Source: an uncultured Clostridia bacterium (GTDB taxonomy: Bacteria; Bacillota; Clostridia; Oscillospirales; Acutalibacteraceae). From it: a DNA stretch of 43,821 bases. The stretch covers positions 1-43,821 of the forward strand of contig CAMKOU010000002.1 in NCBI GenBank assembly GCA_946414505.1. The letters run 5' to 3'. Below the pieces are notes generated by a model. That model was given only the letters and a program-made list of their open reading frames with translations, was not told where the DNA came from and did not search any database. Positions 1 to 43,821 of this stretch are shown here, one piece after another (positions within the stretch are counted from its first letter, which is position 1; every line of letters begins with the position of its first letter). The translations under genes were made by a program, and so were the position numbers.

Positions 1-1431
1 GAGGAAGCAAAGCGCATTATTTCCGACGCGATGAAAACAGGCGAGGCAAAGAAAAAGGAGCTCGTGCTCGAGGGTAAAGAGGAGATCCACCGCTTCCGCA
101 ACGAGAGTGAAAAAGAAATTGCCGACCGCCGCCGCGAAGTGCAGCGCCAGGAACGCCGTATCCAGCAAAAGGAGGAAACGCTCGACCGCAAGATCGACAA
201 TGTCGAAAAAAAGGACGACCGCATTTCCAAAAAGCTGAAGGAGGCGGACGCCAAGCTGGCGGAAATCGAAACCATCAAAAAAAGCCAGTTCGAGATGCTC
301 GAAAAAATTTCGGGCTATACCGCCGAACAGGCAAAAAGCTATTTGCTCTCCCAATTGGAAGACGAGTTGACGCATGAAAAATCCGTGAAGATCATGGAGT
401 ATCAGGAGCGTCTCAAAGAAGAGGCCGATGAAAAGGCGCGAAATATTATTTCGCTTTCCATTCAGAAGCTTGCCGCCGAGCACGTGGCGGAAGCGACCAT
501 TTCGGTCGTCCCCCTGCCGAACGATGAAATGAAAGGTCGTATCATCGGCAGAGAGGGCAGAAATATCCGTGCGATCGAAACGCTGACGGGCGTTGATTTG
601 ATCATCGACGACACGCCCGAGGCGATCACCCTTTCGTGCTTCGAGCCCGTGCGGCGCGAGGTGGCGCGCATTGCGCTGGAAAGACTGATTTCCGACGGCA
701 GGATCCATCCTGCCAGAATTGAAGAAACCATTGAAAAGGCACGCCGCGAGGTGGACGCCACCATCAAAAAATCGGGCGAGCACGCGGTGCTGGAGCTGGG
801 CATCCACAACATCCATCCCGAGCTTGTAAAGCTGCTGGGACGCTTGCGTTACCGCACCAGCTACGGACAAAACGTGCTGGATCACTCGATCGAGGTTGCC
901 TATCTTGCCGGCATGATGGCAAGCGAGCTGGGACTGGACCCGACGCTGGCAAAGCGCGCAGGCCTGCTGCATGATATCGGCAAATCCATTGACCACGAGG
1001 TCGAGGGCACGCACATTCAAATCGGCGTGAACCTCGCCAGAAAATACAAGGAAAGCGACGCGGTCATCCATGCCATCCACGCCCACCACGGCGATGTGGA
1101 GGCAAAAACCATCGTTGCCATTCTCGTGCAGGCAGCCGACGCGCTGTCCGCCGCCAGACCGGGCGCCAGACGCGAAAATGTGGAAAACTACATCAAGCGC
1201 CTGCAAAAGCTGGAGGAGGTCGCCTCCTCGTTCAACGGCGTCGATAACTGCTACGCCATTCAGGCAGGCCGCGAGGTGCGTGTGATGGTGAAGCCCGAGG
1301 TCGTCAACGACGAACGCATGATCCCGCTTGCACGCGAAATTTGTAAAAAAATCGAGGAAGAGCTGGAATATCCCGGACAAATCAAGGTCAATATCATCCG
1401 CGAAAGCCGCGCTGCGGAATTCGCCAAATAA
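1..1431 (+). CDS. rny: Ribonuclease Y (5' end lies before the window)
   Basis: Frame is open from base 1 ([35 protein letters not shown]...); KH domain [15 protein letters not shown] and HD motif [12 protein letters not shown] are typical of RNase Y. Confidence 0.96.
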
Positions 1432-1562
1432 CCGTTGCCACGGTGGGCAGGGCGCCTTTGGGGACCTTGCCGTGAATTTGATCGTTTTATTACCGGCGCG
1501 TCAAAACGTTGCGTTAGTTGATAAGCGGCTGACGGCGTTTGCGGTGTTTCTGATTAAAAAAA

Positions 1563-1607
1563 TGACATCACCTTTGTTTTTGGACAAGGGTGATGTTTTT
1601 GTTTGCG
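1563..1607 (+). terminator. Intrinsic terminator downstream of rny
   Basis: CATCACCTTTG...CAAGGGTGATG stem followed by TTTTTGTTTG. Confidence 0.75.
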
Positions 1608-1628
1608 GTAGATTTTTTTGTAAAAAAC

Positions 1629-1776
1629 ATGTAGGGTCGCACCCATGTGTTCGCCCGAGCCGCGTGTTCCTGTCAAACCGTATCTGCCACGGAAACGCGC
1701 GGTTTCCTATCCCGGGCGACCATTGGTCGCCCCTACTGACGACTGCGTACTGACAGCTGACGACTGACTACTGACC
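1629..1776. repeat. Dispersed composite repeat with heptameric CTGACNN tail
   Basis: 1641-1700 recurs in inverted orientation at 7501-7560 with about 3 mismatches; 1734-1776 is a degenerate heptamer array (CTGACGACTGCGTACTGACAGCTGACGACTGACTACTGAC). Confidence 0.8.
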
Positions 1777-2336
1777 CTTTTTTCGTGCCAGCGACCGCTC
1801 GGCGGCGCAAATCAGCTTGCCGAGGGCAAAAATCAGCAGAATCTCGGGCACGGCACGTACCGCCACGCTGATGAACCGCGTCGCCAAAAAGGTGAGATAC
1901 GGCGTGGCGTAGCCGGGGTTCATGAAAATATAAAACCAAAACGCCGCCAAAAACGTTTCCACGGTGATCATGTTGACGCACCAGGCGAGTATCACGCGCG
2001 GCAGGGTGATTTGGTTTTTATACAGGAAGCAGCCGTATATAATGCCCGTCAGCGCGCCGCTGATCGTAAAGCCGGGAATATACGCGCCCATGGGTGCAAG
2101 GATGAACGACAACACGTCGCCCAGCGCGCCAACCAGCAGCCCCGACACGGGACCGAACAGCGAGCCTGCGGCGGCTATCGGCAAAAATGCCGCGCCGAAT
2201 TTGACCTGATTGCCGAAAAGCGGCAGCGTCGCGTTGGCAAACAGCCCCAGCACCACGCGCAAAGCGAGCAGCATGGCGACCAGCGCCAGCGTTTGCACCT
2301 TTTTCAGCTCGAGAAAAGAGTTTTTTAGCAGTTTCA
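1768..2336 (-). CDS. folT: Folate ECF transporter S component (FolT-like)
   Basis: MKLLKNSFLELKKVQTLALVAMLLALRVVLGLFANATLPLFGNQVKFGAAFLPIAAAGSLFGPVSG...; polytopic S-component; preceded by a THF riboswitch; start placed at the ATG after AGGAGG. Confidence 0.85.
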
Positions 2337-2365
2337 TATGTTCCTCCTGAACCACAGAGGCGCTG

Positions 2366-2398
2366 CAAAAAAGAAAAGGCGGACAAACGCCCGCCTTG
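2366..2398 (-). terminator. Expression-platform terminator of the THF riboswitch
   Basis: Minus strand AAGGCGGGCGTTTGTCCGCCTTTTCTTTTTTG lies between the aptamer and folT. Confidence 0.75.
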
Positions 2399-2410
2399 GT
2401 TTTTCGATGC

Positions 2411-2508
2411 GACAGCGGGATGCGAAACCGGCATCGCGGAACCTCCTTCGTTTCCACGGCAACTCCCCGTCCGTGAAACACTTAAACGCGCCGGCTTCTA
2501 CTCTGTGA
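2411..2508 (-). promoter_or_regulatory. THF (tetrahydrofolate) riboswitch
   Basis: Minus strand ACAGAGTAGAAGCCGGCGCGTTTAAGTGTTTCACGGACGGGGAGTTGCCGTGGAAACGAAGGAGG...GCATCCCGCTGT matches the THF-I consensus blocks (GAGUAGA, GCGUUAAGUGU, GGGRNGUNGYC, ACGAA). Confidence 0.9.
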
Positions 2509-2522
2509 ACTTTTTTACGATT

Positions 2523-2552
2523 CTATTATAGCACCTTGTCGGTTTTTGTCAA
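2523..2552 (-). promoter_or_regulatory. Sigma-A-like promoter of the THF riboswitch-folT transcript
   Basis: Minus strand TTGACA-N16-TATAAT (TTGACAAAAACCGACAAGGTGCTATAAT). Confidence 0.8.
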
Positions 2553-2559
2553 GATACTC

Positions 2560-2598
2560 TAGGCAATACCGCATCATTCAGGTGTGCGGTGTTGCCTC
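2560..2598 (-). terminator. Hairpin at the 3' end of the riboflavin transporter gene
   Basis: GGCAATACCGCA...TGCGGTGTTGCC inverted repeat overlapping the stop. Confidence 0.5.
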
Positions 2599-3271
2599 AG
2601 ATGATTTTGGCGAATATCAGGAGCACCAGCAGTAGCGTTGCGACCGCCGCCGCCGACACGATCACGATGATGACGGTGTTGGTTTTCCGGTTGTGGGGGC
2701 TGTCGTTGCTCTCTCTGGTGGGGATCAGCTTGGATTTGCGCAGCGCGGTCACCACCGGCTTGTAGAGCAGCAGCACCAGCGACGCGTTGAGCGCCGCCTT
2801 GATGGCATTGAACGGCAGCAGCAGGGTGGGGATCATGCTCACCACCGCCTCACGCGGCACGCCCATGTAGATCGGCGTCATGATATAGTTCCACAGCAGC
2901 ATCACGGCGATCATCGCCACGGCGCCTGCCACCAGCCCGATGATCGCGCGTGCGATCGTTTTTTTGCGGTAATAAATGACCGAAGCCACGCCCACAAACA
3001 CGGCCGATGCGAGAAAATTCATCAGCAGACCGATAAAGCCCGTGGAGCTGACGGTCACCATCTCCACCAGACAGACGACCAGCGACATCACCAGTCCGGC
3101 GATCGGGTTAAAGATAAACGCGCCGATGGTGAGGATCACATCCTTCGGCTCATAGGTAAGGAAGCCGCCGATGCCCGGGATGCGTAAAAAGATGTCTGCC
3201 GCGACCGCCAGCGCGGTCAGCATCGCCATAATGGCGAGGGTTTTGATTTTGTTTGTTGATTTTGCTGTCAT
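2597..3271 (-). CDS. ribU: Riboflavin ECF transporter S component (RibU-like)
   Basis: MTAKSTNKIKTLAIMAMLTALAVAADIFLRIPGIGGFLTYEPKDVILTIGAFIFNPIAGLVMS...; preceded by an FMN riboswitch. Confidence 0.88.
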   Translation of the reverse strand: MTAKSTNKIKTLAIMAMLTALAVAADIFLRIPGIGGFLTYEPKDVILTIGAFIFNPIAGLVMSLVVCLVEMVTVSSTGFIGLLMNFLASAVFVGVASVIYYRKKTIARAIIGLVAGAVAMIAVMLLWNYIMTPIYMGVPREAVVSMIPTLLLPFNAIKAALNASLVLLLYKPVVTALRKSKLIPTRESNDSPHNRKTNTVIIVIVSAAAVATLLLVLLIFAKII

Positions 3272-3313
3272 AGCAACAACCTCCTAATATTTTTGAAAGG
3301 TTGTTTACGGCTG

Positions 3314-3350
3314 CAAAAAGCCCCGCTGTACCGGAAATACAACGGGGCGT
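3314..3350 (-). terminator. Expression-platform terminator of the FMN riboswitch
   Basis: Minus strand GCCCCGTTGTATTTCCGGTACAGCGGGGCTTTTTGC. Confidence 0.8.
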
Positions 3351-3382
3351 TCACGCGAAAAAAGCCGGATACGGCCAAAGCG

Positions 3383-3498
3383 CGTCTTCTTTCATCCGGA
3401 CTGTAACCGTCGGTGCCTGAATCGCACAGGCTCGGCAGACAAACTGTCTGTTCGTGGACTATACCACCGGTGGAGAATTTCACTCCGCCCCGAAGACA
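3383..3498 (-). promoter_or_regulatory. FMN riboswitch (RFN element)
   Basis: Minus strand TGTCTTCGGGGCGGAGTGAAATTCTCCACCGGTGGTATAGTCCACGAAC...GATTCAGGCACCGACGGTTACAGTCCGGATGAAAGAAGA matches RFN consensus. Confidence 0.96.
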
Positions 3499-3570
3499 AC
3501 CTTCATTTCTATTATATGCGGATTTTTCCGTTTGTCAATAGGCATTTAAAATTCTTTTTCGGAATTTTTA

Positions 3571-3599
3571 TTGACAAGCCCGGCGCATTCCTGTATAAT
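3571..3599 (+). promoter_or_regulatory. Sigma-A-like promoter for the small-peptide RNA
   Basis: TTGACA-N17-TATAAT. Confidence 0.85.
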
Positions 3600-3668
3600 A
3601 CTACCGGATAAGGTGAGCCAAACGACGGTAGGCGGTTAAATCTTTGCCCTCGAAAGGGGGCGTGCCAT

Positions 3669-3737
3669 ATGGAATACATAACGGTTATTATTCTTGCAAT
3701 TGTTTTGTACACAATTTTGGCAATAAAGAAGAACTAA
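3669..3737 (+). CDS. 22-aa hydrophobic peptide MEYITVIILAIVLYTILAIKKN, candidate type I toxin
   Basis: Strong SD (GGGGG, 8 nt before ATG); one predicted TM helix with KKN tail; own promoter 5' and terminator 3'. Not in the ORF track because it is short. Confidence 0.75.
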   Translation: MEYITVIILAIVLYTILAIKKN

Positions 3738-3775
3738 ACCGCCTCGGCAAAGGTACGGTTTAGTTCTTTCTTTTT
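3731..3775. terminator. Bidirectional terminator hairpin
   Basis: GAACTAAACCG...CGGTTTAGTTCTTTCTTTTT; T-rich tract also on the minus strand (AGTTCTTCTTT). Confidence 0.8.
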
Positions 3776-3822
3776 CACTAAACTTTACTTAGGGCTAGCC
3801 GCTTATCGGTTCGCCTTATCTT
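3731..3822 (-). ncRNA. Putative antisense RNA convergent with the small-peptide mRNA
   Basis: Predicted start about 3822 from the minus-strand promoter at 3829-3856, ending at the shared terminator; no ORF. Confidence 0.6.
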
Positions 3823-3828
3823 TCTTTT

Positions 3829-3856
3829 ATTATAGCACATTGCCGGCATTTGTCAA
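3829..3856 (-). promoter_or_regulatory. Sigma-A-like promoter for the antisense RNA
   Basis: Minus strand TTGACA-AATGCCGGCAATGTGC-TATAAT (16-nt spacer). Confidence 0.8.
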
Positions 3857-3858
3857 GT

Positions 3859-3939
3859 CTCTGTCACCATGCAGAGGCTTTTTTACTCTGTTACCATACA
3901 GGGGCTTTTTTACTCTGTCACCATGCAGGGGCTTTTTTA
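3859..3939. repeat. Three tandem 27-bp units, CTCTGTYACCATRCAGRGGCTTTTTTA
   Basis: Units at 3859-3885, 3886-3912, 3913-3939. Confidence 0.9.
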
Positions 3940-3947
3940 CGTTTTTA

Positions 3948-5123
3948 TTACAGCGCCGCGCGCAGGGCTTCGACCTTGTCGGTCTGCTCCCATTTGACGC
4001 CCAGCTCTTCCCTGCCGAGGTGACCGTATGCCGCCAAATCGTAGTACTGCGGCTTTTGCAGCTCCAGCTGGGTGATGATGGAGTGGGGGCGGCAGTCAAA
4101 CACCTTGTTCACCGCTGCGGCGAGCCGCTCGTTGGAATACCATGAGGTGCCGAACGTGTCCACCATGACGGAAACGGGCTTTGCCACGCCGATGGCATAG
4201 GCAAGCTGCACCTCGCACTTGTCGGCAAGGTCCGCCGCTACGATATTTTTGGCGATATAGCGCGCATAGTACGCCGCGCTGCGATCCACCTTTGTCGGAT
4301 CCTTGCCGCTGAATGCGCCGCCGCCGTGACGGGAAAAGCCGCCGTAGGTGTCCACGATGATTTTTCTGCCGGTCAGACCCGCGTCGCCGACGGGACCGCC
4401 GATGACGAATCTGCCGGTGGGATTGACAAAAATCTTGGTATCCCTGAGCAGCTCCGCCGGAATGACGGGATCGATCACATACGCGATCATATCCTTGCGG
4501 ATCTGCTCGCCCGTCACATCGGGGTCGTGCTGGGTCGATACGACGACCGTGTCCACACGCACTGCCTTGCCGTCCTCATACTCCACGGTCACCTGCGTTT
4601 TGCCGTCGGGACGCAGATAGCGCAGCGTGCCGTCCTTGCGCACCTTGGTGAGCTGCTTGGCGAGCTTGTGCGCCAGCGAGATCGGCAGCGGCATCAGCTC
4701 GGGCGTTTCGTTGCAGGCGTAGCCGAACATCATGCCCTGGTCGCCCGCGCCGATCTGATTGTTGCTGTCCGCTTCGCCGTCCTTCAGCTCCAGGCTTTCG
4801 TTGACGCCCATCGCGATATCGTCGGACTGCTTGTCCATCGACACCAGCACGGCGCAACTCTGCGCGTCAAAGCCATAGGCAGGGTCGTTGTAGCCGATGT
4901 CGTCGATCACCCTGCGGGCAATGGACGCGATATCCACCTGCGCGGTGGTGCTGATCTCGCCCATGATGTGCACCACGCCGGTGGTGACGGTGGTTTCACA
5001 GGCGACATGCGCATTTTTGTCCTGCTCCAAAATGCTGTCGAGCACCGCGTCGGAAATTTTATCGCAGACCTTGTCGGGATGTCCCTCGGTCACGGATTCG
5101 GATGTAAATAAAAACTTAGCCAT
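3948..5123 (-). CDS. metK: S-adenosylmethionine synthetase
   Basis: [29 protein letters not shown]...[12 protein letters not shown]...[23 protein letters not shown] riboswitch upstream. Confidence 0.98.
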
Positions 5124-5142
5124 ACTTTCTCTCCTTTAAAAT

Positions 5143-5178
5143 TACCAAAAAAATACGCCCTTCGACCGAAAGGCGTTC
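5143..5178 (-). terminator. Expression-platform terminator of the SAM riboswitch
   Basis: Minus strand AACGCCTTTCGGTCGAAGGGCGTATTTTTTTGG. Confidence 0.8.
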
Positions 5179-5184
5179 ACAAAA

Positions 5185-5276
5185 CTCATCTTCCGGTAAA
5201 ACCGCAGGATTTAGCACCTTGCAATGCAGGTTGCCGGGCTTCACAGGGCCTGTTCCCTCCGCCGCTCTTGATAAGG
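5185..5276 (-). promoter_or_regulatory. SAM-I (S-box) riboswitch
   Basis: Minus strand CTTATCAAGAGCGGCGGAGGGAACAGGCCCTGTGAAGCCCGGCAACC...GGTGCTAAATCCTGC...GGAAGATGAG. Confidence 0.97.
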
Positions 5277-5422
5277 TTGTATTCAACTGGTGTCTATTAT
5301 ATACGATTCGCGCAAAAAGTGCAAGGGGTTTTTGCAAATAATTTGCGGAAATAAATTGTATTGCGGCAGGTTTTGTGATACAATCGGGGTGAATAAATGC
5401 GTGGAGAGCGGCAGTTTTAGTT

Positions 5423-5547
5423 TAGTGCATAGTGCATAGTTTCGGGTCGCTGCGCTCCGATTGATAATGCTGCGTGCAGACGCTCCCGCCGACGCAATAC
5501 AAATCGGGTGCGGGCAACGCCCGCCCACAACTATGCACTATGCACTA
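5423..5547. repeat. MITE-like element with 19-bp perfect inverted ends made of TAGTGCA heptamers
   Basis: TAGTGCATAGTGCATAGTT at 5423-5441 and AACTATGCACTATGCACTA at 5529-5547. Confidence 0.85.
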
Positions 5548-5604
5548 TTCACTTTGCACTTTCAAACTTTCCACTTTCAACTCTCTTCATAAGGAGGCAA
5601 TGCC

Positions 5605-5940
5605 ATGATCATTGATTTCAAAAACGAAGCCCCCGAGGTTCTGCCGAACTTCAAGGGCGGCGAGGGCGATTTTATCGCCAGCATCCACTTTGACGGAAAA
5701 AATAAAATTTTGCACGGCACCCTGCCGCCGCACGCCACCATCGGGCTGCATACCCACGAGGCGGACAGCGAGATCATTTACATCCTCCGCGGCCGCGGCG
5801 CGGTGCTCGACGACGGCGCGCTGCTCCCCTTGGAGGCAGGTCAGTGCCAATACTGCCCCAACGGACACAGCCACAGCCTGATCAACAACAGCGAGGAGGA
5901 TTTGGTATTTTTCGCGGTGGTACCGGTGGCGATCCGCTAA
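5605..5940 (+). CDS. Cupin-domain protein
   Basis: HGTLPPHATIGLHTHEADSEIIYILRGRGAVLDDG...QYCPNGHSHSLIN cupin metal-binding motifs. Confidence 0.85.
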   Translation: MIIDFKNEAPEVLPNFKGGEGDFIASIHFDGKNKILHGTLPPHATIGLHTHEADSEIIYILRGRGAVLDDGALLPLEAGQCQYCPNGHSHSLINNSEEDLVFFAVVPVAIR

Positions 5941-6527
5941 AACCGCACCCACTCCGTTGCCATATCCGCTTCGCTGTCCATCGTGCAGACAGACACGGCG
6001 CTGTCCGCAAACGATTTGGTGCGCATATGATACACATGCCCGTCCTCGGCGAACGTGTCGCCGCACACATCGACCGAGGCCGCCGCGCGGTGAAAGCCCT
6101 TGCCCATACATTTGAGCAGGGCTTCTTTTTTTGTCCAAAACGTAAAAAAGGTGCCGAGACGGTCAAAGGAGCGCCGCAGCATGTCCATTTCGGCAGCGGT
6201 AAACACGGTCTTGCCGAGCCGCAGGGTGTTGGTAACGCGGATCTGCTCGATGTCACAGCCGATCTCACCGTCACCCACGGCAAGCAGCGCCCAGTCGCCG
6301 CTGTGCGACAAATTAAAAAACGCGCCGTTGGCAGCGCGCGGTTTGCCGAATGCGTCGGTATAAACGGCGGTTTCACCTAAAAAACGGCGCAGCAGCAGCC
6401 CTCCCGCAATGCAGCGTTTTCGGTCGGCGGAAAACCGGTACCGGCGTGCTTTTGCGGCGCGCTCCGGTGAAATCAGCGACAGGTGTTTCGGCGTGATATC
6501 GTGGATATTGGCAAGATAAAGCTTCAT
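5937..6527 (-). CDS. 4'-phosphopantetheinyl transferase, Sfp type
   Basis: FGKPRAANGAFFNLSHSGDWALLAVGDGEIGCDIEQI...FFTFWTKKEALLKCMGKGF; Sfp motifs. Start from either of two in-frame ATGs (6527 or 6545). Confidence 0.88.
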   Translation of the reverse strand: MKLYLANIHDITPKHLSLISPERAAKARRYRFSADRKRCIAGGLLLRRFLGETAVYTDAFGKPRAANGAFFNLSHSGDWALLAVGDGEIGCDIEQIRVTNTLRLGKTVFTAAEMDMLRRSFDRLGTFFTFWTKKEALLKCMGKGFHRAAASVDVCGDTFAEDGHVYHMRTKSFADSAVSVCTMDSEADMATEWVRF

Positions 6528-6560
6528 AATTTCACATGTTTCCAAATATACTGTTGTAGG

Positions 6561-6800
6561 TCAGCGGTCGTTGAGCTTGTCAAGGCAGTCCTGACACACA
6601 TGCTTTTCGGCAAAGGCGATCAGGTTTTCGTGCGCATTGCAAAACACGCACTTCGCCTCCGCCTTGCGAATGGTAATACAATCGTCGTCCGCGTTGATGT
6701 GCAGCACATCGCCGGGGTTGATGTTGAGGTGACGGCGGATATCCTTTGAAATCACGATTCTACCCGCCTTGTCAATTTCACGGAAATTGGTAAAGATCAT
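6561..6800 (-). CDS. SpoVT/AbrB-like transcriptional regulator with C-terminal CxxC...CxxC
   Basis: FREIDKAGRIVISKDIRRHLNINPGDVLHI is an AbrB/MazE swapped-hairpin signature; tail CVFCNAHENLIAFAEKHVCQDC. Confidence 0.8.
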   Translation of the reverse strand: MIFTNFREIDKAGRIVISKDIRRHLNINPGDVLHINADDDCITIRKAEAKCVFCNAHENLIAFAEKHVCQDCLDKLNDR

Positions 6801-6886
6801 GGTATTCGCTTCCGTTCTGCTTTTAGTACTTTAATATTACCAGATGACAGATAATTTGTCAATATAATTAAGAATCATATAAAATA

Positions 6887-7528
6887 TTGTCAAAAAAGGG
6901 GAAAGTGACTAAGCCTATGTTGAATATCATATGGAGTTGTATCGTCATCGCGTCGGTGATCGCCGCGGTTTTGCTCGGAAACGGGGACGATTTGTCCGCG
7001 GTGTTTGTTGACAGCGCCGCCGATGCGGTGTCGCTGCTGCTGCAGCTGGCAGGTATCATCGGGTTGTGGTCGGGACTGATGAAAATCGCCGCACAAAGCG
7101 GCATGAACGCGCTGTTCGCCAAGGTGTTTGCGCTGCCGCTGCGTCGGCTGTTTCCGCGTTTGGAGCGGAACAGCACCGCGTTTGAGACCATCACCATGAA
7201 CATCAGCGCCAATTTGCTGGGCTTGGGCAACACGGCGACGCCCCTGGGACTGCGCGCCATGCGCGAGCTGCGGCTGCGCAGCGCATCTGATCGCGCGAGC
7301 GATGAAATGGTGCTATTCGTCGTGATGAACACCGCCTCCCTGCAGCTGCTGCCCACCACGCTGGCGTCGCTGCGGCAAAGCTACGGCAGCGCGGCGCCGT
7401 TTGACATCCTCGTTCCCGTATGGATCAGCTCGGCAGGCGCACTGGCGGTCGCGCTTGTCATCGCGGTTGCCGGCAATCAAATCAGCGGTTCGAGCAGCAT
7501 ACGCGTTTCCGTGCCAGATACGGTTTGA
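6887..7528 (+). CDS. spmA: Spore maturation protein A
   Basis: MLNIIWSCIVIASVIAAVLLGNGDDLSAVF...NISANLLGLGNTATPLGLRAMREL; ATG at 6917 is a likely alternative start; 3' end lies in a repeat. Confidence 0.88.
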   Translation: MSKKGKVTKPMLNIIWSCIVIASVIAAVLLGNGDDLSAVFVDSAADAVSLLLQLAGIIGLWSGLMKIAAQSGMNALFAKVFALPLRRLFPRLERNSTAFETITMNISANLLGLGNTATPLGLRAMRELRLRSASDRASDEMVLFVVMNTASLQLLPTTLASLRQSYGSAAPFDILVPVWISSAGALAVALVIAVAGNQISGSSSIRVSVPDTV

Positions 7529-7560
7529 CAGGAACACGCGGGTCGGACGAACACATGGGT
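7501..7560. repeat. Inverted copy of the 1641-1700 repeat, overlapping the spmA stop
   Basis: Reverse complement ACCCATGTGTTCGTCCGACCCGCGTGTTCCTGTCAAACCGTATCTGGCACGGAAACGCGT. Confidence 0.88.
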
Positions 7561-7590
7561 TCGCCCATACATCCTAAAGGGAAAGTTTTA

Positions 7591-7903
7591 GTCTGTTGTC
7601 AGTTGTCAGCCATAGGGGAATCACCTTGCGGTCTCCCTATCCTGCCGCTTGGCGGCAGGAACTGACAGCCGCTAGGGCTGTCACTACGGCAGCACGGAAA
7701 CGTTTTTTATGCACACATTACCTTAACATCGTAGGGGAAACCCTTGCGGTTTCCCTTTCCTGCCGCTTGGCGGCAGGAACTGACAGCCGCAAGTGCTGTC
7801 ACTACAGTTATACGAAAAAGTATACTTTTTCGATTAACATGGAACTACTGACGACTGACAACTGACAACTGACGACTGACAACTGACAGCTGTCAGCTGA
7901 CGG
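7591..7903. repeat. Composite repeat: two stem-loop cores between YTGTCAG and CTGACRA heptamer arrays
   Basis: Cores TCCTGCCGCTTGGCGGCAGGAACTGACAGCCGC at about 7649 and 7769; heptamer array at 7846-7903. Confidence 0.85.
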
Positions 7904-7921
7904 ACTGAAAAGGAGAAGCTT

Positions 7922-8431
7922 ATGAATTTGATCATGCCCGTTTTTGCGGCGGTGATCGTCCTGTTTGGGCTCATACGGCGCGTACCGGTGTTTGACGCCT
8001 TCATCGCCGGTGCACGCGAGGGGCTGGTGACGCTGTATCACATCGCGCCCGCGATTTTGGGGCTGATGTTTGCCGTCAGCCTGCTGCGCGTCAGCGGCGC
8101 CACGGATGTGTTGTGCCAATGGCTGGCGCCTGCGGCACAGGCGGTGGGCTTTCCTGCCGAGGTGGTGCCGATGGCGCTGCTGCGGCCGGTTTCGGGCAGC
8201 GGCGCGACGGCGCTGCTGGTGTCGGTGCTGGAGGAGCACGGCCCCGACAGCTTTGCCGGCAGGGTGGCTTCGGTGCTGGCAGGGTCAAGCGAAACCACCT
8301 TTTTCGCCGTGACGATGTATTACGGCAGCGTCGGCGTCAAACAGATCCGCCACACCCTGCTTGCCGCCGTCGCCGCCGACCTGACCGCGATGGTGCTCAG
8401 CGCCGTGACCGTGCGGGCGTTTTTCGGCTAA
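7922..8431 (+). CDS. spmB: Spore maturation protein B
   Basis: MNLIMPVFAAVIVLFGLIRRVPVFDAFIAGAREGLVTLYHIAPAILGLMFAV...LRPVSGSGATALL...VASVLAGSSETTFFAVTMYYGSVGVKQIRHTL. Confidence 0.93.
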   Translation: MNLIMPVFAAVIVLFGLIRRVPVFDAFIAGAREGLVTLYHIAPAILGLMFAVSLLRVSGATDVLCQWLAPAAQAVGFPAEVVPMALLRPVSGSGATALLVSVLEEHGPDSFAGRVASVLAGSSETTFFAVTMYYGSVGVKQIRHTLLAAVAADLTAMVLSAVTVRAFFG

Positions 8432-8748
8432 AATCATTTTGTCATGTTTTCGATATAAAAGTCGCTTGACAGCCGAATATTACTATTTGTAAAGCGCAAT
8501 GTGGAAAATTTCTTTTTCAGAACGAAGGAGAATGCCCTCCGCATTCCCTCTTTACCCCTATATTTTGTTTTCCACCATGACAGCGCCCTATTTCGCACCG
8601 GTATTTTAACACTTTCAACAGAGTTTTCCACATCTTATTGTGGTTAAGGAAATTTACAAATTGTATAATTCCAGTGTCGGGAACATTGACCTTCCTTTTT
8701 GATTCTTTTATCGCAAAGACATTATTGTCATATTTGGGGTGATAGGCT

Positions 8749-9303
8749 TTGAACCGTAAGCTTTGCATATTAGAGCTGCTCGGCGGCGCGTTTGTCGCGG
8801 CAGGCGCCGCGTTTATGCGGCGGTTGTTCGCACTCAACAACGGGATGCTGCTCGGCATTTTATTCGGCGCCGTCAACGGCAGCGACTGGGAGCTGACCAA
8901 AACCCTGCTGCTGCCCTATCTGCTGTGGGCGCTGCTGGAGGCGCTGGTGCTGCGCCTGCGGTTTCACCGCTTTACCGTCGCCAAGACCGCCGCGCTCTAC
9001 CTGTTGGGCGTCGTCAGCCTGCTGCTGCGGCTCGGCGGCGCCGGCGGTGTGTGGGCAGACATCCTGCCCGTGGCGACGGCACTGGCAGCGTCGTATGCGC
9101 TCTACTGCTCTCCCCTGCCGCTGCGGTGGCTGTTCGCGCCCTCGCTGGTGCTGCTGTTTTTGTTTGTATCGCTGTTTGTCAGCCTGACGCCGTTTCCGCC
9201 GCGCTTGGCGTCCTTTTGCGACAGAGCGACCGGCATGTACGGCTTGCTGCCGCGGTGCTACGATTACGGCGCGTCGGCGCTCGATACGTTGAATTCTCTG
9301 TAG
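8749..9303 (+). CDS. Polytopic membrane protein, function unknown (possibly DUF6512-like)
   Basis: TTG start after GGGGTGATAG; several hydrophobic helices. Confidence 0.65.
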   Translation: MNRKLCILELLGGAFVAAGAAFMRRLFALNNGMLLGILFGAVNGSDWELTKTLLLPYLLWALLEALVLRLRFHRFTVAKTAALYLLGVVSLLLRLGGAGGVWADILPVATALAASYALYCSPLPLRWLFAPSLVLLFLFVSLFVSLTPFPPRLASFCDRATGMYGLLPRCYDYGASALDTLNSL

Positions 9304-9387
9304 AAAATCGCTTTTAATTCTATATTAGAATATCAACAAACGGCGGAATATGGTATAATAAATAGGAATATCGTTATATAAAGAGGA

Positions 9388-10146
9388 ATGGTCATGAAAG
9401 AAAACCATACAGAGCCAAAGCCCGACGTCATCGCGGGCAGAAATCCTGTCAGCGAGGCGCTTCGCAGCGGCAGACCCATCGACAAAATTTTGGTGGCGCG
9501 CGGCGAAAAAAGCGGCGCCGTGGTGGGGATCCTCGCCAAGGCGCGCGACCGGCAGATCCCCGTCAAGGAGGTCGACCGCGCCAAGCTGGACTTTCTGAGC
9601 GGCACGGCGCCCCACCAGGGGATCGCGGCGCTGGCGGCAGCCAAGGATTACTGCACCGTGGACGACATTTTCGCCTACGCCGCAGCGCGCGGCGAGCCGC
9701 CGTTTTTGGTGATTTTGGACGAGCTGGAGGATCCCCACAACCTCGGCGCGATCATCCGCACCGCCGAGTGCGCGGGCGTTCACGGCGTGATCGTTCCCAA
9801 ACGGCGCAGCGCGAGCCTCAGCTACACCGTGGGCAAGGCGAGCGCCGGCGCGGTAGAATATATGCGCGTGGCGCGCGTCACCAATATCGCCCAGCTGATC
9901 GACGACATCAAATCGCGCGGCGTGTGGGTGTACGGCGCGGACATGAACGGCACCGACTATTTGCAGTGTGATCTATCGGGTGCGTGCGCGCTGGTCATCG
10001 GCAACGAGGGCAAGGGCATTTCGCGGCTGGTGCGTGAAAAATGCGACGTCATTGTTTCGCTGCCGATGAAGGGCCGCATCAACTCGCTCAACGCCTCGGT
10101 CGCGGCGGGCATACTGATCTATCACGCGCTGACAGGCAGAAATTAG
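9388..10146 (+). CDS. rlmB: 23S rRNA (guanosine-2'-O-)-methyltransferase RlmB-like (SpoU/TrmH family)
   Basis: VIAGRNPVSEALRSGRPIDKILVARG...LDELEDPHNLGAIIRTAECAGVHGVIVPKRRSA...LVIGNEGKGISRLVREKCD...INSLNASVAAGILIY. Confidence 0.95.
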   Translation: MVMKENHTEPKPDVIAGRNPVSEALRSGRPIDKILVARGEKSGAVVGILAKARDRQIPVKEVDRAKLDFLSGTAPHQGIAALAAAKDYCTVDDIFAYAAARGEPPFLVILDELEDPHNLGAIIRTAECAGVHGVIVPKRRSASLSYTVGKASAGAVEYMRVARVTNIAQLIDDIKSRGVWVYGADMNGTDYLQCDLSGACALVIGNEGKGISRLVREKCDVIVSLPMKGRINSLNASVAAGILIYHALTGRN

Positions 10147-10163
10147 CGAAAGGAAGTGAGGGC

Positions 10164-12701
10164 ATGTCGGATTTTGACAAAAACCGCTCACATACAGAAC
10201 AGGAACCGGAGGGCGCTGCCGAGGATCCGCGGATGCTGGAGGCAACGCGGAAGTTTACGAAAAAGCCCAAGGTCATCGACATTTTCAGCAACACGGATCA
10301 AAAGCCGCGCCTGAAAAATCAAAATCCGCTGGAAGCCGACACGCCGCCTGCACCGCCGGCGGACAGCAGCAACGCCATCATCGGCGAAAAAACCGCCGCC
10401 ACCATGCAGGCAGCGCTGCTGATGGACGGCGACGATCCCCCGGAAAACGGCGCGGAAGCGGTGGTGACGCTCGCGCCGGAGTTTGACGAGGAAACGCAAT
10501 TTGCAGGCGAGGTGCTGGAGGAAGCGGAGCCGTTTCGCGAGATCACCAATATCGAAAGCATCAACACCATCGACATTTCGCTTGACCCTGCGCCTGCCCC
10601 GCAGGAGGAACCGCCGGCGGCGGCGCCTGCCGCGCCGGAGGAAACGCTGGGCTTCCGCATTACGCCGGACAAGCAGACCGAGCGCATTGTTGCCAAGGTG
10701 CCGGTTTACCGTCCCGACGAGCCGCAAAACACCCTCAACGTGAAGGCAGGCAGGTTTTCCAATGTGGTGGAGCTGGAATACAAGGAATATATCCGCTCCA
10801 AAAGTCCTGCGGTGGCGCCGCGTCCGCATGTGGAGCTGACAGACGTGGACGATTTTGAGGAGGACGTCAGCTCGCCGCAGGAGAAGATCCTCGGCGCGGT
10901 GGTCGGCTTTTTCTCGAAGGACGACGCGCAGGGCGGCAACACGCCGCACGAGGAAAAGGAAACGCCCGTGGAGGATTACACGGGCGAGGACGACGAGCGC
11001 AGCATCAAATATGAACTAAAGCAAAATATCCGCAAGCTGTTTTTCCGCAGCCTGATCTCCGGCGTGCTGGCGCTGGTGTCTGTCATCTTCACCGTGCTTG
11101 TCCGCGTGATGCCCGAGGGCATCCTCTCCGTCATCCCCGTGGCGCCCGCCGCCTACGCGGTGTTCAACCTGCTGCTGGCAGGCTCGGCGGTGGTGCTCAA
11201 CCGCGTGTCCATGCGCAACGGCCTGCAGCCGCTGCTGCGGCTCAAGGGCAACAGCGACACGGCGGTCGCCGTCGCCGGCGTTGCGGCATTGCTGCAATGT
11301 GTGTCCGCGTTTTTCATCCAGCTGGGACACATGTCCGCGTTCAACGTCAACTACTACTGCGCCGTCGTGCTGCTGGCGTTTTTTGCCAACAACGTCGGCA
11401 AGCTGGTGATGGTGCGGCGCGTGCGCGACAACTTCCTGTTTTTGACCGCCAAGGCGCCGAAATACGCGGCAAAGATCTACAACAACGAATCCGTGGCGGA
11501 CAAGCTGCTGAGCGGCACGCTGTCCGAAAAAAATCTGATCGCCTATCAGCATAAAACCAAGTTCGCCTCTAACTTTTTAAAGATCTCCTACGCGCCCGAC
11601 CCCAGCGAGGACTTGGCGTCCCGTCTGGCGCCGATCACCACGATCGCGGCGATCTCCACGGCGGTGCTGTGCGGCGTGATCCGCCTGTCCTTTGCCGAGG
11701 CGTTCGGCGCGCTGGCGCTGGTGACGGCGATCGGCATCCCGATCTCCACGCTGCTGGCGGTCAACGTGCCCGTGCGCAAGCTGTGCAAAACCCTGACCGC
11801 CTACGGCGCGATGATGGCGGGCTTTCCGTCCATCAAGCAATTTTGCGACAGCACCGCCGTAATGATCGACGCCGAGGAGCTGTTCCCCGCCGACTCGATC
11901 GACTTGGAGGGCATCAAAACCTTTGAGGAGTACAACGTTGACGAGTCGCTGCTGTGCGGCATCGCCGTGCTCAAGGAGGCGCAAAACCCGATCGCCAACG
12001 CCTTTGCCACCGTGGTCAGCGAAACCAAGGAAACGCTGCCCGATGTGGAAAGCGTGCTGTACGAGGACGGCATGGGACTGGTCGGCTGGATCAACGGCGA
12101 GCGCATTTTGGTCGGCTCGCGCAAGCTGATGGAAAAATACCATGTGGAGATGCCGCAGGAGAACTATGAGGAACAGTACACCCACGACGGCAGACAGATC
12201 TCGTTTTTGTCGCGCGCCGGCAATTTGGTGGCGATTTTGGTGACGCGCTACCGTGCCGATCCGGAGCTGAAAAGCGAGCTGCAGCGTGCCGAAGCAAACG
12301 GCATCAGCTTTTTGATCCGCTCCACCGACTACAACATCAGCGAGGATCTGGTGGCGAATCTATACAACGTATTTTACCGCAGCGTCAAGGTGCTGCCCAC
12401 CGGCCTGGGCAACGTGCTGAAGGAGGCGTGCAGCGTCACCGAGGATCAGTCACGCGCCTATTTGATCACGCGCGGCAAGGCGCCCGGTCTGGCGCGCGCG
12501 GTGTCCGGCTGTGTGAAAATCAAGCAAAACATCACCCTTGCCATTGTCATTCAGCTGATCGCCGTGATCCTCGGGTTGCTGATCGCCGTTCCGCTGGCGC
12601 TGTATGCCGGCGTCGGCGTGATGGGATCCGCCGAGGTGTTGATTTACGCTGTTTTTTGGGCGGTCGCCGCCATTGTCGCCCCGGCGATACAAAAACCGTA
12701 G
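10164..12701 (+). CDS. Large membrane protein with degenerate P-type (P1B-like) ATPase fold and long acidic/Pro-rich N-terminus
   Basis: YEDGMGLVGWINGERILVGSRKLMEKYHV and AVLKEAQNPIANAFA align with P1B N-domain signatures, but DKTGT and GDGxND are absent. Start chosen after AGGAAGTGAGGGC; the track start at 10041 overlaps rlmB. Confidence 0.7.
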   Translation: MSDFDKNRSHTEQEPEGAAEDPRMLEATRKFTKKPKVIDIFSNTDQKPRLKNQNPLEADTPPAPPADSSNAIIGEKTAATMQAALLMDGDDPPENGAEAVVTLAPEFDEETQFAGEVLEEAEPFREITNIESINTIDISLDPAPAPQEEPPAAAPAAPEETLGFRITPDKQTERIVAKVPVYRPDEPQNTLNVKAGRFSNVVELEYKEYIRSKSPAVAPRPHVELTDVDDFEEDVSSPQEKILGAVVGFFSKDDAQGGNTPHEEKETPVEDYTGEDDERSIKYELKQNIRKLFFRSLISGVLALVSVIFTVLVRVMPEGILSVIPVAPAAYAVFNLLLAGSAVVLNRVSMRNGLQPLLRLKGNSDTAVAVAGVAALLQCVSAFFIQLGHMSAFNVNYYCAVVLLAFFANNVGKLVMVRRVRDNFLFLTAKAPKYAAKIYNNESVADKLLSGTLSEKNLIAYQHKTKFASNFLKISYAPDPSEDLASRLAPITTIAAISTAVLCGVIRLSFAEAFGALALVTAIGIPISTLLAVNVPVRKLCKTLTAYGAMMAGFPSIKQFCDSTAVMIDAEELFPADSIDLEGIKTFEEYNVDESLLCGIAVLKEAQNPIANAFATVVSETKETLPDVESVLYEDGMGLVGWINGERILVGSRKLMEKYHVEMPQENYEEQYTHDGRQISFLSRAGNLVAILVTRYRADPELKSELQRAEANGISFLIRSTDYNISEDLVANLYNVFYRSVKVLPTGLGNVLKEACSVTEDQSRAYLITRGKAPGLARAVSGCVKIKQNITLAIVIQLIAVILGLLIAVPLALYAGVGVMGSAEVLIYAVFWAVAAIVAPAIQKP

Positions 12702-12725
12702 TATTTTATGAAAGGGTATGATCGC

Positions 12726-13370
12726 ATGAAAATCGCTCCTTCGCTGCTGTCCTGTGACTTTTCCGTCATGGGGGCGGAAATAGAACGCATGGACAAGGCA
12801 GGCGCCGACTGGATGCACCTGGACGTGATGGACGGCCACTTTGTGCCCAACCTCACCTTTGGCGCTCCCGTCATCAAACGGGTGCGCCGCTACACCGCCA
12901 AACCGTTTGACGTACATTTGATGATTTCCGAGCCGCTGCGCTACATCGACGATTTTGCCGCTGCCGGCGCGGATATCATCACCTTTCACGTGGAGTGCGA
13001 TTCCGATATCGGCGCCACCATCGACAAGATCAGGGACAACGGCATTTTGCCGGGACTGGTTCTCAAGCCGGGCACCCCTGCCGAGGCGGTATTCCCCTAT
13101 TTGGACAAGCTGGCGCTGGTGCTGGTGATGACCGTGGAGCCGGGCTTTGGCGGACAGTCGTTTATGGCGGACATGCTGCCAAAGGTGCGGCAGATCAAAG
13201 CCGAATGCGCACGGCGCGGCTTAACCGTTTTGATTGAAGCGGACGGCGGCATCGGAGAAGCCACCATCGCGCAGTGCGCCGCAGCCGGCGTGGATGTTTG
13301 CGTTGCGGGCACGGCGGTGTTTCAGGCGGACGACCCCGCCCAAGCCATCGCGCAGCTGCAGGCATATTAG
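12726..13370 (+). CDS. rpe: Ribulose-phosphate 3-epimerase
   Basis: MKIAPSLLSCDFSVMGAEIERMDKAGADWMHLDVMDGHFVPNLTFGAPVI...VMTVEPGFGGQSF...DGGIGEAT. Confidence 0.97.
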   Translation: MKIAPSLLSCDFSVMGAEIERMDKAGADWMHLDVMDGHFVPNLTFGAPVIKRVRRYTAKPFDVHLMISEPLRYIDDFAAAGADIITFHVECDSDIGATIDKIRDNGILPGLVLKPGTPAEAVFPYLDKLALVLVMTVEPGFGGQSFMADMLPKVRQIKAECARRGLTVLIEADGGIGEATIAQCAAAGVDVCVAGTAVFQADDPAQAIAQLQAY

Positions 13371-13387
13371 AATGAATACAAGCAAAT

Positions 13388-13429
13388 AAACGGCAACGGC
13401 GGCTCACACGAGCCGCCGTTGCCGTTTGA
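13388..13429. terminator. Hairpin between rpe and the convergent lipoprotein gene
   Basis: AACGGCAACGGCGGCTCACACGAGCCGCCGTTGCCGTTT. Confidence 0.75.
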
Positions 13430-13444
13430 ACATGACAGGAAGAA

Positions 13445-13903
13445 TCATTTTATGATCTTGCTGTTGAGCACTTTGCCGTTTTTCGACACAAACACGTAAA
13501 CGATCACCATGTTGTCCACACCCGTTTCGGCGCGCGCCGCTTTGATGTCCAGCGCACTGACAGAGCCGAGGGGAACACTTTCCAGGGCAGACGCCTGTTC
13601 GTCTGTCACATCCGCCTTGACGTCCACGCGGAATACCACGACGTTGCCTTTGGCATAAATATCCATCGCTATCTGATCGGTTCCCAGACTTGACTGATAC
13701 GCGTCCAAGCCCTTTTCGCTCATGTAGCTTTCGAGTTTTTTCTGTGCCGCTGTGTCAGACGTGTCAATGGCGTCGTCGGTGTACAGAACCACACCGTTTT
13801 TGTCCTTCAGCTCATGCACGTTGCTGCCCGCGCAGGCGGTGAACAGCAGACACGCCGCCAGCAGAACGGCGATCAGCGAGATATGTTTGATGCTTTTTTT
13901 CAT
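13445..13903 (-). CDS. Small lipoprotein with a kinase-neighbour-like extracellular domain
   Basis: Lipobox LLFTACAGS; QKKLESYMSEKG...IVYVFVSKNGKVLNSKIIK resembles the C-terminus of the adjacent kinase. Confidence 0.7.
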   Translation of the reverse strand: MKKSIKHISLIAVLLAACLLFTACAGSNVHELKDKNGVVLYTDDAIDTSDTAAQKKLESYMSEKGLDAYQSSLGTDQIAMDIYAKGNVVVFRVDVKADVTDEQASALESVPLGSVSALDIKAARAETGVDNMVIVYVFVSKNGKVLNSKIIK

Positions 13904-13929
13904 TGTCCTACATCTCCTTACGGGGGTAT

Positions 13930-15648
13930 TTAATCATCCACGATCACCGTGGTGATCACATCGCCGGATTTTGTGTAATAGGCATAGACGATTTGCGGGT
14001 CTTCGACGTCCGCCTTGTTGATCAGATCGCCTTTAAAGGATATGACCTGTTCGTTGGTTTTCAAGGTGGCGGTGTCCTTTTTCAGCTGTGCTATCTGCGC
14101 CGCGCTCAAGTCAATGACATACTTGTATTGCAGCACCAGCGTGTTGCCCGACACAAAGTAGGAGTATTTGAACTCATCGGTCGATACGTCGCGGTCATTG
14201 GCGACCATATAGCTCGTCAGGCGCTGCTCGGCGCGGACGTCGCCGGTATTGATGCGGTTGTCCTCCAGCAAATACACGCCGCCTTCGTTTTTCAGCGTAT
14301 GCGCCGACGCGGAAACGCTCGTTTCGGGCTCGCTTTCCTCCTCCGACGACTGCTCGGTTTCCTCGCTGCTTTGCACGTCGGAGGTGTCGGCGGCGGACGA
14401 AACCGAAGAGGGCGTATAGCGGCTCAGGCTGACTTGGCTGCTTTGCGTGCCGGTTGGCGTGTCGGGCGTATTTCCCCTGCCGCCCAGCAGCGTCACCGCT
14501 GCCACGATACCGCCGCCGATCAGCACCACGGCGGCAACCAGCACGATAATGAGCGGCGCTTTGGATTTTTTCGCCGGCGTTTTATCCGCCGGTGTGACAG
14601 GATGCACGGGCGGCGTGACAGTGTGCACGGGCGGCATAACAGGCGGTTTGAGCGGACGCACCGGCGGCGCCACGGGCTGGTTGCCGACGGTCGGCGTGGT
14701 AAACTCTTTGATCAGCGTTTGCATGTCGGGCGTGCGGTCTTCCCTGTGCAGCGCCAGGCCGTGCATCAGCGCACGCTCCTGATACGGCAGCACCTTGACG
14801 CCGAGCTGCGACGGCGGCTGCAGGGTGTCCTTTGCCAAACGGTCGAGACTGCTGACCGGCACCTTGCCCGTGATGCAGGCATAGATGGTGGCGCACAGCG
14901 CATACACATCGGTGTAGGGACCCTGCTGGCCGTTGGAGCGATACTGCTCCTCCGGCGCGAAGCCCTGCTTGAGGATCACCGACATTTGCCGCTCGGAATT
15001 GGTATAGTACCGCGCCGAGCCGAAATCCATCAGCTTCAGCTTGCCGCGCTTGGTGTACATGATATTATCGGGGCTGATGTCGCGGTGAATGATGCCGCGC
15101 GCGTGGATCACGCTGAGCGAGTGCATGACCGGCACCAGCAGCGACACCAGCTGCTCCAGCGAAAAGCAGCCGTGGTGGTTCACATAATCCTTGAGCGTTT
15201 CGCCGTTGAGGTATTCCATGACGATGTACGCCGTGCCGTTCGCCTGGAAATAGTCGAGCACATACACGATGCCCTCTTCCTCCGAAAACGCCGCAACGTT
15301 TTTCGCCTCCACCAAAAAGCGCTCCACACCGCGGTTGAAGAAGTCCTCCTTGCCCTGTGAAACCATCACCACGGTGGACTCGCTGTTGCTGCGGTTGGCG
15401 GCGCCGGAGGGATAAAACTCCTTGATGGCAACGCGCTTGGACAGGGTGGTGTCCAAGCCGATATAGGTGATGCCAAAGCCCCCCTCGCCGATGACATTGC
15501 CGACGAGATACCGCCCTGTCAGCATGGTGCCGCAAGGCAAATGATAGGGAGAGCCGGAGCGCGGCGCAGCGGCATTGTCGTAGCCGCAGTGCGGACAAAC
15601 CGACGCGCCCTTCAGCGATCGCATACATTTATAACAATAGTTTTGCAT
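13930..15648 (-). CDS. Membrane Ser/Thr protein kinase with N-terminal zinc ribbon and C-terminal extracellular domain
   Basis: MQNYCYKCMRSLKGASVCPHCGYDN; GEGGFGITY; VAIKEFYPSG; IIHRDISPDNIM; LMDFGSAR; one TM (LIIVLVAAVVLIGGGIVAAVTLL). Confidence 0.92.
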   Translation of the reverse strand: MQNYCYKCMRSLKGASVCPHCGYDNAAAPRSGSPYHLPCGTMLTGRYLVGNVIGEGGFGITYIGLDTTLSKRVAIKEFYPSGAANRSNSESTVVMVSQGKEDFFNRGVERFLVEAKNVAAFSEEEGIVYVLDYFQANGTAYIVMEYLNGETLKDYVNHHGCFSLEQLVSLLVPVMHSLSVIHARGIIHRDISPDNIMYTKRGKLKLMDFGSARYYTNSERQMSVILKQGFAPEEQYRSNGQQGPYTDVYALCATIYACITGKVPVSSLDRLAKDTLQPPSQLGVKVLPYQERALMHGLALHREDRTPDMQTLIKEFTTPTVGNQPVAPPVRPLKPPVMPPVHTVTPPVHPVTPADKTPAKKSKAPLIIVLVAAVVLIGGGIVAAVTLLGGRGNTPDTPTGTQSSQVSLSRYTPSSVSSAADTSDVQSSEETEQSSEEESEPETSVSASAHTLKNEGGVYLLEDNRINTGDVRAEQRLTSYMVANDRDVSTDEFKYSYFVSGNTLVLQYKYVIDLSAAQIAQLKKDTATLKTNEQVISFKGDLINKADVEDPQIVYAYYTKSGDVITTVIVDD

Positions 15649-15767
15649 ATTTAACCGTCCTAAATGTTGCTGTAATTGTCGTTGGCAGACAACTACGCAA
15701 TTATATTATAGCCCATCTTGCAGGATATTGCAATATCAAAATGATAACAATCCCGATGCTTTTGCGC

Positions 15768-15804
15768 AAAAGCAGGCAGCCGCAAACGGCTGCCTGCTGT
15801 ATGG
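15768..15804 (-). terminator. Hairpin after the zinc-ribbon membrane protein gene
   Basis: GCAGGCAGCCGCAAACGGCTGCCTGC; minus strand followed by TTTTGCGC. Confidence 0.6.
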
Positions 15805-15821
15805 TCAAAAACAAACGACAA

Positions 15822-16814
15822 TTAATATGGCGTAAAGGTGGCGCCGGTCGGCAGCTTCCACTCGCCGTTATAGCGCGCCATATAAATGGTGTTGTCTTCG
15901 GTTTGGTTCATCGACTGTCCCATGACATAACCGGTCACCTTAACGGTGGCGTCCACCGCCGCGATCTCGGTAATATTGTTTTGCTTGACGGTATCGCTTG
16001 TAAACCGACTGACCATGCTTTTAAATTCGCTGCTGTTTTTATCGTACACCTTGCACTTGTCGTCGTGAACATCCACTTCGTACTTCATGCCGTTCAACAG
16101 CGCCAGGCTGCTGCGGTCCGCATCGGTGATCTGATAGTCGTTGTCGATGGTATACTTTTTGATAACCTCTTCGTACTGACCCGCGTTCAGCAAGGCAAAC
16201 ACATCATTCAAGGCGTCCTTGTAGCTGCCCTTGGACGGGTTGGCACAGCTGCGGAACACGAAAATGCCGCCGACGATCACGGCAACCGCCAACACCGCCG
16301 CCACGATGATCAGCACCAGCTTTTTGGTGCCCAAGCCCTTTTTGGTTTGTGTGGGAACGGGGTTGTTGTAGCCGGGCTGATAGGCAGGCTGTGTGCTGCT
16401 GTACTGCGACGGCTGCTGATATTGCTGAAATTGCTGTTCAAAATTATTCTGCGGCTGTGGCGCCGGATACGCCTCCTGCTGCCGGTACTGCGTCGCCGCA
16501 GGCGGCTGCTCATAAACAGGCTGTTCCGCGGCGGGCGGCTCATAGGCAGGCTGTTCCGCGGCAGGCGGTGCGGTCGGCTGATTGCCGGGCGCAAAGCTCC
16601 ACGGCGAAGCGGCAGGCGCAGGCGTTTCCGGCTGCGGCGCGCTTTCGGGAACCGGCACTTCGTCAAAATTTGCCGCAACGGTTTTTTCCACCTCTAAGGC
16701 AGGCTGCGGATCAGGCTGCGGCGCGCTTTTGACGGCGTCCTGCAGCTTGGCGCCGCATCCGGAGCAAAACAGTTGGTTGGGCGTGATGGGTCGGTTGCAT
16801 CTTGGACAATTCAT
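15822..16814 (-). CDS. Zinc-ribbon single-TM protein with Pro/Gln-rich linker
   Basis: MNCPRCNRPITPNQLFCSGCGAKLQ; TM KLVLIIVAAVLAVAVIVGGIFVF; C-terminal domain with GEWKLPTGATFTPY. Confidence 0.75.
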   Translation of the reverse strand: MNCPRCNRPITPNQLFCSGCGAKLQDAVKSAPQPDPQPALEVEKTVAANFDEVPVPESAPQPETPAPAASPWSFAPGNQPTAPPAAEQPAYEPPAAEQPVYEQPPAATQYRQQEAYPAPQPQNNFEQQFQQYQQPSQYSSTQPAYQPGYNNPVPTQTKKGLGTKKLVLIIVAAVLAVAVIVGGIFVFRSCANPSKGSYKDALNDVFALLNAGQYEEVIKKYTIDNDYQITDADRSSLALLNGMKYEVDVHDDKCKVYDKNSSEFKSMVSRFTSDTVKQNNITEIAAVDATVKVTGYVMGQSMNQTEDNTIYMARYNGEWKLPTGATFTPY

Positions 16815-16962
16815 GTGGTACCTCCGTTATGTAATGGAGAACCCCTGCACGGTGTGCGCGTGAAGGCCTCCATGATGATTTTGATTGAAATAACGCCGGT
16901 TTCCCGCCGCCGCGCGTTTTCACGACCGGGAGCCGTGCGGCGTCACGCTGCCGTACCGCGCG

Positions 16963-17835
16963 TCAGTCAACGTAATTGGCATAGAATTGCAGGTTGTTTT
17001 TGTCCACAACGAAAATTTCAAGCACCGCGTTGGTAACGCCGGTTTTTATTTTCATATCATACACCTTTGCGTCCAGCTGCGTGCAAAGCGTGTTCATCTT
17101 GTCGATCACCGCATTAAAATAATTCGCCTGTGAAGCGTCGTTGACGTCCGCGTTCACCGTGTACCGCGCGATCAGCGAGCCGTTTTCGGCGCTGACGGAG
17201 CCGGACATGTTGCTGTCCGCCGCATTGCGCAGGGTATCGATCAAGCCGCTGCTTTGCGCATATTCCATCAGCTTTTCTTCATCCGATTTCGGCGTGGTGG
17301 TCGCCGGCGGAATGGTGACGGGCGCAACAGTGGTGGGCGGTGCCGTGGTGGGCGCAACGGTGGTGGGCGGTGCCGTGGTGGTGGGCGCAGGCTGCGTGGT
17401 GGGCGGCGGCGGTATGGCGCCGGGTACCGCCGTACTGGCGGAAGCAGGCGCGGACGAAGCCGCAACGGTCGTCTCCGGCTCTATGACCAGCGGCGGCGTT
17501 GTTTTTTTGTTGCGCGGAGAGAGGGTGATGAACAGCGCGATGCCCGCCGCGATCAGCGTCAGCAGGATGATGATAATGATCATCACAGGCTTTTTGGAAC
17601 GCACTCTCTCGGCCTCTTCGTTGGTAAAATAGACTAAGTTTTTATCTATGGCGGCGTCCGGTTCATCCCCGTTCTTACCCTTTTTCTTTCTTTTGCCCGG
17701 TGCTTGTTCTTCTTCTTCGTCTTCTTCGTTTTTATTAAAAAAAACCACTAAATCCTGGTCAATGACGCTTGATTGATCTTCTTCATTATTGTTTACCGGT
17801 GGACGGTTGTTGTTGTTTCCGTCAGAATGATCCAT
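16963..17835 (-). CDS. Single-TM protein with Pro/Thr-rich stalk and extracellular domain similar to the kinase neighbours
   Basis: TM VMIIIIILLTLIAAGIALFITL; (PPTTVAPTTA) stalk; DEEKLMEYAQSSGLIDTLRNAADSN...TNAVLEIFVVDKNNLQFYANYVD. Confidence 0.7.
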   Translation of the reverse strand: MDHSDGNNNNRPPVNNNEEDQSSVIDQDLVVFFNKNEEDEEEEQAPGKRKKKGKNGDEPDAAIDKNLVYFTNEEAERVRSKKPVMIIIIILLTLIAAGIALFITLSPRNKKTTPPLVIEPETTVAASSAPASASTAVPGAIPPPPTTQPAPTTTAPPTTVAPTTAPPTTVAPVTIPPATTTPKSDEEKLMEYAQSSGLIDTLRNAADSNMSGSVSAENGSLIARYTVNADVNDASQANYFNAVIDKMNTLCTQLDAKVYDMKIKTGVTNAVLEIFVVDKNNLQFYANYVD

Positions 17836-18010
17836 TCGATTTCCTCCATATTTTTCTGTTCAGCTGATACTACGCTAATTCTATTATATACGATTCTGCC
17901 GATAAATGCAATCCTTTTACAAAAAAATGCCTTTACAAAATCCAAGCAGACGGTCCGCTGTCCCGTTTCGCCGATGCGCGCAACCGTGTCCTTCGCGCCA
18001 GCAAAACGCA

Positions 18011-18064
18011 TGAAGAGATCCCCCTGCCGAACAACCGTTGGTCGTTGACGAGGGGGATCTCTTT
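18011..18064. terminator. Hairpin beyond the 3' end of the heptad-repeat protein gene
   Basis: GAGATCCCCCT...AGGGGGATCTCTTT. Confidence 0.5.
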
Positions 18065-18103
18065 GTCACAGGCGGTTCCGCGAAAACCAAATGCGGTATT
18101 GCC

Positions 18104-20476
18104 TTATTTTTTCTTGGAAGCGGCGTCGGACTTGACCGCGTCGGTCTTAAAGACGAAATTCACCTTTCCGTCGGTATGATCCGCCGTTCCGCTGAACGAC
18201 TGATAGTGCTTGGACGCGTTCACCATCGCCTTGAGACGGTCGGTCAGCGATTTCAAATCGCCGTTTACCGCCTTTACGAGCGCACCGGTGCCTTCCTTTT
18301 TCAGCTTTTCCATGCCGCCGTCGAGCTGCTGCGCACCGGTTTGCAGCTTGGTTACGCCGTCTGTGAGCGTGCCTGTGCCGTTGAGCAGCGCGGCAACGCC
18401 GTCAAACAGCGACACCGCGCCGAACGTGAGGGTGTCCGCGCCTGTCTTTAAAGCGTCGGTGCCGGTTTTGAGCGCGCCGGCGCCGTCCTTGAGCGTACCT
18501 GCGCCGGTTTTCAGCTGCGCCGTGCCGGTTTTCAGCTGCGCCGCGCCGCCGGCAAGACCGGCAGTGCCATCCTTCAGGCTGAAGGTGCCGTTCAGGATCT
18601 CCTGTGCGCCGCTGTTTGCCTGGTTGACGCCGTTGGTGTAGGCGATCACGCCCTGATAGAAGGTGTTGTAGCTGTCGAGCTGCGCCTTGAGCGACTCCAG
18701 CGCCTGTCTGCCGCCTGCCGCCTGCGCCTCCGCCTGTGCGATCTGCGCCTGCACCTCCTCGCTTTGCATGTTGCTGTCGATCAGCGCGGTGATCTGCGTC
18801 TCGGTGTTGGCGGCAATGACGTCCGCCATTTGTGTCATTTGCGCCGCCACGCCCGCGCTGATTTGCGCCTGCACGTCCTCGGCGATCTGTCCTGCGGCAA
18901 CGGCGGCGGCGTAGGTGTCGCTGTCCATATCCAGCCCTGCCGCTGCCAGCACGCCGTCTGTCACCTGCTTGCGCACCTGCGCTTCCACCGCCTGCGCGAT
19001 CACCTCACGCTGACTGTTGACCGTGGCGCTGACGGTGGCGCGTGCCGTATCGCAGGCGCGCTGATGCACCGCCTCGGCGCTGAGGGTTTTCAGCAGGCCG
19101 TTCAGCACCTCGGCATAGGTGTCAACGGTGAGCGGCTCCGCTGTCACGCCTGCCGCCGCGAGCTGCTTGTCGGCTTCCGCCAAAAAGGTGTCGAACACCT
19201 GCTTGGCGCCGCCCGTCAGGGTGCTGCTGTTAGAGGAGATGGTGCTGAGACCGCTTGCCAGCGTGCCGATATAGCCCTGCAAGGTCGCCACGCCGCTGTC
19301 CACCGCACCGGCGCCGCCCTGCAGATCGCCTGCGCCGGCGTCCAGTGACAGCACGCCGTTTTGCAGCGTGCCGGCGCCGTCGTTGAGGGCAGCCGCGCCG
19401 TTTGCCACATCACCGGCGCCCGACGACAACGCACCGCTGCCGTCCCTGAGCTGTGCCGCGCCGTTAAAGAGCTGCTGCACGCCGTCGATCAGATCGCCCG
19501 ACTTGTTGAGCAGGGTGCTCAGCCCCTGATACAGCTGCGACGAACCGTCTGCGAGCTTGTCAACACCGCCGGTCAGCTCCTTTAGCTTATCCTTCAGCTC
19601 GGTCACCTTGCCGTCGAGCTTGGAGACGTCGATGTCGCCGAACAGGTCGTTGGTCGCCACAGTGAGGGTGGTCGCCAGCTCAAAATCCTGCACGTCGGCG
19701 GTGATCTCCACCGTGGCGGGCAGCTCCAGCTGCGCCTTGTCGATGCCGAGGGTCTCCTGCACGCCGGGCAGCGCAAAGCCTGCCACATAGGTGTGGCTGC
19801 CGTCGTTGAGCACCTTGCCGTTGGACACGGTGACGTTGGTAAACCGTTCGCTGTCGAGCATCATGCCCGTCATCATGACAAAGGGCACGTATATTTTTTC
19901 GGTTTTGCCGCCGATTTTCACTTCCTCATATTGGCGGTTTTGATAGGTAAACACCATTTTCAGCCTGCCGCTTTTGCCTGCCAGCTCGGCGGGCGCGATC
20001 GCCTTGCCGTCGAGCAGGTACTGAACGGAAACGCCCACGGGCAGCGGCACGTCGGACACGCCCTGATAATAGATATCCTTGCCGCCGGCGTTCCATTCCA
20101 CCATCTTTTGCTCGTCGAGGGTGTAGGTTTCGTCGCCCTTGGTGGTTTCGATGTCGCTGAGGTTGGATTTGTCGGCGACCTTTTCCGCCTTGCCGGGGTT
20201 TTGGATCCAGTCGCTGACGATCACCTTTTTCGGTGCGCCGTTGGCGTCGGCAATGACATACACGGTTTCCTCCTTGGAAAACCGGTCGCTTGTCGGCGCG
20301 GCGGCAGGCGCGGCAGCAGACGGCGCTTGTTCGGCAGCGGCGGCGGGCTGCGTTTGTTCCGTTCCGGCGGAATAAGCGGTGGTGCCGATCACGCTGCACA
20401 TCAAGGTGACAGCCATGGTTGCCGAGAGGATCCTCGGCAGGTATTTTTTGATCTCTTTTTGATTACGCATGGTCAT
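18104..20476 (-). CDS. Secreted/membrane-associated Leu-x-x-Gly heptad-repeat protein (YhgE/Pip-like coiled coil)
   Basis: Repeats LRDGSGALSSGAGDVANGAAALNDGAGTLQNG and LKTGTAQLKTGAGTLKDGAGALKTG; N-terminal signal-like segment; overlaps the MMPL gene by 14 bp. Confidence 0.82.
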   Translation of the reverse strand: MTMRNQKEIKKYLPRILSATMAVTLMCSVIGTTAYSAGTEQTQPAAAAEQAPSAAAPAAAPTSDRFSKEETVYVIADANGAPKKVIVSDWIQNPGKAEKVADKSNLSDIETTKGDETYTLDEQKMVEWNAGGKDIYYQGVSDVPLPVGVSVQYLLDGKAIAPAELAGKSGRLKMVFTYQNRQYEEVKIGGKTEKIYVPFVMMTGMMLDSERFTNVTVSNGKVLNDGSHTYVAGFALPGVQETLGIDKAQLELPATVEITADVQDFELATTLTVATNDLFGDIDVSKLDGKVTELKDKLKELTGGVDKLADGSSQLYQGLSTLLNKSGDLIDGVQQLFNGAAQLRDGSGALSSGAGDVANGAAALNDGAGTLQNGVLSLDAGAGDLQGGAGAVDSGVATLQGYIGTLASGLSTISSNSSTLTGGAKQVFDTFLAEADKQLAAAGVTAEPLTVDTYAEVLNGLLKTLSAEAVHQRACDTARATVSATVNSQREVIAQAVEAQVRKQVTDGVLAAAGLDMDSDTYAAAVAAGQIAEDVQAQISAGVAAQMTQMADVIAANTETQITALIDSNMQSEEVQAQIAQAEAQAAGGRQALESLKAQLDSYNTFYQGVIAYTNGVNQANSGAQEILNGTFSLKDGTAGLAGGAAQLKTGTAQLKTGAGTLKDGAGALKTGTDALKTGADTLTFGAVSLFDGVAALLNGTGTLTDGVTKLQTGAQQLDGGMEKLKKEGTGALVKAVNGDLKSLTDRLKAMVNASKHYQSFSGTADHTDGKVNFVFKTDAVKSDAASKKK

Positions 20477-22559
20477 TTCCCTCCACAGTTGTTTTTTTCG
20501 GTTTGAAGCCGAGGGTCGTTACGCCGATCACCTTGTCAAACAGCATAAACATCGCCGGCAGGATCAAGATGACGCAGAACATGCTGATGATCGCGCCGCG
20601 CGCCATCAGTGCGCACAGCGAGCCGATCATGTCCACCTCGGAATAGACTGCCACACCGACCGTCGCCGCAAACAGTCCCATCGCGCTGACGATGACCGAG
20701 GGGATCGAGGCGGCAAGCGCGGTTTTGACGGCGGTGCGCTTGTCGTTGCCGTGCGCACGCTCCTTTTTGTAGCGCGTCGTCATCAAAATGGCGTAGTCCA
20801 CGGTGGCGCCGAGCTGGATGGTGCTGATGCAGATCGGCGCGATAAACGGCAGCGATTCGCCCATATAGTGCGGCAGACCGAGGTTGATGAAAATGGCAAG
20901 CTCGATGACCGCCACCAAAATAACAGGCAGCGAAATGCTTTTTTCCACCAGGATAATGATGATAAAGATCGCGATGATCGAGATGGTGTTGACGGTGGCA
21001 AAGTCCACCGAGGTGATTTGGATGAGGTCGTTGGTACATGCCGCCTCGCCCACCAGCAAGCCATCGGGGTCGTACCGCTTGATGATGGTGTTCAGCGCGT
21101 CCACCTGCCTGCCCATTTCAGGGGTGGCGGTGCGGTATTCGGAGCTGAGCAGCATCAGCTCCCAGCGGTCGCTTTTCAAGATCTCTTTGACGGAATCGGG
21201 CAAAAACGCCTCAGGCATGGAGGGCCCGACCAGGCTTTCCAGACCGATGCAAAACTTGATGCCGTCGGTCTGCTGCATTTCCGCCTGCATTTGGCGAACG
21301 TCTTTGGCAGGCAGTTGGGCGTTGACCAGCACCATGTGCGTGCTGCCCATTTGAAATTCCTCCTCGAGCTTGGTGTTGGCGATCACGTTGGGCATATCCT
21401 TGGGCAGACTGCGCGACAAATCGTAGTACACCTCGCTGTTGGTTTGCTGATAGCCGAAATACGACGGCACCGCCAGCGCCGCAAACAAAATGAGGAACAC
21501 CGGAAAGATGCGCACAATGACGCCTGCCAGCTTGTTGACCGGCGGCAGCAGCGCCCGGTGCATGGTTTTTTCGAGCGGACGGTCGAGCACCAAAATCAGC
21601 GAAGGCAGCACCGTGACGCAGCCCAGCACGCCCAGCACCACGCCCTTTGCCATGACGATGCCCAAGTCCCTGCCGAGCGTAAAGGTCATGAAGCACAGCG
21701 CGATAAAGCCGGCAACGGTGGTGACGGAGCTGCCCAGCACCGAGGTGAAGGTCTCCTTGATGGCGTGCGCCATCGCCTCGCCGTGGTCGTCATACTGCCG
21801 CTTGTGTTCGCCGTAGCTGTGCCACAAAAAAATCGAGTAGTCCATGGTGACCGCCAGCTGCAGCACCGCCGACAGCGCCTTGGTGATGTAGGAAATTTCG
21901 CCCAGAAAGTAGTTGGAGCCGAGGTTGAGCAAAATGGCAACGCCGATGCTCGCCAAAAACACCAACGGGATCAGCCAGTTGTCCATAAACAGCAGCATAG
22001 CGGCGACCGCCAGCACTACCGCAATGGCAACATACACCGCCTCCTCGCGCTCGCACAGGTCGCGCAGGTCGGTGATCATCGCCGAAATGCCCGACACCAG
22101 GCACTGCCTGCCTGCTATTTGACGGATGTGCGCAATGGCGTCCATGGTTTCGTCGGCGGAGCTGGAGGTGTCGAAAAACACCGCCACCAGCGTGTCGTCC
22201 CCGGCGTTAAAGGCATTGTAAAGGTCGTCGGGCAGCAGCTCCTTGGGAATGACGCCCCCGGAAATATCGCTGTACGCCAACACGCTGGCAACATGGTCGA
22301 CCTCCTTGACCTCCTCCGCCACTGCGGCGATATCCTTTTCGTCCAACTTTTCAAAAATCAAAAAAGAAAACGCACCCTTGCCAAAGTCCTCGAGCATGTA
22401 CCTTTGCCCCTTCACAGTGTCAAGCGAATCGGGCAAATAGTTGAGCATGTCGTAGTTGACCCTTGTAAACAGCATTCCCAGCACGGCGGGAATGAGCAGC
22501 AAAAGTGCGGTGATCAAAATGGCAACGCGGCATTTAACCACCGCTTTCCCCAGTTTCAT
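20463..22559 (-). CDS. MMPL/RND-family exporter
   Basis: Two repeated TM bundles, e.g. AVTMDYSIFLWHSYGEHKRQYDDHGEAMAHAIKETFTSVLGSSVTTVAGFIAL and GATVDYAILMTTRYKKERAHGNDKRTAVKTALAASIPSVIVSAMGLF. Confidence 0.92.
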   Translation of the reverse strand: MKLGKAVVKCRVAILITALLLLIPAVLGMLFTRVNYDMLNYLPDSLDTVKGQRYMLEDFGKGAFSFLIFEKLDEKDIAAVAEEVKEVDHVASVLAYSDISGGVIPKELLPDDLYNAFNAGDDTLVAVFFDTSSSADETMDAIAHIRQIAGRQCLVSGISAMITDLRDLCEREEAVYVAIAVVLAVAAMLLFMDNWLIPLVFLASIGVAILLNLGSNYFLGEISYITKALSAVLQLAVTMDYSIFLWHSYGEHKRQYDDHGEAMAHAIKETFTSVLGSSVTTVAGFIALCFMTFTLGRDLGIVMAKGVVLGVLGCVTVLPSLILVLDRPLEKTMHRALLPPVNKLAGVIVRIFPVFLILFAALAVPSYFGYQQTNSEVYYDLSRSLPKDMPNVIANTKLEEEFQMGSTHMVLVNAQLPAKDVRQMQAEMQQTDGIKFCIGLESLVGPSMPEAFLPDSVKEILKSDRWELMLLSSEYRTATPEMGRQVDALNTIIKRYDPDGLLVGEAACTNDLIQITSVDFATVNTISIIAIFIIIILVEKSISLPVILVAVIELAIFINLGLPHYMGESLPFIAPICISTIQLGATVDYAILMTTRYKKERAHGNDKRTAVKTALAASIPSVIVSAMGLFAATVGVAVYSEVDMIGSLCALMARGAIISMFCVILILPAMFMLFDKVIGVTTLGFKPKKTTVEGNDHA

Positions 22560-22841
22560 TACGATTCTCCTTCCGTTTTACTCCTCTTTCATTATAGGAT
22601 CCCGGGCGAAAAAAGGAAACGTACAGTTTTCACCGGATGCACGTTTTTTAGGCATTCTTTGTATTCTGCACAAACGGCGGCAAACGGCGATTTTTCCCAT
22701 TCGGATGCGGTTTTTGGAGAAGTTGGACGGATTGTGCCGAAGATTTCCCGAAATTTTTGTGGAAATGCGCTTGCAATCTTTTCGAGACTGTGTTATATTT
22801 ATCGTATGGAACATATCCAAAATTAGACAAGGAGGAATTAT

Positions 22842-23738
22842 ATGAAATTCACTCAAAGCTCCATCAAAAAGTATGTAGCAGAATGCATCGGCACCATGGT
22901 TTTGGTTGTGTTTGGCTGCGGCACCGCTATGCTGCTCGGCCCCGGCACCTCCGCCGCCGCGTATTTTGCCACTGCCGTCGCGTTTGGCTTGGCGATCGTC
23001 GCCATGGCGTACAGCGTGGGCAACATTTCGGGCTGTCATGTCAATCCTGCCGTATCGCTGGCAGTGTATTTGAACGGCGGCTTGAGCCTGTCCGATTTTA
23101 TCGGCTATTTGATTTCGCAGTTTGCGGGCGCGCTGGTGGGCAGCGGCGTTTTGGCGCTGATTTTCGGTTTGGGCGGCGTTGCCGACAGAACCGGCACCTA
23201 TGAAGTCTTTAACGGCTTCGAGGAATTCAGCCTGAACGGTTTCGGCGCCAACACCATGGCAGGCGTCAACGACAACCACCTCGCCGGCTTTATCGTCGAG
23301 ATCGTCCTCACCTTTGTATTTGTGCTTGCCATTTTGGGCGTCACCTCCAAAAAAGCAAAGCACGGCTCGTTTGGCGGCGTGGTCATCGGTCTGTCGCTGA
23401 CACTGGTACATTTGCTCGGTATCGGCTTGACCGGCACCTCTGTCAACCCTGCGCGCAGCTTCGGTCCTGCGTTCTGCGCTATGTTCGGCGGCAACTTCAC
23501 CCCGATGGTATGCCTGTGGGCGTTTATTCTCGGTCCTGCCATCGGCGCAGCGCTGGCAGCGTTTGTGTACAAATATCTGGAAGGCGGTCAGTCTGACGAA
23601 GCACACGCCGCTCCCCAGTCTGCTCCGCGCACGGCACCGCGCACCGCGCCCCGTACCGCTCCGCGCACCGCACCCCGTACCGCGCCCCGCACGGCGCCCC
23701 GTACCGCTCCCCCAAGCGAAGAAACCGAAAGCGAATAA
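22842..23738 (+). CDS. MIP-family aquaporin/glycerol channel with (RTAP)n C-terminal tail
   Basis: SGCHVNPAVSLAVYLNG and GTSVNPARSFGPAF NPA boxes; tail PRTAPRTAPRTAPRTAPRTAPRTAPRTAPPSEETESE. Confidence 0.92.
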   Translation: MKFTQSSIKKYVAECIGTMVLVVFGCGTAMLLGPGTSAAAYFATAVAFGLAIVAMAYSVGNISGCHVNPAVSLAVYLNGGLSLSDFIGYLISQFAGALVGSGVLALIFGLGGVADRTGTYEVFNGFEEFSLNGFGANTMAGVNDNHLAGFIVEIVLTFVFVLAILGVTSKKAKHGSFGGVVIGLSLTLVHLLGIGLTGTSVNPARSFGPAFCAMFGGNFTPMVCLWAFILGPAIGAALAAFVYKYLEGGQSDEAHAAPQSAPRTAPRTAPRTAPRTAPRTAPRTAPRTAPPSEETESE

Positions 23739-23753
23739 TATTTGACGCATCAA

Positions 23754-23788
23754 ACGGTCAGACAGCACACGCTGCCTGACCGTTTTTC
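23754..23788. terminator. Terminator downstream of the aquaporin gene
   Basis: CGGTCAGACAGCACACGCTGCCTGACCGTTTTTCTTT. Confidence 0.8.
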
Positions 23789-23805
23789 TTTCGGCAATAC
23801 CGCTT

Positions 23806-24747
23806 CTACGCCAAGCTTTGCAGCTGCGCGATCTCGTCCTTCATCCGCTTTGCCAAAAGCTTGATCAGCTTTTCGCCTGCAATGCCGTTTTGCGCATAGC
23901 CGCCGTCTGCGAGCAGCTGATTGACATTGGTGCGCGTGCCCTCGCCAAACCAGCCGTTTTCGTCCATGCCCTTGCGCACGATGCCCATTTGACGGGCGAG
24001 CAGCAGCAGCTCCTTGAGCGCCAGCACGCCGTCGCTGTGGTCGTCCATGCGAAATCCTGTGCTGTCGAGCACCTTGTCAGATGTTTTCCAGCCGTTGTAG
24101 CCGCCGTCCCGGATGATCGCGGGATAGTCCCGGTAGCATTTGTCCTTATCCACCACGCCCACGCCGGGAATGCTGTTGCTCTCCAAATAATTCGTTTCGC
24201 CGCCGTACTGCCACATGCCCATGTTGCTGCCGTCGTAGTCGGGGCGTTTCCACCACTGCGCAAACCACAAGTCACAGCTGTTGAGCACCTCGGCGGAAAT
24301 ATAGCGCCTGATCTCCTCCAAGCCCGTGTAAATCATCGGGTAGTAGCCCGCCTTGCGCATTTCCTCCACAAAGGTTTTACAGACGTTGTTGATGTTGGCA
24401 AAGGTCAGTCCGCCGTGCCGTTGCTTGTAGCCGTCGGCGTCCTCCATGTCGATCGCCACGGGCAGCGTCGGGCGCTTGCCCTTGAGCAGCCGCAGCACAT
24501 GCCGCGCCTCGCTTTTGGCGTCCTCCGTGCTGAGCGCGTAGGAATAAAGATATGCTCCCCACGGAATGCCGAGCGCCTCGCATTGCCGGACGTTGTTTTC
24601 AAACTGCGTGTCGTCCTGCACACGGATGTCGCTGCCGTAGCCGCAGCGCAGCATGGCAAATTCGTAGCCGGCGTCTTTGATTTTTTGCATATCGACCGCG
24701 CCGTTGAGCGACGACAGATCGACGCCCTTTTTTCCCGATAAACCCAT
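23806..24747 (-). CDS. GH25-family lysozyme with C-terminal peptidoglycan-binding-like region, no signal peptide
   Basis: KGVDLSSLNGAVDMQKIKDAGYEFAMLRCGYG...PVAIDMEDADGYKQ...PMIYTGLEE...CDLWFAQWWKRPDYDGSNMGMWQYGG; start at ATG after GGGAGAGTGGAA. Confidence 0.88.
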   Translation of the reverse strand: MGLSGKKGVDLSSLNGAVDMQKIKDAGYEFAMLRCGYGSDIRVQDDTQFENNVRQCEALGIPWGAYLYSYALSTEDAKSEARHVLRLLKGKRPTLPVAIDMEDADGYKQRHGGLTFANINNVCKTFVEEMRKAGYYPMIYTGLEEIRRYISAEVLNSCDLWFAQWWKRPDYDGSNMGMWQYGGETNYLESNSIPGVGVVDKDKCYRDYPAIIRDGGYNGWKTSDKVLDSTGFRMDDHSDGVLALKELLLLARQMGIVRKGMDENGWFGEGTRTNVNQLLADGGYAQNGIAGEKLIKLLAKRMKDEIAQLQSLA

Positions 24748-24872
24748 TTCCACTCTCCCTTTTCGTTTTGAAAGCTTTTTCACGTCCTGCTATAGTGTAT
24801 GCCGGGAGCAGCATTCGGTGCATCCCTCTCCGCCAAACAGGCGCGGCGACGGCAGCAGACGCAGGCGCGACG

Positions 24873-25026
24873 CCTTTTTCTTTTTCTTCTTCTTCCTTTT
24901 CTTTTTCCTTTTCTTCTTCTTCTTCTTTTTCTTCTTCTTTTTCTTCGGTTGTTTGGCTTGTTTTCGGTTGTGTTTCGGTTGTGTTTCGGTTGTTCTGGGT
25001 TGTTTTCGGTTGTTTTCGGTTGTTTT
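24873..25026. repeat. Polypyrimidine tract (24873-24946) followed by TTGTKTTTCGG tandem units
   Basis: 74-nt run of C/T only, then TTGTGTTTCGG/TTGTTTTCGG units of 10-11 bp. Confidence 0.9.
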
Positions 25027-25037
25027 TTACGGCGCGG

Positions 25038-25066
25038 CTTGCAAGTTGCGGCAAAGCCTGCTATAA
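25038..25066 (+). promoter_or_regulatory. Promoter of the TIGR01440 gene
   Basis: TTGCAA-N17-TATAAT. Confidence 0.65.
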
Positions 25067-25086
25067 TAGCCACAGGAGATGATACC

Positions 25087-25623
25087 ATGAACAGAGAACT
25101 ATATAATCAGGCAAAACAGGCAGCAGAGGAGATCGTGGCAGCCGCCGGACTGCAACAGGGACAGATCCTCGTTGTCGGCTGCTCGTCCAGCGAGGTGGCA
25201 GGCGGCGTGATCGGTCACGATTCCAGCGTGGAAACCGCCGAGGCGGTGTTTGCCGGCATATACGACGTATTGCAGGAAAAGGGCATTTTCCTCGCGGCGC
25301 AGTGCTGCGAGCACCTCAACCGCGCGATTTGTGTGGAGCGCGCGGCGGTGCCGGGGGCGGAAATCGTGTGCGTGGTGCCGCAGCCAAAGGCAGGCGGTTC
25401 GTTTGCCGCCACCGCCTACCGCACCTTCCGGGAGCCCGTGATGGTGGAGGAGATCAAAGCCGACGCCGGGCTGGACATCGGCGGCACGCTGATCGGGATG
25501 CACCTGAAACGCGTGGCGGTGCCCGTCAGACTGTCGCTCGACCACATCGGCAGCGCGATTTTGCTCGCCGCAAGGACTCGCCCGAAATACATCGGCGGCG
25601 AACGGGCGGTTTACAATGCGTAA
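25087..25623 (+). CDS. TIGR01440/UPF0340 family protein (YwlG-like)
   Basis: VVGCSSSEVAGGVIGHDSSVETAEAVFAGIYDVLQEKGIFLAAQCCEHLNRAICVERA...DIGGTLIGMHLKRVAVPVRL. Confidence 0.88.
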   Translation: MNRELYNQAKQAAEEIVAAAGLQQGQILVVGCSSSEVAGGVIGHDSSVETAEAVFAGIYDVLQEKGIFLAAQCCEHLNRAICVERAAVPGAEIVCVVPQPKAGGSFAATAYRTFREPVMVEEIKADAGLDIGGTLIGMHLKRVAVPVRLSLDHIGSAILLAARTRPKYIGGERAVYNA

Positions 25624-25783
25624 TGCGTAATGCGTAATGAAATGAAGAGGAAACGTTTGTGGTTTCAGACCTGCGTTTCCTCTTTCCTATGAAAAGGGAC
25701 GTGTCAAAAATAACACGCCCCTTATTTATATGCAGTTTTCCAAAAGCGATAATTACGCATTACGCATTACGAATTACGCATTA
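25615..25783. repeat. Inverted element bounded by TAATGCG heptamer arrays
   Basis: AATGCGTAATGCGTAATGCGTAATG at 25615-25639 versus AATTACGCATTACGCATTACGAATTACGCATTA at 25751-25783; two hairpins between. Confidence 0.85.
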
Positions 25784-26695
25784 AATATACGGCTTTACCG
25801 TGCCGGTCAGGTCGGTGACGCTTTCGAGATGGTTTTCGTCCAAAAAGCGGTTTAAGCCCTCGTTGATCTTGACGGGCGCGTAGGGGTCGGAGAACAGCAC
25901 CGTGCCGATTTGCAACGCCGTGGCGCCTGCCATCAGCATTTCGACGGCGTCCTCCCAGGTGCTGATGCCGCCCATGCCGATGATGGGGATGCGGACGGCG
26001 TTGGCGACCTGCCACACCATGCGCACTGCCACCGGGAACACCGCCGCGCCGCTGAGACCGCCGGTGTTGTTGCGGATGACGGGACGGCGCGTGTGAATGT
26101 CGATGCGCATACCCGTCAGCGTGTTGATGAGCGACACCGCGTCGGCGCCCGCTGCCTCGGCAGCCTTGGCGATCGCGGCGATGTCGGACACATTGGGGCT
26201 GAGCTTGACGATCAGCGGCTTTTGGCAGTATTTACGCACCTGTGACGTAATGTCCTCCACCGCTTCGGGGCTGGTGCCGAACTGCACGCCGCCGCACTTG
26301 ACGTTGGGGCAGGAGATGTTCAGCTCCACCATATCCACATCCGTTTCGCTGAGCTTTTCCGCCATTTGGCAGTAGTCCTCCACGGTGTTGCCCGCGATGT
26401 TGGCGATGATGACGGTATTTTGCTGCCGCAGCCACGGCAGATCGTCGCGGATAAACGCGTCCACGCCCGGATTTTGCAGGCCGACGGCGTTGAGAATGCC
26501 CGACGGCGTTTCGGCGATGCGCGGCGGCGGATTGCCGTCGCGGCGCGTCAGGGTGATGCCCTTGCAGGAAATGCCGCCCAGTGTGCTGAGCGGATAAAAC
26601 GCACCGTACTCTCTGCCGAAGCCAAAGGTGCCCGAGGCGGCGATCAGCGGATTGTGAAACGATACGCCTGCCACCTTTACCGATAAATCAGCCAT
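25781..26695 (-). CDS. pyrD: Dihydroorotate dehydrogenase, catalytic subunit
   Basis: MADLSVKVAGVSFHNPLIAASGTFGFGREY...VELNISCPNVKCGG...KLSPNVSDIAAIAKAAEAAGADAVSLINTL...IPIIGMGGISTWEDAVEMLMAGATALQIGT. Confidence 0.97.
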   Translation of the reverse strand: MADLSVKVAGVSFHNPLIAASGTFGFGREYGAFYPLSTLGGISCKGITLTRRDGNPPPRIAETPSGILNAVGLQNPGVDAFIRDDLPWLRQQNTVIIANIAGNTVEDYCQMAEKLSETDVDMVELNISCPNVKCGGVQFGTSPEAVEDITSQVRKYCQKPLIVKLSPNVSDIAAIAKAAEAAGADAVSLINTLTGMRIDIHTRRPVIRNNTGGLSGAAVFPVAVRMVWQVANAVRIPIIGMGGISTWEDAVEMLMAGATALQIGTVLFSDPYAPVKINEGLNRFLDENHLESVTDLTGTVKPYI

Positions 26696-27444
26696 TAAAA
26701 CACAACCTCCTCCGCGTGAAATACGGGGCCGTCCTTGCAGACGTGCTGCATGACCTCTTCCCCGTTTTGGCGCACCCTGACGGCGCACACCAAGCAAGCG
26801 CCGATGCCGCAGCCCATGCGCTCCTCCAGCGAGATCTGGCACGGCTTGCCAAATTCCCGGCAGACCGCCGCCACCGCCTTGAGCATGGGCACGGGGCCGC
26901 AGGCGCACACCTCGTCCACCTCGCCGATGCGTTCGCGCAGCAGGTCGGTGACAAAGCCCCCGACGCCTGCAGAGCCGTCGTCGGTACACAGCAGCGTTTC
27001 GCCGAGCGCCTTGAGATCGTCCTGCAAAATGACGAGCGATTCATGGCGGAAGCCCGTGATGATCAGCGGATCGTCGCACTGCCTGGCGGTGTAGAGCATG
27101 GGCGGCACGCCGATGCCGCCGCCGATCAGGCAATAGCGCTTGCCCTTTTCGACGGCAAAGCCGTTGCCGAGCGGCGCCAATACGTCCACGGTGCCGCCGG
27201 GCTGCATCTGCGACATGATTTTTGTACCCTCGCCCTTGACCTGATACACCAGCCGCAGCACGCCGTCTGACACGTCGCACACCGAGATCGGGCGGCGCAG
27301 CGCCTTGCCGGGCACATACACATGGGCAAACTGACCGCAGGCAACGGACAGATCGTCCTGCTGCCAGCGGAGACGCATATCAAAAATGCCCGCTGCGATC
27401 TCCGCATTTGACAGCAAGGGCAGTTGTCTGACGTCATATTTCAT
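26695..27444 (-). CDS. pyrK: Dihydroorotate dehydrogenase electron-transfer subunit
   Basis: RRPISVCDVSDGVLRLVYQVKGEGT...LIGGGIGVPPML...LEERMGCGIGACLVCAVRV (2Fe-2S ligands). Confidence 0.95.
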   Translation of the reverse strand: MKYDVRQLPLLSNAEIAAGIFDMRLRWQQDDLSVACGQFAHVYVPGKALRRPISVCDVSDGVLRLVYQVKGEGTKIMSQMQPGGTVDVLAPLGNGFAVEKGKRYCLIGGGIGVPPMLYTARQCDDPLIITGFRHESLVILQDDLKALGETLLCTDDGSAGVGGFVTDLLRERIGEVDEVCACGPVPMLKAVAAVCREFGKPCQISLEERMGCGIGACLVCAVRVRQNGEEVMQHVCKDGPVFHAEEVVF

Positions 27445-27468
27445 GATTCCACTCTCCCCAAAGATTGA

Positions 27469-28716
27469 TTAATCGTATTTGAGCAGCAGCGTGATGACGC
27501 GCCGGTTTTCGTTGGCGCTGAGCTTGCTGCTGTTGTTGATGAACGGCTCGTAATCGTTGCTTTCGTTGGCGCCCGACACCCAATCGTAGGCGTAGCCCTG
27601 CACCAGCAGGTCAAAGGTTTCCTCAAAGTCGAGCGCTTCGCTGACCATAAAGCAGCAGGAATCCCTTTGGTCGAGCGCCGCCTGCGCCACATAGGACACA
27701 TAATCGCCCGCGTCGAGGTCGTCGATGGCCATGGAATTGCGGAGAAAATAATTGTACGCGGTGGCGGTGCAGTCCGGCACAAAGCCGTTGTACCACACGT
27801 CGGGATCCTCGCTTTCGTTAAACAGCGGCGAAATGGTGTGATCCTTTTCGATCTCCGCCGTGGTCAGGTTGAAATAGTAGTAACGGTCGCTTTCCACCGA
27901 CGCGTCCTCATAATCGTCCCACGTCACATCCACATGGTACCAGTCGCCGTCGAGCTGCACGCAGTTCCAAATATGGTTGACGTTGCCCTCGTCGGTAAAG
28001 TCCTTTGCCTGCCCCTGAATGACCCAGCAGGGAACGTCCAGCCGCTCGCACAGCAGCTGGAAGGCGCGGGTATAGCCCTCGCACACCGCCCGTTCCTCCA
28101 CCAGCGCACCGTAGGCGTTTTGCTCGTTGGAGCGCACCCTGTCGTTTTTGTGCAGCTCCACCGCCTCGTCGTCATAGACGCAGTTTTCGATCAAGTAATG
28201 GTGCAAATACAGCTCTTTTTCATAGGCGGAGCCGTCGGCGGGCGCTTTGTCCGTCACCGTCTGCACCACCTGCTCCATTTGATCGCGCGCCGCTTGCAGC
28301 GCCTCGTCCTCCAGCTTGAAATGCAGGCTGATGCGCAGCCTGCCCTGCACGGTGGAATAGTAATACGGCTCTGCCTCGTCGATCCAAAACACTGCGGGAT
28401 GGTCGTCCTTGTACAGCTCTAAAATGTCGCTGACGCGCTGCATGTTATCAAACGCATCGCTGTAAAACTCGGTGCTGTGCGGTTGGTTCACCGCCTCGTC
28501 AATGGCGGCATACAGCCGCTGCTCGGCGTCGTTTGCCAACGCATTAAATCCATATCCCGTATATTTTTGCCGCAGCTCCTCCACAGACACCTGCGTGGTG
28601 TTTGCCGCTTCGGGAAGCGCGGCGCTGCCGGCGTCCGTCACCGGCAACGCGCATCCCGCCGGCAGCATCGCGCCGCACACGGCTGCCGCGACCGCCAAAA
28701 CGGATATTTTTTTCAT
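27469..28716 (-). CDS. Transglutaminase-like lipoprotein
   Basis: Lipobox LPAGCALP; AVCEGYTRAFQLLCERLDVPCWVIQG...NHIWNCVQLDGDWYHVDVTWDD (Cys-His-Asp transglutaminase core). Confidence 0.88.
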   Translation of the reverse strand: MKKISVLAVAAAVCGAMLPAGCALPVTDAGSAALPEAANTTQVSVEELRQKYTGYGFNALANDAEQRLYAAIDEAVNQPHSTEFYSDAFDNMQRVSDILELYKDDHPAVFWIDEAEPYYYSTVQGRLRISLHFKLEDEALQAARDQMEQVVQTVTDKAPADGSAYEKELYLHHYLIENCVYDDEAVELHKNDRVRSNEQNAYGALVEERAVCEGYTRAFQLLCERLDVPCWVIQGQAKDFTDEGNVNHIWNCVQLDGDWYHVDVTWDDYEDASVESDRYYYFNLTTAEIEKDHTISPLFNESEDPDVWYNGFVPDCTATAYNYFLRNSMAIDDLDAGDYVSYVAQAALDQRDSCCFMVSEALDFEETFDLLVQGYAYDWVSGANESNDYEPFINNSSKLSANENRRVITLLLKYD

Positions 28717-28719
28717 GTA

Positions 28720-30213
28720 TCAAGCTACCTCGGAAATACTGTTGACGGCGCGGGTAACGTCGCCCTTGTTGCTGTGTCCCATCACTTCGCCGTTGAGCTT
28801 GGCGAGATATTTGTCGCCGTCGCTGATAAACTCCACCTTGTCGCTGCCGCCGTCGGCAAAGGTATAGGTGATGGTGAGCGCAGCGGTGCTGCCGCTGTCG
28901 GTTTTGGCGTCCGCAAGCGGCACCAGCGCCACATTGTTGTACATTTCGGTAAATTTGCCGATCTCGATGTCCTTGCCGCCGCTTGTCACGGTGGTCACCT
29001 CGGCGGTGGTCTCATTGCCTTTGTCGTCGGTGGTGACGGATTCCTTGGTCTCCAGCGCAAAGGTGGTGGTTTTGCCGTTCGCCGTGACCGCCATTTCGGT
29101 CAGCGCGGTCATTTTGGGGTTGCACACATACTCGCCGCACAGCTTGTCAAAGCTCGTTTGGCTCCACGCCGCCTTGCTCGCCGCAAGGGTGTACACCACG
29201 CTGCCGCCGCCGGTCATCAAACAGATCTTGCCGTCCGCGTCGGGCTTGGACGCGTGCAGCTCCACCGTGCCGTCGGGATATTCCGCCGTCAGCGTCGCAT
29301 AGGGCGTCGCCAGCCCCAGCTCCTGCAGCTGCGCGTCGGAGGGATTCACCATTTTGACCGCGTCGGCATACAAGCCGCGAATACCGCCCGTGATCAGGCT
29401 GCTTTCCACCTCGTTTGCCATCCGCGCGGCGGGCGCTGTCATACGGTAGGAAGCGGTATAATTGTCGTCGTCGTTGGGCACCAGCGTGATCGCCTTGGCA
29501 AAGCCGGCGCCGGAAATGGTGATCTCGGACGCCTGGTTGTTGTCGGTGTTGTCCGCCGCGTCGTTAACGGCCAGGCTCATCATGTCGGTCAAGCCCAAGT
29601 CAAACGCCGAAACGGTGTCGGTATCGGCGACATACACCGCGTCGCCGGTGCCGAATTTGATGTAGGTGCCCGCCTGCTTCGGCGCGTCGCTGCCGACGAT
29701 GATCACCGCCTTGGTTTTGTCCGTGTAGGTCACGGTGACGGTGGAACGCGGCTTGTCAAAGCCAAATTCCGCACCCTTGCTTTTGTCGAGCGTCGCCACC
29801 TTGGAAAAGCGGAGGCTTGCCGCCGCGCTCGCGATCTTGTCGGGCACGCCGGTTTGCAGGGCATAGTCCTCATAGCCCTTGACGGTGTACACCGTCGCTT
29901 GTCCCTCGGGGGTTTGCGACAGCACGTCGAGCGTGCCCTTGCTGTTTTCCACATGAATGCTTTGGATGTCGGCGGGATAGTATTCCATCAGCGTGCCGTA
30001 GCTGTTGTTGGCGATGTTGCCGTCCTTGTCGGTTTCCACCTGCGCCTGGTGCAGGCCGTCGCCGTCCACCGACCGCGACAGCGCCACACCCTCGTCAATG
30101 GTGGCGTTTTGCGCGTCGCTGCCGCCCTTGGGCAAAAATACCAGCAGCAGAACGACGGCAACCAGCACCGCCGCGGCAATGCCGCCTATTATCAGTCCTT
30201 TTTTCTTGTTCAT
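28720..30213 (-). CDS. DUF4340-like membrane-anchored protein
   Basis: MNKKKGLIIGGIAAAVLVAVVLLLVFLPKGG; VYTVKGYEDYALQTGVPDKIASAAASLRFSKV; follows a GldG-like gene. Start at ATG after AGGAGG. Confidence 0.78.
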   Translation of the reverse strand: MNKKKGLIIGGIAAAVLVAVVLLLVFLPKGGSDAQNATIDEGVALSRSVDGDGLHQAQVETDKDGNIANNSYGTLMEYYPADIQSIHVENSKGTLDVLSQTPEGQATVYTVKGYEDYALQTGVPDKIASAAASLRFSKVATLDKSKGAEFGFDKPRSTVTVTYTDKTKAVIIVGSDAPKQAGTYIKFGTGDAVYVADTDTVSAFDLGLTDMMSLAVNDAADNTDNNQASEITISGAGFAKAITLVPNDDDNYTASYRMTAPAARMANEVESSLITGGIRGLYADAVKMVNPSDAQLQELGLATPYATLTAEYPDGTVELHASKPDADGKICLMTGGGSVVYTLAASKAAWSQTSFDKLCGEYVCNPKMTALTEMAVTANGKTTTFALETKESVTTDDKGNETTAEVTTVTSGGKDIEIGKFTEMYNNVALVPLADAKTDSGSTAALTITYTFADGGSDKVEFISDGDKYLAKLNGEVMGHSNKGDVTRAVNSISEVA

Positions 30214-31745
30214 CAGCGGTTCCTCCTGCGCATCCACAACACGATGCCCGTCGCAAGCACCGCCGCCGGAATGACGAACATAAACAGGATCATCATCGCG
30301 TTGGAGGCGGTGGCGCTCGGTGCGCCGAGAGTGGCGTTGTCGATGGTTTTGCTCTCAATGATCACGGCGTTGTCCTCTTTGTCCGCGATCGTGTTGACCA
30401 AGGTCATAAAATATTCGGCGTTGTTGAAGCTGGGGTAATTCAGATCCGCCGACAGCAGCATCGCCTTGGAGCTGAACACCACCACGTTGGAGCTTTGCTC
30501 GGTGCCTGCCTTGACGCCCTCGGCGGCAACGGGGATCGGCTTGCCGGTGATGTTGGCTTCGGCGTCAAAGTCGTCGCCGGCGTCAAACGGCAGGATGCCC
30601 GCCTTGTCGGAGCTTTGCAGCAGCGCGTGCGCGGTGTTTTCGTCCTTGATGGTGACGCCCAGCGCGTATTCGTTGACGACAAACACATTTTGGCTGCTGA
30701 GCTTTTCGGTGTAATAGTCGGTGTAGTCGAGCAGCGACACATACGGCGTGGTGTTGTTCAGCCGGTGGTTGGGATCGGTTTCATACAGCATACCCTTGTT
30801 GAGCGCCATGCCGTAGTCGCTGAGGATCGCGTCGATGTTCGGGGTTTTGATCTCGCCCAGACGCGGATCGGCGTTGGCGACATAAATAAGGGTTTTGCCG
30901 TATTTGCCGTCGTTTTCCAGCCACTTTTGCAGCGCTGCGGCAGCTTCGTCGCTGAGGTCGCGTTCGGGCGCGAACAGCAGCACAAAACGCGCGTCCTTGT
31001 CGAGCGTGCCGGTGAGCAGCGACACCTCGTTGACCTGGTAGGCGTTGTCGGTGAGCAGCGCGGTCACACCGCCGTAGCCGTCGTCGCTGTTTTCGCCCTC
31101 GCCGGTCATCACGTCCACGATCACCTTGTTTTCGGTGGTGACGTCGAGCGCCGCCTTGACCACCGCCTGCTCAATGGTGGTGCCCGTCCACTGGTAGACG
31201 CCCATCGAGTTGAAATATTCCTCGTCGTAGGTAAAGCAATCGGTCACCGACAGTCCCTTATATTGCTTGCCGCACACCATCACGCCCATCGTATCGTTGG
31301 TTTTCCAGTTGACGTTGGGATAATCCTGCGCAAACTGCGGATTTTCGGTGGTGTCCACAAAGTCATAGGTAAATTTGCCGTTGGAGGCGGACGCCATTTT
31401 GTCGAGCAGGTTTTTCGCCTGCACAAAATGGGTGCTGACGCTTGTAAAATCCTCCTCGGAGGCAACGATGTGCAGCTTGACGTCCTTTGTCAGGCGGCTC
31501 ATGTAGTCCTTGGTGTCGTTCGACAGGGCAAACGCCTTGTTGGCGGTGAGATCCGCCTTCAGCTCGGGGAACCGATCTACGAGCAGCCCCACCACGACGT
31601 TCAGCAAAACCACGACCGCGACGCCCACGGCGGTCAAGATCACCGCCAGCGAGCCGTGCCGCATTTTGCGGGATTGCAACAGCGCTTTCGGCTTTGAGGG
31701 CTTTTTTTCCGTTTTAACGGAGGTCTTTTCGTTCTTTTCAGCCAT
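30213..31745 (-). CDS. GldG-like ABC-transporter auxiliary protein
   Basis: N- and C-terminal TM, long extracytoplasmic region beginning ELKADLTANKAFALSNDTKDYMSRLTKDVKLHIVAS; adjacent to ABC permease/ATPase. Confidence 0.82.
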   Translation of the reverse strand: MAEKNEKTSVKTEKKPSKPKALLQSRKMRHGSLAVILTAVGVAVVVLLNVVVGLLVDRFPELKADLTANKAFALSNDTKDYMSRLTKDVKLHIVASEEDFTSVSTHFVQAKNLLDKMASASNGKFTYDFVDTTENPQFAQDYPNVNWKTNDTMGVMVCGKQYKGLSVTDCFTYDEEYFNSMGVYQWTGTTIEQAVVKAALDVTTENKVIVDVMTGEGENSDDGYGGVTALLTDNAYQVNEVSLLTGTLDKDARFVLLFAPERDLSDEAAAALQKWLENDGKYGKTLIYVANADPRLGEIKTPNIDAILSDYGMALNKGMLYETDPNHRLNNTTPYVSLLDYTDYYTEKLSSQNVFVVNEYALGVTIKDENTAHALLQSSDKAGILPFDAGDDFDAEANITGKPIPVAAEGVKAGTEQSSNVVVFSSKAMLLSADLNYPSFNNAEYFMTLVNTIADKEDNAVIIESKTIDNATLGAPSATASNAMMILFMFVIPAAVLATGIVLWMRRRNR

Positions 31746-31758
31746 TGTTCACCCCTCC

Positions 31759-32463
31759 TTAGCTCCAGCGGCGTCTTTCCAGAACGCGCACGGTGAAAAA
31801 GATAAACAGCCCCGTCACGCTCAGATAGAACATCACATCCACGATACTGAGAATACCGTAGGTAAAATTCGTATAGTAATTGAGGAAATTCAGCTTTTCC
31901 AAAACCGCGGACAGCCAGTCCACGGGAACCAGGCTGATGAGATAGCCCATGGTGTCGATAAACAGACCGACCGCCATGCCGATGACGGCGGCGACCACCA
32001 TGCTCTCGGTCAGCGAGGAAATAAAGATATTGATGGCGATCATGGCAACGCCGACCAGCAAAATGCCGAGCAGCGTACACAATATCACCGTCCACTGCGG
32101 CTGCGCGAAAAAGGAGATGACCACGCCGTACACCAAAAAGATGGCGCAGCACAGGGCATACACGCAAAACGCGCCCAAAAACTTGCCCATCACGATCTCG
32201 ATCAGGCTGACGGGCGAGGTCAGCAGCGCCTGGTCGGTCTTTTGGCGCTTTTCCTCGGAAAAGGTTTTCATCGTCAGCACCGGGATGATGAACATGATGA
32301 TGTAAAACATGTTGGCGAACACATAAGACAGGCTGGCGGAGTTGTTGTAAAAGCAGTACAAATAAAAGAACATGCCGCTGAAAAAGTAATACACAGCCAG
32401 CACCACATAGGCGATGGCGGAGTTAAAGTAGCCCGACATTTCGCGCTTAAAGATAGCTCCCAT
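31759..32463 (-). CDS. ABC-2 type (GldF-like) permease
   Basis: MGAIFKREMSGYFNSAIAYVVLAVYYFFSGMFFYLY...TMKTFSEEKRQKTDQALLTSPVSLIEIVMGKFLGAF. Confidence 0.9.
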   Translation of the reverse strand: MGAIFKREMSGYFNSAIAYVVLAVYYFFSGMFFYLYCFYNNSASLSYVFANMFYIIMFIIPVLTMKTFSEEKRQKTDQALLTSPVSLIEIVMGKFLGAFCVYALCCAIFLVYGVVISFFAQPQWTVILCTLLGILLVGVAMIAINIFISSLTESMVVAAVIGMAVGLFIDTMGYLISLVPVDWLSAVLEKLNFLNYYTNFTYGILSIVDVMFYLSVTGLFIFFTVRVLERRRWS

Positions 32464-33398
32464 TACGCCTTGCCTCCTTTCGCCTTGGCGGTCAGCTTGA
32501 GGTAGAGCTCCTCCAGGCTGTCGCCGCCCGCTTTCATTTCCAAAATGGGACAGTCGATGCGCGCCATCGCGCTGAACACGGCGCGGCGGACGTCCTCGCC
32601 GGGCTTGAACTCCACGCTGAGCTGTCCCTGTGTGCCGGTGCGCTTCACCTTGAGCACGCCGGGGATCTTTTGCAGCTCCGCCGTCGCGTCTGCCAAGCTG
32701 CCGTCCACGGTCAGCAGCAGCTGTCCCTCCTGCGCGAGCACCTGTGACAGCTCGTCGGTTTTGGCGTCGGCAATGATCTTGCCGCCCGCGATGATGATGA
32801 TCCGGTCGCAGGTGGCGGAAATTTCGCTGAGCACGTGCGACGAAAAGATCACCGTATGCTTTTTGCCGAGGCTCTTGATCAGCTTGCGGATCTCGATGAT
32901 CTGCTGCGGATCCAATCCGACCGTCGGCTCGTCGAGGATGATGACCGGCGGATTGCCGAGCAGCGCCTGCGCAAAGCCGACGCGCTGGCGGTAGCCCTTG
33001 GACAGGTTTTTGATGAGCCGCTTGCCGTGCTTTTCCAGCCCCACCAAGCGCATGACCTCGTCCACATGCGCCTGCTTGGGCAGCCTGACGCGCTTGAGGT
33101 CAAACATGAATTCCAGATATTTGCGCACCGTCATGTCCGCATACAGCGGCGGCAGCTCGGGCAGGTAGCCGATTTTTTGCTTGGTTTGCTTCGGCTGCGC
33201 CAAAATTTCGCTGCCGTCCACCGTCACGGTGCCCGAGGTGGAGGAAATGTAGCCCGTGATGATGTTCATCGTGGTGGATTTTCCCGCGCCGTTCGGCCCC
33301 AAAAAGCCGAGCACCTCGCCGGTGTCTACGGTAAAGCTGACGTCGTCGAGCGCAAGCAGCTTGCCGTAGCGTTTGGTGAGATTTTTAACCTCTATCAA
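32463..33398 (-). CDS. ABC transporter ATP-binding protein (GldA-like)
   Basis: Walker A GPNGAGKST, signature LSKGYRQRVGFAQAL, Walker B VIILDEPTVGLDP; probable TTG start after TAGGAGTGATACAG. Confidence 0.95.
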   Translation of the reverse strand: MIEVKNLTKRYGKLLALDDVSFTVDTGEVLGFLGPNGAGKSTTMNIITGYISSTSGTVTVDGSEILAQPKQTKQKIGYLPELPPLYADMTVRKYLEFMFDLKRVRLPKQAHVDEVMRLVGLEKHGKRLIKNLSKGYRQRVGFAQALLGNPPVIILDEPTVGLDPQQIIEIRKLIKSLGKKHTVIFSSHVLSEISATCDRIIIIAGGKIIADAKTDELSQVLAQEGQLLLTVDGSLADATAELQKIPGVLKVKRTGTQGQLSVEFKPGEDVRRAVFSAMARIDCPILEMKAGGDSLEELYLKLTAKAKGGKA

Positions 33399-33508
33399 CT
33401 GTATCACTCCTAACAGAAACTTCTGCACGTTTTTCCAACGTATATTGTACCACAAGTAAACGGAATTTGGTAGGGTTTTTTGTAAAAATTCAGATTTTCA
33501 TCACAAAA

Positions 33509-33541
33509 CAAAAGCCTGCGGCACACACCGCAGGCTTCTGC
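33509..33541 (-). terminator. Terminator of the dockerin-protein gene
   Basis: Minus strand AGAAGCCTGCGGTGTGTGCCGCAGGCTTTTGTTTTG. Confidence 0.8.
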
Positions 33542-33556
33542 TGACTTTCTATTCGG

Positions 33557-35032
33557 TTATTCCAGTTCGGCAAGCTTGCGCTGCATTGCCGTGACGTCCT
33601 TGATATTAATTTTTCCGTCGCCGTTGAAGTCGTACTGCAAAAATGTTTTTTCGTCGGTCAAATCCGCCGTCAAAAACTCGCTCAGCATCCGCTGTACAGC
33701 CGTAATATCCTCCACGGTCAGTAATTCGTCACCGGTTACATCGCCGATCATAAAGTCCACCGGCTTTAACGGCGTTTCTTCTGTCGCAATCAGCCATTTT
33801 TCACATTTATCGCACTGCACGCCCTCGGTATGTCCCGTATGCATGTAAGTAGCTTCTTTGGCAGGCACATATACATAATGGTGACCCAACGCAGGAATCA
33901 CCTGCTGTTCAACTATGATTGCGCCGCACATAGAACAGTGGGAGCCCTCGGTCTTGCCTGCGGTGTCACAGGTCGGTGCCACAGCTTCGTCCTTCACAAC
34001 CGTATGCGGCACCTTGGGGATAATCTCCATTGGCACATATACCTCGCCGCAGCGGTCACAATACACGCCCAAGGTGTGTCCCTCGTGCTGACAAGTGGCT
34101 TCGGTTTCGTGGTCAATGATCGGATGATGTCCCAATGCCGGCAATTCCTCCTGCGCCATAATCATTTCGCCGCAGGAAGTGCAATACTTACTGTCGGACA
34201 AGCCGGCTTTTGTACATGTGGGCGCCCTGCCCGGCACGGTGCGGGTGTGAGTATGCAGGCATACATAATTGGCAATGGTAATGGTGTACTTCGCACCGGT
34301 CTTATTCACAAAGTCAAAGTCTCTCAGGTCGAGCTGCGCTTTAACATTGCAAAGATTAGCGGTATCGAAGGTGATATTACCGCCATCCCAAGCTGCGTCA
34401 TAGGTAACGCCGCTCTCAATAACGGGAGCATCTTCTTTGGGTGCGCCGAAGTTGTAGTTCCATGCGCCGTCGATGGCAAATTTGATCTGACGCTCGAAGC
34501 CATCGGGAACACCCTCAAAGGTGATTTCCCAAACATCCTTTTCTACCTCGTTCATCTTGTTTGCCTCGGCATCGGGAGTCCAAGATACACCGTTCAGCCA
34601 GTTGCCTTCGCCGTTACCGACCGCATAAACGTCGGTGTAGTTGAAGACTGCCTCACCAACATTTTCACCGCTAACGGTAACAATGTTGGTTTCGGGATCA
34701 TACGAAACAGTGAAGGTGCCGGGACCGGTAACTGCGAACGCAACATTGTTGCCTTTATCGTCGCCGATCCACTCGGTGTCGTTCTTAACTGCCTTCAGCT
34801 GAACAACTGCATACGCCTTGTCAGTCGTATAAGACTTGGTGTACTTGCCATCCTCGCCCTTGGTCATGGTGTTGGTATAAAGTGTGCCATGCCAAGCGAC
34901 ACCAAAGATCTCAGCATTGTCACCGGCTACGATAAGGGTCTCTTCGCTGTCGGTTTCCGCTGCCAACGCGGTTAACGGCAAACAGGTCACCGTCAGCAAA
35001 ACTGCCAACAGAACAGATAAAAACTTTTTCAT
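33557..35032 (-). CDS. Secreted dockerin-containing protein with repeated Cys-pair modules
   Basis: Signal peptide MKKFLSVLLAVLLTVTCLPLTALAAE; dockerin GDVTGDELLTVEDITAVQRMLSEF...YDFNGDGKINIKDVTAMQRKLAELE; repeats of CxxCGE...IPALGHH. Confidence 0.88.
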   Translation of the reverse strand: MKKFLSVLLAVLLTVTCLPLTALAAETDSEETLIVAGDNAEIFGVAWHGTLYTNTMTKGEDGKYTKSYTTDKAYAVVQLKAVKNDTEWIGDDKGNNVAFAVTGPGTFTVSYDPETNIVTVSGENVGEAVFNYTDVYAVGNGEGNWLNGVSWTPDAEANKMNEVEKDVWEITFEGVPDGFERQIKFAIDGAWNYNFGAPKEDAPVIESGVTYDAAWDGGNITFDTANLCNVKAQLDLRDFDFVNKTGAKYTITIANYVCLHTHTRTVPGRAPTCTKAGLSDSKYCTSCGEMIMAQEELPALGHHPIIDHETEATCQHEGHTLGVYCDRCGEVYVPMEIIPKVPHTVVKDEAVAPTCDTAGKTEGSHCSMCGAIIVEQQVIPALGHHYVYVPAKEATYMHTGHTEGVQCDKCEKWLIATEETPLKPVDFMIGDVTGDELLTVEDITAVQRMLSEFLTADLTDEKTFLQYDFNGDGKINIKDVTAMQRKLAELE

Positions 35033-35201
35033 ATAACTGCCTCCTTTGCACTTTCGAGATACTGTTTTCGCCATTTGATACTACTATTTTATCACAAAGA
35101 TTCAGTTTTTACAACCAAAAGTGAGCATTTTTTAGTAAGTTTAGCTGTATTTTTTTCACCCGGCGGGGCATACTACGAAAAAAGCAGAAAGGAGCGATCA
35201 C

Positions 35202-35555
35202 ATGCCGTTTGTATTGGCGTTTCTCACCGGCGGGGCGATTTGCGTTGTCGGGCAGCTGTTGATCGACAAAACCGCGCTGACGCCTGCGCGCATCCTGACC
35301 GCCTTTGTCGTGGCAGGATTGGTTTTGGGGGCGCTGGGGCTGTATCAGCCGCTTGTAGACTTTGGACAGGAGGGCGCCGCCGTGCCGATTTCGGGCTTCG
35401 GCAATTTGATGGCGCAGGGCGTGCGCGACGCGCTGCGCGAGGACGGCGCGCTCGGCATCCTGACCGGCGGCGTCAAAAGCGCGGCGGCAGGCGTGGCGGC
35501 GGCGATCTTTTTTTCGCTCTGCGCGGCGGTTGCGGTCAGGTCAAGGGAGAAGTAG
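35202..35555 (+). CDS. spoVAE: Stage V sporulation protein AE-like
   Basis: MPFVLAFLTGGAICVVGQLLIDKTALTPARILTAFVVAGLVLGALGLYQPLVDFGQEGAAVPISGFGNLMAQGV. Confidence 0.92.
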   Translation: MPFVLAFLTGGAICVVGQLLIDKTALTPARILTAFVVAGLVLGALGLYQPLVDFGQEGAAVPISGFGNLMAQGVRDALREDGALGILTGGVKSAAAGVAAAIFFSLCAAVAVRSREK

Positions 35556-35556
35556 C

Positions 35557-35893
35557 GTAGTCAGTGGTCAGTCGTCAGCCGCCAGCTGTCAGTAGGCAGA
35601 AGTAGGGTGTGCATCGCACGCACGCGCGGATTTCATAACAATGTTTTCCGTACAATCGTAGTGACAGCCCTTGCGGCTGTCAATTCCTGCCGCCGTGCGG
35701 CAGGAAAGGGCAACCGCGAGGGTTGCCCCTACGGATAATAAGGAAACGTATGGTCGCCCCAACTGCCGACTGCCGACTGCCGACTGACAACTGACAGCTG
35801 ACAACTGACAACTGACAGCTGACAACTGACGACTGACGGCTGACAGCTGACAACTGACGACTGACAGCTGACGACTGACAACTGACAGCTGAC
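35557..35893. repeat. Composite element: YTGTCAG array, triple stem-loop core, CTGACAR array
   Basis: Left array 35557-35597, core 35657-35732 with three palindromes, right array of about 16 heptamers at 35782-35893. Confidence 0.9.
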
Positions 35894-35981
35894 CGACATT
35901 TGCACTTGAAAAGCCCTTCAAAATTTGCTATAATTAAATATAGAGCAAAAAACGGCTGTATCAGCCGGAGGAGGACAACTT

Positions 35982-37949
35982 ATGTGTGAGAAAAAACCGT
36001 ATTATATCACAACTGCGATTGCTTATACCTCGCGCAAGCCGCATATCGGCAACAGCTACGAAATCGTGCTGACCGACGCGATCGCGCGCTATAAAAGGAT
36101 GCTGGGCTACGACGTGTTTTTCCAGACAGGCACCGACGAGCACGGTCAAAAAATCGAAATGTACGCACAGGCGGAGGGCTGCACGCCCAAGGAGTATGTG
36201 GACAAGGTGGCAGGCGAGATCCGCGCGATTTGCGACGTGCTGAACACCTCGTACGACTATTTTATCCGCACCACCGATCCGCAGCATGAGCGCGCCGTGC
36301 AAAAGATCTTCAAAAAGCTGTATGAGCAAGGCGACATCTACAAGGGCAGCTACGAGGGACTCTACTGCACACCCTGCGAGAGCTTTTGGACGGAAAGCCA
36401 GCTGGTGGACGGCAAGTGCCCCGACTGCGGCCGCGAGGTGAAGCCGATGAAGGAGGAAGCCTACTTCCTGCGCCTGTCCAAGTACCAAAAGCAGCTGGAG
36501 GAGTACATTGAGAGCCATCCCGACTTCATCTATCCCGAAAGCCGCAAAAAAGAGATGCTCAACAACTTCATCAAGCCCGGCCTGCAAGACCTTTGCGTAT
36601 CGCGGACGAGCTTCAAGTGGGGCATCCCCGTGGACTTTGACGACAAGCACGTGGTGTATGTGTGGATCGACGCGCTGTCCAACTATATCACCTCGCTCGG
36701 CTACGACCCCGACGGCAGCGGCGAACTGTACAAAAAATACTGGCCTGCCGACGCGCACATCGTCGGCAAGGACATCGTGCGCTTTCACACCATCTACTGG
36801 CCGATCATGCTGCTGGCGCTGGGCGAGCCGCTGCCCAAGCAGGTGTTCGGCCACCCGTGGCTGCTGTTCGGCGAGAACAAAATGAGCAAAAGCCGCGGCA
36901 ACGTGATCTATGCCGACGAGCTGGCGGAGATGATCGGCGTGGACGCCGTGCGCTACTACCTGCTGAGCGAAATGCCCTTTGCCAACGACGGCTCCGCCAC
37001 CTACGAAACGATCGTGGAGCGCTTCAACTCCGATTTGGCGAACACGCTGGGCAATTTGGTGAACCGCACCATCGCCATGAACAACAAATATTTCGGCGGC
37101 GCGGTGCAGGCGCCGGTGGCTGCCGAACCGCTCGACGATGAATTGAAGCAGTTCTGCCTGGACACCGTGAAAAAGGTGGACGACGCGATTGCGGTGTTCC
37201 ATATCAGCGACGCGCTGGAGGCGGTGATGAACCTTGCCAAGCGCTGCAACAAATACATCGACGAAACCGCGCCGTGGGTGCTCGCCAAAAACGAGGACAC
37301 CAAGCCGCGCCTGGGCACGGTGCTGTATAACCTTTTGGAGAGCATCCGCTTTATCGCGGTGCTGCTGCAGCCCTTCATGCCCGACACCCACAAGGCGATT
37401 TTGGCGCAGATGAACTGCGACATCGACAGCTACGACAGCCTTTCCGCCTTTGGCGCGACCAAGCCCGGCACGCAGCTGGGACAGGCAACGCCGCTCTTTG
37501 TGCGTATCGACCCCAAACAATTTGAGGAAGCTCTCGCTGCCAAGCAAAAAGCTGCCGCCGAGGGCGAAAAAGCCATTGAAGAATTGGAGGAAGCGGAGGA
37601 TTTGTCCGCCATTCCGCAAATCGGCATCGACGACTTTGCCAAAAGCGACATCCGCGTCGGCGAGGTCAAGGCGTGCGAAAAGGTGAAAAAGAGCAAAAAG
37701 CTGCTGCAATTCACGATTTTTGACGGCACCGGCGAGCGCACCATCGTCAGCGGCATCGCGAAATACTATCAGCCCGAGGAACTGGTGGGCAAAAAGATCC
37801 TGTTCGTGTCCAATTTGAAGCCCGTCAAGCTCTGCGGCGTGGAAAGCCACGGCATGATTTTGTCGGCGGTGCACGGCGAGGGCGACAGCGAGCAGCTGCA
37901 GGTGATCATGGTGGACGACAACCTGCCGGCAGGATGGAAGATTTGTTAA
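35982..37949 (+). CDS. metG: Methionyl-tRNA synthetase
   Basis: YYITTAIAYTSRKPHIGNSYEIVLTDAIARYKR...FGHPWLLFGENKMSKSRGN; C-terminal tRNA-binding domain IDDFAKSDIRVGEVKACEKV. Confidence 0.98.
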   Translation: MCEKKPYYITTAIAYTSRKPHIGNSYEIVLTDAIARYKRMLGYDVFFQTGTDEHGQKIEMYAQAEGCTPKEYVDKVAGEIRAICDVLNTSYDYFIRTTDPQHERAVQKIFKKLYEQGDIYKGSYEGLYCTPCESFWTESQLVDGKCPDCGREVKPMKEEAYFLRLSKYQKQLEEYIESHPDFIYPESRKKEMLNNFIKPGLQDLCVSRTSFKWGIPVDFDDKHVVYVWIDALSNYITSLGYDPDGSGELYKKYWPADAHIVGKDIVRFHTIYWPIMLLALGEPLPKQVFGHPWLLFGENKMSKSRGNVIYADELAEMIGVDAVRYYLLSEMPFANDGSATYETIVERFNSDLANTLGNLVNRTIAMNNKYFGGAVQAPVAAEPLDDELKQFCLDTVKKVDDAIAVFHISDALEAVMNLAKRCNKYIDETAPWVLAKNEDTKPRLGTVLYNLLESIRFIAVLLQPFMPDTHKAILAQMNCDIDSYDSLSAFGATKPGTQLGQATPLFVRIDPKQFEEALAAKQKAAAEGEKAIEELEEAEDLSAIPQIGIDDFAKSDIRVGEVKACEKVKKSKKLLQFTIFDGTGERTIVSGIAKYYQPEELVGKKILFVSNLKPVKLCGVESHGMILSAVHGEGDSEQLQVIMVDDNLPAGWKIC

Positions 37950-37960
37950 ATTGCTCTCGC

Positions 37961-38103
37961 TGTCATTTCGAACGGTCGCGAAGCGAATTTGTGCAGCAAA
38001 TAGCCGAGAAATCCCCTGCGGCGACGCGCATTAGTATCCTGTCAAGGGGATTTCTCGACTAAATCGCTACGCGATTTTGCCTGCGGCACCGCTCGAAATG
38101 ACA
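37961..38103. repeat. MITE-like palindromic element (TGTCATTTCGA ... TCGAAATGACA)
   Basis: Perfect 11-bp terminal inverted repeats; internal GAGAAATCCCCT/AGGGGATTTCTC palindrome. Confidence 0.88.
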
Positions 38104-38128
38104 TCTTACACAGAAAGCCGGCGGCAAC

Positions 38129-38410
38129 ATGAAGCAATACTATGTTTACATTCTTGCCAATACAAACAATCACGTACTTTATGTCGGCGTAACCAACAAT
38201 CTTATGCGGCGTTTATATGAACATAAAAACAAACTGGTTGACGGCTTCACAAAAAAATATGCAGTTGATAAACTTGTTTACTATGAAATCACAACCGATA
38301 TAAATTCCGCTATTGAACGGGAAAAGCAAATCAAAAAGTGGTCACGCCAAAAGAAAAATATACTCATTGAATCAAAAAATCCAAACTGGTTAGAAATATT
38401 ACTTGAATAA
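38129..38410 (+). CDS. Single-domain GIY-YIG endonuclease-like protein
   Basis: MKQYYVYILANTNNHVLYVGVTNNLMRRLYEHKNKLVDGFTKKYAVDKLVYYE...AIEREKQIKKWSRQKKNILIESKNPNW. Confidence 0.92.
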   Translation: MKQYYVYILANTNNHVLYVGVTNNLMRRLYEHKNKLVDGFTKKYAVDKLVYYEITTDINSAIEREKQIKKWSRQKKNILIESKNPNWLEILLE

Positions 38411-39181
38411 ATGAACCAATACACTAACATCTTCGACTCCCACGCCCACTATGACGACCGCTGGTTTGACGGCGACCGCGAGGCTTTGCTTGCGGCGCTG
38501 CCGGCGCAGGGCGTTTGCGGGATCGTGAACAACGCGGTGGATCTGGACGCCGCCGCGCGGGTGATCGCGCTTGCCGAGGCATATCCGCACTGCTATGCGG
38601 CGGTGGGCTTTCACCCCGAAAATTTAGAAAACATGCCGCCTGATTATGTAGACCACATCGCCGCGCTGACGGCGCACCCCAAGGTGGTGGCGATCGGCGA
38701 AACGGGCTTGGACTATCACTGGGATATCCCCAAACCCCAGCAACAGCGCGTTTTTGAGGAACAGATATGTCTGTCGCTCGACTTGAACCTGCCGATCGTC
38801 GTGCATGACCGCGAGGCGCACGGCGATGTGTTCACCCTGCTGCGCAAATACCGCCCCAAGGCGCTGGTGCACTGCTTTTCGGGCAGCGTTGAGCTGATGC
38901 GTGAGGCGGTGCGGCTGGGCTGTGTGATCAGCCTGGGCGGCGTGGTCACCTTTAAAAACGCGCGCCACAGCATAGAGGTCGCGGCGGAAATTCCGCTTGA
39001 CCGGCTGCTGCTGGAAACCGACGCTCCCTACATGGCGCCTGTTCCCTATCGCGGCAAGCGTTGCGACAGCGCGATGATCGTCTATGCGGCAGAAAAAATA
39101 GCAGCCCTGCGCGGGATCCCCACGCAAGAGCTGCTGGATATCACGGCGGCTAACGCCAAACGTTTTTACGGAATACAATGA
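38411..39181 (+). CDS. tatD: TatD-family metal-dependent DNase
   Basis: IFDSHAHYDDRWFDGD...AVGFHPENLENMP...AIGETGLDYHWD...PIVVHDREAHGD...VHCFSGS...LLLETDAPYMAPVPYRGKR. Confidence 0.96.
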   Translation: MNQYTNIFDSHAHYDDRWFDGDREALLAALPAQGVCGIVNNAVDLDAAARVIALAEAYPHCYAAVGFHPENLENMPPDYVDHIAALTAHPKVVAIGETGLDYHWDIPKPQQQRVFEEQICLSLDLNLPIVVHDREAHGDVFTLLRKYRPKALVHCFSGSVELMREAVRLGCVISLGGVVTFKNARHSIEVAAEIPLDRLLLETDAPYMAPVPYRGKRCDSAMIVYAAEKIAALRGIPTQELLDITAANAKRFYGIQ

Positions 39182-39209
39182 GAACGGCTCCTCTGGCAGG
39201 AGCCGTTTT

Positions 39210-40604
39210 TTAGCAGTCTTCGTCATTATCTTCTTCTATACCTACATCACTCATTTTATTGAGAGCAGCACTATAACCACGAATAAAACGATCTAAAGCA
39301 CGCTCCATTCGTAAACGTGAGGAATACGCGCAATCTACTCGTTTATTAGGACAGCGCGAATAGGTAGTACAATTGGGTAATGCAAAGCAGTTTCTACACA
39401 TTTCCCGAGTAGGCTCGACCGAACCAAGTTGCTTCAATAAATCTGTTTCAGTGACACCTTTCCAAATATCTCCCAAGGGCTGCATTGCTTGAAAATGCTC
39501 ACAGGAATACAGCGTTCCGTCGGGAGTAATAACACGTGAATTATAAGGATTATCTGCCATGCAAAAATGGTACCGCGTGTGTTTCAACGTGAAGTGCGTT
39601 GAAACATAAAAACCTTTGGCTGTAATCATATCCATTGTTGCAATAGCCTTATCCCATATTTCATGCGTATTTTCATTTGCCTGTAAATCAAAAAGCGGCG
39701 CAATATCAAAAGATACAAGCGAAGGATTGACGATAAAGTTTTTCAAATCATCAATCATGGTCGGAACACCACCGATATTTTCATGGTCAACATTAATACG
39801 AATATGCACTCGAATACCGGCTTCATTCACCATTTTAATACGTGAGAGTACGTGCCAATAGGCAGACTGATAATTAAAGACATAATTCTTGCGCGCATTA
39901 TATTGTTCCTCCACTCCGTCAAGGGTGATTTGAATACGACGCAAATTCCAACTGTCACGCATTTTTTTAATGATTTCCTCTGTAATTAAACTGCCGTTGG
40001 AAATCATTCTGGAAACAACCTCAATGCCTTCCTCTTTTAAGCCCTTGACTATCTTGTCGATGCTTTTTTCACCCATTAACGGCTCGCCGCCAAACCAACT
40101 GAAAACAACAGGCTCTTGCGGATTACAAACACTTTTGATATACCTAATAGTCTGATCAACTATTTCATCATTCATCGAAATAAACTGAATGCCTGCTTCA
40201 TAACAATACACACATCGCGCATTACATGCGGTGGTGGGTAAGATAGTGAATGCATTACACTTATTAGAAATCATGGCGCGGCGAAGCTTACAATAATTCT
40301 CATACACCAGAGCTTCGTTTTTAGTTTCCGGAACCAAGAAACTATCTTCCGCTAATTGCTTCAAAACTGGGCTGGCAATTATTTCAGAAGCAGAAAATCT
40401 TATGTCAGGATTGATTTCAAGCGTTTCTTCATTCAATTGATTAATTTGCTTGGTAAAGTTTTGGAAAACATAATTTTTTCCATCGCAATGATGAGCAACT
40501 GCATAAATAGACCACCGATATTTCGTATCAGGATCAATTTGTTTTTTTCCAAGAACACTAATTACTATAGGGTCACCCTTATAAAAGATATTCACATTTT
40601 TCAC
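39210..40604 (-). CDS. Radical SAM/SPASM peptide maturase
   Basis: CNARCVYCYEAG (CX3CX2C); FSWFGGEPLMG; C-terminal SPASM Cys set MCRNCFALPNCTTYSRCPNKRVDC. Start is a GTG; 40595 (GTG with better SD) is an alternative. Confidence 0.9.
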   Translation of the reverse strand: MKNVNIFYKGDPIVISVLGKKQIDPDTKYRWSIYAVAHHCDGKNYVFQNFTKQINQLNEETLEINPDIRFSASEIIASPVLKQLAEDSFLVPETKNEALVYENYCKLRRAMISNKCNAFTILPTTACNARCVYCYEAGIQFISMNDEIVDQTIRYIKSVCNPQEPVVFSWFGGEPLMGEKSIDKIVKGLKEEGIEVVSRMISNGSLITEEIIKKMRDSWNLRRIQITLDGVEEQYNARKNYVFNYQSAYWHVLSRIKMVNEAGIRVHIRINVDHENIGGVPTMIDDLKNFIVNPSLVSFDIAPLFDLQANENTHEIWDKAIATMDMITAKGFYVSTHFTLKHTRYHFCMADNPYNSRVITPDGTLYSCEHFQAMQPLGDIWKGVTETDLLKQLGSVEPTREMCRNCFALPNCTTYSRCPNKRVDCAYSSRLRMERALDRFIRGYSAALNKMSDVGIEEDNDEDC

Positions 40605-40691
40605 CTACTCTTTTTTTTCAGTAGTATTATACTATATCTTTCTACAAAAAGCAACCCTTCTATATGAATATTTATCTGCTTCACCTTATAA

Positions 40692-40735
40692 AAAAACAGC
40701 TGTGCAATTCGAGTGAATTGCACAGCTGTTTTTCT
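40692..40735 (-). terminator. Strong hairpin/terminator between precursor peptide and maturase genes
   Basis: Minus strand AACAGCTGTGCAATTCACTCGAATTGCACAGCTGTTTTTTTATAAG. Confidence 0.85.
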
Positions 40736-40739
40736 TTAA

Positions 40740-40865
40740 TTACGCCTCGAAATCACAATCGAATTCCAAGCAGTCATCCGGACAGTCCATCTCACATGCG
40801 GAAGTCAAAACAACGTCCTCAGCCTGCAGCTCGACAGCCTCGATCATAGCCTTCATGTATTTCAA
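40740..40865 (-). CDS. Candidate RiPP precursor peptide, 41 aa, CX3CX3CX4C core
   Basis: TTG start 9 nt after GGAGG; (M)KYMKAMIEAVELQAEDVVLTSACEMDCPDDCLEFDCDFEA; directly upstream of the rSAM gene. Absent from the ORF track. Confidence 0.8.
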   Translation of the reverse strand: MKYMKAMIEAVELQAEDVVLTSACEMDCPDDCLEFDCDFEA

Positions 40866-40918
40866 TTCAGTGCACCTCCTTTACATAATTGTAAACACTT
40901 CATTGTTAATTACTAAAA

Positions 40919-42370
40919 TTAAACGCCGAAATACTCGTTAGCAGCCTGATTGTAGAGATAAATAGCCATATAGAACTGGTTGCTGGGCTCATCAGTGAGT
41001 TTCTGCTTAACCTGAGCAATTATGGATGTCTTATACTCTGCATTATTGCTGTATTTCAAGGTATATACTTTGTCCAGATAGGGAGAAGGAATACCTTCAA
41101 TAACAACCTGCTGTACACTACCGGAAGTGTTCGCATTTGTAAAGGCAGCTTCTTCGCCGTCAACAGTTACGGATGCTGATGCAAACTTGGTATTGTTAGT
41201 CTTTCTATACTGAACCTTCAAGGAAGTAGCAGCAAGATACTCGCCGGTGCCTCTGTAATAAGTCAAACCGAGAGCGGAAACATCGGGGTGAGCGGTGCTG
41301 ATTTCTGCAGGCAAAACAATATCGGAAGCAGAAACGGTGGGGGCAGTATAGTCAATTCTGGCATCAGCAGGATTCTCTGTGTTGTAAGAGAACTGGGTCT
41401 GGGCTTTCGCGCCAAAATTCAAAAGTGTTTTGTAGAGGTTAGCAAGCTTTGTGTTAGTGGTGGTGGGAAGCTTGTCAACTACATACTGTTCAATAGAATA
41501 AGTATCCCTCGCAATTACCTGGCCATTCTGGAGGATTTCACAGGTAATGGGCTCTGTGAACATAGGAGAATAAAGGTGATAGTAGTGCTGAGATACTCTG
41601 GCATTTGCAGACTCAAGAGCGGTGTAATCAATTGTTACATTTTCATCAGTCAGTCTTTCGGGACCACTGAATCTTACCTGAAGGGTAGCGGGATCATAGC
41701 CGGTAGGTGCTTTCCAGAAACGATAAAGCAGGCTTACTTCGCCGGCAAGATACGAGCTGTAACCATACAGGAAAGTGTTGAAATCAACGAGCTCTTCTTC
41801 GATTTCGGGATAAACAACAGCGTCCGCAGCAGTGGTCATCTTGGTGCTGTCAGCAGTGCCGTCTGCAACGAGATCAACGTCGGTAGCAGCGGTGGTGCTA
41901 GAAGCAGCGGTGTTACCGGTCAAGTAATCAACGCTGAGGTTAACGGTGGTGTTGCCGCTGCCGATTACGTTGAATACGACCTTAACCAGTGTCTTCTTGG
42001 TGCTGAAATCAACAGGGGTGTAGCCGGAAGCGTTAAAGGTAACGTGATCGCTCAGGCCGGTGTTGATGCTGGTTTGGAGGCTGGTCAGGTTGGGAAGTAC
42101 ATCCTGGTTGGCGATCTGCAACACAGTAGGATCATAGAAAACCTTACCCTGAATGTTGACGATGCCATAGGTGGTGGTCAAATCGTAGCAAACAGTGACC
42201 TGCTCGGTAGTACCCGGAACATATTCAACTGTGCCGTTCGCACCGATGTTGGAGGTGAATGTGACAGTGTTGGTCTCCGTTGCACTTGCGACGCTGATGC
42301 CCATGGTAGCCATACCCAGGACCATCATCAACGCGAGTACGATGGAAACGGTTCTTTTCATTGCTCTCAT
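40919..42370 (-). CDS. Secreted protein with N-terminal cohesin-like domain
   Basis: Signal peptide RTVSIVLALMMVLGMATMGISVASA; VTVCYDLTTTYGIVNIQGKVFYDPTVLQ...TKKTLVKVVFNVIGSGNTTVNLSVD resembles cohesin-type beta-sandwich. Confidence 0.65.
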   Translation of the reverse strand: MRAMKRTVSIVLALMMVLGMATMGISVASATETNTVTFTSNIGANGTVEYVPGTTEQVTVCYDLTTTYGIVNIQGKVFYDPTVLQIANQDVLPNLTSLQTSINTGLSDHVTFNASGYTPVDFSTKKTLVKVVFNVIGSGNTTVNLSVDYLTGNTAASSTTAATDVDLVADGTADSTKMTTAADAVVYPEIEEELVDFNTFLYGYSSYLAGEVSLLYRFWKAPTGYDPATLQVRFSGPERLTDENVTIDYTALESANARVSQHYYHLYSPMFTEPITCEILQNGQVIARDTYSIEQYVVDKLPTTTNTKLANLYKTLLNFGAKAQTQFSYNTENPADARIDYTAPTVSASDIVLPAEISTAHPDVSALGLTYYRGTGEYLAATSLKVQYRKTNNTKFASASVTVDGEEAAFTNANTSGSVQQVVIEGIPSPYLDKVYTLKYSNNAEYKTSIIAQVKQKLTDEPSNQFYMAIYLYNQAANEYFGV

Positions 42371-42843
42371 GTTAATTGCTCCTCTTCTAAAAAGTATTTT
42401 TCCGATTTAAGGCATAAAGCCTTTCTATCTAGCACAATTATACCACAGACAAACAAATCTCGCAATTAAAAAATTGAATTATATTTGTAAAAAAATTCTG
42501 CTGGGTTTTGTCATTTTTAACGGAACAATTAGCAAGCTGCACAATTATTTTGTGTTATTATGTTAACCTTGCATAATTTATCGCATTTTGCTTTTTCGGC
42601 GTGGTATTTCACCCGAAATCACCATATCGCCCAATAAAGCTGTGCCTGCCGCGGTTTTTTGCTCTTTAGAGCCGCGCGTCAATTTCTTTTGTAAAAAAGC
42701 AGATTTATTATAGCACTTTTCTTTCAATTATGCTATACTAATTTTGTGGTATTTTTCTTCCAAATTATAATTATTTTTTAGAAATATAGTCATATTTTAA
42801 CATTTTACTATATTACAGCAACTTTATACAAGGAGAGGATCAC

Positions 42844-43545
42844 ATGAAGGAAACCATCGTCACCATCCCCATCAACGATCTGTTTGCCCCGCGCGACGGC
42901 TGTCCGCTGTGCCGCATGGAGCATATGCTGGAGGAGCAATACTGTCAATACATTACGGGCGACGCCATGATGGAGCCGAGCGTGCGCGTGATCACCAACA
43001 AAAAAGGCTTTTGTCACCGCCACTATTCGCGCATGACGCAAGTGGGACAAAAGCTGCCGAATGCGCTGCTTTTGGAAACGCATTTGGAGGAAACGCTCGA
43101 AAAGCTGCTGCCGAAAAAAGCCGGGAAGCCCGACAAAAAGCAGCTGGAAGCCCTGCGCGAGATGCTGGACGCGTGCTATGTGTGCGAGCTGGTGAAGGGC
43201 GATATGCTGCATTTGCTGGCAACCGTGTTTGCGGAATGGGCAAAGGGCAACGAATTTCGCCAAACCTTTTTGGAGCAGCCGTTCATCTGCCTGCACCACT
43301 ATCACCTGATGATGACGGCGGCAATGGCCAAAGGCGGCGTGCCGTCGAAGCTGCTGCCGGCGTTCCACGCTGATGTGCTGCAGCTGGTGCGCGGCTATTT
43401 GGAGTCGCTGAAAAAGGACACCGACCACTTCGTCACCATGTTCGACTACCGCAGCAAGGGGCAGGAATGGGGCGCCTCGGTGGATGTGATCGAGCGCGAT
43501 ATCGCATTTTTGACAAAGGAAAAGCCGGAGGCAGGCGATCCGTAG
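42844..43545 (+). CDS. DUF6062-like protein
   Basis: Conserved Cys/His pattern DGCPLCRMEHMLEEQYCQYITGDAMMEPSVR...GFCHRHYSRM...DACYVCE...PFICLHHYHLM. Confidence 0.65.
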   Translation: MKETIVTIPINDLFAPRDGCPLCRMEHMLEEQYCQYITGDAMMEPSVRVITNKKGFCHRHYSRMTQVGQKLPNALLLETHLEETLEKLLPKKAGKPDKKQLEALREMLDACYVCELVKGDMLHLLATVFAEWAKGNEFRQTFLEQPFICLHHYHLMMTAAMAKGGVPSKLLPAFHADVLQLVRGYLESLKKDTDHFVTMFDYRSKGQEWGASVDVIERDIAFLTKEKPEAGDP

Positions 43546-43608
43546 GCAGCAGTCAGCTGTCAGTAGTCAGTCGTCAGTTGCCAGTCGCAGTCGGCAGTTG
43601 CCGGTCGT
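43546..43608. repeat. Degenerate YTGTCAG/TAGTCAG heptamer array at the 3' end of the DUF6062-like gene
   Basis: CAGCAGTCAGCTGTCAGTAGTCAGTCGTCAGTTGCCAGTCGCAGTCGGCAGTTGCCGGTCG. Confidence 0.82.
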
Positions 43609-43647
43609 CCCTAAGTTAAGGATAACAGGATCGTTTTCTCTATGGTG

Positions 43648-43701
43648 TATGGGGCTGGCTCAAAACTCAAATAGAGAGTAAAAGAGCCAAGCCCCCGTTT
43701 T
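43648..43701 (+). terminator. Hairpin/terminator-like inverted repeat
   Basis: GGGGCTGGCTC...GAGCCAAGCCCCCGTTTTTGTT. Confidence 0.6.
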
Positions 43702-43793
43702 TGTTACAAAACTAAGAAATCATTTACGCACAGTCGCATGATGGGCAGAAAGCCTTCCCCCTCGGAGGCAATGTCAACAACTTAAAGAAAAGC

Positions 43794-43821
43794 TGTCATT
43801 TCGAGCGGTGCCCAAAGGGCA
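43794..43821. repeat. Left end of a second TGTCATTTCGA MITE-like element, cut by the window edge
   Basis: TGTCATTTCGAGCGGTGCC matches the terminus of the 37961-38103 element. Confidence 0.75.

Follow-up and report, generated by a model that had tools for sequence, protein, structure and literature searches.

The window, by which we mean the whole 43,821-nucleotide stretch of DNA analysed here, contains an intergenic module between ribU, a gene for an ECF riboflavin transporter controlled by an FMN riboswitch, and metK, both of which lie on the minus strand. The starts and ends of the module's two RNAs are deduced from promoters and hairpins, and all energies are minimum free energy (MFE) predictions. 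The features are as follows.

2597-3271, minus strand: ribU-like ECF S-component gene (Pfam)
3380-3538, minus strand: FMN riboswitch with its own promoter, upstream of the ribU-like gene (Rfam RF00050, 105 bits)
3571-3599, plus strand: toxin mRNA promoter, TTGACA-N17-TATAAT, sigma-A-type, 12/12 consensus
3607-3638, plus strand: predicted 5' leader arm of the panhandle, the tag GATAAGGTGAGCC (3607-3619) plus the conserved GGTAGGCGGTTA (3627-3638), from sequence and fold
3646-3661, plus strand: hairpin sequestering the Shine-Dalgarno sequence (SD), GCCCUC-GAAA-GGGGGC, a predicted fold
3669-3737, plus strand: toxin-like open reading frame of 22 aa, MEYITVIILAIVLYTILAIKKN, preceded by the strong SD AAAGGGGGCG
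3717-3822, minus strand: predicted antisense (antitoxin) RNA, ~105 nt, without a long ORF, from promoter plus hairpin; kept in relatives
3725-3775, both strands: shared hairpin, antisense RNA terminator and proximal toxin mRNA terminator (fold z -4.8)
3792-3815, minus strand: 5' stem-loop of the antisense RNA; the plus-strand complement, 3796-3820, is the panhandle 3' arm
3829-3856, minus strand: antisense RNA promoter, TTGACA-N16-TATAAT with TG ahead of the -10, sigma-A-type, 12/12 consensus
3855-3940, plus strand: distal terminators, a 27-bp hairpin-T unit in three tandem copies (triple repeat 3859-3940) that immediately follow the antisense -35, lie before the metK end and are oriented against rightward transcripts
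3948-5123, minus strand: metK (Pfam), convergent with the toxin mRNA

This DNA has few perfect sigma-A-type promoters. The pattern TTGACA-N15..19-TATAAT occurs only four times in the 43.8-kb window (+ 3571, - 3856, - 3538 and - 2552), and two of these four belong to the module; that at - 3538 is the FMN riboswitch/ribU promoter. Between 3000 and 4500, five promoter-like sites are found against 1.0 expected. The two convergent promoters proposed in an initial annotation of this DNA are both present, as are the 22-aa reading frame with its strong SD and the hairpin between them, which folds with -21.1 kcal/mol and carries a U-tract on the plus strand. The peptide has a single hydrophobic segment and ends in KKN, and the Lys-Lys codons ahead of the stop also serve as the U-tract of the antisense terminator. 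The predicted antisense RNA of the window folds with z -3.9, and its terminator loop, CTTTGCCGAG, contains a YUNR motif. No Rfam gathering-score match was returned in the window module or in seven relative loci with modules. As a feature of the surroundings, THF, FMN and SAM riboswitch aptamers all sit on one strand within 2.9 kb (2411-5277).

The gene order ribU-module-metK is retained in three other species (G006, G013 and G043), and the ribU-module pair is found in a fourth, at a contig edge. Two irregular loci were also seen. At L040 (G043:C121, 1726-1793), an extra copy of the antisense promoter end lies upstream of the module, joined to an apparent truncated FMN riboswitch. L289 (G052:C64, 1-420) is a 95% identical module that lacks the toxin promoter and leader, such that the FMN promoter region adjoins the ATG; this locus, at the edge of a contig, represents either natural toxin silencing or an assembly effect.

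Searches with DNA and peptide over 98 related genomes found homologues of the window module within the genus; both promoters are kept, which is the conservation that the initial annotation had proposed looking for, and the peptide homologues share 59-95% identity. A sequence-only family model, without base pairs and built from twelve aligned modules, has matches (E <= 0.001) in 37 of the 60 genomes sampled from the genus, in 98 of 297 from the order and in 46 of 300 from the phylum, incomplete MAGs being among them; many of the weakest phylum matches may not be true modules. The 171 model matches yielded 168 modules in which an ORF is accompanied by an antisense promoter. The choice of ORF used hydrophobicity, SD and terminator position, and these features are in that sense partly selected for; a set of 100 modules, non-redundant by peptide, was used for comparison. 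In the ~168 modules the predicted peptide, both promoters, the SD hairpin, the shared hairpin and the antisense RNA are kept together, and the type I toxin-antitoxin layout first suggested for the locus is well supported by this comparison. Since relatives occur across genus and order, the predicted module is not a chance arrangement.

Modules are often present in multiple and tandem copies, in arrays of up to five units with a spacing of ~335 bp (five are consecutive in L080). Another module, divergent from the first, is present in the genome from which the window comes (L288, G000:C1:609-855), with the peptide VAYIFGIVIFTFFIVFIISRNDTKK and with GGTTACAGGGA common to both RNA starts. An exact 19-nt motif from the antisense domain is found in at least 120 stretches of species genomes, which among the matches listed are mainly of Lachnospiraceae and also of Megasphaera and Anaerovibrio. 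Culturable carriers include Butyrivibrio, Coprococcus and Pseudobutyrivibrio (loci L178, L182 and L201). A search for phage and plasmid homologues gave no convincing match. Distant members of the same RNA chassis were also seen outside the order (L158, G526:C9; L159, G474:C1). At L042 (G030:C64, 1701-2210), two modules of opposite orientation and different tags lie ~40 bp apart; the tag of the module at 1701 is common to both of its RNA starts, and the leader of its partner is truncated or replaced.

Across the family, the toxin promoter is the weaker of the two, with a mean score in relatives of 9.8/12 versus 11.3/12 for the antisense promoter, the latter scoring 10-12/12 in 95 of 100 modules. 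The SD is predicted to be paired with a probability above 0.7 in 87% of 97 modules. At the shared hairpin, the antisense side carries 10.5 U per 18 nt and the sense side 8.1, and a YUNR motif is present in the antisense terminator loop of 81% of modules, versus 49% in shuffles. Of 95 modules, 19 have a plus-strand terminator no more than 75 nt from the antisense promoter, directly behind it, with 1.2 expected from shuffles. On the strength of such distal plus-strand terminators, the toxin mRNA would have a long read-through form, in addition to any short form ending at the shared hairpin. In the window itself most of the mRNA may stop before the 3' arm, because the proximal hairpin has a good plus-strand U-tract.

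The initial annotation remarked that both predicted RNAs begin alike, and this turned out to be the central result: GATAAGGYGARCC starts both, at 3607-3619 on the plus strand and at 3820-3808 on the minus strand. In the 100 modules, compared with re-paired controls, the 45 nt that follow the antisense -10 match the leader of their own module above foreign leaders with z 22, and the first 23 of them alone with z 24; a reverse-complement control gives no signal (z 1.0). The tag varies by lineage, being GATAAGGYGARCC in the window, GGTGCTACC in Lachnospiraceae, and GGCGTTGCC, GTAAAGRAACGG or others elsewhere. Since it differs among lineages and yet is common to the two RNA starts of each module, both ends must change together. 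Equality of the two starts means that, on the toxin strand, the mRNA 5' end is complementary to the sequence that faces the beginning of the antisense RNA. In the MFE structure of the rightward window transcript 3607-3886, positions 3607-3619 pair with 3808-3820 (13/13), with a pairing probability near 1, and 3627-3638 pair with 3796-3807 (12/12). The long form of the window mRNA folds with z -7.0, versus -3.1 for the short form.

This predicted 5'-3' pairing is the strongest conserved feature of the module. The family panhandle helix has -42.8 kcal/mol for cognate ends versus -28.7 for re-paired ends (z 30, 0/5000), with a median of 26 bp, and 92% of modules have a helix of 15 bp or more, compared with 56% given a foreign 3' end. 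In 92 of the 100 modules, the toxin strand gives the stronger helix. Transitions between the arm copies are G-U-compatible on the toxin strand in 49 cases versus 10 on the antisense strand (p 3e-7), a count taken from the ungapped 5' arm and not of fully independent events, as lineages share some copy differences; a gapped alignment of the tag gave a weaker bias, from mis-registration. T/C changes are spread over 14 different sequence contexts, and C/T changes are confined to a single one. The initial annotation had the antisense RNA overlap its target mainly at the terminator, whereas the results favour a longer toxin mRNA, one that would span the whole antisense gene and pair its 5' end with its 3' end. 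As the shared starts amount to a 5'-3' panhandle in this longer mRNA, the putative antitoxin RNA would be both antisense to the mRNA 3' arm and a mimic of the leader.

The best explanation for these observations, and one that we consider probable, is a chromosomal type I toxin-antitoxin module with a 5'-3' panhandle mRNA and control by antisense strand displacement. A sigma-A-type promoter would give an mRNA that encodes the 22-aa membrane peptide and has its SD shut in a local hairpin, and a stronger convergent promoter an antisense RNA of ~105 nt ending at the shared hairpin. A fraction of the mRNA would pass this hairpin, reach the distal terminators and close on itself, the 5' leader (tag plus GGUAGGCGGUUA) on the 3' region, to form a panhandle of 25 bp. 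The antisense RNA should be able to take over the 3' arm, because it is the perfect complement of this region and carries the mRNA leader again in its own 5' stem-loop; pairing without the G-U pairs of the panhandle, it would displace the 5' arm from the 3' arm and yield a long duplex, by which the mRNA would be kept untranslated or passed to RNase III. The YUNR loop of the antisense terminator, located on the antisense side here, could begin a kissing contact. Were the antisense RNA exhausted, the peptide would be made and the membrane perturbed. What the sequences show directly is the set of parts, how they are conserved, the complementarity of the panhandle arms and the selection acting on the peptide; the two transcripts, the read-through, the displacement and the toxicity are inferred from them.

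Other modes of action were considered and rejected. Direct pairing of the antisense RNA with the SD is not module-specific (z 0.8-1.5). Pairing between the two 5' stem-loops has a duplex energy z of 3.2, which falls to 0.2 after subtracting self-folding. A switch in SD accessibility on panhandle formation or antisense binding finds no predicted change, the unpaired SD being 0.19 in the long form, 0.16 in the antisense-bound form and 0.15 in the 3'-truncated form. With the SD predicted closed in every state, folding leaves the effect of the panhandle on translation unexplained.

Whether the peptide is indeed a toxin bears on a first alternative, in which the RNAs and their regulation are the same and the product is a regulatory or stress membrane peptide that does not arrest growth. 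The family peptides are under purifying selection, with pN/pS 0.097/0.423 pooled over 27 family groups, a result unaffected by the criteria of ORF choice. The window peptide has no significant Pfam match (Hol_Tox and Fst included) or NCBIfam match. A 31-aa sister peptide starting MEYITV scores 23.2 for Hol_Tox (PF16935), for which the cut-off is 23.3, and three chassis members exceed it: L159, L165 and L096, with 46.4, 44.2 and 32 bits. The L159 peptide, MMNTYETLSLMIMFGMLIIAILGFKREK, is a bona fide Hol_Tox. Sister peptides also show a weak NCBIfam similarity to the competence inhibitor ComI. The predicted architecture is constant and the peptide variable, one chassis carrying clearly different hydrophobic peptides. 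The persistence of module orthologues at the ribU-metK site in several species, after the manner of a housekeeping gene, would suit a regulatory peptide, but such swapping of unrelated hydrophobic peptides, together with tandem arrays, patchy presence and Hol_Tox relatives, is typical of toxin-antitoxin systems, and we regard the regulatory reading as unlikely.

A second alternative holds that the two 5' ends resemble each other because each folds into one and the same local stem-loop, to which a single protein or RNase might bind, with the panhandle as a by-product. There is good support for the antisense 5' stem-loop as such, with a family mean fold z of -2.42 (86% of modules below -1) and module-specific pairing of arm to arm (z 5.5), and its G-C preference could cause part of the wobble bias. 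The mRNA leader, however, forms the stem-loop poorly (mean z -0.66), and the sharing of RNA starts extends 5' of the antisense stem (z 5.1, 0/10000). The wobble bias also persists at positions unpaired in that stem, at 22:0, local A-richness inflating the G/A part of this count and T/C alone giving 6:0. This reading is quite improbable. RNAalifold on the whole antisense alignment, which is too gappy, returned no structure, and pairing was evaluated module by module.

A third alternative follows from the analogy to par/Fst drawn by the initial annotation, that is, short overlapping RNAs which touch only at terminator loops and direct repeats, with no long mRNA. The layout of the analogy stands: like par/Fst, the module has convergent promoters and RNAs, a shared bidirectional hairpin, a small membrane peptide, a 5' stem-loop that hides the SD and a U-turn in the terminator loop. 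The peptide does not fit. Fst-type toxins are marked by a hydrophobic PXXXG(C) motif, a conserved Trp and a charged tail, and the window peptide, as first noted, lacks Fst features, having no Pro, Gly or Trp and no Pfam Fst match. In par/Fst, the initiation site lies in another stretch of complementarity, supplied by the direct repeats DRa/DRb. The toxin leader and the terminator arm do share the direct near-repeat that had been proposed here (GACGGTAGGCGGTTAAATCTTTG at 3624-3646 in the leader), which speaks for the analogy but is short, with a usual core of GCGGTTA and a family mean longest match of 6.5 nt versus 5.7 with shuffled leaders, and it lies away from the initiation site. Inverted repeats dominate over direct ones, and their toxin-strand wobble bias is unexplained by a short mRNA; Fst RNA II, moreover, has ~40 nt, versus ~105 nt for the predicted antisense RNA. 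The pAD1 par locus and the Fst/Ldr family of Firmicutes, which has chromosomal copies too, are described with convergent RNAs, a shared terminator and a closed SD (PMC7472228), and we think it very unlikely that their mechanism operates here.

A fourth alternative, which is highly unlikely, explains the likeness of the two 5' sequences at the DNA level, as inverted repeats (mobile-element ends, a gene-conversion product or sites for a DNA-binding regulator). In its favour, the modules of a genome mostly have one tag in common (similarity 33.9 within genomes versus 12.4 between) and occur in multiple and tandem copies. Against it, the repeats include neither promoter, yet both promoters are conserved along with them; modules with different tags in one genome mostly retain their own pair (8 comparisons); and the G-U bias favours one strand (49:10; helix strength 92:8), which DNA-level causes do not predict. 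Mobile-element ends were rejected on this bias and on the position of the promoters.

Panhandle-based strand displacement, the explanation that we favour, can be set beside other type I systems. The pairs txpA/RatA, bsrG/SR4 and yonT/SR6 of B. subtilis and CD-RCd of C. difficile combine a small membrane toxin with a charged C-terminus and a convergent antisense RNA over the mRNA 3' part (PMC6563280, PMC7699646), and share with the module the small membrane peptide and the convergent antisense RNA. Their toxins are longer (28-60 aa), and the passages cited mention neither a panhandle nor leader mimicry. Type I toxin mRNAs are held inactive by their own fold, later activated, and silenced by antisense RNA (PMC11228461); such self-inactivation is described for hok/Sok and tisB/IstR-1 of Gram-negative bacteria, the hok fold involving the 3' end (PMC4147584, PMC11228461). 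Unlike those antitoxins, which target the 5' region, the window antisense RNA would be antisense to the 3' arm and resemble the 5' arm. Hol_Tox relatives share the chassis, but the family has no defined RNA architecture. With a par/Fst-like layout and a place outside the Fst family, the module is best read, from its sequence and that of its relatives, as a new variant of type I toxin-antitoxin; full-text searches of an open-access library found no description of such a class.

Roughly one third of the sampled order genomes carry modules, often several. The broader proposition, for which we see an even balance, is that of a widespread and undescribed type I class in gut Clostridia, in which one RNA chassis would bear interchangeable membrane peptides, a panhandle mRNA would be controlled through strand displacement by an antitoxin antisense to the 3' arm and copying the 5' arm, and the arms would co-evolve into a lineage-specific pairing code. 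If confirmed, this would give dominant gut bacteria a further major toxin-antitoxin class under RNA control, and the annotation "putative holin-like toxin" in the taxa that carry it would gain a testable control system. It would also offer a clean comparative case of coevolving mRNA ends and a leader-mimicking antitoxin, with strand-specific G-U wobble as evidence of selected RNA pairing.

Follow-up and report, generated by a model that had tools for sequence, protein, structure and literature searches.

The DNA analysed (hereafter the window) is a stretch of 43,821 nucleotides from a rumen bacterium. Close to one end it carries three genes on the same strand, encoding a secreted protein with a cohesin-type domain, a small putative precursor peptide and a radical SAM/SPASM maturase of 464 codons with a GTG start (Table 1). 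The small ORF translates as (M)KYMKAMIEAVELQAEDVVLTSACEMDCPDDCLEFDCDFEA from its TTG codon, and the Shine-Dalgarno sequence AAAGGAGGTG lies 7 bases before the start. Its four cysteines all fall within the last 18 residues, with spacings X3, X3 and X4. These features had been described in a first-pass annotation, whose gene order and strand for precursor and maturase were also found correct, the measured gap between them being 135 bp instead of 136. The same annotation regarded the locus as a minimal RiPP locus of precursor and maturase; the two genes stood, but this extent is incomplete because the gene for the secreted cohesin-like protein is a constant third member. As had been stated, neither a transporter nor a peptidase is encoded in direct proximity to the module: genes for TatD, a GIY-YIG protein, MetG and a dockerin protein separate it from the closest ABC system (30213-33455), at a distance of about 6 kb. 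At 33557-35074 the window encodes a dockerin protein that bears a pullulanase X25-like domain.

Table 1. Genes and sequence signals of the module, with their positions in the window.
Feature	Position	Strand	Remarks
Promoter-like site TTGCGA-N17-TATAAT before the secreted-protein gene	42437..42465	-	Conserved in 15 loci
Secreted cohesin-domain protein, 483 aa	40919..42370	-	Orthologues in the same 18 genomes; signal peptide by inspection
Shine-Dalgarno sequence AAAGGAGGTG of the precursor	40873..40882	-	GGAGGTG kept in 15/15 loci compared
Precursor ORF	40740..40865	-	41 codons, TTG start; leader conserved in 18/161 genus genomes
Precursor leader	40800-40865	-	
Precursor core ACEMDCPDDCLEFDCDFEA	40743..40799	-	CX2(D/E) units CEMD, CPDD, CDFE and one CLEF
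Predicted intrinsic terminator in the precursor/maturase gap	40690..40734	-	Hairpin of -30 kcal/mol and T-run
Maturase promoter-like site TTGCTT-N17-TATAAT	40626..40654	-	Sequence motif
Radical SAM/SPASM maturase with N-terminal RRE-like domain	39210..40604	-	Pfam, structure model, conserved Cys

The distribution of the module was analysed by profile searches over 161 genomes of the genus, using thresholds of E<1e-150 for the maturase and E<1e-6 for the precursor. Both were confined to exactly the same 18 genomes. The two genes were adjoining in 16 carriers and unlinked in the other two (G061 and G201), where the maturase is found on a separate contig from the precursor. That both genes are kept in these genomes argues for a link in function and not in position alone. 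There are about 10^23.5 ways of choosing 18 genomes from 161, a figure that is not a probability, since the carriers are related; nearly all of them belong to those genomes whose TatD is closest. For the same reason, this co-occurrence and the motif counts given below are not independent events.

Conservation of the small ORF beside homologous maturases, on which the first-pass annotation had staked its proposal, was observed. Among the first 10 maturase orthologues, which are 43-56% identical, nine are preceded by a small ORF bearing the leader, whose consensus is KYxKA...EDVVLTS. Nucleotide differences in the leader were concentrated at third codon positions (291/255/826 for the three positions), and the start codon was TTG in 13 of the 15 orthologues read, GTG in one and ATG in another. 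Conservation of the leader near homologous maturases together with third-position-biased differences indicates that the ORF is more than a chance occurrence. A non-ATG start and a length of only 41 codons could be taken as signs of a spurious ORF, the enzyme then having another target, such as the secreted protein, but this explanation is extremely improbable in view of the shared 18 genomes, the conserved leader and Shine-Dalgarno sequence and the pattern of codon variation. The secreted protein itself was rejected as maturase substrate, as no cysteine column is common to more than 4 of 10 of its orthologues. The proposed pairing is thus strongly supported by the shared distribution, the conserved leader preceding a variable core and the CteB-like architecture of the enzyme described below, and the small ORF very probably encodes the substrate of the maturase. 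The pair has the attributes of a RiPP system, namely a genetic tie between a maturase and a short precursor whose leader is conserved and whose core varies. None of the precursors matched an NCBIfam model.

Assignment of the enzyme to the radical SAM/SPASM class held for the radical SAM domain (Pfam E 1.4e-16). The SPASM domain scored 17.9 bits in Pfam, under the cutoff of 21.5, although seven C-terminal cysteines corresponding to it showed no or almost no variation among 58 homologues. An AlphaFold2 model (pLDDT 91.8) gave the ranthipeptide synthase CteB (5wgg) as best match in the PDB, with a TM score of 0.63 and an alignment that spans the full length, N-terminal domain included; a profile search also gave a match in the PDB, whereas phmmer with the single maturase gave nothing. 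With its CX3CX2C motif, likewise conserved in the alignment of homologues, SPASM cysteines and modelled RRE-like N-terminal domain, the protein thus appears to be a radical SAM enzyme of the RiPP-modifying type. In the HMM check that had been proposed, run here against NCBIfam, no maturase model reached its cutoff. The scores were 140.4 bits for TIGR04463 (rSAM_vs_C_rich; cutoff 525), 126 for CefB (NF038107) and 117 for Clo7bot (TIGR04334), both with cutoffs within 525-600, 92.4 for the PapB model NF047865 (cutoff 340) and 50.7 for the SCIFF model TIGR03974 (cutoff 425). Relatives were recovered by alignment search of genome contigs, the window maturase as single query having given none; named ones among them are MAGs from the rumen, under the labels uncultured Ruminococcus or Clostridiales. 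In two genomes the maturase gene is interrupted by a frame change or stop (7301-8606 of locus L114 in G184; 7995-9297 of L118 in G183), and these are either pseudogenes or assembly errors. Locus L037 (G073:C21) contains a paralogous, split maturase, and upstream of it lies the gene of a small protein of PqqD-like type (MKIKDGYVLRKFADKYIALAAEDAADN...) that by eye is a stand-alone RRE.

Full-length orthologues of the secreted protein were found in the same 18 genomes, encoded directly upstream of the precursor, with one partial copy at a contig end; other matches in the genus were weaker and mostly involved single domains shared with other proteins. The N-terminal domain has a cohesin fold, its nearest structure being Ruminococcus bromii Sca5 (7urp; Foldseek E 1.2e-11, TMt 0.84), and it is by fold that the protein qualifies as a cohesin. 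With a threshold of E<=0.1, the Pfam Cohesin model PF00963 matched four orthologues out of 10, the strongest at 6e-5; it did not match the window protein. The genome contains 48 dockerin matches, suggesting an organism of the amylosome or cellulosome type.

The intergenic sequences were compared in search of transcription signals. The gap between the secreted-protein gene and the precursor spans 39-76 nt across loci (53 in the window) and lacks a terminator, and in some species it contains a promoter-like site. The terminator hairpin that follows the precursor occurs at the same place in 16 loci compared; Rfam matches at this position (sau-5971, mir-19, mir-2941) were rejected as far below gathering scores and are due to the long hairpin. 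Most orthologous loci have a site of the TTGCWT..TATRAT type before the maturase. This layout suggests that the secreted protein and the precursor are on one transcript and the maturase on another. In 15 loci the secreted-protein gene is preceded by the TTGCGA-N17-TATAAT site with conserved spacer and 5' leader; the site is single-copy in this genome, and a regulon acting through it was rejected. The 5' leader itself (42371-42480 of the window) is kept across 15 species (TAGATAG.TAGGCT..AGCCT..AAATCGG) and is possibly an RNA or regulator site; it matched no Rfam family.

The module is AT-rich, as had been noted, with 34-40% GC versus about 55-60% nearby. The GC3 of the window maturase (0.35) departs from the 0.75-0.81 of TatD, MetG and DUF6062 genes and is also an outlier among orthologues (mean 0.61). 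From this composition horizontal acquisition had been proposed, and such values are what a recent transfer could produce. However, most carriers hold the module at a single chromosomal address, in the recurrent order DUF6062 - glycosylase - secreted protein - precursor - maturase - TatD - MetG (the glycosylase is missing in the window), and distances among its copies are correlated with flanking-gene distances (Mantel r 0.54-0.75). Consequently, acquisition as a recent event is unsupported and appears improbable, and the outlying GC3 may reflect allele replacement within the clade. Mean pairwise identities were 53% for the maturase and 41% for the secreted protein, compared with 84% for TatD, 82% for DUF6062 and 73% for the glycosylase. 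Judged from these comparisons, the module has been inherited at a fixed site and evolves fast. Four relatives without the module were inspected at the TatD site; unrelated genes occupied it, and no precursor leader was found. The MetG gene adjoining the module in several loci falls into two groups within the one genus, about 57% and 86-91% identical to that of the window, likely as a result of gene replacement.

In contrast to the leader, the cores of the 18 precursors are hypervariable in length, sequence and number of cysteines (one to five), and are mostly acidic. Positions of acidic residues relative to cysteine were assessed by shuffling within each core with cysteine positions fixed. Of the 55 cysteines, 40 had an Asp or Glu exactly three residues further on, where 18.4 were expected, and none of 4000 shuffles reached this number. 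Between -6 and +6, no offset other than +3 showed acid enrichment; at +4, the spacing of CX3D, acids occurred in 9 of 55 cases (14.2 expected). The result held in a non-redundant set of cores (26/39 versus 13.1 expected; 0/5000 shuffles), and Asp and Glu were equally represented at +3, with 20 each. The motif CX2(D/E) is not universal: in the window, CLEF is the one of four cysteine units that lacks it, and it is wholly absent from 5 of the 18 cores (G013, G073, G024, G061 and G201). The earlier idea of a crosslink between Cys and Asp was thereby refined to CX2(D/E), which the counts support, the crosslink itself being a plausible prediction.

Combined, these data are best accounted for by a three-gene radical-SAM RiPP module of ranthipeptide-like character, whose maturase would form thioethers between Cys and Asp or Glu side chains at CX2 spacing, a reading to which we assign a probability of roughly 0.6. 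Its basis, the pairing of precursor and maturase, is strongly favoured by their presence in the same 18 of 161 genomes, the two unlinked cases included. The precursor would be translated from the transcript of the secreted cohesin-domain protein, possibly with a promoter of its own in some species, and the maturase would be expressed separately, from the promoter behind the terminator, and use its RRE-like domain to bind the N-terminal ~22 residues of the precursor. Such binding is suggested by analogy with CteB, where the leader docks onto the RRE in the form of a strand (PMC8326336). The enzyme would then join each core Cys by a thioether to the acid at +3, at the beta carbon of Asp or the gamma carbon of Glu, to yield a string of small, freyrasin-like rings with one residue less per ring. 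We hold this type and direction of bond to be somewhat better than an even bet. PapB makes the same two kinds of bond on a natural CX3D substrate and in vitro accepts 0-6 intervening residues (PMC9413430), so that a CX2(D/E) preference appears chemically reasonable. Against the proposed rings stand the five cores and the CLEF unit without the motif, and the low PapB score (92 versus 340).

The same five cores would fit thioethers of the sactipeptide type, from Cys to an alpha carbon, or thioethers that involve some residue in place of the +3 acid, the acids serving solubility, recognition or helix geometry; related SPASM enzymes form alpha-carbon bonds, and CteB joins Cys to Thr (PMC8326336, PMC11002830). 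The sharpness of the +3 register, the equal use of Asp and Glu and the absence of enrichment at other offsets fit acceptor residues better than bulk charge, and render this alternative unlikely, if still to be reckoned with. Cysteine and carboxylate can also bind metal, and CX2(D/E) units might be ligands in a peptide that carries a metal or iron-sulfur cluster, or the peptide might be a scaffold on which a radical enzyme builds a small molecule, since carrier-peptide pathways exist, that of 3-thiaglutamate reportedly being one. Either role is less probable again, as hypervariable cores with one to five cysteines are ill-suited to a fixed metal site, and beside the three genes no further biosynthetic gene is conserved.

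Beyond the genus, more distant maturase relatives (~30% identity) in other Clostridia are accompanied by precursors with a recognisably similar leader, ..EDVI.TS. In these precursors acids at +3 numbered 17 of 44 (10.1 expected, p about 0.009), a weaker effect that amounts to a trend; the CX2(D/E) rule may therefore be wider. At 9286-10034 of a Faecalibacterium prausnitzii contig (L171), two small ORFs with the related leader MEKYxKAQMEVIEFExEDVITTSG lie beside a distant maturase; no NCBIfam match was found for them. In genome G091, about 1.1-1.5 kb after the start of a distant maturase (locus L045), three tandem Cys-rich ORFs of 35-37 aa (MKFVVKPNRIEVMQVGCHGNCSNNCFAKC... type) were observed, likely another precursor family.

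Concerning the fate of the product, a C39 peptidase was not found in 7 of the 8 carriers examined, two genomes 99-100% complete included, and was rejected as exporter on this ground. No exporter or leader peptidase was identified for the module; the ABC system of the window is at most a putative part of it. The product may work extracellularly, together with the cohesin protein, and reach the outside by a path that is not of the C39 type; export and the link with this protein are put forward tentatively, as rather less likely than not. The suggestion that it has a role at the cell surface is conjecture from the secreted partner, and signalling or competition would also suit the fast divergence of the cores. 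More speculatively, and with rather little likelihood, the peptides may form a new family with side-chain thioethers at CX2(D/E) and diversifying cores, whose product acts in concert with the co-transcribed cohesin protein at the surface of rumen bacteria that degrade fibre or starch, built into or regulating assemblies of the cellulosome or amylosome type.

The working principle is known, a radical-SAM RiPP that is probably ranthipeptide-like, while novelty appears to lie in the family, the spacing and the partnership with a cohesin protein. In the literature searched, neither the leader motif nor radical-SAM precursors with CXXE/CXXD were found, and a modified peptide tied to a cohesin protein in rumen bacteria was not met. 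A clean genomic test defines a radical-SAM peptide family without NCBIfam model and undescribed in that literature. A specific ring size is predicted, and natural substrates with one to five cysteines are available for dissecting acceptor-residue choice. The constant company of the cohesin protein in 18 related species opens an unstudied peptide pathway to direct testing.

Among known systems, TIGR04463, CefB and Clo7bot provide the highest-scoring models for the window enzyme, but their cutoffs lie far above its scores and precursors of the window type match no NCBIfam model. CteA/CteB (SCIFF, thermocellin; TIGR03974) shares the arrangement of RRE, radical SAM and SPASM over the full length; CteB is, however, 18% identical to the window maturase, and SCIFF peptides, of 45 residues, have six cysteines and a Cys-Thr bond (PMC11002830, PMC8326336) in place of the one to five cysteines found here. 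PapA/PapB (freyrasin; NF047865) resembles the module in having a leader, acidic repeated Cys-to-acid motifs, a SPASM radical-SAM maturase and several expected rings, and differs in that PapA carries CX3D instead of CX2(D/E). Finally, the secreted partner shares the fold of its N-terminal domain with the Ruminococcus bromii Sca5 cohesins, and is distinguished from them by a single cohesin followed by other domains and by its tie to a RiPP precursor.
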